A model generated the notes under the pieces. It saw only the letters and a program-made list of their open reading frames with translations. It was not told the DNA's origin and searched no databases. From Lutimonas saemankumensis (GTDB taxonomy: Bacteria > Bacteroidota > Bacteroidia > Flavobacteriales > Flavobacteriaceae): a DNA stretch of 64,000 nt. Shown here piece after piece: positions 1 through 64,000 of this stretch. The DNA is taken from NCBI RefSeq assembly GCF_020171465.1, contig NZ_JAIUZR010000003.1, positions 558,001 to 622,000 of the forward strand, read 5' to 3'. Positions within the stretch are counted from its first letter, which is position 1. Every line of letters starts with the position of its first letter. The translations under genes were made by a program, and so were the position numbers.

Positions 1-339
1 GGTTCAAATGCAAAAAAATCGATTGTTTTGGCTGAAGATGTTGCTGAATTGATACCAGAATTGATCGATAAGAGGGGCACTTATAACTTGTCTGGCGATA
101 AGGATTACACTTTTGAGGAAATTTCGTCGGTAATAGCCCGCCAACTTGGTAAGAAAAATATTAGGTCGATTCCAAATGGATTGGTTAAGCTGATTTCAAA
201 AGTTGGGGACCATATCCCTTTTTCTCCAATAAACACTGACAAGTATATGAAAATGAGCAAAGATCTAACTGTTTCGGCCGACAAAGCCATCAAAGAGTTG
301 GGATGGAAACCCAGATCTCTAGATAATTATAAAATATAG
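1..339 (+). CDS. NAD-dependent epimerase/dehydratase (SDR), C-terminal fragment
   Basis: The reading frame is open from base 1 to the stop at 337-339, so the gene begins outside the window and only about 112 C-terminal residues are visible. The segment (LSGDKDYTFEEI, then ELGWKPRS near the end) resembles the substrate-binding end of extended SDR nucleotide-sugar epimerases or reductases. It lies 5 bp before a PglC-like sugar transferase, a pairing common in O-antigen, capsule and glycoprotein loci, where the SDR makes the sugar that the transferase loads on undecaprenyl phosphate. The Rossmann motif and catalytic Tyr-Lys are off-window, so the substrate cannot be judged. The TTG at 28 is only an internal codon. 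Confidence 0.72.
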   Translation, partial: GSNAKKSIVLAEDVAELIPELIDKRGTYNLSGDKDYTFEEISSVIARQLGKKNIRSIPNGLVKLISKVGDHIPFSPINTDKYMKMSKDLTVSADKAIKELGWKPRSLDNYKI

Positions 340-344
340 TTTGA

Positions 345-896
345 ATGTTTGATAGATTGGTAGCGTTGATAATGTTGATTATTTTAAGCCCGGTTTTTGT
401 ATTGGTAGCATTATTGATTTTATTTGATGATGGATTTCCAATATTATTTACCCAAAAAAGAGTTGGGGTTAACTATACCTTCTTTAAGATGTATAAATTC
501 AGAACCATGAAAAAGAACACGCCGAATGTGGCAACTCATTTGTTGGAAAACCCCGATCAGCATATATTGAAAGTAGGGAAATTATTACGGAAATTAAGTT
601 TAGACGAACTCCCTAATTTAATCAACATCCTGAAGGGTGACATGGTTTTTGTGGGCCCTCGGCCGGCACTCTATAATCAGGATGATCTTATGAAGTTGAG
701 AATCGAAGCAAAAGTGGATGTTCTAAAACCTGGACTGACAGGATGGGCACAGATCAATGGAAGAGATGAAATATCTATTGAAGAGAAGGTAAGTCTGGAG
801 GAAGAATATTTGAAAAGAAAATCCTTTCTTTTTGATACGGAAATATTTTTTAAGACCTTTTTTTCAGCCTTCTTAAGTAAAGGTGTAAAACATTAA
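345..896 (+). CDS. Undecaprenyl-phosphate sugar phosphotransferase (PglC-like monotopic PGT)
   Basis: 183 residues, the size of the minimal PglC-type phosphoglycosyl transferase. It is expected to transfer a sugar-1-phosphate from a UDP-sugar to undecaprenyl phosphate, starting a glycan at the inner membrane. Visible features are an N-terminal re-entrant hydrophobic helix with Ser-Pro (residues 5-27), KMYKFRTM (48-55), the catalytic Asp-Glu dyad in LSLDELPNL (D87-E88), LKGDMVFVGPRP (96-107) and PGLTGWAQINGR. An in-frame TGA lies directly upstream of the ATG, fixing the start. It sits between an SDR gene (5 bp) and an aminotransferase gene (3 bp), clearly one operon. The precise sugar is inferred only from context (diNAcBac-like). 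Confidence 0.9.
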   Translation: MFDRLVALIMLIILSPVFVLVALLILFDDGFPILFTQKRVGVNYTFFKMYKFRTMKKNTPNVATHLLENPDQHILKVGKLLRKLSLDELPNLINILKGDMVFVGPRPALYNQDDLMKLRIEAKVDVLKPGLTGWAQINGRDEISIEEKVSLEEEYLKRKSFLFDTEIFFKTFFSAFLSKGVKH

Positions 897-899
897 TAT

Positions 900-2033
900 T
901 TGAAAAGAGATTTTGACATATATCTATCTCCTTCTCATCTTACCGGCGAGGAACAAAAGTTTATTGAAAACGCTTTTGACAAAAATCATATAAGTGCTTC
1001 AGGAGAGAATCTGGCTGGTTTCGAGTCTGATCTGTGTCAATATCTGGATATTTCTTCATGTTCTTTATTGAATTCAGGTACATCAGCAATTCATTTGGCA
1101 CTGATCTTATTGGGAGTTAAAGCGGGTGATGAAGTGCTTTGTTCAACTTTTACCTATTCAGCAACAATTAATCCTGTAAGATACCAAAATGCTATTCCGG
1201 TTCTTGTTGATTCTGAAAGAGAAACCTGGAATATGAGCCCAGAGTTGTTGGAAAAAGCGATCAAGGATAGAATTACCAAAGGGAAAAAGCCAAAAGCGAT
1301 TATCCTTGTGCATCTATATGGGATGCCTTCCAAAATGAACGAGTTGATCGCTATTGCAAGGAAATATGAGATACCCATCATAGAAGATGCAGCCGAAGCA
1401 TTGGGATCAAAATATGAAGATAAGTACTTAGGCACCTTTGGCGAATTAGGGATTTTTTCGTTCAATGGAAACAAGATAATAACAACTTCTGGAGGTGGGG
1501 CCCTGGTGTCTGATAATCCGGAATATTGCAAAAAAGCAAATTTCCTCGCTACTCAGGCTCGTGATGATGCTCCTCATTATCAACATTCTGAAATTGGATA
1601 TAACTATAGAATGACCAATCTTGCCGCCGGAATTGGAAGAGGGCAAATGGAGGTGTTGGATAAGAGGGTGAAAGCAAAACGAGAAACATATAATTTTTAC
1701 AAAAGTGAACTTGCAGAATTTAAGGATATTTCTTTTTTAGAAGAGCCAGAAGGATTTTATTCTAACAGATGGCTTACAACAATTTTGACCGATAGTTATG
1801 AAACACGCGAGGCGTTAAGATTGGCCCTTGAAAACGAAAATATAGAATCTCGTCCTTTATGGAAACCCATGCATGTACAACCTGTGTTTAAGAATTTTCC
1901 AGCTTCTACTGATGGAAGCTCTGAGGTTTTGTTCAATAGGGGACTGTGCTTACCCAGTGGATCAGATCTAACTACAAAAGATTTGATGCGAGTGGTTTCT
2001 GTTATAAAGAAAGTACTTAAATTGAGAAGATGA
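900..2033 (+). CDS. DegT/DnrJ/EryC1/StrS PLP-dependent sugar aminotransferase (PglE-like)
   Basis: 377 residues, full length for the family that converts UDP-4-keto-6-deoxy sugars to 4-amino sugars. PLP-site residues are visible: GTSAIHLAL (60-68), EDAAEALGS with D163 contacting the pyridine nitrogen, and SFNGNK with the internal aldimine lysine K192. The start is TTG at 900, three bases after the sugar transferase stop; no better ATG lies upstream. With the transferase before it and the 4,6-dehydratase at 2205 after it, the set matches the PglF-PglE-PglC steps of UDP-bacillosamine-type synthesis. An acetyltransferase (PglD) is not in view. A good terminator follows at 2073. Confidence 0.9.
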   Translation: MKRDFDIYLSPSHLTGEEQKFIENAFDKNHISASGENLAGFESDLCQYLDISSCSLLNSGTSAIHLALILLGVKAGDEVLCSTFTYSATINPVRYQNAIPVLVDSERETWNMSPELLEKAIKDRITKGKKPKAIILVHLYGMPSKMNELIAIARKYEIPIIEDAAEALGSKYEDKYLGTFGELGIFSFNGNKIITTSGGGALVSDNPEYCKKANFLATQARDDAPHYQHSEIGYNYRMTNLAAGIGRGQMEVLDKRVKAKRETYNFYKSELAEFKDISFLEEPEGFYSNRWLTTILTDSYETREALRLALENENIESRPLWKPMHVQPVFKNFPASTDGSSEVLFNRGLCLPSGSDLTTKDLMRVVSVIKKVLKLRR

Positions 2034-2072
2034 TCTACTCAAACTTTAGACTAATCCATTGAAAATTAAAAG

Positions 2073-2097
2073 CCACTTCACGGGAAGTGGTTTTTTT
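2073..2097 (+). terminator. Rho-independent terminator after the aminotransferase gene
   Basis: A 7-bp stem CCACTTC/GAAGTGG with a 4-base loop ACGG is followed by seven T. It lies 40 bp after the stop at 2033 and closes the glycan operon that enters from the left edge, so the dehydratase gene at 2205 needs its own promoter. Confidence 0.85.
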
Positions 2098-2166
2098 ATA
2101 CCTGCAAACTACCTGAAAACCCCGAATTTGCAATCTAACCCCATTCAATGAATGAAAATAGTTGCG

Positions 2167-2174
2167 TATATTTG
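2167..2174 (+). promoter_or_regulatory. Bacteroidota -7 box for the dehydratase gene
   Basis: TATATTTG matches the Bacteroidota -7 consensus TAnnTTTG exactly and lies 30 bp before the ATG at 2205, after a terminator. No TTG (-33) is seen at the expected 17-23 bp spacing, so only the -7 element supports it. Confidence 0.5.
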
Positions 2175-2204
2175 CAGGGTACAAACTAAATAGCTTATCC
2201 CCCC

Positions 2205-4115
2205 ATGACCAAATCTATTTTTAACAACGCTGTATATACTTCTCGCTGGATCGTCCTGATGATCGATCTGTCTCTGAGTCTGCAGGCTTTCTTTTTTGCC
2301 TACCTGATTCGATTTAATTTTTCACTGCAATTCGGCTCCTATGATTTTATCCAGCAATTGCCATTAATCGCAATTGCCTCTTTGATTGGTTTTCTGTCTG
2401 TGGGTTCTTTTAAAGGAATCGTTAGGCATACAGGAACAAAGGATGCCATAAATGTGTTCTGGGCCTCAACAATTATTGCAGCTATTTTATTTTCATCGGC
2501 CCTGGTGATCAGAAACTTTAATATTTATGACGTTTATTCAATTCCTTTATCCATAATTTCAATTCACTATTTGCTGAATATTGTAGTTTTGATTTCCAGC
2601 CGGTTTATCTTTAAATATTTGTTTGACAGAATTGCTTCCAATTATCAAAAACCGAAGAATGTATTGATCTATGGTGCCGGTGAATCGGGTTTGATCACCT
2701 ATAATACCCTAAGCACCAGTGTAAGCAGTAAATACAGGATCGTCGGTTTCCTTGATGATTCCCAATTGAAGATAGGCAAGCAATTTAACCGGATCAAAAT
2801 CTATGATCCTAAAATTATTGACAAGAATTTTATTGAAAAGTATGATATTAAAGAAATAATCGTATCCATCCAGAAGATCAAGCCGTTTGAACTTTTTGAA
2901 AAGGTGGACAGGCTAACCGATCTCCCTGTGACCATTAAAATAGTACCTCCTGTTCAGCAATGGATCGATGGTGAGTTGAATGTGGGCCAGATCCAGGAAG
3001 TAAAGATCGAGGACCTTTTGGAAAGAACACCGATCAAGATTAATAATCCTGTCTTGCAGAAGGAACTGGAAAACAGAGTTATTCTGGTAACCGGAGCCGC
3101 CGGTTCCATTGGTAGTGAGATCGCTCAGCAGATCAGTAAATACAAGTATAAACAGCTCATACTTCTGGATCAGGCTGAGTCAGCTCTTTATGATCTTCAG
3201 CAAAAGTTTTTGAGGGAAAAAGTTGAAAATTTTTCTGTTGAATTGGCGGATATTCGTAATGAAGACAGGATCAGATCATTATTTGAAAATAACAATATTG
3301 ACCTGATTTTTCATGCAGCAGCATACAAACACGTTCCTTTGATGGAAAACAATCCTTATGAAGCGGTGCGTGTTAATGTATACGGTTCCAGTTTGTTGAT
3401 GAAGTATGCCATCCAGCATCATGTACAAAAATTTATCATGGTATCCACGGATAAAGCAGTCAACCCAACAAATGTCATGGGTGCTACCAAACGTGTGGCT
3501 GAACTCTATGCCAATTGTCTGAATACCCAGGGGAAAACCAAATTTGTTACAACCCGATTCGGTAATGTACTGGGCTCCAATGGTTCTGTAATTCCTTTGT
3601 TTAAAAGACAGATTGAAAATGGTGGTCCATTGACGGTAACCCACGAGGACATTACTCGTTTCTTTATGACGATTCCTGAGGCTTGTCAACTGGTATTGGA
3701 AGCAGGAGTTATGGGTAATGGTGGAGAGATCTATGTGTTTGATATGGGAGAATCTGTCAAGATCTTTGAGCTGGCCAAAAAAATGATTCATCTAAGTGGT
3801 CGTCGTTACCCGGAAGATATCGATATCAAAATAACAGGCCTTCGCCCCGGTGAAAAGTTATACGAGGAATTGTTATCCAACGAAGAGAATACCATCCCTA
3901 CGTATAACGAAAAGATCATGATCGCCAAAACAGATAATATTCATGTGGATCAGGTCAAAGCCAGGATCGATTCCCTGATTTCTGAGCTGAGCATAGATCA
4001 CTTGGAATTGGTTAAAAAGATCAAAGCCATTGTTCCGGAATATATCTCGAATAACTCAGAATTTGAGAAATTGGATGACACTCAGGTGAAGGTAAAAAAA
4101 TTGAAGATCAGTTAG
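2205..4115 (+). CDS. Membrane UDP-sugar 4,6-dehydratase (PglF/WbpM/CapD-FlaA1 family)
   Basis: 636 residues, the usual length of the large membrane form. Four N-terminal hydrophobic helices (about residues 12-130) are followed by a CoA-binding-like Rossmann domain (LIYGAGESG near 155) and the catalytic SDR domain with NAD motif GAAGSIG (297-303). The active site matches PglF/WbpM: T415-D416-K417 and M425...K429, where Met replaces the usual SDR Tyr. It oxidises and dehydrates UDP-GlcNAc-type substrates to the 4-keto-6-deoxy sugar, which the PglE-like aminotransferase would use. It has its own -7 box after a terminator. The last 8 bp overlap the convergent gene at 4108. Confidence 0.92.
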   Translation: MTKSIFNNAVYTSRWIVLMIDLSLSLQAFFFAYLIRFNFSLQFGSYDFIQQLPLIAIASLIGFLSVGSFKGIVRHTGTKDAINVFWASTIIAAILFSSALVIRNFNIYDVYSIPLSIISIHYLLNIVVLISSRFIFKYLFDRIASNYQKPKNVLIYGAGESGLITYNTLSTSVSSKYRIVGFLDDSQLKIGKQFNRIKIYDPKIIDKNFIEKYDIKEIIVSIQKIKPFELFEKVDRLTDLPVTIKIVPPVQQWIDGELNVGQIQEVKIEDLLERTPIKINNPVLQKELENRVILVTGAAGSIGSEIAQQISKYKYKQLILLDQAESALYDLQQKFLREKVENFSVELADIRNEDRIRSLFENNNIDLIFHAAAYKHVPLMENNPYEAVRVNVYGSSLLMKYAIQHHVQKFIMVSTDKAVNPTNVMGATKRVAELYANCLNTQGKTKFVTTRFGNVLGSNGSVIPLFKRQIENGGPLTVTHEDITRFFMTIPEACQLVLEAGVMGNGGEIYVFDMGESVKIFELAKKMIHLSGRRYPEDIDIKITGLRPGEKLYEELLSNEENTIPTYNEKIMIAKTDNIHVDQVKARIDSLISELSIDHLELVKKIKAIVPEYISNNSEFEKLDDTQVKVKKLKIS

Positions 4116-5289
4116 ATTCCTTCCGAAACCTTACCCACAAGAAGATATATCGAATATAGAGTCCCAGCATCAATGGGATCAGGGCATAGTGAAATACTTG
4201 TACCCTAAAGATCCATAGTAGTACCATGATATCCAGCAGTAGCAAGAGGGTCAGTAAATAGTGCTGATTCATTTTCGCATTTTTATTTGTTAAAAAAAGA
4301 AAAATCAAATTCGGGGCAAAGGCCCAAAGCACATTAAAATTATTGGCTGTGGCTGAATGATCCGTAGCAAACCACAACAGAAGCAAGATAAGCCCCACAC
4401 TTCCTGTAACCGCAAATATCAATACATCCAAAATTTTGGACCTTTTTTCCTTTTTATAATCCCGGTAAGTAACGGCAACAATAATGAGAGCCACCAGTGA
4501 AAACACTAAAAATGGCGTTATTCCTCTTTCCATAGACTTCCCTTTATAACTCAACAAGATCTCTTCGGTCCTTTTTACAATAGGTTGAATTGATCCCTCA
4601 TCTTCCTTTTTAATTTCAACTTCCTCAAAGGCCTCAAACACATAGTCAGGCAAAAACATATATTCACGTGAACTGGCTTTGCGGTCTATATCCGCTCCAA
4701 GGGCCAGGTCAATGCCAAAGTCGGCCCAGGGCTGATGATCCATATAGAGCTCGATCAGATCCCGGTGCGTTAAATCTTCCTGATCAAAATTCGCTTTAAA
4801 AACCAGTTTGTCACCCAGGACTTCTTCGAGAACATCGTATAACTTGGTAGAGCAGTTGTCGTAGAAAAAATCATACTTGTACGAGCGGTTTTCGGGCAAG
4901 GCATTTTCTTCCAGAAAATCATAAACCTTTTGTACCTGCTCCTGGTTTAAATCGAGTACCTGCCCTTTGACCCAGCGGTTTTCGCGATGGTAACTTCTCA
5001 AAAAATTACCAAAATTATAGGCCCGCAGCTGATACAGCAGTTTGCCACGTGAAAACTTCAAATAGAAATTTGGGGTATCAAAATCAAAGGTACCGTAGTT
5101 ATAGACTCTGTCAATTTTATTTTCAAGATCAAGCACCCGAAAGGCACTGTGGCCAAAACTTGCATACAACTCATTTGTGCCCGGCCCACAGGTGATTACA
5201 CTTATTTCTGCCTTTGGGGATAACTGGATCTGCTGTGCAAAGCCCAAAAACGAAAGGGAAAAAAATAAAAGGAAAATTAGTTTTTTCAA
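4108..5289 (-). CDS. DUF4105 / Lnb N-terminal periplasmic domain membrane protein
   Basis: 393 residues. A signal peptide (residues 1-19, ending GFAQ) precedes the DUF4105 domain: CGPGTNELYASFGHSAFRV (H47), NYGTFDFDTPNFYLKF and KYDFFYDNCSTKLYD (C146). The conserved His and Cys fit the papain/NlpC-like fold of Lnb, the two-component lipoprotein N-acyltransferase of some Gram-positives. From about residue 258 the C-terminus holds four to five hydrophobic helices. In flavobacteria the exact substrate is unproven; acyl transfer on lipoproteins or lipids is an inference from the Lnb relation. It is convergent with and slightly overlaps the dehydratase gene. Confidence 0.82.
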   Translation of the reverse strand: MKKLIFLLFFSLSFLGFAQQIQLSPKAEISVITCGPGTNELYASFGHSAFRVLDLENKIDRVYNYGTFDFDTPNFYLKFSRGKLLYQLRAYNFGNFLRSYHRENRWVKGQVLDLNQEQVQKVYDFLEENALPENRSYKYDFFYDNCSTKLYDVLEEVLGDKLVFKANFDQEDLTHRDLIELYMDHQPWADFGIDLALGADIDRKASSREYMFLPDYVFEAFEEVEIKKEDEGSIQPIVKRTEEILLSYKGKSMERGITPFLVFSLVALIIVAVTYRDYKKEKRSKILDVLIFAVTGSVGLILLLLWFATDHSATANNFNVLWAFAPNLIFLFLTNKNAKMNQHYLLTLLLLLDIMVLLWIFRVQVFHYALIPLMLGLYIRYIFLWVRFRKESN

Positions 5290-5381
5290 AATATCACAGA
5301 TATTTAACAGATTATAAATTTTGAAATTGATCGAGACTTTTTTTAAGCATGAAAAATTATTAATCGGGGTCTGAATTTGAA

Positions 5382-5482
5382 TTGAGTCAAATATTCAAAT
5401 ATTTCAAATCTTTATCCCTACCCACCTTAAGATCAATTAACACATAAAACTTGGCATAAATATAAATCATAATTTGACTCAA
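5382..5482. repeat. 11-bp inverted repeat flanking an intergenic spacer
   Basis: TTGAGTCAAAT at 5382-5392 and its exact reverse complement ATTTGACTCAA at 5472-5482 are separated by 79 bp, between the stop of the PorV-like gene (5491) and the start of the DUF4105 gene (5289). Apart from this pair I see nothing in the 200-bp gap. It may be paired operator sites or chance in AT-rich DNA. Confidence 0.4.
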
Positions 5483-5490
5483 AAGCCTGG

Positions 5491-6564
5491 TTATCTAAAA
5501 TAAGATATATCGATCTTGATCGAGAATATATTTGAGTATAAGGTACCACTCGCAGCACCTATATTGGCAAGAGCATAATCCAGCTGGATTCCTTTATATC
5601 TGAAACCTACTCCAAAATTGGGTTCAACTGAGGTAGTTCGATCTCCGTCAAAATCCGTAAAATACTGAAAGTTGTTTACCCCAACTCTTAAATAAGCCAT
5701 TTTTAGATAGTCAAACTGTAAACCTGCTCCAGGATCAATGCTCAGGGCAGAGGAGGAGATGATATCATTGGTCTCTGAAAAACGCATGTTCAGATCAATT
5801 TCAGCCAGGATATTGAAATCCCTGGAAGCCGCAAAAGACTTTGCCACGCCAAACTGAACTTTGGGTTTGGTCAGTTCCAGGGTCTCTGGTGCCTCCTGAT
5901 TTTCTCCCGGGATGGCGTTTTGTATTTTATCGAATTCTTCCTGGTCGATGGTCCAGGCATTAAAGGTGGTTGTAATGTCACGTACCATGACTCCAAACTG
6001 CCATTCTGTTTCGGTCTGAAACTGTAAGGAGGCGTCAATGCCAAAACCCCAGGAAGAAGCAAAATCACCAATCTTACGGTGAACAATCTTTGTGTTGACA
6101 CCCAGATCCAGTCCCTGTACCGGTAACCTGCGGGCATATGCCACATTAAAGGCATAATCGGCTGCAGAAAACAGGCTGATATTATCATAATTGATATTTC
6201 CCTGGCTGTCGATTAGTTCAGTTGTGTTCAAAATATCGTCAACGCCAAAACGAATAAAGGCAACGGCAAATGTACTGACATCATTAATGGGTTTGGCAAA
6301 GGCAGCGTAGTCGTACTTACCAATTCCCTGAAAATATTCGGCGTGCATTAATGCGCCCTGAATGTCATCAACTTTTGTGAGCCCTGCCGGGTTCCAGTAA
6401 ATCGAATTAACATCGCCACTTGAGGCGATAACCGCTTTTCCCATACCAAAAGCAGCAGCATCAACCCCCAGATTCAGGAACTCATTGGAAAAGCTTCTAA
6501 AGGCCTGTCCATGGCTCAATGTGGAAAGTAAAACGATAAAAAATAAACCTTTTTTCAATTTCAA
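5491..6564 (-). CDS. PorV/PorQ-family outer-membrane beta-barrel (PorV2-like)
   Basis: 357 residues with a signal peptide (cleavage after HGQA near residue 20). The N-terminus reads FLNLGVDAAAFGMGKAVIASSGDVNSIYWNPAGL when read in pieces, the hallmark start of PorV/PorQ and FadL-like barrels in Bacteroidota; the rest is alternating amphipathic strands ending in an aromatic residue (SYFR). PorV carries substrates for the type IX secretion system; PorV-like paralogues often stand alone, as here, with no other T9SS gene in view. The family call is firm, but which secretion or lipid role this paralogue has is open. Confidence 0.82.
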   Translation of the reverse strand: MKLKKGLFFIVLLSTLSHGQAFRSFSNEFLNLGVDAAAFGMGKAVIASSGDVNSIYWNPAGLTKVDDIQGALMHAEYFQGIGKYDYAAFAKPINDVSTFAVAFIRFGVDDILNTTELIDSQGNINYDNISLFSAADYAFNVAYARRLPVQGLDLGVNTKIVHRKIGDFASSWGFGIDASLQFQTETEWQFGVMVRDITTTFNAWTIDQEEFDKIQNAIPGENQEAPETLELTKPKVQFGVAKSFAASRDFNILAEIDLNMRFSETNDIISSSALSIDPGAGLQFDYLKMAYLRVGVNNFQYFTDFDGDRTTSVEPNFGVGFRYKGIQLDYALANIGAASGTLYSNIFSIKIDISYFR

Positions 6565-6639
6565 TTGCTACAGGATCAAAACGTTGATATCACTATGCAA
6601 TGATACAATGAAATAAGGAGTAAATGAAATTAGTTGAGG

Positions 6640-7608
6640 CTATACCTCAGCAAAAAATTTCATGATGCGCTTTTCAAGCCAAAAGCCACTTCCGTTTTCA
6701 AAGGTTGAGTTATAGCCCACGTGGCCACCGTATCGGGTTACTTCCAGTTTAAAGTTTCGGTTGTTTTTAGCTTCCTGCACAGGAATGCAGGTTTCCGACA
6801 AAAAAGGATCATCAGCAGCCGTGATCAGAAGGCTTGGAATTTTAATACCTCCCAGGAACTGTTTGGAACTGTTTTGTTTCCAATAATCATTGGCGTCCAT
6901 AAAACCGTTCACAGGTGCCGTAAAATAATTATCAAAATCGAGAAAATTGGCTGAATTCAGAATGGCTTTTGTGTTCAGGCCATTTTCAGGAAACTGCTCC
7001 ATCTTAATGCGGGTTTTCTTTTTTAGAGAGATCAGGAAACGCTGCATGTACACCATGTTCCAGAATTTAGCAATGGCCTCAGAGGAGCCTTTGAGATCGC
7101 ATGGGACCGATACGCCGACCCCTGCCTGAAGTTTACCTGAATAGTCATCACGTTGCTCGCCCAGGTATTTGAGTAAAAGATTACCTCCCAAACTATAACC
7201 GACAGCAAAATATGATTTGTAGGTTTTACGTGAATCCAAATAGCGAAGTATCTCAGCAAAATCATTGGTTTTACCACTGTGATAGGAGTAAAGCAGGCGA
7301 TTCGTCTCCCCGCTGCAACCCCTCAAATTAACCGCTAACACATCATAGCCGGAAAGGTTGGCCACCTGGGTCATGGCGGTAACATACTTTGAACCTGAAC
7401 TTCCCTCAAGCCCATGGATGATGATCACAAGCCTATCAGAGTCGACATGGGAAAAATCCAGATCCATAAAATCACCGTCGGAGGTCTCCATTCTTTCCCG
7501 CTGAAAGACAACTTCTATTTTGTGGAACAAGGTCCTGTAAATGGTATTTAGATGCTTACTCTTGAACAGAAGATGAGGATTATATGTTGACTGAGAAACT
7601 AAAGCCAT
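6640..7608 (-). CDS. YheT-family alpha/beta hydrolase
   Basis: 322 residues, the normal length of the COG0429/YheT family of esterase-like hydrolases. The nucleophile elbow is GYSLGG (S139), the oxyanion region is IHGLEGSSGS (65-73), the acid is in AADDPFLSE and the catalytic His is in YGGHVGY near the C-terminus. No signal peptide, so cytoplasmic. The substrate is unknown for this family. It begins 8 bp after the rmuC stop and is probably co-transcribed with it. Confidence 0.86.
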   Translation of the reverse strand: MALVSQSTYNPHLLFKSKHLNTIYRTLFHKIEVVFQRERMETSDGDFMDLDFSHVDSDRLVIIIHGLEGSSGSKYVTAMTQVANLSGYDVLAVNLRGCSGETNRLLYSYHSGKTNDFAEILRYLDSRKTYKSYFAVGYSLGGNLLLKYLGEQRDDYSGKLQAGVGVSVPCDLKGSSEAIAKFWNMVYMQRFLISLKKKTRIKMEQFPENGLNTKAILNSANFLDFDNYFTAPVNGFMDANDYWKQNSSKQFLGGIKIPSLLITAADDPFLSETCIPVQEAKNNRNFKLEVTRYGGHVGYNSTFENGSGFWLEKRIMKFFAEV

Positions 7609-7616
7609 CTTTGCAA

Positions 7617-8936
7617 CTAATTTTCTTCAGCCCTTTCAAGAAGGCTGGGAGGAAGGGCCTTTTTAGTCTTGGCACCCAGTTTTTTAAGGTTTTCTACGCG
7701 AGTGATCAGATTTCCCTTTCCTTCACTTAATTTGTTCATGGCAGCCTTGTAACCTTCCTGTGAGGCATTGATCTGCTTGCCAACTTTGATCAGATCCTGT
7801 ACCAGCCCTTCAAACTTATCGTATAAGGCTCCGGCCTGCCTGGCGATTTCCATGACATTTCTCTTTTGATCTTCCTGCTTCCAGATGGAAGCCACAGTAG
7901 TCAACGTTGCCAAAAGGGTAGAAGTGGATACCATGACCACATTTTTGTCCAGTGCCTGAATATAAAGTTCCTGATCCTCCTGCAGCGCAATCATCAAGGC
8001 TGGCTCTATGGGTATGTACATGATCACATAATCCGGGCTGTTGATGCCGTACAGGTCGGTGTAATTCTTGCTTCCCAGTTCCTTGATATGCTTTTGAATG
8101 CTCTGGACATGACTCTTGAGGCTTGTCTTTTCAGCAATCTCATTCTCTGCGTTAAAAAATCGCTCATAACCTGTTAGTGAAACCTTGGAATCGATGATTA
8201 AATGTTTGTTGTCAGGCAGGTTTATGATAAGGTCAGGTTTTTTCAGGCGTGAGTCCTCGTCCCGATAGCCTTCCTGGGTTGAAAAATGTACATCTTTTTG
8301 AAGGCCGGCTTTTTCCAATATGGTTTCCAGCTGAAATTCTCCCCAGTCACCCTGTTTCTTGGAATCTCCTTTAAGTGCCCTGGTAAGGTTTACCGCATCT
8401 TTACTCATCTGCACGTTCAATTCCTTTAAACCTAGTATTTGCTGGCGCAAAGCGGACTGTTTTTCAATACTTTCTTTATGGGTATCCTCTACTTTTTTCT
8501 CAAAGGTTTTGATCTTTTCCTGAAGCGGGTTCAGGATCTGCTCCATATTTTCTTTGTTGCGCTGCGTGAATTTGTTTGATTTCTCTTCCAGGATCTTATT
8601 GGCCAGTATTTCAAAGTCTTTTGAAAATTTCTCCTGGAGTTTTGCAATATCTTCCTGTTGTGCTTCCATTTTTTCTCCTGCATTTTCAAGGGCGGCATTT
8701 TTTTTAACCAGCTCCATCTGGACCTGTTGGTTCTCCCTTCTTGAAATTTCAAGCTGTTGTTGAAGATCAGTGAGTTCGGTTTCCTTTTCCTCTTTTTCAT
8801 TCTCCATCAGGGTCATCCTGCTTTCAAGAGCCGCCGTTGTTTTTTCAAACTTTAGTTTGCTTATGATATAGGTAATAACAACCGCCAGGACAAGGACGAT
8901 TGCCAAAATGATATATAGCATGAAATCTGACATCAA
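7617..8936 (-). CDS. rmuC: DNA recombination protein RmuC
   Basis: 439 residues. A single N-terminal membrane helix (about 5-24) is followed by a long coiled coil (about 30-200, rich in E, K and Q) and the RmuC domain with KKQGDWGEFQLETILEKAGL, KKPDLIINLPD and HLIIDSKVSLTGYERF, consistent with the PD-(D/E)XK nuclease-like core. In E. coli, rmuC mutants show increased inversion at short inverted repeats, so RmuC is thought to limit such rearrangements. It is the first gene of a likely rmuC-yheT pair and is divergent from the acyltransferase gene at 9012. Confidence 0.92.
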   Translation of the reverse strand: MMSDFMLYIILAIVLVLAVVITYIISKLKFEKTTAALESRMTLMENEKEEKETELTDLQQQLEISRRENQQVQMELVKKNAALENAGEKMEAQQEDIAKLQEKFSKDFEILANKILEEKSNKFTQRNKENMEQILNPLQEKIKTFEKKVEDTHKESIEKQSALRQQILGLKELNVQMSKDAVNLTRALKGDSKKQGDWGEFQLETILEKAGLQKDVHFSTQEGYRDEDSRLKKPDLIINLPDNKHLIIDSKVSLTGYERFFNAENEIAEKTSLKSHVQSIQKHIKELGSKNYTDLYGINSPDYVIMYIPIEPALMIALQEDQELYIQALDKNVVMVSTSTLLATLTTVASIWKQEDQKRNVMEIARQAGALYDKFEGLVQDLIKVGKQINASQEGYKAAMNKLSEGKGNLITRVENLKKLGAKTKKALPPSLLERAEEN

Positions 8937-9011
8937 TAATTCTATTTTAAAAAATCAGTATATTGGAATTAATTACGATATTACGAAAAATTTCAACCCA
9001 ATAGAGCTGAT

Positions 9012-9581
9012 ATGAAAAGTATTTCAAGGTTTATTCTATTTAAAATTTTTGGATGGAAAATCCTCAATGGTTTTCCCAGGGAACTTGATAAATATATTAT
9101 CATAGCGGCACCACATACTTCCAACTGGGATTTCCCCATAGGCGTTCTGGTCAAGTTTGCCGAAGGTCTTCCTATTAAATTCATTGGAAAACACACCTTG
9201 TTTAAACCCCCGTTTGGTTTTTTTTTCAGGGCACTGGGCGGAACCCCGGTGGACAGGACCAAGAGCAAGAACATGGTCCAGAGCCTTATCGATATCTTTA
9301 ATTCAGAGGATCATTTCATTTTTGCCCTTTCTCCTGAGGGAACACGGAAAAAGGTTTCAACCTGGAAGACCGGTTTTTATCACGTAGCCCAAGGGGCCAA
9401 TATTCCTGTCGTTATGGCAACTTTGGATTTTGGAAAAAAACAGGTGCTTATTAATGAGCCTTATACCCTGACCAATGACATGGAAAAGGATTTCTTATAT
9501 TTTCATGAGTTTTTTAAAGATGTTCAAGGAAAAATCCCTGAAAACTTCGATCCGGATTTTCACCTCAACCTTAAACGTTAG
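9012..9581 (+). CDS. PlsC-like 1-acyl-glycerol-3-phosphate acyltransferase family protein
   Basis: 189 residues, compact. The catalytic HX4D motif is PHTSNWD (H35, D40), and a later block SPEGTRKKVSTWKTG matches the acyl-acceptor phosphate-binding motif (EGTR). This HTSNWDF subclass is common in Bacteroidota and differs from classic PlsC (NHxSxxD), so lysophospholipid or another lipid may be the acceptor. There is no clear signal peptide. The 3' end overlaps the convergent K+ channel gene by 11 bp. Confidence 0.86.
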   Translation: MKSISRFILFKIFGWKILNGFPRELDKYIIIAAPHTSNWDFPIGVLVKFAEGLPIKFIGKHTLFKPPFGFFFRALGGTPVDRTKSKNMVQSLIDIFNSEDHFIFALSPEGTRKKVSTWKTGFYHVAQGANIPVVMATLDFGKKQVLINEPYTLTNDMEKDFLYFHEFFKDVQGKIPENFDPDFHLNLKR

Positions 9582-10239
9582 GCTTTTTCTTCTGCATAAA
9601 TTTTGCAATATTAATGGCAATGATGACGCTTAAAAAAAGCTGTCCCGAGATGACCATCATCAGGGCAAGCGCCTGGGCTTTTTGAGTAATAGGGATCATG
9701 TCTCCATAACCAAGGGTGGTCATGGTGACAAAGCTGTAATAAATAAAGGTGTAAAGGTCAAAAACGATATCGGCAGAATGAGAATAGGAATTTGGATATA
9801 TATATTCCAGTCCCGCAGACAAGAAACCTCCAATGAGCCCTATGATCAAATAACCAGTAATTGAAACCAGGATCAGATTTTTTGTATCTCCTTGTAAAGA
9901 CATCGCCTCTTTAAGGACAAGGGTAAACGCATGAATGACCATATAAGAAATCCCAAGCTGCCCTATATAGTTTAAAATATCACTTTCTAAAAACGCATCA
10001 ATTATGATCAGAATAAAGGTTATATAACCAATAAATCGGGAACTCTTTACTTTTCTTATGATCAGATAACAAGCTATAAGGATCATTAAAAAATCAAGCT
10101 TGATAAAACTGTCAGTAAAATTGGGTAATTCTGTAAGAAAAGGAGGTAAAAACACCAATATTATAATGGAAACCAAGAGGATGTGAATCTTATGGGTATC
10201 CGCAAAATGGGTTATATTACTTCTTAACTTATCTATCAT
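9571..10239 (-). CDS. Two-pore-helix potassium channel family protein
   Basis: About 222 residues from the ATG at 10239; a GTG at 10251 would add four residues. Several hydrophobic helices (about four in the first 110 residues) precede a pore module whose selectivity filter is TMTTLGYGDMIP, then a final helix (QALALMMVISGQLFLSV). This is the Ion_trans_2 arrangement; no RCK/TrkA-N domain follows, so gating by ligand is not evident. It starts about 20 bp after gcvT ends and is probably co-transcribed, without an obvious functional link. Confidence 0.85.
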   Translation of the reverse strand: MIDKLRSNITHFADTHKIHILLVSIIILVFLPPFLTELPNFTDSFIKLDFLMILIACYLIIRKVKSSRFIGYITFILIIIDAFLESDILNYIGQLGISYMVIHAFTLVLKEAMSLQGDTKNLILVSITGYLIIGLIGGFLSAGLEYIYPNSYSHSADIVFDLYTFIYYSFVTMTTLGYGDMIPITQKAQALALMMVISGQLFLSVIIAINIAKFMQKKKPNV

Positions 10240-10260
10240 AATCTTGACCACTTCACATAA

Positions 10261-11343
10261 TTACTGCTTATAAAAAGGCAATTTTACCACGGTTGCGGGA
10301 AGGGACTTTTTCCTGACCTCGATATAAATTTTACTGCCAAATTTGGTGTGTCCCGTGTTGACATACCCCAATCCAATTCCTTTTTTGAGACTTGGACTCA
10401 TTGTGCCTGAGGTAACGGTTCCAATTTTGTTCCCGTCTTCATCCAGAATAGTATAACCTTGTCTGGGTATCCCCCTTGCATCCAGTTCGAAGGCCCTCAG
10501 ACGTCGGGTAACCCCATCCTCCTTCTGTTTCAAAAGCCCATCCTTGTTGACAAAATCTTTTGTGAATTTAGTGATCCATCCTAAACCGGCTTCAATAGGA
10601 GAAGTCGTGTCATCAATATCATTTCCATAAAGGCAATATCCCATTTCGAGCCTTAGCGTATCCCTTGCAGCCAGTCCGATTGGCTTGATACCAAATTCTT
10701 TTCCGGCTTCAAATACCTTGTTCCAAACCTTTTCCACTTCTTCATTCTTGCAGTAGATCTCAAATCCTCCACTACCCGTATAACCTGTGGCAGAAATAAT
10801 CACATGTTCAATACCGGCAAACTCTGCCACCTTAAATTTATAAAAAGGTATTTCAGCCAGGTCCACAGATGTAAGTGACTGCATGGCTTCAACGGCTTTG
10901 GGCCCCTGAATGGCGAGTAAAGAGTAGTTGTCAGAAACATTTCTCATTTCCGCGTTATTACCGTTATGAGAGGCGATCCAGTTCCAGTCCTTTTCTATAT
11001 TGGAGGCATTCACCACAAGCAGGTAGGTATGCTCTTTAACCCTGTAGATGATCAGGTCATCAACAATTCCACCTTTATCATTTGGCATACAGCTGTATTG
11101 GGCATCGCCAATTTCCAGTTTTGAAGCATCATTGGAGCTGATTCTCTGTATCAGTTCCAGTGCATTTTCTCCTTCGATCAAAAATTCTCCCATATGAGAT
11201 ACATCGAATACTCCGACAGAATTTCTTACAGTTTCATGTTCAACGTTAATTCCTTCATATTGAACGGGCATGTTATAACCAGCAAAAGGAACCATTTTCG
11301 CTCCAAGTGATTCGTGAACATGTGTGAGTGCAGTATTTTTCAT
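10261..11343 (-). CDS. gcvT: Glycine cleavage system aminomethyltransferase (T protein)
   Basis: 360 residues, full length. GcvT releases ammonia from the aminomethyl group held on lipoyl-H-protein and passes the one-carbon unit to tetrahydrofolate. Recognisable blocks are [57 protein letters not shown] and [12 protein letters not shown], the last including folate-site residues. gcvH and gcvP are not adjacent, which is usual in flavobacteria. It is divergent from the aminopeptidase gene at 11465. Confidence 0.95.
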
Positions 11344-11464
11344 GATGGATTATTTTATGCTAAAGTATAAAATCTGTATGGATTGGATAAAACTTTTTCA
11401 CCGTAAATACACTACGGTGACTTGAGCAAATTTTTATATCTTTCGACTTCTAAATCTGATCCCC

Positions 11465-12937
11465 ATGAAAACAAAGGTAATTTTAAGTTTTTTTCTTTTC
11501 ATAATTTTTCAAAGTTCGCATAGTCAGGAAAATACGCCCACTGATTACATGTCTTCGGATTTTCATAAATCAAGAAGAGAAGCTTTAAGGGCCAGTATGC
11601 CCCCTAACAGCGTGGCGGTGTTTTTTGCAAACCCCATACGAAACCGTTCGAATGATGTGGACTTTATTTATCATCAGGACCCGAATTTTTATTATTTATC
11701 AGGTTTAAAAGAACCTCATTCGGTATTGGTCATCTATTCCGAGGACCAGGTAGAAGACGGAAAAACATTTAATGAGGCCCTTTATGTATATGAGAGAGGT
11801 GCACGATATAAAATTTATAACGGGCCGGGCGTAGGGGTAAAAGGAGCCATTGAAGATCTTGGATTTACCAATGTTTATCCGGGCAAAGCCTTTATTGAAG
11901 ACCCCATTGACTTTTCGAAGTTCGACAAGGTGATGTTCAGAAAGTTTGAAAATGACGTTCGGCAAAAAGGATGGGAGCAACCTAATCTGTACGCTTTGAT
12001 CGAGCAGTTCAAAACAAGTATCAACAGTATTCCTATGCCTGAAGGAAAAGAACTTGATTCGGATAAGGAATCTGCCCAATCAGTAGTGGATAACAAGACC
12101 TTAAGGACCTTAATGGCAAATTTGAGAGAAGTAAAAACCGATGAAGAATTGAAGCTGATCAAAAAGGCAGTTGAAATTTCCTGTGTGGGCCAGATTGAAG
12201 TAATGAAAGCCATGCATCCCGGGATGTCTGAAACCGAAACACAGGGTATCCATGAGATGGTGTTTAAAAAATACGGTTCTGAATATGAAGGATATCCATC
12301 CATTGTAGGGGCAGGAAATAACAGTTGTGTGCTGCATTATATAGACAACAATAAATTAGAGGCCGGCAATGATCTGATATTAATGGACCTGGGCGCCGAA
12401 TACAGAGGATATACTGCTGACGTCACCAGAACGATTCCTGCGAGCGGAAAATTTACTGAAGAGCAAAAGCTTATTTACGATCTTGTGTACGAGGCGCAGG
12501 AAGCAGGTATGGCAGCTATGGTCATTGGAAGTGATGCCAGGAAAGTAGATGCGGCTGCAAGGGAAGTCGTTTACAAAGGGCTTCTGGAGTTGGGAATTAC
12601 TGATTCTTTGGCACAGGGAAGACTGTATTTCCCTCACGGCACTTCGCATCATATTGGACTTGATGTTCATGATCTGAATAATCGTGGAGCATTTAAGGAA
12701 AACATGATTCTCACGGTGGAACCAGGAATCTATATTCCGGATGGAAGTCCCTGTGACGAAAAATGGTGGAAAATAGGTGTGAGAATTGAAGACGATGTTT
12801 TAATTACGAAAAACGGACCTGTCAATTATTCGGCTCTTGCCCCGAGAAAATCTGAAGAGATCGAAAAAATGATGGAACAGGAAAGTGTTTTCAATCATTT
12901 TCACCTGCCTGATCTGGACAGCGAAGAGGGTAAATAG
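11465..12937 (+). CDS. Secreted Xaa-Pro aminopeptidase (M24B, aminopeptidase P family)
   Basis: 490 residues with a signal peptide (residues 1-20, SSHSQ). An N-terminal aminopeptidase-P domain (YYLSGLKEPHSVLVI) is followed by the pita-bread fold. Metal ligands are visible: the two Asp in LMDLGAEYRGYTADVTRT, His in FPHGTSHHIGLDVHD, Glu in TVEPGIYIP and Glu in GVRIEDDVLI. It removes N-terminal residues before Pro and, with a signal peptide, would act in the periplasm. It is convergent with the M1 peptidase gene (2-bp gap), both serving extracytoplasmic peptide breakdown. Confidence 0.93.
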   Translation: MKTKVILSFFLFIIFQSSHSQENTPTDYMSSDFHKSRREALRASMPPNSVAVFFANPIRNRSNDVDFIYHQDPNFYYLSGLKEPHSVLVIYSEDQVEDGKTFNEALYVYERGARYKIYNGPGVGVKGAIEDLGFTNVYPGKAFIEDPIDFSKFDKVMFRKFENDVRQKGWEQPNLYALIEQFKTSINSIPMPEGKELDSDKESAQSVVDNKTLRTLMANLREVKTDEELKLIKKAVEISCVGQIEVMKAMHPGMSETETQGIHEMVFKKYGSEYEGYPSIVGAGNNSCVLHYIDNNKLEAGNDLILMDLGAEYRGYTADVTRTIPASGKFTEEQKLIYDLVYEAQEAGMAAMVIGSDARKVDAAAREVVYKGLLELGITDSLAQGRLYFPHGTSHHIGLDVHDLNNRGAFKENMILTVEPGIYIPDGSPCDEKWWKIGVRIEDDVLITKNGPVNYSALAPRKSEEIEKMMEQESVFNHFHLPDLDSEEGK

Positions 12938-12939
12938 GA

Positions 12940-14568
12940 TTATTTAATGTTTTTTTCAAAATCGATATAGAAATTCGGATCCATGCTTACTTTTGAATCT
13001 GGATTTGGTAAAACCTGTTTTTGCCATTCCTTTCCGGGCCTGATCCAGATCTCTTTCTTGTCAATTATCATTTTTACGGGAATGTTGAAATTATCGACCG
13101 TATTTTTGAACCTGTAACTCATTTCTCCATTCTTAATTTTGCACTGTAACAACGGGACCTTGACTGTATTCAGGTATTGATCAAAGAAACCTTCAAGCTC
13201 AAGAGAAGTTTTATCCATGATGTAGTTTTCGAGCTGCTTACTGCTCAGGGTTTGATGGTAAAAGTCCTTATTGATATCTCTCAACAAGGATCTGAATTTT
13301 TCGTCATCACCAATGACCTGGCGCAAGGTATGTATCATGGCAGCTCCTTTCGGGTACATATCACCTGACCCTCTTTGATTAACTTTATAGATTCCTGTTA
13401 CGGGGCGGTTGTTCGTTATGCGATCCCGAAAGCCGATCAAATATTCATTGCCTGCCTCGGTACCGAAATGGTAATCCAGATACAACACCTCGCTATAGGT
13501 GGTAAACCCTTCATGAATCCACATGTCAGCAACGTCATAATTTGTTAAACTATTGGCAAACCATTCATGGCCCGACTCGTGAATAATAATAAAGTCAAAC
13601 TTTAGCCCCTGACCCGTAAGACTCAGATCTCCACCTAAATAACCATTTTCATAATTGTTACCATACGTTACTGAACTTTGATGTTCCATCCCCAGATATG
13701 GCGTTTCCACCAATTTAAATCCGTCTTCATAAAAGGGGTAAGGGCCAAACCAGTGTTCAAAAGCCTGAAGCATCATTGGAACCTGCTTAAATTGTTTTTT
13801 CGCTTTTTTCAGGTTGTAGGAAAGTACGTAGTAATCAAGATCAAGTTCTCCCTTTTCTCCTGGGTAAGTTTCAGAAAAATGGACATAATCTGCGATATTC
13901 ATGTTGATTCCATATCCATTGATGGGGTTTACAACCTCCCAGGTAAAACTTTTTGATTTACCTGAACCTTTCTCCTCTATGAGCCTTCCATTTGCTACGG
14001 CGGTCAGGGAGGGAGGAACCTCTATTTTAAAACGAACCCCTTTATCAGGCTCGTCATAAGGAATGTCTTTGGATGGAAACCAGGAACTTGAACCAATGAG
14101 CTGGTTTGCATTCGCTATAAACGGATTCTTGTTCTTATCTGTTTTCCAAACAAAACCTCCGTCCCAGGGAGGATTTGATGATTCTGGAGGAATCCCTTCA
14201 AAAACAACTTCTATTTTCTCTATACTGCCTTTTTTTTGGGGTTTTACAAGGTTTATAAAATAGGCTGAGAATTCTTTTTTGTAGGTCAGAAATTCTCCAT
14301 CCTGAGTAATGCTTTTAATTTTCATCGGGTCCTGCAGGTCAAGATGAAGGACAGGCATTTCATTAAGTACCTCGTAGCTAATGGTATTTTTTCCCGAAAT
14401 AGATTTTTTCTCGATATCTACCGCAACGTCAAGATCATAATGAAGCAGATTCCACCAGGCACGTTCATCAGTAATGCTGCCACGAAGGCTGTCTTTTCGG
14501 CTATACTCCTGAGATGCCAGGCTAAACGAAATAAGTGCTAATAGCAGGAAAAAAATCTTTTTCATCAT
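12940..14568 (-). CDS. M1-family (aminopeptidase N-like) zinc metallopeptidase
   Basis: About 542 residues from the ATG at 14568. An upstream start at 14610 would put 14 extra residues before the signal peptide (KKIFFLLLALISFSLAS), so it is unlikely. The gluzincin motif HESGHEWFAN plus the downstream IHEGFTTYSEVLYL gives the HExxH-X18-E zinc site; the exopeptidase region (LGMEHQSSVTYGN) resembles the M1 GxMEN block in altered form. It is shorter than classical PepN because the C-terminal helical domain is absent, as in many Bacteroidota M1 proteins. Predicted periplasmic peptide degradation. Confidence 0.9.
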   Translation of the reverse strand: MMKKIFFLLLALISFSLASQEYSRKDSLRGSITDERAWWNLLHYDLDVAVDIEKKSISGKNTISYEVLNEMPVLHLDLQDPMKIKSITQDGEFLTYKKEFSAYFINLVKPQKKGSIEKIEVVFEGIPPESSNPPWDGGFVWKTDKNKNPFIANANQLIGSSSWFPSKDIPYDEPDKGVRFKIEVPPSLTAVANGRLIEEKGSGKSKSFTWEVVNPINGYGINMNIADYVHFSETYPGEKGELDLDYYVLSYNLKKAKKQFKQVPMMLQAFEHWFGPYPFYEDGFKLVETPYLGMEHQSSVTYGNNYENGYLGGDLSLTGQGLKFDFIIIHESGHEWFANSLTNYDVADMWIHEGFTTYSEVLYLDYHFGTEAGNEYLIGFRDRITNNRPVTGIYKVNQRGSGDMYPKGAAMIHTLRQVIGDDEKFRSLLRDINKDFYHQTLSSKQLENYIMDKTSLELEGFFDQYLNTVKVPLLQCKIKNGEMSYRFKNTVDNFNIPVKMIIDKKEIWIRPGKEWQKQVLPNPDSKVSMDPNFYIDFEKNIK

Positions 14569-14614
14569 ATGATTTTTAGGATGTATAAATATAGGAAAAT
14601 ATATGTCCATGTGG

Positions 14615-14645
14615 TTGTGAGACTTTTTCCTTTTGAATAAATTTG
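14615..14645 (+). promoter_or_regulatory. Candidate -33/-7 promoter for the Omp85-type gene
   Basis: TTG at 14615-14617 and TAAATTTG at 14638-14645 (exact TAnnTTTG) are 20 bp apart. The box ends only four bases before the ATG at 14650, so the transcript would be leaderless or nearly so. Confidence 0.45.
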
Positions 14646-14649
14646 AGAT

Positions 14650-15810
14650 ATGAAAAAATTGCTGACCTTCACCTTACTTCTTTTTTGTATTGCCCTGCCA
14701 ACCAAGGCTCAGACCAATGTTTCTGATCCGAATGAGGAAACTATTAAAGACTCTATTGGGACTTCAGTAAGCAAAGACGAGAGCAAAAAAAAGTTTAAGA
14801 AGGTCATCATCCCTACAGTAACGTATAATAATAGTTTTGGAGCGATTTTTGGATTTATGGCTTCGGGCTTTTATAAGCTCAATGGGAACGATTCTATTTC
14901 TCCCGAGTCGAGTTCCGCTTTGATCGGAGCATATTCCACCAATGATACCTGGTATTTGGTGCAAGCCAATAAGTTCTATTTTAAAGAGGATAAGTTCAGA
15001 TCAAAACTTGTAGGAGGTCTGGGTTCTGTAAATTTTCAAACCTATTTGGATTGGGGGGATATCATAGGGTCACTACCACCCAATATTATTCCGATTCCTC
15101 CACCGGGAGATGGTTTTTTTATCGATTATAATACCCGGTTTCAATTTATATATCTTGATTTTTTGGTCCGTACCTACAAGCGGTTGTATTTAGGAGGAAA
15201 TCTGGTTTATTCCCATTCACTTACTGAATTTGACTTGCCAGGTAACCCCAAAGAGGATCTGGATTTATTTGGTTTTGGATTCTCTTCTGAGTATGATACA
15301 AGAGATAATCAGTTTATGCCATTAAATGGATTCAACGGTAAATTTAACACGATGACCTTTCTTGAAAGTTTGGGAAGCAGTTCAAATTATACCAATATCA
15401 ATCTTGAGTATAACAAGTATTTCCCACAGGGAGAGCGAAACACAATACTACTTCGCTTATACGGTCAGGCGGCAGTTGGGGATGTTCCTTTTGCCGGTCA
15501 GAACGTAGTGGGCCGCGATGACCTGCGAGGATATTCAAACGGTAAGTACAGGGCCAATCAAGTGTATGATATTCAGTCTGAATATCGTCATTGGTTTGCT
15601 AAAAGATGGGGTTATGTCGCTTTTGGCGGGGTCGCAACAGCGATAAATGACGCCAGTGACTTGTCTTTTGACAATCTTTTACCTGCTGTGGGTGGAGGAA
15701 TACGATTCCTGGCTATTCCAAGCTCTAAAATAAGCGTTGGAATGGATGTAGCCGTGGGAAAAGATGACTGGGGTTTATATTTCAGAATAGGAGAGGCCTT
15801 TACACGATAA
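14650..15810 (+). CDS. BamA/TamA-family (Omp85) outer-membrane barrel without POTRA domains
   Basis: 386 residues with a signal peptide (LPTKAQ near residue 21). The C-terminal two-thirds is a surface-antigen D15-type barrel: GFGFSSEYDTRDNQFMP, LNGFNGKF and the loop-6 motif GRDDLRGYSNGKYR (the VRGF/Y element of Omp85 proteins), ending in the aromatic-rich strand WGLYFRIGEAF. The N-terminal part has no visible POTRA repeats. Such short Omp85 proteins are frequent in Bacteroidota; the cargo is unknown. It is divergent from the M1 peptidase gene. Confidence 0.86.
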   Translation: MKKLLTFTLLLFCIALPTKAQTNVSDPNEETIKDSIGTSVSKDESKKKFKKVIIPTVTYNNSFGAIFGFMASGFYKLNGNDSISPESSSALIGAYSTNDTWYLVQANKFYFKEDKFRSKLVGGLGSVNFQTYLDWGDIIGSLPPNIIPIPPPGDGFFIDYNTRFQFIYLDFLVRTYKRLYLGGNLVYSHSLTEFDLPGNPKEDLDLFGFGFSSEYDTRDNQFMPLNGFNGKFNTMTFLESLGSSSNYTNINLEYNKYFPQGERNTILLRLYGQAAVGDVPFAGQNVVGRDDLRGYSNGKYRANQVYDIQSEYRHWFAKRWGYVAFGGVATAINDASDLSFDNLLPAVGGGIRFLAIPSSKISVGMDVAVGKDDWGLYFRIGEAFTR

Positions 15811-15846
15811 AACCCCGTTATATCAACTTATTCATCTTACAACTTA

Positions 15847-17145
15847 TCAGTCTGACGTCAACAAAAAATTCTTCAATTCTGAATAGTCCGTCATGAATTG
15901 AGCAACCTTTGGCTTATCCATAACGCTCTTAATCTGCTCCGGAAAGGCTATTTTTTTATTGATAACAGGTTCCACAACATCAAGGAACTTAACAGGATGT
16001 GCCGTTTCAAGAAAAATTCCGGTTGAATCAGGGTTCGATTTCAGGTATTTCTTGAGGCCTAGATAACCCACTGCTCCGTGAGGATCCATGATATATCCTG
16101 TTTCCTCGTATACCTTGAGCATGGCAGCACGGGTTTGATCATCAGTAAACGAATAGGAGGAAAGGTTTTCTTTGATTAGCGCAAAGTCATTTTTATAGAT
16201 TTCTCTTATTCGAATAAAATTGCTTGGATCCCCTACATCCATGGCATTGGAAATGGTTGCTACCGAACGAAGCGGGATATATTCTCCTTTTTCCATAAAA
16301 TTAGGAACCACTTTATTGGCATTGGTCGATGCAACGAATTGCTGTACGGGCAGGCCAAGTTGCTGAGCCATGATTCCTGCACAGATATTTCCAAAATTTC
16401 CGCTGGGTGTGGAAAACACCAATGGTTTTGATCGGTCCTTAAGTTGTTTATACGCAAATGCAAAATAAAACATCTGGGGCAGCCACCTGGCCACATTGAT
16501 CGAGTTGGCTGAGGTTAATTGAATTTTATCTGTTATCTCCGCATCCAGGAAGGCCTCTTTAACCATGGCCTGACAATCGTCAAAGGTGCCGTCTACCTCA
16601 AGGGCCTTAATGTTCTGACCCAGGGTCGTGAGCTGCTTTTCCTGAACCTCACTTACTTTTCCACTCGGGTATAGGATAACCACATTGACTCCTTTTACAC
16701 CAAGAAACCCACTGGCAACAGCACCTCCCGTATCTCCGGAAGTGGCCACAAGAACGGTTACCTCATTGGATTGCTCTCGGTTGAAATAAGAAAGGCATCT
16801 TGCCATAAATCTACCTCCCACGTCCTTAAAGGCCATGGTTGGGCCATGGAATAGTTCAAGACTATAGACATCTTCTTCTACCTTTTCCAAAGGGAAATTG
16901 AAGCAAAGGGTGTCCTCAATGATATTTTTCAGCTCGGCCTCCGGAATTTCACCATCGATAAAGGGATTGATCATTTCAAAAGCCAATTCATTGGGTTCGT
17001 ACTGATCTATGTTTTCAAATACCTCTATAAGTTTGGCAGGTATGGTTTCAGGAAAATACAGGCCCTTGTCGGGGGCGATTCCTTTTATTACAGCTTCTTT
17101 AAAACCTACTTTTGGTGCCTTGCCATGTAAACTGAAATATTGCAT
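15847..17145 (-). CDS. thrC: Threonine synthase
   Basis: 432 residues. It converts O-phosphohomoserine to threonine with PLP. The PLP lysine is in GPTMAFKDVGG (K107); ATSGDTGGAVASGF is the phosphate-binding loop and SANSINVARWLPQ is a further conserved block. It is the last gene of the thr operon; its start overlaps the thrB stop by one base (17145), indicating translational coupling. Operon expression is probably set by the Thr-rich leader upstream of thrA. Confidence 0.96.
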   Translation of the reverse strand: MQYFSLHGKAPKVGFKEAVIKGIAPDKGLYFPETIPAKLIEVFENIDQYEPNELAFEMINPFIDGEIPEAELKNIIEDTLCFNFPLEKVEEDVYSLELFHGPTMAFKDVGGRFMARCLSYFNREQSNEVTVLVATSGDTGGAVASGFLGVKGVNVVILYPSGKVSEVQEKQLTTLGQNIKALEVDGTFDDCQAMVKEAFLDAEITDKIQLTSANSINVARWLPQMFYFAFAYKQLKDRSKPLVFSTPSGNFGNICAGIMAQQLGLPVQQFVASTNANKVVPNFMEKGEYIPLRSVATISNAMDVGDPSNFIRIREIYKNDFALIKENLSSYSFTDDQTRAAMLKVYEETGYIMDPHGAVGYLGLKKYLKSNPDSTGIFLETAHPVKFLDVVEPVINKKIAFPEQIKSVMDKPKVAQFMTDYSELKNFLLTSD

Positions 17146-18080
17146 TATTGTTTCTTTACTATTTTAACTCCCTCCACGTTTATTTTTGATGTGTAAATCT
17201 GAAAGGGAATTTTGGTTTTTTTATAAACTTCATCAATAGCAAGACTCACTTTATGAGCAACTTGCTTATTTTTACTAAAAGTAAATATTGAAGGGCCTGA
17301 TCCGGAAATTCCTCCACCAAGCGCGCCTGCTTTAACGGCATGTTTAATTACATTATCAAATTCCGGGATCAATTTTGATCGATGCGGTTCTACAATATAG
17401 TCGTTTAAAGATTCAGCAAACAAATGCGGGTCATTCGTATGAAGAGAATGAATCAAAGCTCCAACATTCGCCCATTGCTTTATGGCACTTTTTAGTTTTA
17501 CGGTCTGAGGCAAAATATCTCTTGAAACCGAAGTTTTGATTTCTATTTGCGGATGAATAATGGTAGCGTATAAGCCTTCAATGGAAGGAAGCTCTAAAAC
17601 TTTTATAGGATCATCAGACTTCACCAGGGTAAATCCCCCAAGAAGGGCAGGAGCAACATTATCAGCTATAGGAGCACCACAGGCCGCTCTTTCACCTTCA
17701 GCAGCATAAGGAATAAGTTGATGGCTCGAAAAAGGATTTCCAAGTAATTCATTTGCCGCAAACACTGCACCGGCCGCACTCGCAGCGCTGCTACCAACGC
17801 CGCTTCCCGGTTTAATATTTTTATAAATATCGATTTCAATACCAAAATCAGGTGCAACTTCCAGATCCTTCATCATCTGAATTACGGCAACACTGGCTAC
17901 ATTCTTTTCGGCTTCCAAGGGTAACTGCTCACCAATGATTTTCCCAATTCTGACTCCTGGCTCTTGCGTTTTACGGAGTACCATTTTGTCTCCAATGGAA
18001 TCGAGACAGCATCCAAGTACATCAAATCCACAGGAAACATTGGCAATGGTGGCCGGAGAAAATATTTCGATTTGTTTCAT
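17145..18080 (-). CDS. thrB: Homoserine kinase
   Basis: 311 residues from the ATG at 18080; an in-frame TTG at 18086 would add two residues. A GHMP kinase: SPATIANVSCGFDVLG at the N-terminus, the ATP-loop PGSGVGSSAASAAGAVFA and the C-terminal GGGISGSGPSIF. It phosphorylates homoserine for ThrC. It lies 8 bp after the thrA stop and overlaps thrC by one base, so the three genes form one tight operon. Confidence 0.96.
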   Translation of the reverse strand: MKQIEIFSPATIANVSCGFDVLGCCLDSIGDKMVLRKTQEPGVRIGKIIGEQLPLEAEKNVASVAVIQMMKDLEVAPDFGIEIDIYKNIKPGSGVGSSAASAAGAVFAANELLGNPFSSHQLIPYAAEGERAACGAPIADNVAPALLGGFTLVKSDDPIKVLELPSIEGLYATIIHPQIEIKTSVSRDILPQTVKLKSAIKQWANVGALIHSLHTNDPHLFAESLNDYIVEPHRSKLIPEFDNVIKHAVKAGALGGGISGSGPSIFTFSKNKQVAHKVSLAIDEVYKKTKIPFQIYTSKINVEGVKIVKKQ

Positions 18081-18088
18081 GCTCAATT

Positions 18089-20533
18089 TTATTTGTTCCC
18101 CGTTCTGATAATATCTCCAAAAATTCCTGAAGCGGTAACATCTGCGCCTGCTCCAGCACCTTTGATGATCAGTGGCTGATCCTTGTACCGGTTTGTGTAG
18201 AACAGGACGATATTATCCTTTCCATCCAAATTGTAAAAGGGATGTTCCTTCGGGATATGCTGAAGCCCTACTGAGGCTTTACCGTCTTTATAGCTGGCTA
18301 CATACTTTAATCGGCATTTTTCACTTTCGGCTGCTTCACGGAGCTTATTGAAATGGTCCGATTCCGTGATCAGGGTTTCCAGAAAATCCGGAACCGTATC
18401 GGCGTCAAGGGAAGATTGAGGAAGAAAAGATTCATTCTTAATGTCGTTCAGCTCGCTCTGTAAACCACTCTCTCTCATTAAAATAAGAATCTTTCTCATA
18501 ACATCCACGCCACTGAGGTCAATTCGGGGGTCCGGCTCGGTGTACCCTTCTTCTCCGGCTCGTTTTACTACTTCAGAAAACGGGGTTTCACCATTGAAAT
18601 GATTAAATACAAAATTCAGGCTTCCCGATAATACGGCCTGGATCTCAGTGATCTCATCCCCAGAAGCGATAAGGTTATTCAAAGTATCAATAATAGGCAG
18701 TCCTGCGCCCACATTGGTTTCGAACAAGAAGGGGGCATTATATTTTCTGGACAGGTATTTTAAGTGCTGGTAGTTGTCAAAGGCCGAAGAGCAGGCAATT
18801 TTATTGCAGGCCACAACGGCGATGCTATCTGAAAGGCAGTCCGCATATAAGTCGGGTACCCTGTCATTGGCTGTATTGTCAACAAATACACTGTTGCGTA
18901 AATTCAGGCCTTTCATTTTATCGATAAATCCTTCAAGATCCGCTTTTTCACCCTGTTGTTCCAGCTGATCTGCCCAATCCGACAACTCGATACCATCACT
19001 CCTGAAGAACATTTTTCTCGAATTACTTATGGCAACAACACGTAATTGCAAATGTTGTTTTTCTAAAAGGTAATCAGCCTGAAGCTTTATTTGCTCCAAT
19101 AGCTTTCCACCTACATTGCCCACCCCGACAATAAAAAGATTGATCTGTTTGATCTGATCTTCAAAAAAAGCAGCATGTAAGGTGTTCAAAGCTTTTTTGA
19201 CATCATTCTTGCTGATGACCGCCGAAATATTTTTTTCCGTTGACCCCTGGGCGATGGCTCGTATATTCACATTGTTTGCACCCAGTTCAGAGAACATTCT
19301 GCCGCTTATTCCCTGATGTGATTTCATATGATCCCCAACCAGGGCAATAATGGCCAGTTCTGTTTCGATAATCAGTGGATTAACCTTGTGCTGAATAATT
19401 TCAAACTCAAATTCCTGGTCCACTGATTTTTTGGCCAGATCACTTTCATCAGAATCAATGGCAATACAAATTGAATGTTCACTGGAGGCCTGCGTGATAA
19501 ATTTTACGTTAATTCCTTTTTTTGCCAGAGCTCCGAACAAGCGTTCTGAAATTCCGGGAACTCCGACCATTCCATTTCCTTCAAGCGTGAGTAACGCGAT
19601 ATCTTCAATATGGCTGATTCCTTTTACGGTTGATCCGGATACCAAAGACTTTTCTGCAATCAACGTGCCCTTATCCTTGGCGGACAACGTGTTCTTTATC
19701 AAAATTGGGATCCTTTTATCCAGAACGGGTTGAATAGTAGGGGGGTAGAGTACTTTGGCACCAAAATGAGAAAGTTCCATGGCTTCCTGATAGGATATTT
19801 CCTCAATCGGGTACGCTTGTCTTACCAACTTTGGATTAGCCGTATACATACCACTCACATCCGTCCAGATTTCCAAAATATTCGCTCCCGCGGCATTGGC
19901 GATAATGGCTGCCGTATAATCTGATCCACCCCTTCCAAGGGTAGTTGTTTCATTTGACTGATTTGAAGATATGAACCCGGGAAATAAAAAAACTTCTGCC
20001 GAATTACTGCCCAATGCATCTTTCAGGTTTTTACGAGTAAGTTCAAAATCAACTTCAGCATTCAAATAATTATCATCGGTTTTTATTACCTCACGGCTGT
20101 CAATTAATGTGGCATTTAATGCATTCTGCAACATAGCCTGATGGATAATGAAAGAAGACATAATTTCTCCAAGGCTTACAATTCTGGCCGAGGTTTTGTC
20201 GGAAAGGTCATTAAGCAGGGAAATACTATGCAGGATTTCCTTTAATTGATTCAGCTTTTTGGCAACTTCTGCTTTACAGTTTGTTTGGTTGTCATGCGGG
20301 AGAAGGTTTTCTATGGCCTCAAAATGCCTTTTCTCAATCTGATCTACGATTTTTTCAAACCTCAAATCATTTTTAAGGGCCAGATCAGAAGCCTCGATCA
20401 AAAGGTTTGTTACCCCCCCAAGTGCTGAAACCACTATGGCAGTCTGTTCTTTCTTTTCCTTAACTATCTGGATTACTCTTTTTATGTTCTCAGCGGATCC
20501 TACTGAAGTTCCACCGAATTTCGAAACTATCAT
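18089..20533 (-). CDS. thrA: Bifunctional aspartate kinase / homoserine dehydrogenase
   Basis: 814 residues. The N-terminal kinase domain has KFGGTSVGSAENIKR (4-18) and GRGGSDYTAA; a central ACT-type regulatory region (about 300-450; GVPGISERLFGALA, GISGRMFSELG) precedes the homoserine dehydrogenase domain with NAD(P) motif VGVGNVGGKLLEQI near 467, GAGLPIIDTLNNL and GSLNFVFNHF. It supplies the first and third steps from aspartate to threonine and, through the shared intermediate, lysine and methionine. It is the first gene of thrABC. A Thr-codon-rich leader ORF 108 bp upstream and likely allosteric threonine binding at the ACT region point to two-layer control. Confidence 0.96.
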   Translation of the reverse strand: MIVSKFGGTSVGSAENIKRVIQIVKEKKEQTAIVVSALGGVTNLLIEASDLALKNDLRFEKIVDQIEKRHFEAIENLLPHDNQTNCKAEVAKKLNQLKEILHSISLLNDLSDKTSARIVSLGEIMSSFIIHQAMLQNALNATLIDSREVIKTDDNYLNAEVDFELTRKNLKDALGSNSAEVFLFPGFISSNQSNETTTLGRGGSDYTAAIIANAAGANILEIWTDVSGMYTANPKLVRQAYPIEEISYQEAMELSHFGAKVLYPPTIQPVLDKRIPILIKNTLSAKDKGTLIAEKSLVSGSTVKGISHIEDIALLTLEGNGMVGVPGISERLFGALAKKGINVKFITQASSEHSICIAIDSDESDLAKKSVDQEFEFEIIQHKVNPLIIETELAIIALVGDHMKSHQGISGRMFSELGANNVNIRAIAQGSTEKNISAVISKNDVKKALNTLHAAFFEDQIKQINLFIVGVGNVGGKLLEQIKLQADYLLEKQHLQLRVVAISNSRKMFFRSDGIELSDWADQLEQQGEKADLEGFIDKMKGLNLRNSVFVDNTANDRVPDLYADCLSDSIAVVACNKIACSSAFDNYQHLKYLSRKYNAPFLFETNVGAGLPIIDTLNNLIASGDEITEIQAVLSGSLNFVFNHFNGETPFSEVVKRAGEEGYTEPDPRIDLSGVDVMRKILILMRESGLQSELNDIKNESFLPQSSLDADTVPDFLETLITESDHFNKLREAAESEKCRLKYVASYKDGKASVGLQHIPKEHPFYNLDGKDNIVLFYTNRYKDQPLIIKGAGAGADVTASGIFGDIIRTGNK

Positions 20534-20573
20534 CGTTTTGAATTTTTATTCTTGAAATGTACTTTTTTATTGT

Positions 20574-20610
20574 AAAGATTCTCGACTTACTTCTTGTAAA
20601 CAGATTCTTT
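20574..20610 (-). promoter_or_regulatory. Hairpin in the thrA 5' leader
   Basis: On the minus strand an outer 9-bp stem (AAAGAATCT with AGAATCTTT, one A-A mismatch) encloses an inner stem GTTTAC/GTAAGT with loop AAGAA. It is 40 bp before the thrA ATG and is not followed by a U-run, so it is not a standard terminator. The arms also form a near direct repeat (AGAATCT..TTAC), allowing alternative pairings. Confidence 0.4.
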
Positions 20611-20631
20611 TTGGGACGTAGTAATATATGC

Positions 20632-20663
20632 AAAACAACCCCTAAAGGGTGTTCATAGTGAAC
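20632..20663 (-). promoter_or_regulatory. Candidate competing hairpins at the end of the thr leader ORF
   Basis: On the minus strand GTTCA-CTA-TGAAC (20651-20663) is a perfect 5-bp hairpin inside the leader ORF. The overlapping AAC.ACCC-TTTAG-GGGT.GTT hairpin (about 20635-20653), followed by a short T-rich tract, is terminator-like. They share the AAC segment, so only one can form fully. This is a possible attenuator switch, weaker than the his example. Confidence 0.35.
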
Positions 20664-20719
20664 GTAGCTGTTGTTGTAAGACAGCGAAGTGAAGACGTTA
20701 AGTTGACTATTTTTTGCAT
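20642..20719 (-). CDS. Putative threonine-operon leader peptide (25 aa, seven Thr)
   Basis: ATG at 20719-20717, stop TAG at 20644-20642. The 25 codons include seven Thr: ACG (8), ACA-ACA-ACA (15-17), ACG (19), ACT (21) and ACC (24). The second half reads LTTTATFTMNTL. It lies upstream of and co-directional with thrABC, starting eight bases after a TATATTTG -7 box. A Thr-rich leader before threonine genes is the hallmark of ribosome-mediated attenuation (E. coli thrL), though this sequence is unrelated in detail. Too short for routine gene calling. The peptide itself probably has no function beyond sensing threonyl-tRNA. Confidence 0.78.
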   Translation of the reverse strand: MQKIVNLTSSLRCLTTTATFTMNTL

Positions 20720-20726
20720 GATGAGG

Positions 20727-20734
20727 CAAATATA
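20727..20734 (-). promoter_or_regulatory. -7 box for the thr leader and thrABC
   Basis: Minus-strand TATATTTG, an exact TAnnTTTG, sits eight bases upstream of the leader-peptide ATG. No well-spaced TTG -33 is visible. The implied 5' UTR before the leader ORF is only a few bases, as for other short-leader genes in this window. Confidence 0.6.
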
Positions 20735-20987
20735 TATTTCTTTTTTTAATTGATAAAGAATATTGCATTTTTTTTGATAATAGAAAATGTTCAAAAAAAA
20801 TGTTTGAATTATTCTCATTGATTACCCCATTGGTTTATTTATTCAATTTCGTAAATACGTATAGAACCAGCCTGATAATAAATAAAAATTCATATGAATC
20901 AGAATTATTCATTTTAAAAAATGGGCTCTAAGAAGCTAATATTGAAACTATTGGGTTATCTTTAGGCAAACCTTAAAAATATTTACT

Positions 20988-21578
20988 ATGTCAAACCTTA
21001 TCTCGAAAGTATCCGGAACGGTGAAAAACTGGTGGGTCTTTCTTATTATCGGAATTTTATTGATTCTAAGTGCCTACTGGATGTTTTCTACTCCCGTTGA
21101 AAGTTTTGTTGGACTCGCAAGCTTCTTTAGTGCCCTTATATTTGTAAGCGGATTATTTAGTGTGTTTTTTGCACTGACCAATAAAGATGATATTGATAAC
21201 TTTGGACTCTACCTGGCCAGTGGTATCCTGGATGTAATTGTCGGTTTCATTTTACTCAAATACCCTGGTCTTACAGTGGTCCTCTTTTCCATGTTCATTG
21301 GATTCTGGCTCTTGTTCAGGGGTTTCTATATGATTTCAGCTTCCTTTAAAATAAAAAAAGTAGGAGTTGGAAATTGGGGCTGGGTTTTGTTATTTGGTAT
21401 TCTTGTTGTGATTTTTGCGATGATGTCTATCATTAACCCATTGATAGGTGCAGCTTACCTGGTGTATACATTGGCATTTACATTAGTTTTACTCGGAATC
21501 GCGAATATCATGCTTTCTTTGAGGTTACATAAAGTTAAATCCGGTGTTAAGGATATCAAGGAGAAATTGCAGGGATAA
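20988..21578 (+). CDS. HdeD-like DUF308 membrane protein
   Basis: 196 residues with six hydrophobic helices in three hairpins, as in the DUF308/HdeD family. Short charged loops carry TNKDDIDN and FKIKKVGVGNWG. Its E. coli relative HdeD is linked to acid resistance at high cell density, but the molecular role is unknown. It stands alone between the divergent thr leader and a bidirectional terminator at 21600. Of the 268-bp gap before it (20720-20987), the thr promoter is the only element I can name. Confidence 0.85.
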   Translation: MSNLISKVSGTVKNWWVFLIIGILLILSAYWMFSTPVESFVGLASFFSALIFVSGLFSVFFALTNKDDIDNFGLYLASGILDVIVGFILLKYPGLTVVLFSMFIGFWLLFRGFYMISASFKIKKVGVGNWGWVLLFGILVVIFAMMSIINPLIGAAYLVYTLAFTLVLLGIANIMLSLRLHKVKSGVKDIKEKLQG

Positions 21579-21599
21579 ACGATGTATGTAATCAGATAT

Positions 21600-21629
21600 A
21601 AAAAAGCGAGGCAAAGCCTCGCTTTTTAA
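21600..21629. terminator. Bidirectional terminator between hdeD-like gene and clpC
   Basis: GCGAGGC-AAA-GCCTCGC (21606-21622), flanked by a run of A on the left and T on the right, is a perfect stem that works in both directions. It separates two convergent genes. Confidence 0.88.
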
Positions 21630-21684
21630 TTTTTAAACCATGATCCCTAAACGGATCATCAAAAATTTCATGATAAGAACCAGA

Positions 21685-24219
21685 TTATTTCGATTCCTTT
21701 TCCTTTTCAATTTTGATCTGAAGTTCATCTTTACTCTTGTCCAGATCCATAAAGATAGTGTCATTCTCACCTAAATTGGCATTGACGATCTCTTCAGCAA
21801 GCGCGTCTTCAATATACTTCTGAATGGCCCTTTTAAGAGGCCTTGCTCCATACTGTTTGTCAAAACCTTTTTCAACGATAAAATCTTTCGCTGCTTCGGT
21901 TAATTTAAGCTTGTAGCCGAGGTCAGAAATTCTTGATAATAATTTGGCCAGTTCAATATCAATTATGGCATGGATGTCTTTCCTTTCAAGGGCATTAAAC
22001 ACGATCACATCGTCAATTCTATTTAGGAATTCGGGTGCAAAACTCTTTTTAAGGGCGTTTTGGATAATGCTTTTTGCATTGGCATCAGCCTGCTCTTTTT
22101 TGGACGCTGTACCAAATCCAACTCCCTGTCCAAAGTCTTTTAATTGTCTCGAGCCAATGTTAGAGGTCATGATAATTATTGTATGCCTGAAATCAATTTT
22201 TCGCCCAAGACTATCGGTGATGTAACCATCATCCAGAATCTGCAGCAACATATTAAATACGTCGGGATGTGCTTTTTCAATTTCATCCAGCAGAACAACA
22301 GCATAAGGTTTGCGTCTAACTTTTTCCGTCAACTGCCCACCTTCTTCATAGCCCACATATCCCGGAGGAGCACCAATTAGCCTAGAAATGGCAAATTTTT
22401 CCATATACTCACTCATGTCAATGCGGACAAGTGCATCGGGTGAATCAAATAACTGAGTAGCCAAAACTTTGGCCAACTGGGTTTTACCCACACCCGTCTG
22501 TCCAAGGAAGATAAAGGATCCGATAGGTTTGTTCGGATCTTTAAGGCCCACACGGTTTCTTTGGATAGCCTTAACCACTTTCATAACAGCTTCGTCCTGT
22601 CCAATGACTTTACCTTTGATAAGATCTGGCAGGTCCTTGAGTCGCTTACTTTCCGCTTCGGCAATTCTGTTCACGGGTATTCCCGTCATCATGCTTACAA
22701 CTTCGGCAACATTGTCTTCGGTTACTGTTTCTTTATGCAGTTTGGACTGTTCTTCCCAGTCTAACTGAGCCGTTTCCAGTTCCTTTTCTGTTCTTTTCTC
22801 ATCATCACGCAGTTTTGCCGCTTCTTCATACTTCTGGCTCTTTACCACGTCATTTTTATGTTCTCTGATCTCCTCGAGTTTCTTTTCCAGTTCCAGTACG
22901 GTTTTAGGAACCACAATGTTGGTGATATGAATTCTTGAACCGGCTTCATCCAAAGCATCAATAGCCTTGTCAGGTAAATATCTGTCGGTCATATAGCGAT
23001 TCGTCAATGTGACACATGCCTTTATGGCTTCCGGGGTAAAGACCACATTGTGATGATCTTCATATTTATTTTTGATGTTCTCAAGAATCTGAATGGTTTC
23101 TTCAACGCTTGTAGGTTCAACCATTACTTTTTGGAATCTTCTTTCCAGAGCACCGTCTTTTTCGATGTTCTGTCTGAATTCGTCCAGGGTGGTAGCTCCG
23201 ATACATTGGATTTCCCCCCTGGCCAGGGCAGGTTTGAACATATTTGAAGCATCAAGCGAGCCCGTTGCTCCACCCGCGCCAACGATCGTGTGGATTTCAT
23301 CAATGAAAAGTATAATATCATCATTCTTTTCCAGTTCATTCATCAGCGCCTTCATTCTTTCTTCAAACTGACCACGATATTTTGTTCCCGCAACCAAGCT
23401 TGCAAGATCAAGGGACACAATTCGTTTATTAAAGAGAATCCTCGATACTTTTTTCTGGATAATCCGTAAGGCAAGCCCTTCTGCAATTGCAGATTTACCT
23501 ACTCCTGGTTCTCCAATAAGAATGGGATTGTTTTTCTTTCTTCTGCTTAAAATCTGGGAGATACGTTCTATTTCACGCTTTCTTCCTACTACGGGGTCAA
23601 GCTTGCCTCCTTCAGCCAGAAGCGTTAAATCTCTTCCGAAATTATCTAGAACTGGGGTTTTGGATTTTTTTGCCACGTTACTTTTTGATCCCTGATAAGG
23701 ATTCTTTTTTGGTTCGTTAAAATCTTCCGGAGGCGTCTCTGCTACCGGGCTTTCTGTAATATCCTCTTCTTTATTTCCTGCAAACAATTCCTGAAACACT
23801 TCTTTGACATCTTCGTAAAACACATCAAAATTGTGCAAGACCTTCGTTGTAGGATCGTTTTCATTTCTTAAAATACAGAGCAAAAGATGCGCTGTACTTA
23901 TGGCATCACTTTTAAAAAGCTTTGCTTCCAGAAAAGTTGTCTTCAAGGCTTTTTCAGCCTGTTTTGTAAGGTGAAGACTTTTTTTATCGTTAACTCCGGA
24001 TGAGGCTGAACCGACTTCATGAAGTAATTCTATTTTTTTTCTCAGTGCCGAAAAATTCAGCTCGAATGTATTCAATATGTCATAGGCTTCGCCTTTTCCT
24101 TTGCGTAAAATGCCAAGCATCAAGTGTTCAGTACCTATAAAATCATGTCCCAGTCTCAACGCTTCTTCCTTGCTATAGGCAATTACATCCTTTACTTTTG
24201 GTGAAAAATTATCGTCCAT
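21685..24219 (-). CDS. clpC: ATP-dependent Clp protease ATP-binding subunit ClpC
   Basis: 844 residues with full ClpC layout: two Clp_N repeats (about 1-150), first AAA+ domain with Walker A GEPGVGKSAIAEG and Walker B LFIDEIHT, a UVR-like coiled middle region (SQKYEEAAKLRDDEKR, about 425-480), second AAA+ domain with LGQTGVGKTQLAKV and VLLDEIEKAHPDV, and a VGFG segment near 690 in the position of the ClpP-docking loop. It unfolds proteins for ClpP. No ctsR or mcsAB genes lie nearby, so regulation differs from Bacillus. Confidence 0.95.
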   Translation of the reverse strand: MDDNFSPKVKDVIAYSKEEALRLGHDFIGTEHLMLGILRKGKGEAYDILNTFELNFSALRKKIELLHEVGSASSGVNDKKSLHLTKQAEKALKTTFLEAKLFKSDAISTAHLLLCILRNENDPTTKVLHNFDVFYEDVKEVFQELFAGNKEEDITESPVAETPPEDFNEPKKNPYQGSKSNVAKKSKTPVLDNFGRDLTLLAEGGKLDPVVGRKREIERISQILSRRKKNNPILIGEPGVGKSAIAEGLALRIIQKKVSRILFNKRIVSLDLASLVAGTKYRGQFEERMKALMNELEKNDDIILFIDEIHTIVGAGGATGSLDASNMFKPALARGEIQCIGATTLDEFRQNIEKDGALERRFQKVMVEPTSVEETIQILENIKNKYEDHHNVVFTPEAIKACVTLTNRYMTDRYLPDKAIDALDEAGSRIHITNIVVPKTVLELEKKLEEIREHKNDVVKSQKYEEAAKLRDDEKRTEKELETAQLDWEEQSKLHKETVTEDNVAEVVSMMTGIPVNRIAEAESKRLKDLPDLIKGKVIGQDEAVMKVVKAIQRNRVGLKDPNKPIGSFIFLGQTGVGKTQLAKVLATQLFDSPDALVRIDMSEYMEKFAISRLIGAPPGYVGYEEGGQLTEKVRRKPYAVVLLDEIEKAHPDVFNMLLQILDDGYITDSLGRKIDFRHTIIIMTSNIGSRQLKDFGQGVGFGTASKKEQADANAKSIIQNALKKSFAPEFLNRIDDVIVFNALERKDIHAIIDIELAKLLSRISDLGYKLKLTEAAKDFIVEKGFDKQYGARPLKRAIQKYIEDALAEEIVNANLGENDTIFMDLDKSKDELQIKIEKEKESK

Positions 24220-24443
24220 TTGCTTGTTGTTTATGATGTAAATTTAGTAGATTTTTTAACTAATTCATTACAAAAGTTATCAGCAACTATTAAGTTCATA
24301 CTAAGTTACTAAAATTCAAGGAAATAATTCGGAGGAATTGTTAATAACTAATCTCAATAAAAATGCCTCCGGGTCTCCCTAAAAATAAGAATAATTGTAT
24401 ATTGCTCCAGCTAAAAAAATACGATTAAAAACGGTAATTAAAT

Positions 24444-26957
24444 ATGGCGGAACAGGATAAAATTATTCCAATTAATATTGAGGAGGAAATGAAATCGGCC
24501 TACATCGATTATTCGATGTCCGTAATTGTTTCAAGAGCGCTTCCGGATGTAAGGGACGGATTAAAACCGGTTCATAGAAGGGTTTTGTTCGGGATGCATG
24601 AATTGGGTATCAAAGCCACAGGAGCTCATAAGAAATCGGCCAGGGTTGTCGGGGAGGTTTTAGGTAAGTATCACCCCCATGGAGATACATCGGTTTACGA
24701 TGCCATGGTGCGGATGGCCCAGGACTGGAGCATGCGTTATGAACTGGTTGATGGGCAGGGGAACTTTGGCTCACCCGACGGAGACAGCCCGGCGGCAATG
24801 CGTTATACTGAGGTCAGAATGAGAAAGATCTCAGAAGAGATGCTGGCCGATATAGAAAAGGACACGGTTGATCATCGACTCAACTTTGATGATACGCTTC
24901 AGGAGCCTACGGTGCTGCCAACAAGGATTCCAAGTTTACTTGTCAATGGGGCCTCGGGAATTGCCGTGGGTATGGCTACCAATATGGCTCCTCATAATTT
25001 GAACGAAGTAGTTGACGGAACGGTAGCTTATATCGATAATCGTGACATTGAAGTTGAAGAACTGATTCAATATATTAAGGCACCTGATTTTCCAACAGGA
25101 GGGACCATTTATGGCTACGAGGGAGTTAAACAGGCCTTTTTGACGGGTCGCGGGCGAGTTGTCATGCGCGCCAAGGCTAATTTCGAAGAAGTGAACGGAA
25201 GAGAGTGCATCGTCGTAACCGAATTGCCCTACCAGGTAAACGGCTCAGAGCTGTTGAAGAAAACGGTTGATTTGATCAATGATCATAAAATTGACGGAAT
25301 CGCTTCCATAAGAGACGAGACCAGCAGAAAAGGAAGAAGGCTCGTTTATGTTTTAAAGAGAGATGCTATTCCAAACATTGTACTCAATAAACTTTATAAG
25401 TATACTGCCCTTCAAACTTCATTCAGCGTAAATAACATTGCTTTGGTCAATGGAAAACCTGAAGTTCTTAATTTAAAGGACCTTATCGTGCACTTTGTTG
25501 ATCACAGGCATGAAGTTGTGGTGAGGAGAACCAAGTTTGAACTTGAAAAGGCAGAAGCAAGAGCTCATATACTTGAAGGTCTGATCATCGCAAGTGATAA
25601 TATCGATGAGGTGATCAAACTGATCAGGGCTTCAGGGAATGCGGACGAGGCAAGAGAAAAGCTGATGGAGCGTTTTGAACTGAGTGAGGTTCAGGCAAAG
25701 GCGATTGTTGAGATGAGGCTAAGGCAGTTAACAGGCCTCGAGCAGGATAAGTTGAGAGCTGAATACGAAGAGATCATGAAATTGATCGAGGATCTTAAAG
25801 ATATCCTGGACAGTGAACCAAGAAGAATGGAGATCATCAAGAATGAATTGCTGGAAATCAAAGAAAAATACGGTGATGAAAGAAGATCTGTAATTGAATA
25901 TGCCGGCGGGGAACTCAATATTGAAGATATGATCCCGAATTCGCAGGTGGTTGTTACCATTTCTCATGCCGGATATGTAAAGCGAACTGATCTTTCTGAG
26001 TATAAAATTCAGAATAGAGGGGGAAGAGGCCAAAAAGGTGTTGCTACGAGAAATGAAGACTTCCTTGAGCACCTGTTTGTTGCCACGAACCATCAGTATA
26101 TGCTTTTCTTCACTCAAAAAGGGAAAGTGTTCTGGATGCGTGTTTATGAAATTCCGGAAGGTAATAAGACCTCAAAAGGAAGAGCTATTCAGAACTTGAT
26201 CAATATTGAAAATGACGATAAGGTAAAAGCGTTTTTAGTTACCCAGGACCTTAAGGACGAGGAGTATGTGAACAACAATTATGTAGTGATGGTGACTAAG
26301 AAAGGTCAAACCAAAAAGACTTCTCTTGAGCAATATTCCAGGCCAAGGACCAATGGTATAAATGCTATTACCATTAAAGAGGGCGATGAGCTTCTTGAGG
26401 CTAAGTTGACCAACGGTGCCAGTCAGATCATGATTGCTGCCAAATCCGGGAAATCCATACGGTTTGAGGAAAGTAAGACGCGGCCGATGGGTAGAAATGC
26501 ATCCGGGGTGAGAGGAATTACCTTGAGAGATGAAAATGATGAGGTTGTAGGAATGGTATCGATTCAGGACGATGCAAGTGATATTCTGGTAGTTTCTGAA
26601 AAAGGTTATGGGAAACGATCGAAACTTGATGACTACAGAATCACGAATCGTGGCGGTAAAGGAGTTAAAACCATAAATATTACCGAGAAGACAGGTGAAC
26701 TGGTAGCCATTAAAAATGTAGTTGATGAGGATGACCTGATGATCATCAACAAATCGGGTATCACGATTCGATTGAGCGTTGCCAATCTCAGAGTTATGGG
26801 GCGTGCCACCCAGGGAGTAAAACTCATTAATATAAAAGACAATGATTCAATAGCAGCAGTTGCAAAGGTAAAGCGCGAAGAGTCAGATGTGGATGAAATT
26901 GATGAGGAAGAAATAAAAACTGATGAAAATCATAATAATAATGAGCAAAATGATTAA
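24444..26957 (+). CDS. gyrA: DNA gyrase subunit A
   Basis: 837 residues. The breakage-reunion domain carries the catalytic Tyr in [10 protein letters not shown] (Y121) and the quinolone-determining segment [17 protein letters not shown], with Thr82 and Asp86 at the positions of E. coli Ser83 and Asp87. The C-terminal beta-pinwheel begins near 500; its GyrA-box is present as [10 protein letters not shown] (near 525), with a second similar blade NRGGKGVK. The tail is acidic and Asn-rich. With GyrB (not here) it introduces negative supercoils. A TPR protein gene follows at 44 bp, as in many flavobacteria. Confidence 0.97.
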
Positions 26958-26962
26958 TTTTG
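26955..26962 (+). promoter_or_regulatory. Possible -7 box overlapping the gyrA stop
   Basis: TAATTTTG fits TAnnTTTG and begins with the gyrA stop codon TAA, 39 bp before the TPR gene start. No -33 TTG is visible, so it may only supplement read-through from gyrA. Confidence 0.35.
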
Positions 26963-27001
26963 CACGCTAAATAATTAAATAACAAAATATTAAATATTAA
27001 T

Positions 27002-28267
27002 ATGAAAAATCAAATCTTGTTACTGGTGGCTCTTTTCATGTGTACGGTAACATTCGCTCAAAAGGATGAAATTAAGGCTGCCGAAAAAGCCATCAAAAAA
27101 GATGATTATGCTGCGGCACAAGCTCAGATTCAAAGTGCTGAATCATTGATTGCAAATGCAGATGACAAAACCAAAGCAAAATTTTACTACCTGAAAGGTG
27201 AAACTTATGCCGGATTGGCAAAAACGGACCCTTCTGCAGAGAACTATGACCAGGCTGCATCATCGTTTAATGCATTATTTGATGTTGAGGAGAAATTAGG
27301 ATCGAGCAAATATACAACCATGGCAGAACCTACGTTGAATACGATGATTTCTGAGGTTTCAGCAAAAGGAATCAAATCTTACCAGGACAAAAATTACGAA
27401 GCTGCCAAAACAGAATTGCATCAGGTTTACAGTTTGAGCCCAAGAGATACTGTTTATTTGGAATATGCTGCAAATGCTGCCTACATGGCAAAAGATTTTG
27501 ATCTTGCTTTAGATTACTTTACCACCCTGAAAGATTTGGGTTATACTGGAATTGCAACAGAATACACAGCCGTTAATGTTGAAACAGGAGAAAGAGAAAA
27601 TATGGGTTCCAAGGCTCAAATGGACCTTATGGTAAAAGCTGGTTCTTACTCAGACCCAAAAGAGATAACCTCTGAATCCAAGCAACCAACCATCATCAAG
27701 AACATAGCTTTTGTTCACGTGGAAAAAGGCGATACTGAAAAAGCCATTGCGGCTGTTAAGGACGCAAGAAAAGTTGCGCCGGAAGATGTTGCGCTTATTT
27801 TAACTGAGGCGAATCTTCAGATCAAATTGGGTAACAGAGACGAGTTTGCGAGTTTGATGAGCCAGGCAATTGAATTGGACCCTACAAACCCAACCTTGTA
27901 TTTCAATTTGGGTGTGATTGCTGGAGAGCAGGGAGAATCTGAAAAATCAAAGGAGTATTATAAAAAGGCCATTGAATTAGATCCTGATTATGTTGACGCT
28001 TATATCAATCTGGGATCTGCTATTTTAGAGGATGACAAGGTATTGGTTGAAGAAATGAATAAAAGCCTGAATGATTTTGACAAATACGATGAGATAAAAG
28101 CAAAACAGATTGCCTTGTACAAAGAAGTTATTCCTGTTTATGAGAAAGCGTATAGCTTAAGACCAAACGATCTTGATACGATCAGAACCTTAATGAGCCT
28201 GTATGAAAATACTGAAATGAACGATAAGTTCCAGGCCATGAAGGAAAAGTATGATTCGATGAAATAA
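27002..28267 (+). CDS. Secreted tetratricopeptide-repeat protein
   Basis: 421 residues with a signal peptide (CTVTFAQ near residue 20). Several TPR units are visible: AEKAIKKDDYAAAQAQIQSAE at the start (in shorter pieces), KNYEAAKTELHQVYSLSP, KDFDLALDYFTTLKDLGY, GDTEKAIAAVKDARKVAPE, and a classic pair around NPTLYFNLGVIAGEQGESE with KAIELDPDYVDAYINLGSA. No enzymatic motif. It is likely a periplasmic scaffold; its regular position after gyrA in flavobacteria suggests co-transcription, not a shared function. Confidence 0.85.
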   Translation: MKNQILLLVALFMCTVTFAQKDEIKAAEKAIKKDDYAAAQAQIQSAESLIANADDKTKAKFYYLKGETYAGLAKTDPSAENYDQAASSFNALFDVEEKLGSSKYTTMAEPTLNTMISEVSAKGIKSYQDKNYEAAKTELHQVYSLSPRDTVYLEYAANAAYMAKDFDLALDYFTTLKDLGYTGIATEYTAVNVETGERENMGSKAQMDLMVKAGSYSDPKEITSESKQPTIIKNIAFVHVEKGDTEKAIAAVKDARKVAPEDVALILTEANLQIKLGNRDEFASLMSQAIELDPTNPTLYFNLGVIAGEQGESEKSKEYYKKAIELDPDYVDAYINLGSAILEDDKVLVEEMNKSLNDFDKYDEIKAKQIALYKEVIPVYEKAYSLRPNDLDTIRTLMSLYENTEMNDKFQAMKEKYDSMK

Positions 28268-28286
28268 GAAATAAATACTGATGAGG

Positions 28287-28320
28287 AAAAGCTATTGCAA
28301 TTATGTGATAGCTTTTTTTT
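28287..28320. terminator. Bidirectional terminator after the TPR gene
   Basis: Stem AAAAGCTAT (28287-28295) with ATAGCTTTT (28308-28316) and a 12-base loop, followed by further T. It lies between the TPR gene and the convergent propeller-like gene. Confidence 0.82.
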
Positions 28321-28326
28321 TGCCTT

Positions 28327-29208
28327 TTAGTCGTTTAGATCGTAGGTGTAGATATTACCCCCAAAAAGGCCTTTAAAATTTTCATCGGCAATGACCAGGG
28401 TAGAGTCGTTATAAAATGTAATTGCCTCTTTTTGAGTTATTAAACCGAGATCTATTTCTTTTAAATCACCGGAGAAAAAATCATCTTTTTCCCAATTCTC
28501 GAAGAGCCAGATTTTGTTTGAACCCAAAAGGGCAAGCTTTTTACGATTTGGGCTCAGGGCTGCCCCGGTAATCCAGCATTGGTATTTTCCTGCCTTACAG
28601 GTTTGAAAGCTACTTACTTTTTGTGCCTTTTGATTGGATGCATAATCTTCCATACGGTAGAGATTCGTCAATCCATCGAAGGGTTTTGTACGATTCTTGG
28701 TAAACAGATACAATCTCCCCTTATAAAAGACAAAAGCTTCAAGGTCGAAATTTTTTAGGCTGTCCTTAGGGTTGCCAAGATTCTGGTCGATAAATTTGAA
28801 TCTGATTATTTCCGCTTCCGTTTGAGCCGTCTTAAGATCTATTGGGTTCTCTATCTTGTAAATGGTCAGGTCCCTGCGATCATTTTTATTGTTGCCGAAA
28901 TCGCCTATAAAAAAATGTCCAAAGTCATCCTGGGTCAGATCCTCCCAGTCAATGTTTTTTGCGTTGATTATGTCTACGGACCTCACGAGCTTGCCCAACG
29001 TGTCAAGCTGGTGTATCTCCGTACTGTTTCCACTGTCATTGATGGCCCAAAGGTTCCCGTGTTTGTCGAATTCAATTCCTGAAATCTCCCCAAGTCGCTC
29101 ATCTACAGATAAGAGCTTATGGCTATAATTCAAATATACCTTCCAGATAATGATACCGAGGACTATAATGCTCGCAATTAAAAACCGATGCCGTTTTTTT
29201 ATTTTCAT
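28327..29208 (-). CDS. Membrane-anchored beta-propeller-like protein of unknown function
   Basis: 293 residues. An uncleaved N-terminal helix (about 8-26) anchors a periplasmic domain with repeated strand patterns such as GIEFDKHGNLWAINDSGN, DFGHFFIGDFGNNKN, ALSPNRKKLALLGSNKIWLF and STLVIADENFKGLFGGN, which look like blades of a beta-propeller (SdiA-regulated or esterase-like type). I cannot assign a named family. It ends against a terminator shared with the TPR gene. Confidence 0.68.
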   Translation of the reverse strand: MKIKKRHRFLIASIIVLGIIIWKVYLNYSHKLLSVDERLGEISGIEFDKHGNLWAINDSGNSTEIHQLDTLGKLVRSVDIINAKNIDWEDLTQDDFGHFFIGDFGNNKNDRRDLTIYKIENPIDLKTAQTEAEIIRFKFIDQNLGNPKDSLKNFDLEAFVFYKGRLYLFTKNRTKPFDGLTNLYRMEDYASNQKAQKVSSFQTCKAGKYQCWITGAALSPNRKKLALLGSNKIWLFENWEKDDFFSGDLKEIDLGLITQKEAITFYNDSTLVIADENFKGLFGGNIYTYDLND

Positions 29209-29250
29209 AATTTAAGCCAAGGGTTGATGAACTCAAGAAAAAGTATTTTG

Positions 29251-30021
29251 TTAAAAGATTTGCTTCATTACCCTTAATTTATGGGTATGTCTTTTTGTGT
29301 CAACATTATATATTCCGCTGGAATCTATTCTGTCAATTCTTACCTTTCCATGGCAATGGATGATGTAATTATTGGCCAGAAGAATTCCGCAATGTATGAT
29401 CTCACCTTCTTCATTGTCAAAAAATGCCAGATCTCCGGGTTCGCATTCTTCAATAAAACTCAGTACTTCTCCCTGGCTAGCCTGTTGATGGGCATCCCGG
29501 AACAACTGGTATCCGTTGATTCTGTATACCATTTGAGTAAATCCCGAACAATCCACACCTAAAGGAGTTCTGCCACCCCATAAAAATGGCGAATTCAAAA
29601 ATTTATAGGCCGTGAGGACCAAACTGGATTTTGGTTTTCTTCCATGAATTACTTCCCCTTCAAACTCAAGTTTTTGCTCGTTCATCACAAACTGGCCTGA
29701 TTCAAATTCGGGAAGTACCGCTCCAAGGGTCAGAATCTGAAGCTGATCTTTTTGATCATTGATATAAGTGGCCATTTCATTGGAAAAATGTTTTTCGCTC
29801 TCAGAAATCCTTTTAAATCGATCCTTATCAAGTGGGTAAACCTGTTTCTTAAGCACCCAGCCTTCATAAAAATCGTAGTCCATATGTATTTTAAGCCAAT
29901 CTGAATTCTCAAATATTACCTGAAAAACCTCGCCAAATAACAACTGTGAAACCATTTCACTTTGATCTGAGGGTTCTTTTCTGATTGCGATACAATTAAG
30001 ATGACAAATTCCGAATTCCAT
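29251..30021 (-). CDS. NlpC/P60 (C40) peptidase with N-terminal SH3-like domain
   Basis: 256 residues. An SH3-like region (about 1-65, RKEPSDQSEMVSQLLFGE) is followed by the NlpC/P60 domain with GGRTPLGVDCSGF (catalytic C158), GEIIHCGILL (H210) and the third polar residue near IIHCHGKV. The layout matches YkfC-type gamma-D-glutamyl-L-diamino acid endopeptidases that trim cell-wall peptides. There is no signal peptide, so it may act on recycled muropeptides in the cytoplasm. It is 33 bp after the thiolase gene. Confidence 0.88.
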   Translation of the reverse strand: MEFGICHLNCIAIRKEPSDQSEMVSQLLFGEVFQVIFENSDWLKIHMDYDFYEGWVLKKQVYPLDKDRFKRISESEKHFSNEMATYINDQKDQLQILTLGAVLPEFESGQFVMNEQKLEFEGEVIHGRKPKSSLVLTAYKFLNSPFLWGGRTPLGVDCSGFTQMVYRINGYQLFRDAHQQASQGEVLSFIEECEPGDLAFFDNEEGEIIHCGILLANNYIIHCHGKVRIDRIDSSGIYNVDTKRHTHKLRVMKQIF

Positions 30022-30054
30022 GCAGGCGGTTTAAATAAAACTTTGTGCTATAGA

Positions 30055-31230
30055 TTAAGGCAAGCTTATTACCATGGCGCTTGCACCACCGCCTCCGTTG
30101 CAAATCCCCGCAGCTCCCGTCTTACCATTATTTTGTTTTAAGACGTTTATCAGCGTCACGATGATCCTTGCCCCGGAACATCCCAGTGGATGGCCCAGTG
30201 AAACCGCTCCTCCATGAACATTTACCTTTGATGGATCCAGATTCAGTAATTTGATATTAGCGAGCCCCACAACCGAGAAGGCTTCATTCAACTCGTAAAA
30301 ATCAACCTGATCCTCACTTATACCTGCTTTACTCAAGGCTTTGGGCAGGGCCTTGGCCGGGGCCGTTGTAAACCATTCAGGTTCCTGAGAAGCATCCGCA
30401 TATCCGTTAATGACCGCCATGGGTTCCAATCCGAGCTCAACTGCTTTTTCCCTGCTCATGATAACCAAGGCTGCTGCTCCGTCATTCAGGGTAGAAGCGT
30501 TGGCCGCCGTAACGGTTCCTTCTTTACCAAACGCCGGCCTCAAATTGGGAACTTTATCTATTTTAATATTCTTGTATTCTTCATCTTCCGAGAGTACAAC
30601 GGGCTCTCCTCTTCGTTGTGGTATTTCAACCGGGATTACTTCTTCCTTGAATTTACCTGAAGCCCAGGCATCGGCCGATCTTTTATAGGATTCTATGGCG
30701 AAGGCATCCTGATCTTCACGGCTGAATTCGTATTTTTCGGCACAGGCATCCCCGCAGGTTCCCATATGTTTGCCGTCATACACATTGACAAGTCCATCCT
30801 TTAAAAGTCCGTCTTCTATATGAATATTTCCAAATTTCTGACCTTTTCTGCCATTCATATAATGCGGAATACTACTCATATTTTCCATTCCGCCTGCCAC
30901 TACAATTTCCGAATCGCCGCATTTTACAGCCTGAGCCGCAAAGGCAATTGATTTCATTCCGGAGGCACAGACCTTGTTAACCGTGGTACAAGGAACCGTG
31001 TCAGGAATCCCGGCATAGAGAGCTGCCTGTTTTGCAGGTGCCTGTCCTAATCCGGCCTGAACCACATTGCCCATAAACACTTCATCCACCAAATTTGGAT
31101 CCAGATCGATCTTTTTTAAGGCCCCTTTTATGGCGGCGGCTCCCAGTTTTGTAGCAGAAACTTCGGAAAGACTTCCTAAAAAACTTCCAATTGGAGTGCG
31201 TACAGCTGATACAATGACAACTTCTTTCAT
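30055..31230 (-). CDS. Acetyl-CoA C-acetyltransferase (thiolase)
   Basis: 391 residues, typical for thiolase II. The nucleophile is C88 in NKVCASGMKS, followed by GGMENMS, NASTLNDGAAALVIMS, the His of LNEAFSV, GGAVSLGHPLGCSGAR (catalytic His) and the C-terminal CNGGGGASA (acid-base Cys). It joins two acetyl-CoA or cleaves acetoacetyl-CoA; the short family form favours biosynthetic or degradative acetoacetyl-CoA use over long chains. No other beta-oxidation gene is adjacent. Confidence 0.93.
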   Translation of the reverse strand: MKEVVIVSAVRTPIGSFLGSLSEVSATKLGAAAIKGALKKIDLDPNLVDEVFMGNVVQAGLGQAPAKQAALYAGIPDTVPCTTVNKVCASGMKSIAFAAQAVKCGDSEIVVAGGMENMSSIPHYMNGRKGQKFGNIHIEDGLLKDGLVNVYDGKHMGTCGDACAEKYEFSREDQDAFAIESYKRSADAWASGKFKEEVIPVEIPQRRGEPVVLSEDEEYKNIKIDKVPNLRPAFGKEGTVTAANASTLNDGAAALVIMSREKAVELGLEPMAVINGYADASQEPEWFTTAPAKALPKALSKAGISEDQVDFYELNEAFSVVGLANIKLLNLDPSKVNVHGGAVSLGHPLGCSGARIIVTLINVLKQNNGKTGAAGICNGGGGASAMVISLP

Positions 31231-31465
31231 TTTATATAAACTTTTTTACGTGCTTTAAAGTGAATTACCCTGGGGTATCGTGTATATGCGAAAGTAATTA
31301 ATTTTAATGAGATTATCAGATATTACCTAAAATATAAGACCTTGGAAAAATGAGGTTTTTCATGAAAAGAAATTTTGTCCGCCAGGTGTTTCAACGGGAT
31401 CCGGAAGAAAATTATTAATAGGTTTATAAGTTGTTGAAATAATGCAGTTTTGAAGTATTATTTTT

Positions 31466-31473
31466 TACATTTG
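31466..31473 (+). promoter_or_regulatory. -7 box deciding the start of the HD-phosphohydrolase gene
   Basis: TACATTTG matches TAnnTTTG. It lies 19 bp before the ATG at 31492 and downstream of the in-frame TTG at 31450, so the shorter protein is the likely product. Confidence 0.5.
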
Positions 31474-31491
31474 GGTACGAAATCGATTTGT

Positions 31492-33549
31492 ATGAAGGAT
31501 GTTTTAAATAAATATTACCAGAATCACTCGTTGGTATATAAAATTATGCTGTTTATCGTAATGACCGTTACGGTGGTTTACCTTTTTCCTAAAGGGGGAC
31601 AGTTTAAATACGATATACAAAAGGGAAAACCCTGGCAATATGAGAATTTATATGCTCCGTTTGACTTTGCCATTCTTAAAACTGATGAAGATGTTCAGAA
31701 GGAGATTGAAGAAATTGAGGGAAATAAAAAACTGTTTTTTACCATACGTGAAGGAATCTACGAAAAAGTAGAAGAGAAATACTTGTCCAAAATCCTTTTG
31801 ATTCAGGAAGACTCTGCAGCGGCCGGATTAGGCAAAAACAGAATCAAAAATTTTGGGCTTGGATTCTTAAAGAAAGTTTACAAGACCGGATTCCTTAATA
31901 AATCGGACAATGAAAAAGTAATTAAAAACACGATCATAACGCTGAGAAAAGGTAATGAGGCAGAGGATATTCTATCTGACAAATTGTTCACTACCGAAAT
32001 GCTCGTCCCTGAGCTTCAGAAGTATTTTGACAAAACACGTTATCAGAGGCTGGAACAAAACTTCACGACCTTATTTTTTGAAATCCTGGAGCCCAATATC
32101 TTTTACGATGAAGAGTTTACACAAAAAGTGATAGACGAAGAGGTAAGGGGAATAACCATAAATAAAGGACTTGTTACCGATGGAGAAAGAATTATTGCAA
32201 AAGGAGATGTGGTTGAAGGGGAAAAATACGAAATACTGATCTCTTTGAAGAGTGAGTATGATTCACAACTCTGGAGCAAGTCAAATTACAACTGGATCGT
32301 ATTTGGTTATACCGTGCTCGTTGCATTGGTTCTCTTGATGCTCATGCTGTTTCTGCAGCGCTACCGGAAACATATATGGGAAAACAACACCAAGCTGACC
32401 TTTATCTTTTTTAATGTAATCCTTATCGTTTTCCTGGTAACAATTGTCCAGAAATACTGGGTGGATTATATTTATGTTGTGCCTGTTATTATACTCCCTA
32501 TTATATTTAAGGCGTTTTTTGATGCGAGACTAGGTCTGTTTGCTCATGTTATTACAGTTTTAATACTCGGGTTTATCGTTCCCAACAGTTTTGAGTTTAT
32601 TTTTCTTCAGATCATTGCCGGAATTGTAACTATATTAACCGTTTCTGAACTACACAGGAGAGCGAATCTGTTTTTTTCAATTATTAAGATTACCGGCGTT
32701 TATATTTTGGCCTACCTGGCCTTTTCGATCATTCAGGAGGGAAATGCAGAGCAGTTGAAACTTTCTTATTTTGTGATGTTTGCGCTGAACGGGGTACTTT
32801 CTTTTCTTTCCCTGTTTCTTATTTTGATCTATGAAAGGACCTTTAACCTGGTCTCTGATGTCTCCTTGCTGGAGTTGTCCAATACCAATTCAAAGCTACT
32901 AAGAGAGCTTAATGAAAAAGCACCCGGAACCTTTCAGCATTCCATGCAGGTGGCTAACCTGGCGGAGGCATCAGCCAATGAGATTGGAGCAAATGCCATG
33001 CTGGTCCGGACAGGGGCCCTGTATCATGATATTGGAAAAATGGTTAACCCAATGTACTTTATCGAAAATCAAAGTACCAATGTCAATCCACATAATGAAC
33101 TGCCTCCCCGTGATTCAGCGGATATTATTATCGGACATGTCTTAAAGGGAATTGAAATCGCAAAAAAGAACAGGCTGCCTGATCGTATCATTGATTTTAT
33201 TCGAACGCATCACGGGACGACTATTGTTTACTATTTTTATCGGAAACAAAATGATATAACTCCGGATCAGGTTGATGAAAAAGATTTTACCTATCCTGGG
33301 CCCATACCATTCTCAAAAGAAACGGCTATCCTTATGATGTGCGATGCCTGCGAGGCGGCTTCGAAGAGTATAAAGGAACCAACCGCCATGTTGATCGACG
33401 AACTGGTTGAGAAGGTAATCAATGGTCAGATGAACCAGGGACAGTATATGAATTCAAATATTACTTTTAAGGAGATTCAGACCATAAAAAAGGTAATCAA
33501 AAAGAAACTTCATAATATCTATCACTTAAGGATAGAGTACCCTGAATAG
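31492..33549 (+). CDS. 7TM-HD family phosphohydrolase (PgpH-like)
   Basis: 685 residues from the ATG at 31492. One N-terminal helix (about 18-36) is followed by an extracytoplasmic 7TMR-HDED domain (about 40-260), seven membrane helices (about 265-475), and a cytoplasmic HD domain with FQHSMQVANLAEASA, GALYHDIGKM (HD) and RTHHGTTIVYYFY. PgpH enzymes hydrolyse c-di-AMP; the HD signature supports this role here, though the diadenylate cyclase is not in view. An in-frame TTG at 31450 is possible but lies upstream of the -7 box. Confidence 0.93.
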   Translation: MKDVLNKYYQNHSLVYKIMLFIVMTVTVVYLFPKGGQFKYDIQKGKPWQYENLYAPFDFAILKTDEDVQKEIEEIEGNKKLFFTIREGIYEKVEEKYLSKILLIQEDSAAAGLGKNRIKNFGLGFLKKVYKTGFLNKSDNEKVIKNTIITLRKGNEAEDILSDKLFTTEMLVPELQKYFDKTRYQRLEQNFTTLFFEILEPNIFYDEEFTQKVIDEEVRGITINKGLVTDGERIIAKGDVVEGEKYEILISLKSEYDSQLWSKSNYNWIVFGYTVLVALVLLMLMLFLQRYRKHIWENNTKLTFIFFNVILIVFLVTIVQKYWVDYIYVVPVIILPIIFKAFFDARLGLFAHVITVLILGFIVPNSFEFIFLQIIAGIVTILTVSELHRRANLFFSIIKITGVYILAYLAFSIIQEGNAEQLKLSYFVMFALNGVLSFLSLFLILIYERTFNLVSDVSLLELSNTNSKLLRELNEKAPGTFQHSMQVANLAEASANEIGANAMLVRTGALYHDIGKMVNPMYFIENQSTNVNPHNELPPRDSADIIIGHVLKGIEIAKKNRLPDRIIDFIRTHHGTTIVYYFYRKQNDITPDQVDEKDFTYPGPIPFSKETAILMMCDACEAASKSIKEPTAMLIDELVEKVINGQMNQGQYMNSNITFKEIQTIKKVIKKKLHNIYHLRIEYPE

Positions 33550-33568
33550 TCACTAAAATAAATTTTTT

Positions 33569-33661
33569 ATGAAATTGAAAGGATCGATACTAATATTCCT
33601 AATAGGAACTATTACGATGTGGAGCCAGGAACTCATGATCCCGGTTGACACCCTGGATTAA
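33569..33661 (+). pseudogene. Frameshifted signal-peptide leader of the S10 peptidase gene
   Basis: From the ATG at 33569 a 30-codon frame encodes a good signal peptide (MKLKGSILIFLIGTITMWSQ) and then ELMIPVDTLD before TAA at 33659. The S10 peptidase body continues in another frame from about 33645. Removing one A near 33657 would join VDTL to VKTTHSSTIRG, the expected continuation. So the intact ancestor was one secreted protein, and the present sequence carries a +1 frameshift (mutation or sequencing error). Confidence 0.78.
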
Positions 33662-35060
33662 GACCACACATAGCTCAACCATCAGGGGGCAAAAAATAAA
33701 TTATACCGCACAAACAGGAACACAGCCCGTTTGGGACGAGGAAGGAAAGGTTATAGCAACCTTGCATTATACCTATTACAAAAGAAATATTCAGGGGTCC
33801 ATGGCTGGTAGGCCTCTGGTTATTTCTTTTAACGGAGGGCCGGGATCGGCCTCACTGTGGATGCATATGGCCTATACGGGCCCTAAACTATTGCGACTGG
33901 ATGATGAAGGATATCCTGTTCAACCCTATGGAATTGAGGATAATGAGTACTCAATATTAGATGTTGCCGATATCGTGTATGTCAATCCGGTAAATACAGG
34001 ATATTCAAGAACAGTTCCGTTAAAAGGTGAGGAAGTTAAGCGGGAGAAGTTTTTTGGGATCAATGCTGATATAAAATATCTTGCAGGTTGGCTAACAACT
34101 TTTGTCAACAGAAATAATCGATGGCTGTCCCCTAAATTTTTGATTGGGGAAAGTTATGGTGGAACGCGTGTTTCAGGGCTGGCACATGAACTTCAGCAGA
34201 GTCAGTGGATGTATCTCAATGGAGTTATTCTGGTGTCTCCCGCTGATTATAAATTCTTCAATTCGGATCCTGCCATCTCTTCCGCCTTGAATTTACCCTA
34301 TTTTACGGCGGCTTCATGGTATCATAAAATTTTGCCGCCTTCTTTACAAGAAAAAGATCTTTTAGAGATTTTGCCTGACTCAGAACGCTTTGCACTGGAT
34401 CATTTGATGCCGGCCCTGGCAAAAGGGGGTAGCCTCTCAACTGAGGACAAAACCGAAATCGCAAAGGAAATTTCAAAGTATTCCGGATTGGAAGTAAAGA
34501 CCATCCTTGATCATAATTTACACGTCCCAAAAGACTTTTACTGGAAGGAATTATTGAGAGAAAGAGAGGGGCATACCATTGGAAGACTGGATTCGAGATA
34601 TAAGGGAATCGATAAAATGCTTGCCGGAACCAAACCAGACTATAACGCCGCTATTGTTGCCTGGAATCACGCTTTTACTCCAGCGATCAATCACTATATG
34701 CGGAATTTTTTAAAGTTTGAAACGGATTTAAAATACAATGTATTTGGGCCTGTCCATCCCTGGGATCGACGAGACAATAATACCCGGGAAAATTTGCGTA
34801 AAGCCATGGCGAACAATCCCTATTTGAACCTTCTTTTTCAATCCGGATATTATGACGGGGCAACAACATATTTCAGCGCCAAATACACCATGTGGCAGTT
34901 AGACCGTGCCGGTAAATTACAGGACCGCATGGATTTCAAAGGGTACAGGAGCGGCCATATGATGTATTTACGAAGTGAAGATCTCGAAACAGCCAACAAG
35001 GACCTGAGAACCTTTATAAAAAAATCCACGGCAAAGAATAAACCTGCCAAATACGATTAG
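33645..35060 (+). CDS. S10 serine carboxypeptidase-like protein, body separated from its signal peptide
   Basis: 471 residues as an open frame from a TTG at 33645, which overlaps the displaced signal-peptide frame and is probably not a natural start. The S10 family signs are clear: PLVISFNGGPGSASLWMH (oxyanion region), GESYGGTRVSG with the nucleophile Ser, GYYDGATTYF with the acid Asp and YRSGHMMYLR with the His. Bacteroidota relatives are secreted peptidases of this size with an N-terminal signal peptide; here that peptide is encoded in another frame (33569-33661). Without frame repair the enzyme would stay in the cytoplasm or not be made. It follows the HD gene at about 20 bp. Confidence 0.82.
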   Translation: MTPWIKTTHSSTIRGQKINYTAQTGTQPVWDEEGKVIATLHYTYYKRNIQGSMAGRPLVISFNGGPGSASLWMHMAYTGPKLLRLDDEGYPVQPYGIEDNEYSILDVADIVYVNPVNTGYSRTVPLKGEEVKREKFFGINADIKYLAGWLTTFVNRNNRWLSPKFLIGESYGGTRVSGLAHELQQSQWMYLNGVILVSPADYKFFNSDPAISSALNLPYFTAASWYHKILPPSLQEKDLLEILPDSERFALDHLMPALAKGGSLSTEDKTEIAKEISKYSGLEVKTILDHNLHVPKDFYWKELLREREGHTIGRLDSRYKGIDKMLAGTKPDYNAAIVAWNHAFTPAINHYMRNFLKFETDLKYNVFGPVHPWDRRDNNTRENLRKAMANNPYLNLLFQSGYYDGATTYFSAKYTMWQLDRAGKLQDRMDFKGYRSGHMMYLRSEDLETANKDLRTFIKKSTAKNKPAKYD

Positions 35061-35100
35061 AGACAAAAATCCGGATCAGAATGAAACCGAATCGTTTAAA

Positions 35101-35129
35101 AGGGGACCAAGTTATGGTCTCTTTTTTTT
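35101..35129 (+). terminator. Terminator after the S10 peptidase gene
   Basis: AGGGGACCA (35101-35109), loop AGTTA, TGGTCTCTT (35115-35123), with two G-U pairs, followed by T to 35129. It separates the S10 gene from the DUF885 gene at 35156. Confidence 0.75.
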
Positions 35130-35155
35130 ATATTTAGGCTTCAAAAATAACATTC

Positions 35156-36985
35156 ATGTCTCAAAAAGTACTGATTTTGTTGATTTTCACGGTCCTGATG
35201 GTTGGCTGTAAGAAGGAATCGAATCAAAACCAAATAAAGAATCCCGGACTTGTCAAGGCGGAACTTAAAGTTTTGTTGGAGGATTATTTTTCAGAAAGCA
35301 TGAAGTTGGATCCTTTGGCGGCAACCAGTAACGGAATTCATACCTATAATGACCAGTTTCCGGATTACTTATCCAAAAGCTATAAGGATAGTGTGATTTC
35401 CTTTAACAAAAGATATCTGAAACGAGCTGAATTAATTGAAAGCAGATACCTGTCTCAAACCGATTCTGTTAGTAAAGCGGTACTGATCTGGAAGTTGAAA
35501 ATGGAGCTGAAGCGATTAGAGTTTAGAACAGAGCTGTTTCCTCTGGATCAACTCTCGGGCAAGAACCTTCTTATGGGGAAATTCGCAAGTGGCACAAGCG
35601 CCCAGCCTTTTAAAACGGTTGAGGATTATGAGAATTGGCTGAAGCGTCTGGATGGGTTTGTTCTTTGGCTTAGTGCAGCAGAGCAAAGAATGAAAGAGGG
35701 GGCAAGTATAAGATATATTCTACCGAGTTCTTTGATCATTAAAGTTGTTCCTCAATTACAGGCCATGACCGAAGAGAATGTTGAGGATCATCTCTTTTAT
35801 GCGCCGGTAAAGAATTTTCCTTCATCTTTTTCAAAGGAGGATAAAGAGCATTTAAAGGAGTCCTATACTACCATGCTTAAGGATAAATTGATCCCGGCTT
35901 TCAAGACATTACACGATTATGTGAGTAAAGTATACCTCGAGGCTGGAAGAAATTCAAGTGGAATTGACGCCATTCCAAATGGTAAGGAATTTTATGATTT
36001 TGCGATCCTGAATTATACCACGACGGACCTGTCAGCAGAAGAAATTCATCAAATGGGACTTGATGAAGTAGCCAGGATACTTGCCGAAATGGAAAAGGTA
36101 AAAGATGAAGTTGGATTTGAAGGGAGTATGACCGCGTTCTTTGATCATATCAGAACAAATGAGAAGTTAATGCCTTTTACATCAGCAGATCAGGTGATTC
36201 AAAATTTTGGCCGGATTCATGAAAATATGAAACCGAATTTGAAGAAATTGTTTTATGAGGCCCCAAAAACCAGGTTTGAAGTAAGAAGAACGGAAGCCTT
36301 CAGGGAGGCCTCAGCAAGCGCTCAATACAACCAGGGATCTTTAGAAGAAGACAGACCGGGTATATTTTATGTACCTATTCCGGATGCGTCAAAATACAAT
36401 ACGTTTTATGATGAATCTCTTTTTCTTCACGAGGCAATTCCCGGCCATCACTACCAGATTGCTTTGACCCAGGAAAATGATTCTCTTCCGGATTTTAGAA
36501 AAAACCTTTGGTTCAGTGCTTATGGTGAAGGTTGGGCCCTGTATGCCGAATCATTAGGCAAAGAACTGGGTTTGTACAAAGATCCTTACCAGTATTTTGG
36601 CATGCTCAACGCAGAGATGCACAGGGCCATCAGGCTTGTTGTGGATACCGGATTGCATTCAAAAGGCTGGACAAGAGAACAGGCCATTCAGTATTCCATG
36701 GATCACGAAGCGCTGACCGAACCCAGAATAACGAGTGAAGTGGAGCGATATATGGCACGACCGGGCCAGGCCCTTTCCTATAAAATCGGCCAGCTCAAGA
36801 TCATCGAATTGAGGAAAAGGGCAGAGGAGGAATTAGAAGATCAATTTGATTTGCGGTCCTTTCATCATGAGATATTGAAAACCGGATGTATTACCCTTTC
36901 AATTCTGGAGGAACAGATCGAATTCTGGATTAAATCGCAGCAACTTATTCTCGAAAATAATAAAATGCTAAAACAGGCTAACTAG
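35156..36985 (+). CDS. DUF885-family lipoprotein, putative zinc metallopeptidase
   Basis: 609 residues. The signal sequence ends in a lipobox VGCK (Cys at residue 18), so it is a predicted lipoprotein. The DUF885 core has LFLHEAIPGHHYQIAL (HExxxHH-type zinc motif) and YGEGWALYAESLGKELG (the conserved downstream Glu), then PGQALSYKIGQLKI. Family members act as peptidases or dipeptidases in the periplasm; the substrate is not known. A TATATTTA box about 25 bp upstream resembles the -7 consensus with one change. Confidence 0.88.
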   Translation: MSQKVLILLIFTVLMVGCKKESNQNQIKNPGLVKAELKVLLEDYFSESMKLDPLAATSNGIHTYNDQFPDYLSKSYKDSVISFNKRYLKRAELIESRYLSQTDSVSKAVLIWKLKMELKRLEFRTELFPLDQLSGKNLLMGKFASGTSAQPFKTVEDYENWLKRLDGFVLWLSAAEQRMKEGASIRYILPSSLIIKVVPQLQAMTEENVEDHLFYAPVKNFPSSFSKEDKEHLKESYTTMLKDKLIPAFKTLHDYVSKVYLEAGRNSSGIDAIPNGKEFYDFAILNYTTTDLSAEEIHQMGLDEVARILAEMEKVKDEVGFEGSMTAFFDHIRTNEKLMPFTSADQVIQNFGRIHENMKPNLKKLFYEAPKTRFEVRRTEAFREASASAQYNQGSLEEDRPGIFYVPIPDASKYNTFYDESLFLHEAIPGHHYQIALTQENDSLPDFRKNLWFSAYGEGWALYAESLGKELGLYKDPYQYFGMLNAEMHRAIRLVVDTGLHSKGWTREQAIQYSMDHEALTEPRITSEVERYMARPGQALSYKIGQLKIIELRKRAEEELEDQFDLRSFHHEILKTGCITLSILEEQIEFWIKSQQLILENNKMLKQAN

Positions 36986-37087
36986 CTCAGATTTAAGACA
37001 ATAAATTCTCATAAATTCATTAATAGTCCAATAATTTTCAATTTTTGGCGTTAAGTTATTGACGTCAGACACAAGAAACCACTGATG

Positions 37088-37119
37088 TTTTGATAATTAA
37101 TGGTTTTTTTATAATTTTC
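37088..37119 (+). promoter_or_regulatory. Candidate -33/-7 promoter for the serine hydrolase gene
   Basis: TTTTG at 37088-37092 and TAATTTTC at 37112-37119 (one mismatch to TAnnTTTG) are 19 bp apart and end 30 bp before the ATG at 37149. The remainder of the 163-bp gap shows nothing else. Confidence 0.5.
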
Positions 37120-37148
37120 GGCGTCTTTAAAACAATAACAAAATTTTT

Positions 37149-38342
37149 ATGAAAAGGAGTGTTAATATTAAGTATTTCCTGCTTATTATTTTCTTTGTGT
37201 TTAACAGTTTTAGTGTTTCCACGTCCATACGTGATTTAAATCACGGAGATATTGACACGGAAGAAAGGCTGAATAAAGACGTGCCTCTGGTATTTTATCC
37301 GGAAGCTGCTACGCTTCGGGTAAACGAAAAACTGGATTCGCTTTTTGCACGATACAATAAAAGATATGATTTTCACGGTTCGGTTATTGTTGCTAAAAAA
37401 GGCAAAGTAATCTTTAAAGATCATTATGGATACGCTGATTTTAAAAAGAGATCCAAGATAGATGACACTTCAATTTTCCAACTGGCTTCGGTTAGCAAGC
37501 AGTTTACCGCTGCGGCAGTTTTGATTCTTTATGAGGATGGTAAAATTGAACTTGACGATAAAGTAACCCGGTTTTTCCCTGAGTTTCCTTATCAGGAAGT
37601 TACCATTAGACAGCTTTTGAACCACACTTCGGGTTTGCCAAAGTATTTCTGGCTTGCTGAACACAAATGGGATAAAGAACACGTTCCTTCCAACGGAGAA
37701 ATGATGAAAATGATGAGCGAACATGATGTCCAGCGTTTTTTTAGCCCGGGAGCTAATTTTGATTATTCAAATACAGGGTATTTTGTACTGGCTTCAGTAG
37801 TGGAAAAGGTTACGGGTAAGGCATTTGGAGATTTTGTAAAAGATAAAATTTTTGATCCGCTATACATGAAGGATACCTTTGTATATCGTTTTGAGAAGGA
37901 TGAAATAAAAGATGGCCAGCTCAGTGGCTACAGGGTGTATCGAAGAAGGTGGCATGCGAGAATAGGAGGTACGGTGAATGATGGAATTGTTGGAGATAAA
38001 AATGTTTATTCTACCACTGAAGATATGATGAAATGGATCAATGGCCTAAATTCAGGCGAGATCATCTCCAGGAAAACCTTAGATGAAATGTACACAAGGG
38101 GCGAAACCAAATATAAAAGAAAAGTTCCTTACGGATTTGGATTTAGGATCAAAGAAGACGACAATGGTAAAGTGGTCTATCACAATGGAAAATGGAATGG
38201 TTTTAGTACTTCACTGATGCAATATACTGATGAGGACCTTGTTGTCATCACCCTGGAACATTCCAACTATAATTCCATGAAGACACTAAATCAGAAGATC
38301 AAGAGTATCGTTGATCAGAATTTTGACTTACCTGTCGAATAA
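37149..38342 (+). CDS. Serine hydrolase, beta-lactamase (class C/PBP4*) family
   Basis: 397 residues. A hydrophobic N-terminal signal (about 8-24) precedes the serine beta-lactamase-like domain: SxxK as SVSK (S114-K117) in QLASVSKQFTAAAV, the tyrosine motif YSNTGYF, and the third motif as HNGKWNGF (HxG in place of KTG). This pattern marks D-aminopeptidase/esterase EstB-type proteins more than true beta-lactamases. Likely periplasmic. It forms the end of a stretch of hydrolase genes (S10, DUF885, this one), each apparently with its own promoter. Confidence 0.88.
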   Translation: MKRSVNIKYFLLIIFFVFNSFSVSTSIRDLNHGDIDTEERLNKDVPLVFYPEAATLRVNEKLDSLFARYNKRYDFHGSVIVAKKGKVIFKDHYGYADFKKRSKIDDTSIFQLASVSKQFTAAAVLILYEDGKIELDDKVTRFFPEFPYQEVTIRQLLNHTSGLPKYFWLAEHKWDKEHVPSNGEMMKMMSEHDVQRFFSPGANFDYSNTGYFVLASVVEKVTGKAFGDFVKDKIFDPLYMKDTFVYRFEKDEIKDGQLSGYRVYRRRWHARIGGTVNDGIVGDKNVYSTTEDMMKWINGLNSGEIISRKTLDEMYTRGETKYKRKVPYGFGFRIKEDDNGKVVYHNGKWNGFSTSLMQYTDEDLVVITLEHSNYNSMKTLNQKIKSIVDQNFDLPVE

Positions 38343-38360
38343 ATTGCTGTTTTTACTTAT

Positions 38361-39572
38361 TTAGAGCGAAAGGGTAACGTCTACCTGCTTGTTCAGAATA
38401 TCCTCAATGGTCTCACGTTCTCTGATGAGATAGTCTTTTCCCTTATAAACCATTACTTCGGCCGGCCTGTATCTCGAGTTGTAATTTGAGGCCATGGAAT
38501 AGCAATAGGCACCCGCATTTTTAAAACTCAGAATATCACCCTCCTTGATCTCACTTATCTGTCGGTTGGTCCCAAAAGTATCAGTCTCACAAATATATCC
38601 TACCACGGTATAAAACCTTTTTTTTCCTTTGGAATTTGAAAGATTTTCTATGTGATGATAAGAGTCATAGAACATGGGCCTGATCAAATGATTTAATCCC
38701 GAATCAATTCCTGCAAAAACGGTAGAGGTTGTTTGTTTAACTACGTTCACATTGACAAGAAACTGCCCGGCCTCACTTACCAGAAATTTTCCAGGTTCGA
38801 ACATCAAGGTTAAATCCTTACCTGTTTCCTTACAAAAATCATTGAACCTTTTCGATAATTTGTCTCCAAGTTCTTCAATATCCGTTTGAATATCACCTTC
38901 TTTATAAGGCACTTTAAAACCAGAACCAAAATCAATATATTCAAGGTCCTTGAAAGACGAAGCTACGTTAAACAATATTTCTGTAGCCCTTAAAAACGCA
39001 TCAATATCATAAATATCTGATCCTGTGTGCATGTGGACCCCGTTGATCAGCATTCCTGTGTTTTCAACCACCCTGTGTATATGTGGCAGTTGATGGATAG
39101 AAATACCGAACTTCGAATCAATATGACCCACTGAAATCTTTTTATTCCCGCCTGCCATTACATGAGGATTCATTCTTATACAGACTGGTACTTCAGGATG
39201 TTTTTGACCAAATTGTTCTAAAATAGAAATATTATCAATATTGATCTGCACCCCGAGTTCCATAGCCTGTTCAATCTCATCTAAGGAAACTCCGTTAGGT
39301 GTAAAAATTATATTTTGAGGATCAAACCCGGCTTTCAATCCCAACTGAACTTCCTGTACAGAAACGGTATCGAGTCCTGAGTTCAAGGACCGGAACAATT
39401 TTAAAATGCTGATATTCGAAAGGGCTTTTGCGGCATAATTAATTTTTAAATTCTTAACCGTGGAAAATGCTTTGGAAAGCCTGTTGTACTGTGATATTAT
39501 TTTTTCAGCATCATATACATACAAAGGGCTTTCGTATTTTTTTGTTAAAGAGATCAAAAATTTATTGGTCAT
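38361..39572 (-). CDS. lysA: Diaminopimelate decarboxylase
   Basis: 403 residues, alanine-racemase fold. The PLP lysine is K49 in NYAAKALSN; other blocks are GVHMHTGSD (His near 200), EYIDFGSGFKVPY (Gly-rich phosphate site), FEPGKFLVSEAG and GYICETDTFG with the catalytic Cys. It makes lysine from meso-diaminopimelate and competes with the thr operon for aspartate semialdehyde. It stands alone with a strong promoter at 39592-39620. Confidence 0.95.
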   Translation of the reverse strand: MTNKFLISLTKKYESPLYVYDAEKIISQYNRLSKAFSTVKNLKINYAAKALSNISILKLFRSLNSGLDTVSVQEVQLGLKAGFDPQNIIFTPNGVSLDEIEQAMELGVQINIDNISILEQFGQKHPEVPVCIRMNPHVMAGGNKKISVGHIDSKFGISIHQLPHIHRVVENTGMLINGVHMHTGSDIYDIDAFLRATEILFNVASSFKDLEYIDFGSGFKVPYKEGDIQTDIEELGDKLSKRFNDFCKETGKDLTLMFEPGKFLVSEAGQFLVNVNVVKQTTSTVFAGIDSGLNHLIRPMFYDSYHHIENLSNSKGKKRFYTVVGYICETDTFGTNRQISEIKEGDILSFKNAGAYCYSMASNYNSRYRPAEVMVYKGKDYLIRERETIEDILNKQVDVTLSL

Positions 39573-39591
39573 GACTTAAGTTTTATCAGGG

Positions 39592-39620
39592 CAAAAGTAG
39601 CATACTGATACTATTTTCAA
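39592..39620 (-). promoter_or_regulatory. lysA promoter with -33 and -7 elements
   Basis: On the minus strand TTG (39620-39618, within TTTTG) is followed after 18 bp by TACTTTTG (39599-39592), an exact TAnnTTTG. The box ends 19 bp before the lysA ATG. This is the best complete Bacteroidota promoter in the window. Confidence 0.75.
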
Positions 39621-39671
39621 AATTTTTAAAAAATAATAACAGAAAGAACTAATTCGTGAAATTTTAATCGA

Positions 39672-40901
39672 TCAGTACTTTTTGGCCGTAAGTTCAGCAA
39701 TTTTCACAATGACCTTTGTTGCTTTGATCATCGATTCTACGGGAACATATTCATATCGTCCATGAAAATTATGTCCGCCTGCAAAAATATTTGGACAGGG
39801 TAGACCCATATAGGAAAGCTGGGACCCATCAGTTCCTCCACGAATTGCTTTGATCAAGGGATCAATATCAAGGGCCTTCATCGCTTCTTCAGCAATATCA
39901 ACGATGTGCATGACCGGTTCCACTTTTTCACGCATATTAAAATACTGATCTTTGATCTCGATTTCTATCGCCTGGGATCCATGTTTTTGGTTAATTTCTT
40001 TGGCTGTCTCCAGCATTACGATTTTTCGCTTTTCGAATAAGGTTTTATCATGGTCCCGGATGATATATTCCAGCGTTGTTTTCTCAACTTCGCCCTGCAT
40101 GTCTGCCAGGTGGAAAAATCCCTCATATCCCTCTGTCTCCTGTGGAATCTCATTTTTCGGCAGTGCATTTATAAAGTCAGAAGCGATTAACATTGAATTG
40201 ATCATTTTACCTTTTGCATATCCGGGATGAACAATTTTTCCGTGAACAGTGACAACTGCTCCGGCAGCATTGAAATTTTCATATTCCAGTTCTCCTACCT
40301 GGCTGCCATCCATGGTATAGGCCCATTCCGCACCAAATTTTTTAACGTCAAATTTATGAGCCCCTTTACCGATTTCTTCATCAGGTGTAAAACCAATTCG
40401 AATGGGGCCATGCTTAATTTCGGGATGAGCCATCAAATATTCCATCGCTGATACGATCTCAGTTATTCCAGCCTTGTCATCGGCACCTAAAAGCGTAGTA
40501 CCATCCGTAGTGATGAGCGTCTGACCTTTATACAATAGCAAATCCTCAAAATAGGAAGGAGACAGAACGATATCGTGTTCTTTGTTCAAAACGATATCCT
40601 CACCCTGATAATTTTTGTGGATCTGTGGTTTAACGTTGGTAGCAGTATAATCGGGGCTGGTATCAAAATGCGCAATAAAGCCTATGGTTGGAACTTTATG
40701 ATCCACATTCGAAGGAAGTGTGGCCATGATATAGGCATTCTCATCGATACTTACATCTTTAAGCCCCAAATCTTTCAATTCACCTACAAGATAATTGGCA
40801 AGTTCCCACTGTTTTTCCGTACTGGGCGTTGTATTGCTTTTTGGATCTGACTGGGTGTCATAACTGACATATTTTAAAAATCGCTCTGTGATATTCTCCA
40901 T
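39672..40901 (-). CDS. pepT: Peptidase T (tripeptide aminopeptidase)
   Basis: 409 residues from the ATG at 40901 ([19 protein letters not shown]). In-frame ATG 40916 and TTG 40919 lie at or before the predicted transcription start, so they are unlikely. An M20B metallopeptidase: [12 protein letters not shown] (metal His and Asp), [32 protein letters not shown] (Glu pair), [12 protein letters not shown] and a C-terminal AGGHNFHG with the last metal His. It releases N-terminal residues from tripeptides in the cytoplasm. Confidence 0.94.
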
Positions 40902-40916
40902 GGTTAAATGTTTCAT

Positions 40917-40924
40917 CAAATGTA
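40917..40924 (-). promoter_or_regulatory. pepT -7 box
   Basis: Minus-strand TACATTTG fits TAnnTTTG exactly and ends right at the upstream candidate start codons, implying that translation begins at the ATG at 40901. No well-spaced TTG is seen. Confidence 0.55.
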
Positions 40925-40945
40925 ATTAATCTTAACAAGAACCAT

Positions 40946-40979
40946 AAAAAAAAGATTGCCCTCAGGGCAATCTTTTTTT
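40946..40979 (-). terminator. Terminator after the Asp-rich lipoprotein gene
   Basis: GATTGCCC-TCA-GGGCAATC (40954-40972) flanked by A8 and T7 forms a strong stem that can act in both directions. On the minus strand it ends transcription of the gene at 41001-42254 just before the pepT promoter. Confidence 0.88.
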
Positions 40980-41000
40980 GCGTCATATGATTCTATTACC

Positions 41001-42254
41001 TTAGGGCAATGATGCCTCAGGACATACTTTAACATGTGCAATGAAATAGGATTCTGGATCCCATTCGATCCAGGTTGCAGAAAAACTTTTCTCGTTCAAG
41101 CCTGTCAAATTGATATCAAATGCATCTGAAGATATAGTAGGCTGCCCTCTTTCGTCCAGCGGATATTTGCTACTTCCAAAATATAGGTTGACATCGGTGA
41201 TTGAAAGGTCTTGATTATTCAAAACGATATCGACTTTTGCATAGAGTTTGCCGTCTCCACCCTGAACATTGAGCCTCATTTCTCCAATTAGTATGCTATT
41301 GGAAGTGTCGCATTGATAGGCACTTGCATATAGGGGATAGCTGTAGTTCACTCCTCCAGGGACATAATGTTGTGAATTTTCATTGACCAGATTCGTCCAG
41401 CCCCATTGCCCGAATTCGTCTAAAAGACAGGTTGATTGTATGTCATTTGAATAAGCATATGCATCCATGCAACCGTTATCAGAACTCGAGTCAGAACCCG
41501 TGTTTCCGTCTGTCCCACCAATTCCTCCAATGGTTGTGTCACCATCGGTTCCATTGCTGGTTCCATCATCGGACCCGTTGTCGGTGCCATCGTCATTACC
41601 GTCATCATCATTGCTCCCATCATCGCCGGTACCATCGTTATTACCGTCATCATCACATTCAACGGGTTGATAGTTTATGATCCAACCCCATCGATTCCCA
41701 TCAAATTCAGTTTGTCCTTTTCCAAAAGCTGTTTCATTAGAAGTTGCTGTGTCTCCGTCCCTTTGAACGACTACCCCATGAGCAATGATCGATATTTCTT
41801 CATAATTGCCATCAATGGGATGTGTGTAAATAAATTCATGGACAAATTCATGGTCGGACTGATAGGTAAACCTTCCTATCTGAGGATTGCCGCTGTTGGT
41901 GAATGGGGCACTACCTATATCTCCAATAAATAAATGGGTTTCTGTTAGCCACCACTCACTCTCAGTGATCTCATACCTTACGTATACATTATTTTCGTCG
42001 TTGGAAACTTGAATAACACCAACCTCAATATGCTGCCCGGCCATCAGTGGAAAATTAATGGGGTCATCACAGCTTTCGGCCTCTATGTCTTCTTTGGTAA
42101 TTAATGATGTTTGTGATTCTTGGTTAACACTCTTGCCCAGAGATGATGAACCGTTGATTGAGTTTAAGGAATCAATTTGATCTTCCGAATCGCAGGAGAG
42201 AAATGAAACGAACAAAAGAGCCAAACCAATTACAATACTTTTTTTCTTTTTCAT
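41001..42254 (-). CDS. Hypothetical lipoprotein with repeated WGW module and Asp/Gly/Asn-rich linker
   Basis: 417 residues. The lipobox is FLSC (Cys near 21). An N-terminal beta-rich domain (about 55-170) is followed by ETAFGKGQTEFDGNRWGW, then about 60 residues almost only of D, G, N, T and S (about 200-262), then CMDAYAYSND...LDEFGQWGW and a second beta-rich domain (about 290-417). The two WGW segments and the domains after the signal and linker look like diverged copies of one module common in Bacteroidota surface proteins. The acidic linker could bind calcium. Function unknown. The repetitive GAT/GGT codons create long antisense open frames that are not genes. Confidence 0.8.
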   Translation of the reverse strand: MKKKKSIVIGLALLFVSFLSCDSEDQIDSLNSINGSSSLGKSVNQESQTSLITKEDIEAESCDDPINFPLMAGQHIEVGVIQVSNDENNVYVRYEITESEWWLTETHLFIGDIGSAPFTNSGNPQIGRFTYQSDHEFVHEFIYTHPIDGNYEEISIIAHGVVVQRDGDTATSNETAFGKGQTEFDGNRWGWIINYQPVECDDDGNNDGTGDDGSNDDDGNDDGTDNGSDDGTSNGTDGDTTIGGIGGTDGNTGSDSSSDNGCMDAYAYSNDIQSTCLLDEFGQWGWTNLVNENSQHYVPGGVNYSYPLYASAYQCDTSNSILIGEMRLNVQGGDGKLYAKVDIVLNNQDLSITDVNLYFGSSKYPLDERGQPTISSDAFDINLTGLNEKSFSATWIEWDPESYFIAHVKVCPEASLP

Positions 42255-42336
42255 AGCGTTGTATTATAATAATTAGTCGAGCAGAACAGGGGAAGATTCT
42301 TATCAACTTAGATAACGCTATTTTGGGGAGAATATT

Positions 42337-42903
42337 TTATTCGAGAAAGGAAATCTCATTAAAAGTACTAAAGGAGGCACAGATTCTTTCTGAAACAAAT
42401 TCATCCCCATAAATTTTTGAGGTAAAAGTATAATATTCGTCGACCTTATGCTGCACATAAATTTCAAGATAATGCCAGCTTAAATCTTCACTTTTTCCCG
42501 TTGAAATATGATAATATGCGGGTTGTCCCAGATATTCCCCAAATCCGGATTTTACAGGAATCAATTTGAGATTCTGAGTTGCATTTTTTGCCACTCTTAC
42601 TTCGAATTCCTTATTCATAACGAGTTCACCTTGATGCCAGGCAACATCGAGAATGAAAGTTTCTCTCAGTTGTTTGGTCGTATCAGCAGTATAAAGTGCT
42701 GATTGATATTCATCGTAGTAAAGTTCAGTTTTCCAGCTACTTGGAATGTCTATTTCAAAATGGTTCAATACATCTTTATACGTCTTGGTTTGTGTATAAC
42801 TTCTTGGCGTATCGCATTCAAATTCTCTTTCAAATTTGCTTTGACCGCAGGATGCGGTGATAAGAATCAAGGTGAAGCAAATGATATTAAAAAAATATTT
42901 CAT
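42337..42903 (-). CDS. Small predicted lipoprotein, unknown function
   Basis: 188 residues with a lipobox TASC (Cys near 19). The mature part has the pattern FEIDIPSSWKTELYYDEYQSALY followed in shorter strands by FILDVAWHQGELVM and GQPAYYHISTG, resembling the PsbP/MOG1-like fold of secreted lipoproteins. I recognise no named family. It starts 3 bp after the BNR-repeat gene ends, so both are one transcription unit. Confidence 0.75.
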   Translation of the reverse strand: MKYFFNIICFTLILITASCGQSKFEREFECDTPRSYTQTKTYKDVLNHFEIDIPSSWKTELYYDEYQSALYTADTTKQLRETFILDVAWHQGELVMNKEFEVRVAKNATQNLKLIPVKSGFGEYLGQPAYYHISTGKSEDLSWHYLEIYVQHKVDEYYTFTSKIYGDEFVSERICASFSTFNEISFLE

Positions 42904-42906
42904 GTA

Positions 42907-43944
42907 TTACTGTAATTTAATCTTGACAATTTCTTCATGTCCGGAGAGCCAGATTTCATCCGGCCCTGCAAAACGAAGACTGTAATATCCGGTATCGTGA
43001 ATTTTCTTCCAATTTTTACCTTTATTTTCACTGAAATAGAGTCCTTCGGTAGAAACTGCAACAAGTTTTCTTCCTTTACTTCCCGGAACATACTGAACAC
43101 AACTGATATAACCGGGAATATCAGAATCAATTGAGGTCCAGTTTTTACCTCCGTCCGAAGTAAGGGCCTTTGAATGTAAACCATTCTTTTTTTCCTCCCA
43201 GTTGCCCCCCATTATGATGCCGTTATTCTCATCATAAAAATCCGTTGTGAATATGCCGGTCATTTTCCCTCCCTGCATTACAGGTGTATCCCGGACACTC
43301 CAGGATTCCCCTTTATTATCCGAAATAAAAACCCGTGCCTTAGTCCCTCCGGTCACGATCCAGACCTTGTCGTTGACTGCGGCAAGGTTCGTGTTACTTG
43401 CAGCAAAGGCAGCTTCTCCTTCAGAAACCGTCGGCAGATCTGCGCATTCTGTTTTTTGCCAGGTATTTCCCCCATCGGAAGTCCTTATCACCGAAAGACA
43501 GTTTTCTACCGGATCTCCCATGGCAATCCCGAAATTTTCGTCTATAAACAGCATGGAATCATAAAATACTTTTTCGTGAATTTCCTTGTAGACCAGTTCG
43601 CGATGCCCCAAAGGTTTATTCGGATCGATTCTGTATAATAAGGCTGGGTTCTCTATACTCAGTATAAAAATATGTTTACCGTTATAAGCAATGGAGCGAA
43701 ATTGGGGAAATCTTCCCTCAAAACTAATAGAATCCATTTCAATTTTATCATGGCTTATTTTGCCGTATTTTCCGCCAGATCCGGCAAACCAGATCGTATT
43801 TTCACCGGTCACTTCTATTGCTCTTATGCTTGTCCCGGGCAGTTTAAAACTGTTGATAAGTGATACCTGCAGGGATCCTTGGGCATTTAAATAAGATATA
43901 GAGAAAAGAAACGAAATAACCAATACCTTTATCGTACGCATCAT
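42907..43944 (-). CDS. Secreted BNR/YCF48-like beta-propeller protein
   Basis: 345 residues from the ATG at 43944; an in-frame TTG at 43965 overlaps the promoter box and would spoil the signal peptide (MRTIKVLVISFLFSISYLNA). Four Asp-box-like repeats are visible: RTSDGGNTWQK, ISDNKGESWSV, TSDGGKNWTS and FSENKGKNWKK, the sign of BNR/sortilin-type propellers and of YCF48-like proteins. Probably an extracytoplasmic binding scaffold. It is the first gene of a pair with the small lipoprotein. Confidence 0.84.
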   Translation of the reverse strand: MMRTIKVLVISFLFSISYLNAQGSLQVSLINSFKLPGTSIRAIEVTGENTIWFAGSGGKYGKISHDKIEMDSISFEGRFPQFRSIAYNGKHIFILSIENPALLYRIDPNKPLGHRELVYKEIHEKVFYDSMLFIDENFGIAMGDPVENCLSVIRTSDGGNTWQKTECADLPTVSEGEAAFAASNTNLAAVNDKVWIVTGGTKARVFISDNKGESWSVRDTPVMQGGKMTGIFTTDFYDENNGIIMGGNWEEKKNGLHSKALTSDGGKNWTSIDSDIPGYISCVQYVPGSKGRKLVAVSTEGLYFSENKGKNWKKIHDTGYYSLRFAGPDEIWLSGHEEIVKIKLQ

Positions 43945-43962
43945 TTGGGGATTAGATTTTCC

Positions 43963-43970
43963 CAAAAGTA
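43963..43970 (-). promoter_or_regulatory. -7 box for the BNR-repeat gene
   Basis: Minus-strand TACTTTTG fits TAnnTTTG and ends 18 bp before the ATG at 43944. It coincides with the alternative TTG start, which argues against that start. Confidence 0.55.
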
Positions 43971-44008
43971 ATTTTTTTATATTTATCTGACTAAATTAAA
44001 TCGAATAA

Positions 44009-44890
44009 ATGAGGGCATTGGTAATTTCTGGAGGAGGGAGCAAAGGCGCTTTCGCAGGAGGTGTGGCTCAGTATTTGATCGATGAAAGGAAAAAGGAGTA
44101 CGATTTGTTTCTGGGAACATCAACAGGAAGTTTGATGCTTACACATCTCGCTCTTGGAAAGACCCTGGAACTTCAGCATATTTATTCTAATGTTGATCAG
44201 GATTCCATCTTCAGCATTTGTCCTTTCAACATTAAGAAGTACAAGGGGCATACCCTGGTCGGAATAAATCATTTCAATACGATCAGGAGCTTTATTAAAG
44301 GGAGTAAGACCTTTGGTGAAAGCAAGCACCTTAAAAACCTGATTGATAAGCATATTAAAGATGAATATTTGAGCGCTGTGAAGGAATCCGGAAAAAAGCT
44401 TTTGATCACGGTGTCTAACCTAACCTTGAATCAAGTGGAATTTAAAGATCTGGCAAATCATACTTTCGATGATTTCCGGGATTTTATGTGGGCCTCAAGC
44501 AATTTTGTTCCCTTCATGAGCCTGCTGGTCAAAGATAATTACGAATATGCTGACGGGGGTTTTGCAAATATGGTTCCCATTAGAGAAGCCATAAGGCAGG
44601 GGGCAACCGAGATTGATGCCATTATATTGGAAACTGAAGTAACCCAGCTCAACCGAATGCCTTCAAAAAACCCGTTTTCTTTGATCAACAACCTGTTTAA
44701 TTACATGCAGATCCATATTGAAAAACACAATATTTCTATCGGTAAATTGGCTGCTGAGAACAGGAATGTTCAATTGAATCTTTATTACACGCCCATAGTC
44801 CTGACAACGAACAGCCTGGTTTTTCAGAAGGAGAACATGAGAAAGTGGTGGAAATCAGGTTTTGATTATGCGCATAACAGGCTGAAATAA
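44009..44890 (+). CDS. Patatin-like phospholipase
   Basis: 293 residues. The Ser-Asp dyad of patatins is visible: oxyanion loop SGGGSKGAF (7-15), nucleophile S38 in GTSTG, and the Asp in YADGGFANMVP. No signal peptide, so a cytoplasmic or membrane-associated lipid acyl hydrolase is likely. It is divergent from the BNR gene and lies just before the his leader; the 66 bp after its stop hold the his promoter, so it is not part of the his operon. Confidence 0.9.
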   Translation: MRALVISGGGSKGAFAGGVAQYLIDERKKEYDLFLGTSTGSLMLTHLALGKTLELQHIYSNVDQDSIFSICPFNIKKYKGHTLVGINHFNTIRSFIKGSKTFGESKHLKNLIDKHIKDEYLSAVKESGKKLLITVSNLTLNQVEFKDLANHTFDDFRDFMWASSNFVPFMSLLVKDNYEYADGGFANMVPIREAIRQGATEIDAIILETEVTQLNRMPSKNPFSLINNLFNYMQIHIEKHNISIGKLAAENRNVQLNLYYTPIVLTTNSLVFQKENMRKWWKSGFDYAHNRLK

Positions 44891-44931
44891 ATTATTTTAA
44901 TCTTAGTCATGGAATTTTTAAAATATATGTT

Positions 44932-44939
44932 TACATTTG
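44932..44939 (+). promoter_or_regulatory. -7 box for the his leader and operon
   Basis: TACATTTG fits TAnnTTTG and lies 17 bp before the His-leader ATG at 44957. No clear -33 TTG is present at the right distance. Confidence 0.6.
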
Positions 44940-44956
44940 TGGCATATTTTAAAAAA

Positions 44957-45013
44957 ATGAAAAGAATAGCTTTACATCACCATCATATTCATACTTGCAC
45001 TCAGGCGAGATGA
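44957..45013 (+). CDS. Histidine-operon leader peptide (18 aa)
   Basis: ATG at 44957, stop TGA at 45011-45013; the product MKRIALHHHHIHTCTQAR has five His in six consecutive codons (44975-44992). It starts just after a TACATTTG box, is co-directional with hisG 98 bp downstream, and is followed by a strong terminator. This is the classical arrangement of ribosome-mediated his attenuation known from enterobacteria, here in a flavobacterial setting. The peptide is a sensor of charged histidyl-tRNA, not a functional protein. Confidence 0.9.
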   Translation: MKRIALHHHHIHTCTQAR

Positions 45014-45074
45014 TAATGTTGTGATATAAAGTCAAAATATTAGAACCCGTTTGAGCATTCAGGCGGGTTTTTTT
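45001..45074 (+). promoter_or_regulatory. his attenuator: antiterminator and terminator
   Basis: The terminator is an 11-bp stem AACCCGTTTGA (45044-45054), loop GCAT, TCAGGCGGGTT (45059-45069, two G-U pairs), then T to 45074. A segment TCAGGCG inside the leader ORF (45001-45007) copies the terminator 3' arm and can pair with CGTTTGA (45048-45054). A ribosome stalled at the His codons leaves 45001-45007 free for the antiterminator; a ribosome reaching the stop covers it, so the terminator forms. All hallmarks of transcription attenuation are present. Confidence 0.87.
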
Positions 45075-45110
45075 ATGACCTCAAGTGATGCTTGAACATA
45101 AATTTTAAAC

Positions 45111-45971
45111 ATGGAAAGATTAAAAATAGCAATACAGAAATCGGGAAGGCTCAATGAAGATTCCCTTAAAATTTTAAAAGAGAGCGGGATCTCTGTCAGT
45201 AACGGACTGGACCAGTTACGGGCTACTGTTTCAAATTTTCCGATGGAAATTCTGTATTTGAGAAACAGTGACATTCCACAGTATTTGATTGACGGGGTAG
45301 TCGATATTGCCATCATTGGAGAAAATTTGCTGGTAGAAAAGGATCAGGGGTCGATTAAAGTTCTGGAGAAACTTTCATTTTCTAAATGCAGGGTTTCACT
45401 GGCGGTTCCTAAGACCTTTGAGTACAGCAGTATTAAGGATCTTGACGGTAAAAAAATAGCTACTTCTTATCCAAATACCCTTAATAAATTTTTAGATTCT
45501 AAAGGAATTAATGCGGAACTGCACCAGATTTCCGGTTCGGTTGAAATAGCCCCCAATATTGGCCTTGCAGATGCTATTTGCGATATTGTCAGTAGTGGAA
45601 GCACCTTGTTTAAGAACAATTTAAAAGAGGTTGAGGTAATTGGAAGGTCTGAAGCCGTCTTGGCGGTATCTCCTGAAATATCGGATGAGAAAAAAGAAAT
45701 TCTTGGTAAACTGAGATTTAGGTTACAGTCGGTTTTGAAAGCAAGAAACTTCAGATATATTTTAATGAACGTGCCTGATCAACAGATTGAAAAAGTAATT
45801 TCAATTTTACCTGGTATGAGGAGTCCGACGGTGCTGCCTTTGGCGGAAAAAGGCTGGAGTTCAATTCATACGGTTATTGAGAAGAATAAATTCTGGGAAG
45901 TTATTGATGAACTTCAGGACCTTGGAGCAGAAGGGATCCTGGTGGCACCAATAGAAAAAATGGTAATCTAA
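45111..45971 (+). CDS. hisG: ATP phosphoribosyltransferase (long form)
   Basis: 286 residues: the long HisG with catalytic domains and a C-terminal ACT-like regulatory domain (from about 210: YILMNVPDQQIEKVISILPGM in parts, then GAEGILVAPIEKMVI), so no HisZ partner is needed. Conserved blocks are IAIQKSGRLNEDS, DIAIIGENLL, KIATSYPNTL and ADAICDIVSSGSTL (PRPP loop). First step of histidine synthesis, feedback-inhibited by histidine through the C-terminal domain. First gene of the operon, 36 bp after the attenuator. Confidence 0.96.
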   Translation: MERLKIAIQKSGRLNEDSLKILKESGISVSNGLDQLRATVSNFPMEILYLRNSDIPQYLIDGVVDIAIIGENLLVEKDQGSIKVLEKLSFSKCRVSLAVPKTFEYSSIKDLDGKKIATSYPNTLNKFLDSKGINAELHQISGSVEIAPNIGLADAICDIVSSGSTLFKNNLKEVEVIGRSEAVLAVSPEISDEKKEILGKLRFRLQSVLKARNFRYILMNVPDQQIEKVISILPGMRSPTVLPLAEKGWSSIHTVIEKNKFWEVIDELQDLGAEGILVAPIEKMVI

Positions 45972-45978
45972 AATATTG

Positions 45979-47265
45979 ATGATGAAGATATTGGAAAACC
46001 CAAAAAGGAAAGACTGGGAACAGATTTTAAAGAGGCCGACTCAGACCTATTCTGACTTAGAACCCCTGGTGAATGAGATTTTTGACGAGGTTAGGGCTGA
46101 CGGAGACGAAGCTGTCAAGAAATATACTGAAAAATTTGACCAGGCTCGCCTTGAACAGCTCCAGGTAAGCTCCGCTGAAATAGAGGAAGCAAAAAGTTCG
46201 CTTGATGCGTCCCTCAAAGATGCCATCAAACTGGCCAAAAAAAATATTGTGGCATTCCACGCCTCGCAGCAGTCCTCGGTTAAAAAAATTGAATCTACCC
46301 CTGGGGTTATTTGCTGGCAGGAAAAAAGGGCCATTGAAAAAGTAGGTTTGTATATTCCTGGTGGTACAGCGCCATTATTTTCAACGATCCTGATGCTGGC
46401 CGTTCCAGCCGCAATTGCAGGCTGCGAAGAAGTTGTTATGTGCACTCCCTGCAACGAAGAAGGCAGGGTTCATCCTGCTGTTTTATATACGGCTGATCTT
46501 TGCGGAGTCAGGAAAATTTTTAAGGTTGGAGGAATCCAGGCAATTGCCGGAATGACCATGGGAACCGAAAGTATTCCAAAAGTGTATAAAATATTTGGCC
46601 CAGGCAATCAGTTTGTGACTGTTGCCAAGCAAATGGCCATGAAATACGGTGTTGGCATAGATCTGCCAGCGGGCCCCAGTGAATTACTTGTGTATGCTGA
46701 TAAAACGGCAACATCAAGTTTTATGGCTGCTGATTTGCTTTCTCAGGCTGAACATGGAGTCGATAGCCAGGTAATTCTGGTTAGCAATTCTCTTGAAAAA
46801 CTGACAGAAATTAAAAAGGAAATTTATGAACAACTGGAGAAGCTTCCCAGAAAGGATATAGCTGCAAAAGCTATTGAAAATTCGAAAATGATCTGCTGCT
46901 ATGATGATAAAACAGCGCTAGACCTGATCAACTTTTATGCTCCGGAACATTTGATCTTGAGCCTTGAGGATACTTCCGGGATATTGCCATTAATAAAAAA
47001 CGCGGGATCGGTTTTTGTTGGGGATTACAGTCCGGAGAGTGCGGGAGATTATGCGTCTGGTACAAATCATACCCTTCCTACCAATGGTTTTGCAAAGAAC
47101 TATAGCGGGGTTAATCTGGATGCGTTTCAGAAAGCCGTCAGTTTTCAGCAAATTACCAAAGAAGGAATTAAAAATATCGGTTCGGCAATTGAGAAAATGG
47201 CTGAGGCCGAAGGCTTATTCGCACATCAGAATGCAGTTACCTTAAGACTGGATGCTTTAAAATAA
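45979..47265 (+). CDS. hisD: Histidinol dehydrogenase
   Basis: 428 residues from the ATG at 45979; a further ATG follows directly and a TTG precedes it. Two successive NAD-dependent oxidations of L-histidinol to L-histidine. Visible: KVGLYIPGGTAPLFSTILM, GPGNQFVTVAKQ, DLPAGPSELLVYAD, LSQAEHGVDSQ (zinc ligands Gln and His), FYAPEHLIL (catalytic Glu-His) and SGTNHTLPT. It is 7 bp after hisG. Confidence 0.96.
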   Translation: MMKILENPKRKDWEQILKRPTQTYSDLEPLVNEIFDEVRADGDEAVKKYTEKFDQARLEQLQVSSAEIEEAKSSLDASLKDAIKLAKKNIVAFHASQQSSVKKIESTPGVICWQEKRAIEKVGLYIPGGTAPLFSTILMLAVPAAIAGCEEVVMCTPCNEEGRVHPAVLYTADLCGVRKIFKVGGIQAIAGMTMGTESIPKVYKIFGPGNQFVTVAKQMAMKYGVGIDLPAGPSELLVYADKTATSSFMAADLLSQAEHGVDSQVILVSNSLEKLTEIKKEIYEQLEKLPRKDIAAKAIENSKMICCYDDKTALDLINFYAPEHLILSLEDTSGILPLIKNAGSVFVGDYSPESAGDYASGTNHTLPTNGFAKNYSGVNLDAFQKAVSFQQITKEGIKNIGSAIEKMAEAEGLFAHQNAVTLRLDALK

Positions 47266-47282
47266 AAGAATTGATTTGGATA

Positions 47283-48338
47283 ATGAAAAGAAATGAAATC
47301 GATATAATGAATCTGGCTCGTCCATCCGTAAAGGGGCTTAAACCTTATGCTTCAGCCAAGGATGAGTTTCAGGATTTTGATCAGGAACTCATCTATCTGG
47401 ACGCTAATGAAAATCCTTATGAGAATGGATTGAATCGCTACCCTGATCCTCATCAGATGATTTTAAAAAAGCGTATTTCAACATTAAAGGGAGTTCCTGC
47501 AGATCGAATATTGCTCGGAAATGGAAGCGATGAAATTCTGGATATGATCTTCAGGGTGTTCTTTGAGCCCGGAGAGGATAATATCATTATCAATACGCCA
47601 ACATTTGGGATGTTCAAAGTGCTTTGTGGGGTGAACAACGTGGAGTATAAGGAGGTCTCCCTGACGAAGGATTTTCAATTGGACCCGGATAAGATTTCAG
47701 AGGCCATAGATGCGAACACCAAGGCAATTTTTATATGTTCTCCAAATAATCCAACAGGAAATTTAATGAAAAAGGAGGCGATAAAGGAGCTTCTTTCCAA
47801 GGATTTACTTGTAATAATTGACGAGGCGTATATTGATTTTTCGGGAAAATCCAGCTGGAACCAGGAATTGGAAAATTATAAAAACCTGATTGTTACCCAG
47901 ACTTTTTCAAAAGCCTATGGACTGGCAGGAATCAGGCTGGGGGTTTGTTACGCCGACCCGGAGGTGATTACCTTACTGAAAAAGGTAAAAATGCCCTACA
48001 ATATTAATATTTTGACTCAAAAAACAGCATTGAAACAACTGGAAGATGAGGCTATAACCAAAAAGGAGGTTGCGGAAATTGTTGAAAACAGAAAGAAACT
48101 GGCAATTGAGTTGTCCAAAATAAACCTGGTAAAAAAGATATATCCTTCGGACAGTAATTTTCTTTTGGTAAAAGTGGATGATGCGGACCGAAGATACAAG
48201 GAACTGATCGGGAAAGATCTCGTGATTCGAAACAGAAGCAAAGAACCTTTATGCGAAAATTGTTTGAGAATAACGGTTGGGACTCCTGAGGAAAATAAGT
48301 CATTGATTAAAAGTTTAATTTATTTAGATACGAAATAA
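47283..48338 (+). CDS. hisC: Histidinol-phosphate aminotransferase
   Basis: 351 residues from the ATG at 47283. The TTG at 47271 is in frame but weak, and a later ATG at 47307 ([20 protein letters not shown]) is also possible. Class II PLP aminotransferase blocks: [41 protein letters not shown] and [15 protein letters not shown] with the PLP lysine. It makes histidinol phosphate from imidazole-acetol phosphate. It is 17 bp downstream of hisD. Confidence 0.95.
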
Positions 48339-48348
48339 CAGAGAACTC

Positions 48349-49482
48349 ATGAAGAGAGTATTATTTATAGACAGAGACGGAACGATGATCCGGGAACCTG
48401 AGGACGAGCAAATCGATAGTTTTGAGAAACTGGTTTTCTACCCTAAGGCCTTGTATTATCTGTCGAGAATCGCTGAAGAGCTGGACTTTGAATTGGTGAT
48501 GGTAACCAATCAGGATGGTCTCGGAACGGAAGTATATCCTGAAAATTCCTTTTATCCGGTTCATGATTTCATTATGAAGACCTTTGCCAATGAAGGTGTG
48601 GTTTTTTCCGAGGTATTTATAGATCGAAGTTTTCCGAAAGATAATTCCCCAAACAGAAAGCCAAAGACTGGATTGTTGGGCAAATATCTCACCGGGAACT
48701 ATGATCTAAAAAATTCCTTTGTTATTGGTGACCGGATGACCGATATGGAACTGGCAAAAAATTTAAATGCTAAAGGGATCTTTATCAATAACCAAAGAAA
48801 TTTGGGAGCTGATGAAACGGATGCTTCAAATACCGAGATACAGGAATGCATAGGACTGGAAACTGAAAACTGGAAAGATATCTATGAGTTTTTAAAACTA
48901 AAAAACCGAAGTGCGGAGATTGAAAGAAAGACCAAAGAAACCGATATTTATGTAAAACTAAATCTCGACGGTAACGGAAAAAGCAGGATCAATACCGGAA
49001 TTGGATTTTTTGATCATATGCTGGATCAGATAGCCAGACACGGGAACATGGACCTTGAAATTGAGGTAAAAGGTGACCTTGAAGTTGATGAACATCACAC
49101 CATGGAGGATACAGCTATCGTTTTGGGTGAAGCATTTGCACAGGCTTTGAGTGACAAACGAGGTATGGAACGATATGGCTTTACCTTACCCATGGATGAC
49201 TGCCTTGCCCAGGTAGCCATTGATTTTGGTGGAAGGAACTGGCTGGTTTGGGAAGCTGAATTTAACAGGGAGATGATCGGGGATATGCCTACAGAAATGT
49301 TTTATCACTTTTTTAAATCCTTTACGGACGGGGCCAAAGCCAATTTGAACATAAAAGCAGAAGGAAAAAACGAGCATCATAAGATAGAGGCTATTTTCAA
49401 GGCCTTTGCCAAGGCTATTAAAGTTGCCGTTAAAAGAGATGCTGATAAAATGATTTTACCAAGTACTAAAGGACTTTTATAA
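48349..49482 (+). CDS. hisB: Bifunctional histidinol-phosphatase / imidazoleglycerol-phosphate dehydratase
   Basis: 377 residues. The N-terminal HAD phosphatase has FIDRDGTMI (catalytic Asp pair), VMVTNQDG and [12 protein letters not shown] (about 1-165); the C-terminal dehydratase (about 185-377) has [32 protein letters not shown] and [19 protein letters not shown] (metal His clusters). The fused HisB is found in enterobacteria and many Bacteroidota. It catalyses two non-consecutive steps of the pathway. 10 bp after hisC. Confidence 0.96.
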
Positions 49483-49483
49483 G

Positions 49484-50068
49484 ATGAATATAGTTATCAT
49501 TGATTATGGAGCAGGAAATGTAAAGTCCGTTCAGTTTGCCCTCGAAAGACTGGGCTATGAGGCTGAATGTACCAATGAAGCGAGTAAAATTATTAGTGCT
49601 GACAAAGTTATTTTTCCTGGGGTTGGAGAGGCTAAAAGTGCCATGCAGGAGTTGAATAGATTTGGACTGGACAAGATCATACCGGAGCTTAAACAACCTG
49701 TTCTCGGAATTTGTCTGGGGATGCAACTCATGTGTGAACACTCCGAAGAGAATGATACGGATTGTTTGGGGATATTTCCTGTTGACGTAAAAAAATTCGA
49801 CGAAAAACTCAAGGTTCCGCATATTGGATGGAACCAGATACAGAACTTGAAAGGACATCTGTTTGAAGAGGTGGACGAGGGGGAATACGTCTATTACGTA
49901 CACAGTTTTTATATTCCGGAAAATCCATTCTCAATTGCCGATACTGAATATGGTATCAATTATTCAGGTGCCATTCGAAAGGATAATTTTTATGCCTGTC
50001 AGTTTCATCCGGAGAAAAGTGGTGATACAGGAGAACAAATTTTAAAGAACTTTATAAAAGCGGTATGA
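49484..50068 (+). CDS. hisH: Imidazole glycerol phosphate synthase, glutaminase subunit
   Basis: 194 residues, class I glutamine amidotransferase. The nucleophile Cys is in [10 protein letters not shown], with HSFYI and CQFHPEKSG providing the catalytic His-Glu. [16 protein letters not shown] is the typical N-terminus. It supplies ammonia to HisF. Its start is one base after hisB and its stop overlaps the hisA start (ATGA), so translation is coupled. Confidence 0.96.
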
Positions 50069-50805
50069 CAATGAGAATTATTCCTGCCATAGATATTATC
50101 GAAGGAAAATGCGTAAGGCTTTCCAAAGGAGATTACAGCACGAAGAAGATTTACAATGAAGACCCCTTAGAGGTGGCCAAGACCTTTCAGGACGTGGGGA
50201 TAAAACATCTTCACCTTGTGGATCTTGATGGAGCCAAAAGTAAGCATATTGTGAACTATAAAATCCTTGAATCCATTGCTTCAAAAACAGATTTAAAAAT
50301 TGATTTTGGAGGAGGGTTAAAATCGGATGATGATCTTCGCATTGCTTTTGAATGTGGTGCCTCGCAAATTACAGGAGGAAGTATTGCGGTCAGATCACCT
50401 GAAATTTTCGAATCATGGATCAAACGTTATGGCAATGAAAGAATCATTCTCGGGGCTGATGCACAGGATGAAAAAGTAGCTATTTCGGGATGGATGGAAG
50501 CTTCAAAAGAAGAATTAATTCCATTTATTACATCCTATTACAATAAAGGAATTTCCTATGTGATCTGCACAGATATCTCCAAAGATGGAATGCTGGAAGG
50601 CCCGTCATTTGAATTGTATCAAAGAATTCTTCAAGAGGTTCCTGGTATCAAATTGATCGCTTCCGGAGGGATATCGCAATTCGACGAACTGGCACGGTTA
50701 GCCGAGGCTGGATGTGAGGGAACCATTATTGGGAAAGCCATTTACGAAAAGAGGATCAGTCTTAAGCAACTGGAAGGGTTTATACTTAATCAATCATCAA
50801 ATTAA
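50065..50805 (+). CDS. hisA: ProFAR isomerase
   Basis: 246 residues, TIM barrel. [20 protein letters not shown] carries the catalytic Asp of strand 1 (AIDI); the second acid lies in [14 protein letters not shown]; the two phosphate loops are FGGGLKS and [11 protein letters not shown]. Isomerises the open-chain amino-ketose intermediate. Overlaps hisH by 4 bp at an ATGA junction. Confidence 0.96.
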
Positions 50806-50814
50806 TGTTCGAAT

Positions 50815-51570
50815 ATGGTAAGTAAAAGAATTATACCTTGTCTGGATATTAAGGACGGGAGAACGGTAAAGGGTGTAAATTTTGTTGGCCTGCAGGATGC
50901 CGGTGATCCGGTGGAGTTAGCCGATCGTTATTCAAGGGAAGGGGCTGATGAGCTGGTATTTCTGGATATTACGGCCACCAAGGAAAAAAGAAAAACCCTG
51001 TTGGAACTTGTTGAAAAGGTAGCGAAAAAAGTGAATATTCCGTTTACCGTTGGAGGTGGTATCTCAAGTGTTGAAGATGTAAACCTCCTGCTAAGAGCCG
51101 GTGCGGATAAGATTTCAATCAATTCGTCAGCTGTAAAAAACCCTGAATTGATCAAACAACTGGCTGATAAGTTTGGTAGTCAGTGTATTGTCCTGGCCGT
51201 AGATGCCAAATTCATCAAAGGGAAGTGGAAGGTCTTTTTGGTAGGCGGACGGGTTGAGACAGAAATAGATCTGTTTGACTGGGTTAGGCAAGGTGTTGAA
51301 CTGGGGGCAGGTGAAATTTTATTTACATCAATGGATCATGACGGGACAAAGAATGGATTTGCCAATGACACCTTAAAAAAACTGTCTGAAATTGTCAATG
51401 TTCCTATTATTGCCAGTGGCGGGGCAGGAAATGTTCAGCATTTTTGTGATACCTTTAAGGAAGGAAAGGCGGATGCCGCTCTGGCAGCCAGTGTATTTCA
51501 TTACAAAGAAATTGAAATTAAAGAATTAAAATCAACTCTTGATAAGCAAGGCATTAACGTGAGGTTATGA
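50815..51570 (+). CDS. hisF: Imidazole glycerol phosphate synthase, cyclase subunit
   Basis: 251 residues, TIM barrel. [19 protein letters not shown] has the catalytic Asp (CLDI), the second acid is in [12 protein letters not shown], and phosphate-binding loops are VGGGISS and ASGGAGN. With HisH it forms imidazole glycerol phosphate and AICAR. 9 bp after hisA; overlaps hisIE by 4 bp. Confidence 0.96.
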
Positions 51571-52160
51571 AAATAAATTTTGATAAGGATACAAAGTTGG
51601 TACCGGCAATTATACAGGATGCAAAAACAAAGAATGTGTTGATGCTGGGTTATATGAATCAGGAAGCTTTTGACAGAACGATGGCCACAAAGAAAGTTAC
51701 CTTTTTTAGCAGAAGTAAGCAGCGACTTTGGACCAAAGGTGAGGAAAGCGGAAATTTTTTGCATTTGGAAGGAATCAAGAATGACTGTGACGGAGATAGT
51801 CTGCTTGTGAGTGTAAATCCCCAGGGGCCGACCTGTCACAAGGGTACGGACACATGCTGGGCCGAAACCAATAGCTCACAATTTGGATTTCTTAGTTCCC
51901 TGGAGGATGTTATTAAAAGCAGAAGAGAAAACCCTTCTGAAAAATCCTATGTAGCATCACTTTTCAAAAAAGGAATTAACAAGATTGCCCAGAAGGTGGG
52001 AGAGGAGGCTGTGGAAGTAGTCATTGAATCAAAGGATAATGATGAGAAATTATTTCTGGACGAAGCAGCAGATTTACTTTTTCATTATTTGATCCTGTTG
52101 CAGGCCAAAGGCTATACATTAAAGGATATTGAAGAGGTACTTATTCAAAGACATAAATAA
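51567..52160 (+). CDS. hisIE: Bifunctional phosphoribosyl-AMP cyclohydrolase / phosphoribosyl-ATP pyrophosphatase
   Basis: 197 residues. The N-terminal HisI part (about 1-105) has [28 protein letters not shown] and the metal residues in [10 protein letters not shown] and [10 protein letters not shown]; the C-terminal HisE part (about 110-197) has [20 protein letters not shown] and [13 protein letters not shown]. It completes the set of his enzymes. ATGA overlap with hisF. Last his gene; the thioesterase gene follows 10 bp later. Confidence 0.95.
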
Positions 52161-52170
52161 AATTTTGCTT

Positions 52171-52578
52171 ATGATTCCAGAAGATTCAATTTCTTATTCC
52201 TATATCCAAAAAGTAGATGAATCTCATTTGGATAATCTGATGCATGTAAATAATGTGGTCTATTTGCAATGGGTCAATGATATTTCTGAAAAGCACTGGA
52301 ATATACTTGCCGGGGAGGAGTTGAAAACCAGGTATTTTTGGGTAGTTTTGAGGCATGAACTGGATTATTTTAAGGAAGCAAAATTAGACGACGAACTGAC
52401 CATTTCTACATGGGTGGGTCAATCAAAAGGTGTAAAATCGGTAAGGCATGTGGAAATACACAAAAAAGATACACTTTTGTTAAAAGCGGCTTCGACCTGG
52501 TGCCTTATTGATTCAACGACCCAAAGGCCAACTAGGATTAAAAATGATATTTTAAGAATATTGGAGCCCAGAAAATAG
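52171..52578 (+). CDS. Acyl-CoA thioesterase (hotdog fold, 4HBT family)
   Basis: 135 residues from the ATG at 52171; a longer frame from 52129 would run inside hisIE and is unlikely. The 4HBT pattern is clear: DESHLDNLMHVNNVVYLQWV (His and Asn of the active helix, conserved Asp replaced around HVNN), then strands FWVVLRHELDYFKEA and LKAASTWCLID. It probably hydrolyses short or medium acyl-CoA. It is at the end of the his transcription unit with only 10 bp spacing, a metabolic outsider. Confidence 0.86.
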   Translation: MIPEDSISYSYIQKVDESHLDNLMHVNNVVYLQWVNDISEKHWNILAGEELKTRYFWVVLRHELDYFKEAKLDDELTISTWVGQSKGVKSVRHVEIHKKDTLLLKAASTWCLIDSTTQRPTRIKNDILRILEPRK

Positions 52579-52584
52579 GAAAAT

Positions 52585-53403
52585 TTATATACTACTTCTT
52601 TCTTTGGCTTGAATCAATTCTTTAAGTATCAATTCCACCCCGGAATCATTGTTGCTTTTGGTGCTGAAATTTGCCGCTTTCTTCACATTGTCGTGAGCGT
52701 TTTCCATGGCATAACTGAAAAAGGCCTGGTCGATCATTTCAAGGTCATTGTTGAAATCTCCGAAAACCATGGTTTCTTCTTTGGTAATTCCTAAGGTTTC
52801 CTGAAGTAATTTTACGGCCCTTCCTTTATTGGCTCCCGGATCCGAGATGTCTACCCAGTTACTGCCTGAAATTTTGATCTGATAGGAATCCTCCAGGTGT
52901 TTTACCACAGGATAGATATATCTTTCCGAACTCTCAAAATGGTAAACTGCAACCTTAAAAACCTGATCATCAGGAAGATTCATAAGATCTTCCAGAATCG
53001 TATATCGGGTATAGTACTCTTTTAAGATACTTGTAAAACGAACTTCGTTTTGATCTATATAAGCAGAATTTTTCCCGCATACTACATAATATAAGTCATC
53101 TGTGGCTTTCAATACGGGTAACAATTCTTTGACTCGATCAGCCGAAAGGTGAATGGATCCAAGTTCTTTATCGCCCTGTCTTATGTATCCTCCATTCTCG
53201 GCAACTATGGTGATCTGCTCTGAAATCAGCTTCAATTTTTCATGAATGCTTGTGTATTGTCGTCCGCTCGCAGCAACAAAATGTACCTTGTGGGACTGAA
53301 GCATATCAAAAAGCCGGAAAAACTCACTGCTTACCTCACTTTTTGAATTCAGTAAGGTGCCATCCATATCTGATACCACCAATTTTACCCGAGAAAGATC
53401 CAT
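52585..53403 (-). CDS. Cof-type HAD-IIB hydrolase
   Basis: 272 residues. HAD motif I is SDMDGTLLNS (D12, D14), motif II includes VAASGRQY, motif III the Lys in NKGRAVKLLQE, and motif IV VFGDFNNDLEMI. The inserted type-IIB cap spans about 85-185. Family members dephosphorylate sugar phosphates, pyridoxal phosphate or FMN; the exact substrate cannot be read from sequence. It is convergent with the thioesterase gene and divergent from typA. Confidence 0.9.
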   Translation of the reverse strand: MDLSRVKLVVSDMDGTLLNSKSEVSSEFFRLFDMLQSHKVHFVAASGRQYTSIHEKLKLISEQITIVAENGGYIRQGDKELGSIHLSADRVKELLPVLKATDDLYYVVCGKNSAYIDQNEVRFTSILKEYYTRYTILEDLMNLPDDQVFKVAVYHFESSERYIYPVVKHLEDSYQIKISGSNWVDISDPGANKGRAVKLLQETLGITKEETMVFGDFNNDLEMIDQAFFSYAMENAHDNVKKAANFSTKSNNDSGVELILKELIQAKERSSI

Positions 53404-53423
53404 AGAGACAGATAATAAATTAA

Positions 53424-53461
53424 AAAGTGTAAAAATAATCTTATTGGTTGATTTACACTTT
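53424..53461. repeat. 10-bp inverted repeat in the HAD-typA intergenic region
   Basis: AAAGTGTAAA (53424-53433) and TTTACACTTT (53452-53461) are exact reverse complements separated by 18 bp. They sit just upstream of the HAD gene start and about 100 bp before the typA promoter, a plausible position for a dimeric regulator or an mRNA hairpin. Confidence 0.45.
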
Positions 53462-53561
53462 GCAATCCATGTTTTTTTTGGGTTAACTTTTCAAAATAAA
53501 AAGGTCTTAACTCAAATAAATTATTATTTAACCAAATACCCTGACAATCAAAATAAAGAAT

Positions 53562-53569
53562 TACTTTTG
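53562..53569 (+). promoter_or_regulatory. typA -7 box
   Basis: TACTTTTG matches TAnnTTTG exactly and lies 13 bp before the ATG at 53583. The expected -33 TTG is missing. Confidence 0.55.
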
Positions 53570-53582
53570 CACTTTCTAAAAA

Positions 53583-55358
53583 ATGTATATGCAATCAATC
53601 AGAAACATAGCAATTATTGCTCACGTTGACCATGGTAAAACAACTTTGGTAGATAAAATCATTGATCAGGCCAAGATCCTGGACCAGAGGAAGGAAAGAA
53701 CGGATCTTCTTTTGGATAATAATGATCTGGAAAGAGAAAGAGGAATTACCATTTTGTCGAAAAATGTTTCGGTCAATTATAAAGGGATAAAGATCAATGT
53801 GATCGATACTCCGGGACACGCAGACTTTGGTGGTGAAGTGGAGCGGGTATTAAAAATGGCAGACGGGGTATTGTTGCTGGTTGATGCTTTTGAAGGGCCC
53901 ATGCCACAAACAAGATTTGTATTGAGCAAGGCGCTTGAAATTGGTTTGATGCCAATTGTTGTAGTCAACAAGGTTGATAAAGATAACTGTACTCCTGAAC
54001 TGGTCCACGAGAAAGTATTTGACCTGATGTTTGCTTTGGATGCAACAGAGGAGCAGTTAGAGTTTAATACGATTTACGGTTCTGCTAAAAACGGCTGGAT
54101 GAATACCGACTGGAAGGAAGAAACAGACAATATCATTCCTTTGCTTGATGCCATAATCGAGAATATTCCCGAGGCTCCTTACAGGGAGGGTTCACCCCAA
54201 ATGCAGATCACTTCACTTGATTATTCATCATTCACCGGTAGAATAGCTATTGGAAGAGTTTTTAGAGGTGATTTGGAAGAAGGTAAAGATTATTCTTTGT
54301 GTAAGGCTGACGGGTCCGTAAAAAAAGTCAGAATTAAAGAACTTCATACTTTTGAAGGTTTGGGCAAAGCCAAAACGGCCAAAGTGAGAAGTGGGGATAT
54401 TTGTGCCATTACCGGTATTGAAGGATTTGAGATCGGAGACACAATAGCTGATCTTGAGTCTCCTGAGGCGTTGCCCAGAATTGAGGTGGACAAACCTACC
54501 ATGAGCATGTTATTTACCATTAATAACTCTCCCTTTTTCGGAAAGGAAGGGAAGTTTGTAACCTCTCGTCACTTGAGGGACAGGCTCTTTAAGGAAACTG
54601 AAAAGAATCTGGCATTACGTGTTGAGGAGACGGATACAGAAGATAAGTTTATCGTTTACGGAAGAGGGATCCTGCATTTATCGGTACTAATTGAAACCAT
54701 GAGGAGAGAAGGTTACGAGTTGCAGGTGGGCCGGCCAAAAGTGATACTAAAAGATATTGATGGAGTTAAAAGTGAACCTTTTGAAACTCTGGTGATCGAT
54801 GTTCCCGAGGAGCTGGCCAGTAAGGCCATAAACCTTGTTACCCTGAGAAAAGGGGACCTCCATGTAATGGAGCCAAAAGGTGATCTTCAGCATCTGGAAT
54901 TTGATATCCCGTCCAGGGGTTTGATCGGATTGAGGAACAAGATTCTTACGGCAACTCAGGGGGAGTCTATCATCAATCACAGGTTGAGAGGTTATGATGC
55001 TTACAAGGGTGATTTTAGTGAAGTGTCAAATGGAGCTATCGTTTCTTCTGAAGCCGGGAAGGCAACGGCTTATGCTATCGACAGATTACAGGACCGCGGG
55101 AAGTTTTTTATTGATCCTAACGAAGAAATCTATAAAGGACAGGTAGTTGGAGAGAACAGCAGACAGGAGGATATGGGTGTAAATCTGATCAAAGGTAAAA
55201 AGCTTACCAATGTAAGGTCATCCGGAGCGGATGACGCAGCAAAGATCTTCCCGAAAATTGATTTTTCGCTGGAAGAATGCATGGAATATATACGTGACGA
55301 TGAATACCTTGAAATTACTCCGCTCAGCTTAAGAATGAGAAAAATAGAATTCAGATAA
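53583..55358 (+). CDS. typA: Ribosome-associated GTPase TypA/BipA
   Basis: 591 residues; a second ATG at 53589 (MQSIRNIA) could be the true start. Translation-factor GTPase: G1 AHVDHGKTT, switch region ERERGITILSKN, G3 DTPGHADFGGE, G4 VVNKVDKD, then domain II, EF-G-like domains III and V and the BipA C-terminal domain (DRGKFFIDPNEEIYKGQVVGE in parts). BipA binds 70S ribosomes and helps 50S maturation, above all in cold or stress. Confidence 0.95.
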   Translation: MYMQSIRNIAIIAHVDHGKTTLVDKIIDQAKILDQRKERTDLLLDNNDLERERGITILSKNVSVNYKGIKINVIDTPGHADFGGEVERVLKMADGVLLLVDAFEGPMPQTRFVLSKALEIGLMPIVVVNKVDKDNCTPELVHEKVFDLMFALDATEEQLEFNTIYGSAKNGWMNTDWKEETDNIIPLLDAIIENIPEAPYREGSPQMQITSLDYSSFTGRIAIGRVFRGDLEEGKDYSLCKADGSVKKVRIKELHTFEGLGKAKTAKVRSGDICAITGIEGFEIGDTIADLESPEALPRIEVDKPTMSMLFTINNSPFFGKEGKFVTSRHLRDRLFKETEKNLALRVEETDTEDKFIVYGRGILHLSVLIETMRREGYELQVGRPKVILKDIDGVKSEPFETLVIDVPEELASKAINLVTLRKGDLHVMEPKGDLQHLEFDIPSRGLIGLRNKILTATQGESIINHRLRGYDAYKGDFSEVSNGAIVSSEAGKATAYAIDRLQDRGKFFIDPNEEIYKGQVVGENSRQEDMGVNLIKGKKLTNVRSSGADDAAKIFPKIDFSLEECMEYIRDDEYLEITPLSLRMRKIEFR

Positions 55359-55467
55359 TTAAACTTTCTTATGATTTGGATGGCATGGGTTTTGCTAGAC
55401 TAATATTTTGTTAAATATCACGACCCTGTTATTTGAAATTTTTTAAAATTGTAAATTGCGCGACAAA

Positions 55468-56313
55468 ATGATGAAAATGAAATTGAACTATTTATTTGTG
55501 GTATTGCTTGGAATAGCAATTTATGCCTGTAGTGATGATGATGAACCAAAAATACCGGATCATGATCCAGTGGCTCAGGCCCTGATAGATGATGCAGTTT
55601 TGGTAGAGTTTCTTCAAACACATTATCTAACCGAGGATATGGAAATCGATACGATTACAAACGGGGAAACACCTCTTTATGAAATTGTTAGTGTTGATGA
55701 AATTGAGTACAATGATATTGATTACAAAATGTACTATTACGTAAACAGTGAAGGAACCGGAATACAGGCAAGCAGAAATGATTCTGTTCAGGTTTTGTAC
55801 AGAGGTTTTATGCTGGATAGTACCAAGTTTGATGAAAATACAAATTACACAACAAATAAATCCTGGTTTCATCTACCACAGACCATTCCCGGTTTCAGAT
55901 ATGGGGTTAGTTATTATAAAGCTGGTGAAAAGGTAATTTATCCTGACGAATCCTTTGGTTATGAAAATACCGGTAACGGAGTGTTTTTTATGCCTTCCGG
56001 ACTTGGATATGCCAATATCGGATCAATTTCAATTCCTCCAAACACACCAATCTATTATTTTATCGATCTGGGCAAAGTGATTTTTGCTGATGCAGATGGA
56101 GATTTTGTTATTAATAATGATGAAGATATAGATGGAGACGGGGATGTTGTTAACGATGATACTGACGGTGATGGTATCCCTGATTATCGCGATATTGACG
56201 ATGACAACGATGGTACCCCTACATTTTTGGAGGATACGAATGAAGACGGAGATCCTAGAAACGATGATACTGACGGAGACGGAATCCCCAACTATCTCGA
56301 TGCTGATAGTTGA
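55468..56313 (+). CDS. FKBP-type peptidyl-prolyl isomerase lipoprotein with Asp-rich TSP3-like tail
   Basis: 281 residues from the ATG at 55468; an in-frame TTG at 55456 adds four residues. Lipobox IYACS (Cys near 21). An FKBP-like domain (about 85-205) shows [34 protein letters not shown] and the final strand [12 protein letters not shown]. The last 70 residues are DxDxDG-type repeats ([35 protein letters not shown]) like thrombospondin type-3 calcium repeats. Probably an outer-membrane or periplasmic chaperone; GldI is a gliding-linked FKBP lipoprotein, but this one has no gld neighbours. The fusion with TSP3 repeats is uncommon. Confidence 0.83.
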
Positions 56314-56320
56314 TCGATAT

Positions 56321-56353
56321 AAAAAAAGGTTGTGAGATTCACAACCTTTTTTA
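56321..56353. terminator. Bidirectional terminator between FKBP and cysteine desulfurase genes
   Basis: GGTTGTGA-GAT-TCACAACC (56328-56346... stem arms) with A7 to the left and T6 to the right, a strong stem usable by both convergent genes. Confidence 0.87.
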
Positions 56354-56371
56354 TTTTCCAATGATTTCTTC

Positions 56372-57511
56372 TTATTTTCCTGTCAGTGAAACCAGTACTT
56401 CTATAACCTGATCCACTTCTTTTCTGGTATTGAATTTACTGAATGAGAAACGAACAGAAGTAAGTTTTGCGTCCTCTTCACTAAGTATGGCTCCGAGAAC
56501 ATGCGATCCCTTACTGCTACCACTTTGACAGGCACTGCCTCCTGATGCCGCGACTCCTTTAAGGTCAAGGTTAAACAATAACATAGGAATTTCTCTCGGG
56601 AACCTTACATTTAAAATATGAAAGGCAGATCTATCCGGGTTTTCAGACAGGCCGTTGAATTCAATTCCAGGAATCTTTGCCTTGAGATTTTGAATAAAAT
56701 ATTGCTTTAGATCTGAGATAAACTTCTTATCCTCATTAAAATGATCCATGGCCAAGGAAAGCGCCTTGGAAAGGCCAACAATACTATGGGTGTTCTCTGT
56801 ACCTGCCCTGAGTCCCATTTCCTGCTCTCCTCCGTGTAACATGGGTTCAAACTTATATGCCTTATTAATGATGGCAAATCCCACGCCCTTCGGGCCATGA
56901 AACTTATGGGCACTTGCGGCAATAAAATCAATGGGAATTCCTTTAAGGTCAATAGGAACATGTCCGATTCCCTGAACCGTGTCCGAATGAAAAAGAGTAT
57001 TGGTTTTCTTACATATCTCGGAAACCCGTGATGCATCCAGAATATTTCCCAGTTCATTGTTCACCAGCATCAGGCTAACAAGTGTTTTTGTATCTCCCGA
57101 ATTTAACAAACTCTCCAATTCTTCATAATCAATCTCTCCCTGCCCGTCTACAGAGACATAAACAATCTCGATGTTGAACTCTTTACCGAGGGCTTCAATG
57201 GTGTGCAATACGGCATGATGCTCCAAGGGAGAACTTATTATTCTCTTTACCCCAAGCTCCTTTACCGCATTGTATAATACCATATTATCGGCTTCACTTC
57301 CGCCTGCAGTAAATACTACTTCTGAAGCTGAACAATTGAAATAGGCAGCGATTTTTTTTCTTGCTGTTTCTAGCTCGGCCTTTGCTTTTCTTCCAAATCC
57401 ATGCGAAGAAGAAGGATTGCCAAAATTGTCCGTCATATGCTCAGCCATTGCCCTGATCACATCTGGGTCAAGGGGAGTGGTGGCTGCATTGTCAAAATAA
57501 ATTTTTTGCAT
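56372..57511 (-). CDS. Cysteine desulfurase (NifS/IscS family)
   Basis: 379 residues. PLP lysine K203 in SAHKFHGPKGVG, the catalytic Cys C328 in SGGSACQSGS, plus SPLEHHAVLH and FDNAATTPLD at the start. It releases sulfur from cysteine for Fe-S clusters or thiolation. Flavobacteria usually also carry a separate SufS, so this copy may serve tRNA or other sulfur transfer. A TACTTTTG box ends only four bases before its ATG. Confidence 0.93.
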   Translation of the reverse strand: MQKIYFDNAATTPLDPDVIRAMAEHMTDNFGNPSSSHGFGRKAKAELETARKKIAAYFNCSASEVVFTAGGSEADNMVLYNAVKELGVKRIISSPLEHHAVLHTIEALGKEFNIEIVYVSVDGQGEIDYEELESLLNSGDTKTLVSLMLVNNELGNILDASRVSEICKKTNTLFHSDTVQGIGHVPIDLKGIPIDFIAASAHKFHGPKGVGFAIINKAYKFEPMLHGGEQEMGLRAGTENTHSIVGLSKALSLAMDHFNEDKKFISDLKQYFIQNLKAKIPGIEFNGLSENPDRSAFHILNVRFPREIPMLLFNLDLKGVAASGGSACQSGSSKGSHVLGAILSEEDAKLTSVRFSFSKFNTRKEVDQVIEVLVSLTGK

Positions 57512-57515
57512 GTGA

Positions 57516-57523
57516 CAAAAGTA
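57516..57523 (-). promoter_or_regulatory. -7 box abutting the cysteine desulfurase ATG
   Basis: Minus-strand TACTTTTG (exact TAnnTTTG) is followed by TCAC and the ATG. If used, the mRNA is leaderless or nearly so. No -33 TTG at optimal spacing is seen. Confidence 0.45.
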
Positions 57524-57566
57524 ATTATTTTATTAGCAATACTATTTTAAAATCCGCATAAAACCT

Positions 57567-57574
57567 TACTTTTG
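57567..57574 (+). promoter_or_regulatory. -7 box for the small lipoprotein gene
   Basis: TACTTTTG matches TAnnTTTG and lies 48 bp before the ATG at 57623, back to back with the -7 box of the divergent cysteine desulfurase gene (43 bp apart). Confidence 0.5.
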
Positions 57575-57622
57575 TGCATCTTTTAGATGGTAATTGTTTG
57601 TTGAAATTTGACTTTTCTAAGT

Positions 57623-58141
57623 ATGAAGAAGTTGTTTTTGTTGGTTGTACTTACCTTCGTTTATTCGTGTAATGACGGCGATTTGGATATTTCAAGTTTT
57701 GAATTTGAAGATGAGGTAAATATTTGTGGTACTAATAAATATACCCTTTACAGGCTAAGTACGAATGAACAGAGAGAAGCTTTGATTGTCACTTTAACAG
57801 ATCTTCAGATCAGGAAGGATGAAGATCCGGTTCTACCTGTTAATGTTAGCGAAAATGGTGATTATACTGTTACTTACAGGCTTTTTGACGATCAGTTAAC
57901 CGATAGTTATTTCTGCGCTTCGGTACCGCCGGTTGAACCCGGAGTTTTGAAGGACTGGAGAGGAGTTTCAGGAACTATTTTTGTGGTCAATGAACCGATT
58001 TACGATACGGACGGAGAAACCATAACGGGCTGGAAGCATTATGTGGTGCTTAATGATGTAGTATTGAGGGTAGATGACCAGGAACTTAAACTTGACGAAA
58101 CTTTTGTTTACGGAACCGTTGAAACCGGACCTGCTTCTTAA
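57623..58141 (+). CDS. Small lipoprotein of unknown function
   Basis: 172 residues from the ATG at 57623; an in-frame TTG at 57608 is less likely because it adds residues before the signal. Lipobox VYSC (Cys near 16) followed by NDGDLD, an acidic start common in Bacteroidota lipoproteins. The rest is beta-rich (VNICGTNKYTLYRLS, GVSGTIFVVNEPIYD, HYVVLNDVVLRV). No family recognised. It ends 4 bp past the end of the convergent Smr gene. Confidence 0.78.
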   Translation: MKKLFLLVVLTFVYSCNDGDLDISSFEFEDEVNICGTNKYTLYRLSTNEQREALIVTLTDLQIRKDEDPVLPVNVSENGDYTVTYRLFDDQLTDSYFCASVPPVEPGVLKDWRGVSGTIFVVNEPIYDTDGETITGWKHYVVLNDVVLRVDDQELKLDETFVYGTVETGPAS

Positions 58142-58680
58142 TTTTTATTTCTGTTTTGAAAGAGAATGACTTCAGTAGCGCCTTGTCCATATTCGGAGTA
58201 GGAGGCATCATGATAAATCACAGGATATTTACTCAGTAAATTGATCAGCTCTTTTTTGAGTACCCCTGCACCCCTTCCATGAATAAAAATTATTTTTTGA
58301 TGTTTTTTCGCAAGGCTTGATTCCAGGGTTTTTCTTGCAGTCTCCAGTTGAAGTGACAATTTTTCAAAGTTGCTCATCCCTTTTTCGGAATCGATAAGTT
58401 CATGTATATGCAGGTCCACTTCTGTGATCAGTTCCCCTTTTTTTGATTTGCTTTTTGGCTTTTTCCTGGCAGCCTCATCAGGGCTTTCAGGTTCAAAAGT
58501 CTCAATCATATTTTTCCACTCTTTCCTGGCGACGAGCTCATGATACAGAAATTTGTAGTGAAAACCATCTGCGCTGCAAATCGTAACAGTTTCCGCATCG
58601 ATTTGGACAATTTCGCCTTCCAGCGTATCATTAACTACGCTAACCTTGTCGCCAATTTTAAATGGAACCTTCGAATTCAT
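58138..58680 (-). CDS. DUF2027-type N-terminus plus Smr-domain protein
   Basis: 180 residues from the ATG at 58680; the longer frame from 58731 adds an unlikely tail. A small SH3-like region (about 1-55: FKIGDKVSVVNDTLEGEI) is followed by a basic linker and an Smr domain: EVDLHIHELI, then IIFIHGRGAGVLKKEL (HGxG-type loop). Smr domains are associated with nucleic-acid cleavage (MutS2, SmrB). The overall layout is the DUF2027 protein of Bacteroidota. Cytoplasmic. Confidence 0.85.
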   Translation of the reverse strand: MNSKVPFKIGDKVSVVNDTLEGEIVQIDAETVTICSADGFHYKFLYHELVARKEWKNMIETFEPESPDEAARKKPKSKSKKGELITEVDLHIHELIDSEKGMSNFEKLSLQLETARKTLESSLAKKHQKIIFIHGRGAGVLKKELINLLSKYPVIYHDASYSEYGQGATEVILFQNRNKN

Positions 58681-58738
58681 AGTGGCAAATATATACTTAA
58701 AAAATTGTATTTTTATTTGCTTTTCAAACACTAGCTAC

Positions 58739-59023
58739 ATGGGATTTATTACTTTCCTCGAGGAAAACATGCTTTCTTGTCAATGGAAGGAATTTGGAGT
58801 GGAATGCGCAGGATGCGGATTTCAGCGTGCATTCATTTTTTTGCTAAAGGGAGAGTTTTTGAAGGCTTTCCTGATGTATCCCGCTATTTATACCTTATTG
58901 ATCATGTTCATCTATCTGGGCCTGCATCTTAAGTTAAATTTTCAAAAGGGACACTTGATTCTGAAATGGCTTTTTGTTTTAAATACAGCAATCATACTTT
59001 TAAATTACGTTCTTAAATTTTGA
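58739..59023 (+). CDS. DUF2752 membrane protein
   Basis: 94 residues from the ATG at 58739; the frame upstream to 58646 is antisense to the Smr gene start and not plausible. The DUF2752 signature is present: CQWKEFGVECAGCGFQRAF with spaced Cys (CxxCG), KGEFLKAFLMYPAIY, then two hydrophobic helices. Function unknown. It is 4 bp before a CCC-motif membrane protein gene, a recurrent pair in Bacteroidota. Confidence 0.84.
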   Translation: MGFITFLEENMLSCQWKEFGVECAGCGFQRAFIFLLKGEFLKAFLMYPAIYTLLIMFIYLGLHLKLNFQKGHLILKWLFVLNTAIILLNYVLKF

Positions 59024-59027
59024 TATT

Positions 59028-59348
59028 ATGTACAAAGAAAAACTACCTTATTCAAGAAGTGCTTTGATTCTCGGAATCAGCTCGATTGTTACCGCATGCT
59101 GTTGCTGGGGTTTAATTGGGGTCATTCTTGGTATTATAGGCCTTAGCAACGCCAATAAAGCAATAAAAATCCATGAGGAAGATCCAAATGCATTTGACGG
59201 AATAAATAATGCGCAGACAGGAAAAACTACATCCATAATAGGTATTATTATTGGAATCCTTTTGATGATATGGCACATTTATACCTTTAGCTCAGGGGAT
59301 TACGAGATTCTCTTTGAAGAGTATAATAACATGATTGACGAGTATTGA
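59028..59348 (+). CDS. CCC-motif membrane protein
   Basis: 106 residues, two membrane helices (about 12-38 and 66-82) with the name-giving triple Cys in VTACCCWGLIGVILGIIGL. The loop between is polar (SNANKAIKIHEEDP). The layout recalls CD225/DUF4190 two-helix proteins. Function unknown; coupled in spacing to the DUF2752 gene. Confidence 0.82.
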   Translation: MYKEKLPYSRSALILGISSIVTACCCWGLIGVILGIIGLSNANKAIKIHEEDPNAFDGINNAQTGKTTSIIGIIIGILLMIWHIYTFSSGDYEILFEEYNNMIDEY

Positions 59349-59391
59349 TTTTAAAGTATAAAATCAAGAATTATTTGTCTAATTTTACGGC

Positions 59392-60039
59392 ATGATAATA
59401 AATGATTCTAACAGACATAAAGGTCTGAGAAATCAGTTGGTTTCAACCATTAAGCGGAAAGGAATAAAAGATAAACTGGTACTGGATGCTATTGCAAAAG
59501 TACCGAGGCACCTGTTTATGGATTCCGGGTTTGTGGATTTTGCTTATCAGGATAAACCCTTTCCCATTGGAGCAGACCAAACGATTTCACAACCCTATAC
59601 AGTGGCGTTCCAAACTGAATTACTGGAAGTCAAACCAGGTCAAAAAATACTTGAAATTGGAACCGGCTCAGGTTATCAGACTGCCGTACTGATAGAATTG
59701 AAAGCCCAGGTTTACAGTATAGAAAGACAAAAGGAACTTTATACCAAGGTAAAAAAGTTTCTCCCTAAAGTGGGTTATGTACCTAAGAAGATTGTTTTTG
59801 GTGACGGTTATAAAGGACTTCCGGAAGATGCACCATTTGACGGCATAATTGTAACGGCAGGGGCACCCTATGTACCAAAAGAATTGCTGGGACAATTAAA
59901 AATAGGAGGAAAGCTGGTTATTCCTGTAGGAGATGATATTCAGGTAATGACTGTTTTTACACGGACCGGTGAAAAGAAATTTGAAAAACTGGAGTACGGT
60001 GATTTTAGGTTCGTGCCTATGTTGAAAGAAAAAAATTAA
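59392..60039 (+). CDS. pcm: Protein-L-isoaspartate O-methyltransferase
   Basis: 215 residues. PCMT blocks: VPRHLFMD, FPIGADQTISQPYTVA, the SAM motif ILEIGTGSGYQTAVL and GDGYKGLPEDAPFDGIIVTAGAP. It methylates isoaspartyl residues in damaged proteins to start repair. It is 43 bp after the CCC-motif gene and 15 bp before the sulfurtransferase gene. Confidence 0.95.
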   Translation: MIINDSNRHKGLRNQLVSTIKRKGIKDKLVLDAIAKVPRHLFMDSGFVDFAYQDKPFPIGADQTISQPYTVAFQTELLEVKPGQKILEIGTGSGYQTAVLIELKAQVYSIERQKELYTKVKKFLPKVGYVPKKIVFGDGYKGLPEDAPFDGIIVTAGAPYVPKELLGQLKIGGKLVIPVGDDIQVMTVFTRTGEKKFEKLEYGDFRFVPMLKEKN

Positions 60040-60054
60040 AAAACCCTTTGGATC

Positions 60055-60903
60055 ATGCCTGAATTTCATATCAAAACTCCAGTCGTCGAAGCTGATTGGT
60101 TACTCCGGAATCTTGGGGCATCAAATCTTGTTGTTCTGGATGCTACCTTACCTAAGGCCGTAAAAGGGAAAGCTGTTGAATCTCCAAAAGAACAGATTAA
60201 GGGAGCACTGTTTTTTGACATTAAAAAAGAGTTTAGTGATGTAAATGCCATCTATCCAAATACCTGGCCAGGTGAAAATGAGTTCATTGCAGCGGCTAGA
60301 AGGCTGGGAATAAATAAGGATTCCGCTATCGTTGTTTACGATGATCACGGTATCTATTCCAGTGCAAGGGCATGGTGGATGTTCAGGGCCATGGGACACC
60401 ATAATGTTGCCGTTTTAAATGGAGGCCTTCCTGCCTGGATATCTATAGGAGGAGTTACGGAACTTAAGGGAAAGAATAGATCAAAAGCAGGAGATTTTGA
60501 CGGAAAGTTTGATAAAGATTATATTATTGATCACCCGGAAGTACTTAAAAATTTAAAGGATGATCAAAAGTTGATACTGGATGCCAGGGCGAAGGAACGA
60601 TTTCTGGGTTTGGCAGAAGAACCAAGAGAAGGATTGAAAAGTGGCCATATCCCGGGTTCTAAGAGCCTGCCTTATACACAGCTTTTAAAAGAGGGTAAAA
60701 TGCGTGATGAAAAGGAGTTAAACAGGATATTTTCAGCGTATCCCTTGACAGAAAATGGCCTTATTTTTTCATGTGGCTCGGGAATAACTGCCTGTGTATT
60801 GGCCCTGGGTGCCGAATTAAGCGGATTAAAGAATCTGTCGGTTTATGATGGTTCATGGACGGAGTGGGGCAGTATGAATCATTTACCTGTTGAAAAGGGA
60901 TAA
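60055..60903 (+). CDS. 3-mercaptopyruvate / thiosulfate sulfurtransferase (SseA-like)
   Basis: 282 residues with two rhodanese domains. The inactive first domain (about 10-130) has VVYDDHGIYSSARAWWMFR; the second carries the catalytic Cys C240 in SCGSGITAC. The CGSG(V/I)TA loop favours mercaptopyruvate over thiosulfate. It moves sulfur to cyanide or thiols and may work with the cysteine desulfurase nearby. Probably co-transcribed with pcm. Confidence 0.92.
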   Translation: MPEFHIKTPVVEADWLLRNLGASNLVVLDATLPKAVKGKAVESPKEQIKGALFFDIKKEFSDVNAIYPNTWPGENEFIAAARRLGINKDSAIVVYDDHGIYSSARAWWMFRAMGHHNVAVLNGGLPAWISIGGVTELKGKNRSKAGDFDGKFDKDYIIDHPEVLKNLKDDQKLILDARAKERFLGLAEEPREGLKSGHIPGSKSLPYTQLLKEGKMRDEKELNRIFSAYPLTENGLIFSCGSGITACVLALGAELSGLKNLSVYDGSWTEWGSMNHLPVEKG

Positions 60904-60924
60904 TGAGTTTACAAGGTAAAACTT

Positions 60925-61782
60925 TTAGATGGCCTTTAAACTAAGGTCCATATTGCTTACCGAATGCGTCAGTGCCCCTGAAGAAATATAATCTACCCCA
61001 CATTCTGCATATTTTCTTGCCGTTTGCAGTGTTATTCCACCCGAAGATTCCGTTTCACATTGCCCGGCAATGAGTTTGACCGCCTTTTCTGTGTCCTCGT
61101 AATTAAAATTATCAATGAGGATCCGATGAATGCCATCATGATCAAGTATGGATTCGATTTCCTCTAAACTCCTGGCTTCCACTATAATCTTAAGATCCAG
61201 ATTATTCTCCTTAAGGTAATTTTTAGTCTTTTTAATGGCCCTGTCTACTCCGCCGGCAAAATCAATGTGATTGTCTTTTAGCATGATCATGTCATACAAT
61301 GCGAATCGATGATTCACACCCCCACCAATTTTAACTGCCCATTTTTCAATGGCTCTGATGCCAGGAGTTGTTTTTCTTGTATCCAGTATTTTGGTTCGGG
61401 TACCTTTTAGGAGATCAACAAATTTCTTGGTTTTGGTGGCAATCGCACTCATTCGCTGCATGGCATTTAACACCAGTCTTTCAGCCTTTAAAATCGATTG
61501 AGAACTTCCCGTCACAAAAAACACAATATCTCCCTCATTGACCCTAGTTCCATCATCGATAAAGGTTTCAACAATTAAATCAGGATCAACTTCCTTAAAA
61601 ATCATCTTGGCAAATTCCACCCCGGCAATGATTCCTTTTTCCTTTACCAGTAATTTCGCTTTGCCCTTGGCGTCTTTTGGAATACAGGCAAGTGAACTGT
61701 GATCTCCTTCACCGATATCCTCGCGAATTCCGTTTTTGATAATCCCCTGAAGTTCAATAGACATCTGTTCTTTACTGATCAT
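60925..61782 (-). CDS. nadC: Nicotinate-nucleotide pyrophosphorylase (carboxylating)
   Basis: 285 residues from the ATG at 61782 (MISKEQMSIELQGII), the usual NadC length. Starts at 61800 and 61881 would lie at or upstream of the -7 box and give an odd N-terminus. Family blocks: IREDIGEGDHSSLA, ILDTRKTTPGIRAIEKWAVKIGGGVNHRF, MLKDNHID and SSGALTHSVSNMDLSLKA (in parts). Makes nicotinate mononucleotide from quinolinate and PRPP. It is divergent from rlmH. Confidence 0.94.
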   Translation of the reverse strand: MISKEQMSIELQGIIKNGIREDIGEGDHSSLACIPKDAKGKAKLLVKEKGIIAGVEFAKMIFKEVDPDLIVETFIDDGTRVNEGDIVFFVTGSSQSILKAERLVLNAMQRMSAIATKTKKFVDLLKGTRTKILDTRKTTPGIRAIEKWAVKIGGGVNHRFALYDMIMLKDNHIDFAGGVDRAIKKTKNYLKENNLDLKIIVEARSLEEIESILDHDGIHRILIDNFNYEDTEKAVKLIAGQCETESSGGITLQTARKYAECGVDYISSGALTHSVSNMDLSLKAI

Positions 61783-61801
61783 AGTTTTCAATTTATCCAT
61801 G

Positions 61802-61832
61802 CAAAAATAAGTCTTTATATTTACCAAAACAA
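61802..61832 (-). promoter_or_regulatory. nadC promoter (-33 and -7)
   Basis: On the minus strand TTG (61832-61830) and TATTTTTG (61809-61802, exact TAnnTTTG) are 20 bp apart. The box ends 20 bp before the ATG at 61782 and overlaps the alternative longer reading frame, supporting the shorter start. Confidence 0.6.
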
Positions 61833-61840
61833 TCGGTTGA

Positions 61841-62314
61841 ATGAAAATCAAATTACTGGTTATAGGGAAAACAGATGACAAAAACCTTCAGGTTTTAATT
61901 CAGAAGTATGAAAAGAGATTGAGACATTATATCAATTTTGATCTGGAAATAATACCCGATGTAAAGAACATTAAAAATATGTCCGAAAAGGACCAGAAGG
62001 ATAAAGAAGGCCAGTTCATACTCAAGAAGGTTGTTCCAGGAGATCAGTTATGGCTTCTGGACGAAAAAGGAGAGATGTTCAGATCGGTGGAATTTTCACG
62101 ATTCCTTCAAAAGAAAATGAATTCAGGAGTAAAAAGATTTGTTCTTGTCATAGGAGGCCCTTATGGGTTCTCAGAAGCAGTTTACAATAAATCGACGGGC
62201 AAGATATCCTTGTCAAAAATGACCTTTTCGCATCAAATGATTCGATTATTTGCTGTTGAACAATTGTACAGAGCTTTTAGTATTTTAAAAAATGAGCCGT
62301 ATCATCACGAATGA
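61841..62314 (+). CDS. rlmH: 23S rRNA (pseudouridine1915-N3)-methyltransferase RlmH
   Basis: 157 residues, the fixed RlmH length. SPOUT fold with DEKGEMFRSVEFSRFLQ, the SAM-knot FVLVIGGPYGFSEAVY and the C-terminal SKMTFSHQMIRLFAVEQLYRAF in parts, then YHHE. It methylates Psi1915 of helix 69 in 70S ribosomes. Convergent to nothing; the DUF808 gene follows 40 bp later. Confidence 0.96.
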   Translation: MKIKLLVIGKTDDKNLQVLIQKYEKRLRHYINFDLEIIPDVKNIKNMSEKDQKDKEGQFILKKVVPGDQLWLLDEKGEMFRSVEFSRFLQKKMNSGVKRFVLVIGGPYGFSEAVYNKSTGKISLSKMTFSHQMIRLFAVEQLYRAFSILKNEPYHHE

Positions 62315-62354
62315 CAGAACCCATGAAATAATTAATGATTAAAGTCTTAGCCTT

Positions 62355-63230
62355 GTGACAGGATTTTTTGCAATTTTAGATGATATAGCTACATTGATGG
62401 ACGATGTAGCTCTGATGGCAAAATTTGCCACAAAGAAAACTGCAGGTGTTTTGGGAGATGATTTGGCCGTTGGGGCTGAAAAAGCATCCAGCTTCAGGGC
62501 TTCAAGGGAGTTACCGGTACTTTGGAAGATTACCAAAGGTTCCTTTCTCAATAAATTGATAATATTACCCTTTGCGTTCTTATTAAGTGCTTATGCCCCT
62601 CAATTTATAGTTCCCATCCTCCTAATCGGCGGGGTCTATTTAAGTTTTGAGGGTGTAGAAAAGATCGTACATACGTTCTTTGATAAAAAGCACAACAAAA
62701 AAGAAAAGGTTCAGTTTCAGACAGAAGAGGAATTGCTTGAAGTTGAAAAAGCAAAGATTAAGAATACCATTATAACAGACTTTATTTTATCCTTGGAGAT
62801 CATCATGATCGCCCTGGGAACGGTAACGGAACAGCCACTACTCGAGCAGATCCTTGTCGTTTCCATAGTTGCGATTATAGCCACAATCGGGGTCTACGGT
62901 ATTGTAGCTTTAATGGTGCGTATGGATGATACGGGAATGAAGTTGATCCATATGGCCAGGGGGAAAAGCCAATTCGTTAAATCCGTCTTCGTGATCATCG
63001 GAAAAGGATTGGTGTATTCACTTCCTAAACTAATCAAGTTACTGGCGGTCATTGGCACTATAGCCATGCTATTGGTAGGAGGAGGAATGTTTGTGCACAA
63101 CATCAAGGAGGTTCATGATTTTCTTCACGCCTTACCTATGATTGTTTCCGAACTTTTGGTGGGATTAGTAGTAGGTTTTATTGCCTATTTTCTTGTTGAG
63201 GGTTTTAAGAAATTAATAAAGCGGTGGTAA
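62355..63230 (+). CDS. DUF808 (YedI-like) inner-membrane protein
   Basis: 291 residues starting with GTG at 62355, the only start that gives the conserved N-terminus LDDIATLMDDVALMAKFATKK in parts, then KKTAGVLGDDLAVGAEKASSF and ASRELPVLWKITKGS. Several membrane helices follow (about 70-100, 140-180, 215-240, 260-285). The family is widespread but has no known function. A 31-codon frame starting in its stop codon (TAATG) is not convincing. Confidence 0.88.
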   Translation: MTGFFAILDDIATLMDDVALMAKFATKKTAGVLGDDLAVGAEKASSFRASRELPVLWKITKGSFLNKLIILPFAFLLSAYAPQFIVPILLIGGVYLSFEGVEKIVHTFFDKKHNKKEKVQFQTEEELLEVEKAKIKNTIITDFILSLEIIMIALGTVTEQPLLEQILVVSIVAIIATIGVYGIVALMVRMDDTGMKLIHMARGKSQFVKSVFVIIGKGLVYSLPKLIKLLAVIGTIAMLLVGGGMFVHNIKEVHDFLHALPMIVSELLVGLVVGFIAYFLVEGFKKLIKRW

Positions 63231-63321
63231 TGATATTTGCGGCCGGATTTATTGACTATCATGAACTTAATCCTGGTTTCTTTTCTGAAAATGGAGTTGT
63301 TCAGAGTTTAATAGGATTTCT

Positions 63322-63684
63322 TTAGTGTTTTAAAAATCCTCTTTTGGAACCTCTTTTGGCACTTGAGCCATGAACGCTGCCACCAGTCCAGGTTAAGCCA
63401 CTTTTTTGTTTCCTAAAGGAAGGGTATTCAGAATTCTGTAGAGGTTTTTTCTTATTGTTTTTATCAATTTTTCCTCCTTTGTTAAAAGTTTTGAATATGA
63501 TTTGTTTCTTTTTGTCATATCTTCTTCTTTCAGTTAAATAGAGGGGCAATGTCACTAAAAGTAAAATGCCTAACCCTATAATCAAAAAGAGATCTTTATG
63601 GGTCAAATCAATAAAGAGGCCAACGAAACGTATCGAAAGAAATGCCATGCTAAGTGTTGCTGAATAATAGATGGAACTCTTCAT
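63322..63684 (-). CDS. Small membrane protein with basic C-terminus, unknown
   Basis: 120 residues from the ATG at 63684. The in-frame TTG at 63777 overlaps the upstream stop and is less likely. Two hydrophobic stretches (about 5-25 and 32-50, FLIIGLGILLLVTLPLYL) are followed by a very basic tail (RRRYDKKKQ, KIDKNNKKKP, SAKRGSKRGF). The tail could bind RNA, DNA or phospholipid head groups. No family recognised. It is downstream of the HupE/UreJ-like gene and perhaps co-transcribed. Confidence 0.6.
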   Translation of the reverse strand: MKSSIYYSATLSMAFLSIRFVGLFIDLTHKDLFLIIGLGILLLVTLPLYLTERRRYDKKKQIIFKTFNKGGKIDKNNKKKPLQNSEYPSFRKQKSGLTWTGGSVHGSSAKRGSKRGFLKH

Positions 63685-63760
63685 GTCAAACGAATAAGAA
63701 GTTTCATTAATTCCATTAAAGTTAGTAAACAATAATTTATTGAACAAGAAGAAAAGAGGT

Positions 63761-64000
63761 TTAATCCCAGAAAGCAACGACGCGTTGTATCATCCAAAAA
63801 GCAGCCAGGGAACCTATGGCATAGGCAGGAATTTTTCTGCTGTATACCGGCCAGTTTTTGTAAAGAGATAATAGTTTAATCAACCCCAGGATAATTACTA
63901 CAAAGATAAGCTGACCCAGTTCCACCCCAATGTTGAAAAAAGCAAGTGCAAGTGGAATCTCATGTTGAGGAAGACCTATATCCGCCAACGCTCCGGCAAA
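63761..64000 (-). CDS. HupE/UreJ-like membrane protein, C-terminal fragment
   Basis: The frame is open to the right edge (about 79 residues seen; the TTG at 63988 is internal). The segment FAGALADIGLPQHE followed by IPLALAFFNIGVELGQL matches the HupE/UreJ_2 type of nickel- or metal-linked membrane proteins of Bacteroidota, with two helices and a final amphipathic one. The N-terminal part is off-window. Confidence 0.74.
   Translation of the reverse strand, partial: FAGALADIGLPQHEIPLALAFFNIGVELGQLIFVVIILGLIKLLSLYKNWPVYSRKIPAYAIGSLAAFWMIQRVVAFWD

Follow-up and report, generated by a model that had tools for sequence, protein, structure and literature searches.

The window analysed here, a stretch of 64,000 nucleotides of Lutimonas saemankumensis, carries the threonine operon thrABC on its minus strand, preceded by a short open reading frame (ORF) that is rich in threonine codons. 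The features of the locus are as follows:

20727 to 20734, minus strand: sigma-A type -7 promoter box TATATTTG, assigned from the sequence (consensus TAnnTTTG, from the available text of PMC9723704)
20722, minus strand: predicted transcription start, giving a 5' UTR of about 3 nt by the box rule of Flavobacterium psychrophilum
20642 to 20719, minus strand: leader peptide ORF MQKIVNLTSSLRCLTTTATFTMNTL with its stop codon, supported by the sequence, by relatives and by a count of frames
20648 to 20677, minus strand: control codons, Thr 15, 16, 17, 19, 21 and 24 of the leader
20638 to 20650, minus strand: hairpin H1, ACCCTTTAGGGGT; the last Thr codon opens its 5' arm and the TAG lies in or at its loop
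20626 to 20630, minus strand: conserved CATAT, a candidate RNA polymerase pause region, 7 nt 3' of H1
20574 to 20610, minus strand: possible second hairpin H2, with no T-tract behind it (z -0.65, p 0.21 in the window)
18089 to 20533, minus strand: thrA, bifunctional aspartate kinase/homoserine dehydrogenase I
17145 to 18086, minus strand: thrB, homoserine kinase
15847 to 17145, minus strand: thrC, threonine synthase

The identity of thrA is given by its match to NF006959 (1046.5 bits, cut-off 726). An earlier note on this DNA had placed a Thr-rich leader behind a TATATTTG box and before thrABC, and this is what we find: the leader runs from the ATG at 20719 to the stop codon TAG at 20644 to 20642 and comprises 25 codons, seven of which (8, 15, 16, 17, 19, 21 and 24) encode threonine, codons 15 to 17 reading ACA ACA ACA. 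Such richness is, as had been supposed, improbable by chance: when the ATG-started frames of 15 to 30 codons are counted on either strand of the window, each nested start included, they number 463, and the thr leader alone has at least seven Thr. The locus thus offers a short ORF with runs of cognate codons 5' of its cognate operon, as in a classical attenuator. The statement that the leader contains no Ile codons was mistaken, codon 4 being ATA, although there is none in the last eight codons.

The promoter box occupies 20734 to 20727 and is followed by seven bases and then by the leader ATG, a placement suited to transcription of the ORF, as a classical attenuator would need, from a start site that is predicted. 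In F. psychrophilum the TAnnTTTG box occupies positions -12 to -5 (PMC9723704). If the same rule applies, the thr leader mRNA would be nearly leaderless, with a 5' UTR of about 3 nt, and this would be unusual because in F. psychrophilum the leaderless mRNAs account for no more than 5.5%, according to the available text of the same paper. A similar arrangement is seen in relatives. Among 109 sequences that carry the block described below, a TAnnTT(T/A)G box lies upstream in 88 and a strict TAnnTTTG in 81; the strict box is found 55 to 133 nt 5' of H1 in 79 (5.2 expected from shuffled sequences), and an in-frame start codon mostly follows 4 to 23 nt 3' of the box. The host group is not known to rely on Shine-Dalgarno sequences.

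The block shared by relatives consists of the last Thr codon within H1 (ACCC..GGGT), a spacer of about 10 nt and the motif (C/T)ATA(T/C), with the stop codon either in the H1 loop or a few codons later. The span originally proposed for the element, 20632 to 20734, takes in the box, the ORF and the hairpin, but ends before the conserved CATAT at 20630 to 20626. From the 109 block sequences, 55 representatives were drawn. CATAT lies at most 20 nt from H1 in 35 of these (3.8 expected from shuffled sequences), and (C/T)ATAT lies within the same distance in 46 (8.6 expected). The spacer between H1 and (C/T)ATA(T/C) measures 9 to 11 nt in 34 representatives and has another length in 14, the motif being missing in the remaining seven; T is the most frequent base 2 to 6 nt 5' of the motif (47 representatives). 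The window copy departs from the common pattern, with a spacer of 7 rather than 10 nt, a score of 38 bits and interrupted Thr codons (ACA GCT ACG TTC ACT ATG AAC ACC). It is by this spacing, 9 to 11 nt in most representatives and 7 nt in the window, that the motif is a pause candidate.

H1 is also kept with other letters, as ACTCCGC/GCGGAGT in L073 and as GATCCGC/GCGGATT in L204, and ACGGG/CCCGT replaces its letters in L248, L249, L251 and L274. CATAT lies 8 to 9 nt 3' of the changed hairpin in L204, L248 and L249, and was not found behind it in L251 and L274. On a model-fitted alignment, covariation in H1 amounts to one double-sided change in 254 cells; this count is weak because most lineages with changed letters are left out of that alignment, while six off-target hits behind thrA are held in it. 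A MAFFT alignment misaligned the hairpin and was excluded from later analysis.

The codons leading up to H1 are strongly biased. Codon 0 is by construction always Thr in the 55 representatives; upstream of it Thr and Ile together are found in 51, 47, 43 and 44 representatives at codons -1 to -4, in 34, 29, 33 and 22 at codons -5 to -8, and in 18 and 16 at codons -9 and -10. Thr and Ile codons are thus most frequent at the positions where stalling would bring the ribosome over H1, and H1 itself stands where a classical attenuator has its 1:2 hairpin, overlapping the control codons. With Ile present within the last eight codons in 41 of the 55 representatives, the idea that the leader senses threonine alone holds at most for the sub-lineage of the window.

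To place the element among thrA genes at large, the best 80 of 174 thrA relatives from a tblastn scan of genome contigs were kept. Thr-rich frames lie at most 400 nt 5' of thrA in many relatives (for example MTTQTRVAIAATTTTTTTTTTP in a Flavobacterium), and the leaders, either Thr-rich or Thr+Ile-rich, span several Bacteroidota families. The recurrence in relatives that the earlier note had proposed as a check is therefore observed, in Lutimonas, Flavobacterium, Mesonia, Tenacibaculum, Ferruginibacter and others; the hosts of named loci include Ginsengibacter as well as Ferruginibacter. In all, 246 upstream regions of thrA were chosen: the 80 relatives (79 loci and the window, L008 having been dropped as incomplete), 70 regions of an order set (of which 36 have a model hit, 28 have none within 600 nt, and 6 come from the 36 genomes of family f16) and 96 of a phylum set, picked by family from among the matches listed. 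Leader and block occur together in 93 of the 246, a count over chosen regions and not a prevalence, and in none of the reversed or shuffled regions; Thr-rich frames by themselves are found in 130 regions, versus 14 and 27 of the 246 reversed and shuffled ones, respectively.

Specificity for thr was assessed with a covariance model of the block, which finds one place in the genome of the window, at thrA (38 bits, E 0.005; 150 of 1978 first-pass candidates scored). A looser block pattern has five matches in this genome, one of them at thr, and two in a backward control. In the order, the model matched 44 of 246 genomes (a number equal to that of the upstream regions by coincidence), and 39 of the 45 matches lie 55 to 169 nt 5' of thrA on the same strand, a count that used 67 of 103 thrA places, the 36 places of f16 being left out. 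The six hits outside this distance rule are those in G181 (684 nt upstream), G017, G020, G023 and G035 and a second hit in G056. In the phylum, 46 of 395 genomes were matched, including eight of family f18 and 11 of family f38, and the block lies 5' of thrA in regions from both; f18 is taken as Chitinophagaceae, and genus g19 as Chryseobacterium. Both scans applied stricter filters and missed weak copies: a leader or block went without a hit in L091, L093, L100, L101, L105 and others.

The element was not seen in part of the phylum. No Thr leader was found in six f16 genomes (L118 to L123, about 600 kb) out of the 36 f16 genomes with thrA, as if thrA had been kept there and its regulation lost. 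Sixteen distant genomes (10 of f32 and 6 of other families) showed no block and at most five Thr in the best short frame, and seven Winogradskyella loci (L010, L012, L013, L025, L028, L044 and L079) have no Thr leader before thrA. In these Winogradskyella loci, thrA sits directly behind an ilvA-like end, recognised by eye. Weak opposite-strand hits of the block model were also noted a few hundred nt behind thrA in L007, L016, L018, L020, L023 and L024 (5719-6069, minus strand); they presumably lie in the thrB coding sequence and are probably due to chance. In G181 (L092, G181:C43:22280-23342), Thr leader and block lie 684 nt 5' of thrA, with another ORF between that we take to resemble GxxExxY proteins. 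This distance and the intervening ORF argue for control of transcription over control of thrA translation.

Cognate leaders had been suspected to be a general habit of the lineage, and two further cases in this genome agree with that view: a his leader MKRIALHHHHIHTCTQAR at 44957 to 45013 (plus strand) of the window, 5' of hisG, and a trp leader MRNNTIHTWWWSLQNKNL 5' of trpE elsewhere in the genome (L293, C4). Like the thr leader, both are short ORFs that follow a TAnnTTTG box and contain a run of their cognate residue. Unlike it, both end in a strong hairpin: behind the his leader lies a textbook terminator, GAACCCGTTTGAGCATTCAGGCGGGTTTTTTT (to 45075, plus strand; -15.9 kcal/mol with a T-tract), and the trp leader is followed by GGCTTGTCTTCACGACAGGCC and nine T (hairpin of -13.4 kcal/mol). 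A second design also exists for threonine itself. At L011, L032, L108, L110, L112 to L116 and L237 to L241, a Thr- or Thr+Ile-rich leader precedes thrA, as in the window, but in 14 of 14 loci it ends in an intrinsic terminator with a T-tract, at -14.0 to -22.5 kcal/mol, these loci having been picked after terminators had been seen there, and none shows an H1/CATAT block. L209 has both an H1-type hairpin and a strong downstream terminator, whose 5' part looks, by eye, able to pair with the 3' arm of H1; it may stand between the two designs. A further aspartate kinase-homoserine dehydrogenase is encoded in the genome of the window (L002 493-3912, C5), in a single frame of 1139 aa behind an alpha/beta-hydrolase domain that is perhaps a fused homoserine acyltransferase.

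Terminators at the thr leader were sought with a filter that accepts hairpins with 5 or more pairs and an energy of -7 kcal/mol or lower, provided that 5 of the 6 nt immediately behind them are T. With the segment begun 6 nt upstream of the last Thr codon, 6 of the 93 leader and block regions pass: in five the passing hairpin is H1 itself (L138, L139, L144, L148 and L217), and in one (L258) the terminator is separate from H1, while seven further regions fall between -7 and -5 kcal/mol. The changed hairpin of L204 passes as well. In the window, no terminator was found at -7 or even -3 kcal/mol, H1 included, and nothing passes the filter in the first 400 nt of thrA. A looser scan (five T preceded, within 45 nt, by a fold of -7 kcal/mol or better) flags 25 of the 36 block regions L131 to L166, the window not being among those flagged. 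Pairing of the 3' arm of H1 with the 5' arm of the second hairpin (2:3) is no better between cognate than between swapped species (p 0.38, 34 representatives), in a test whose positive control is circular, H2 having been chosen as the best hairpin. Two elements of a classical attenuator, a 2:3 antiterminator exclusive with 3:4 and a 3:4 intrinsic terminator with its T-tract, are therefore not seen. What can be recognised at the locus is the sensing half of a classical attenuator. Its terminating half, as a separate structure, cannot: there is one separate terminator in 93 regions, none in the window and no signal of 2:3 pairing.

Two further structures were considered and set aside. H2 as a conserved hairpin reaches p < 0.05 in 13 of 55 representatives (mean z -0.85), is not significant in the window, and is left out of the core claim. 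By eye, the GGGGT of H1 seemed a good partner for a later TCC, but this pairing breaks down in L248, whose 3' arm reads CCCGT while TCCC stays. Rfam models gave no match in the window at gathering score, including those of Thr_leader (which we take to be RF00506), T-box and riboswitches, so that the suggested comparison with Thr_leader came out negative; the 11 matches to the leader up to E 10 include no leader family. On seven loci at gathering score, only Flavo-1 was matched, outside the leader. One Flavo-1 RNA match lies near a Tenacibaculum thr locus (L034 8068-8150; Rfam RF01705, 47.3 bits).

The leader, H1, its spacing to CATAT, its conservation and its specificity for thr, together with the lack of a recognisable separate terminator, come directly from the computation. 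We propose, with a probability of about 0.6, that they form a cis-acting threonine leader in which a stalled ribosome keeps H1 open, and a formed H1 holds the polymerase. Transcription would start some 3 nt 5' of the leader ATG, and the ribosome would therefore load almost at the 5' end. With sufficient Thr-tRNA, the ribosome would reach the stop codon at H1 and leave, H1 would form, and RNA polymerase would be held about 10 nt downstream, near CATAT; there the transcript would end or fail, either with H1 acting as a weak factor-assisted terminator or through Rho. When Thr-tRNA is short, the ribosome would stall on the Thr codons that form or flank the 5' arm of H1, H1 could not form, and the polymerase would proceed into thrABC. 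In the classical scheme the polymerase pauses behind the 1:2 hairpin until the ribosome melts it (PMC1183508, in the available text), and hairpin-dependent pauses of E. coli have been scored with a hairpin-to-pause spacer of 10 nt (PMC9291695), a geometry that H1 and CATAT, about 10 nt apart, would fit. The available text of the latter paper also reports that the thrL1 pause is lengthened by NusA and the thrL2 pause unaffected, and that breaking the thrL1 hairpin hardly changes the pause (PMC9291695). Against the mechanism stand the last two of these E. coli results, the departures of the window copy from the common pattern, the low covariation count in H1 and a simple footprint estimate, by which stalling at codons 15 to 17 would leave H1 free.

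How the transcript would end is where the main competitors lie. H1 and its T-rich spacer may amount to a weak intrinsic terminator, assisted by factors of the NusA/NusG type and blocked by the stalled ribosome, which is also one of the two endings within the reading proposed above. As an explanation of its own we regard it as possible, if unlikely. The five regions in which H1 passes the filter, the changed hairpin of L204 and the prevalence of T before (C/T)ATA(T/C) speak for it, as does the yxjB leader of Bacillus subtilis, which combines a NusA-dependent terminator with NusG pausing (PMC6851288, in the available text). However, H1 mostly has 4 to 6 base pairs, the T-tract is interrupted, H1 fails the filter in 88 of 93 regions and in the window even at -3 kcal/mol, and the his and trp terminators of the same genome are far stronger. 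Rho-dependent attenuation, in which the ribosome would leave at H1 and Rho would load on the G-poor RNA 3' of it during the polymerase pause, seems to us rather doubtful. The genome has a Rho gene, and the first 60 nt 3' of H1 are richer in C than in G in 53 of 55 representatives, compared with 35 of 54 for a control stretch; moreover, leader stalling with Rho termination inside the gene has been proposed for E. coli topAI (PMC12121999, in the available text). Yet in the window these 60 nt have 9 C and 10 G, and a ribosome stalled upstream would not obviously cover the candidate loading site.

A complete classical attenuator (leader, 1:2 hairpin, 2:3 antiterminator and 3:4 intrinsic terminator), as at his and trp of the same genome, is improbable: the position of H1, the strong terminators of the 14 loci (chosen, as said, for having them), the double arrangement of L209 and the 25 regions flagged by the looser scan are compatible with it, but the separate terminator of L258 is the only one in 93 regions, with seven more regions between -7 and -5 kcal/mol, the window and the first 400 nt of thrA have none, and 2:3 pairing is no better in cognate than in swapped species. 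We consider it very improbable that RNA structure near the start of thrA controls its translation. A possible H2 does lie 34 to 45 nt before thrA in many relatives, but its distance to the ATG varies, up to 229 nt, it is weak and not significant in the window, and the G181 leader is separated from thrA by 684 nt and an ORF. That the leader is a functionless Thr-rich frame arisen by chance is hardly credible; such frames alone do turn up in the reversed and shuffled regions, but leader and block recur together in 93 of the 246 real regions, mostly behind a promoter box, and in none of these controls.

The nearest known system is the thrL attenuator of E. coli, with which the thr leader shares a Thr-rich ORF before the same operon, a hairpin overlapping the control codons and, as a candidate by spacing, a pause behind that hairpin. 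It differs in having no Rfam match, no visible separate terminator or antiterminator, no Ile in the last eight codons of the window copy and a predicted nearly leaderless mRNA. With no separate terminator found in the window and no Rfam family matched at gathering score, it does not appear to be an attenuator of the E. coli type, in which the terminator is a structure of its own. One paper, whose main text has no occurrence of 'threonine' or 'thrA', suggests in a general way that amino-acid operons of F. psychrophilum are subject to leader-peptide attenuation (PMC9723704), and short ORFs reminiscent of leader peptides have been noted in Bacteroides thetaiotaomicron (PMC7366714, in the available text). 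Among the matches listed there was no paper on a thr leader in Bacteroidota, and an earlier prediction in comparative attenuator surveys (Vitreschak 2004; Lopatovskaya 2010) is possible. We file the element as a variant of ribosome-mediated attenuation with no earlier paper among the matches listed. In its textbook form, ribosome-mediated attenuation requires a terminator that competes with another helix. We tentatively suggest, with the odds somewhat against us, that several Bacteroidota families have in common a class of Thr (often Thr+Ile) attenuators that would work with no antiterminator and no separate intrinsic terminator. In such a class the hairpin would be formed by the control codons themselves, the stalled ribosome would keep it open, and the hairpin with CATAT at a fixed distance would stop the polymerase via pausing together with Rho or a different factor.

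In a phylum whose promoters and translation starts are distinctive, a conserved Thr leader with the sensing half and a pause-like spacing, and with no recognisable separate terminator, would permit a direct test of whether ribosome position alone can control the polymerase at a hairpin. The three leaders, his, trp and thr, representing two designs within one genome, would make this a clean comparison.
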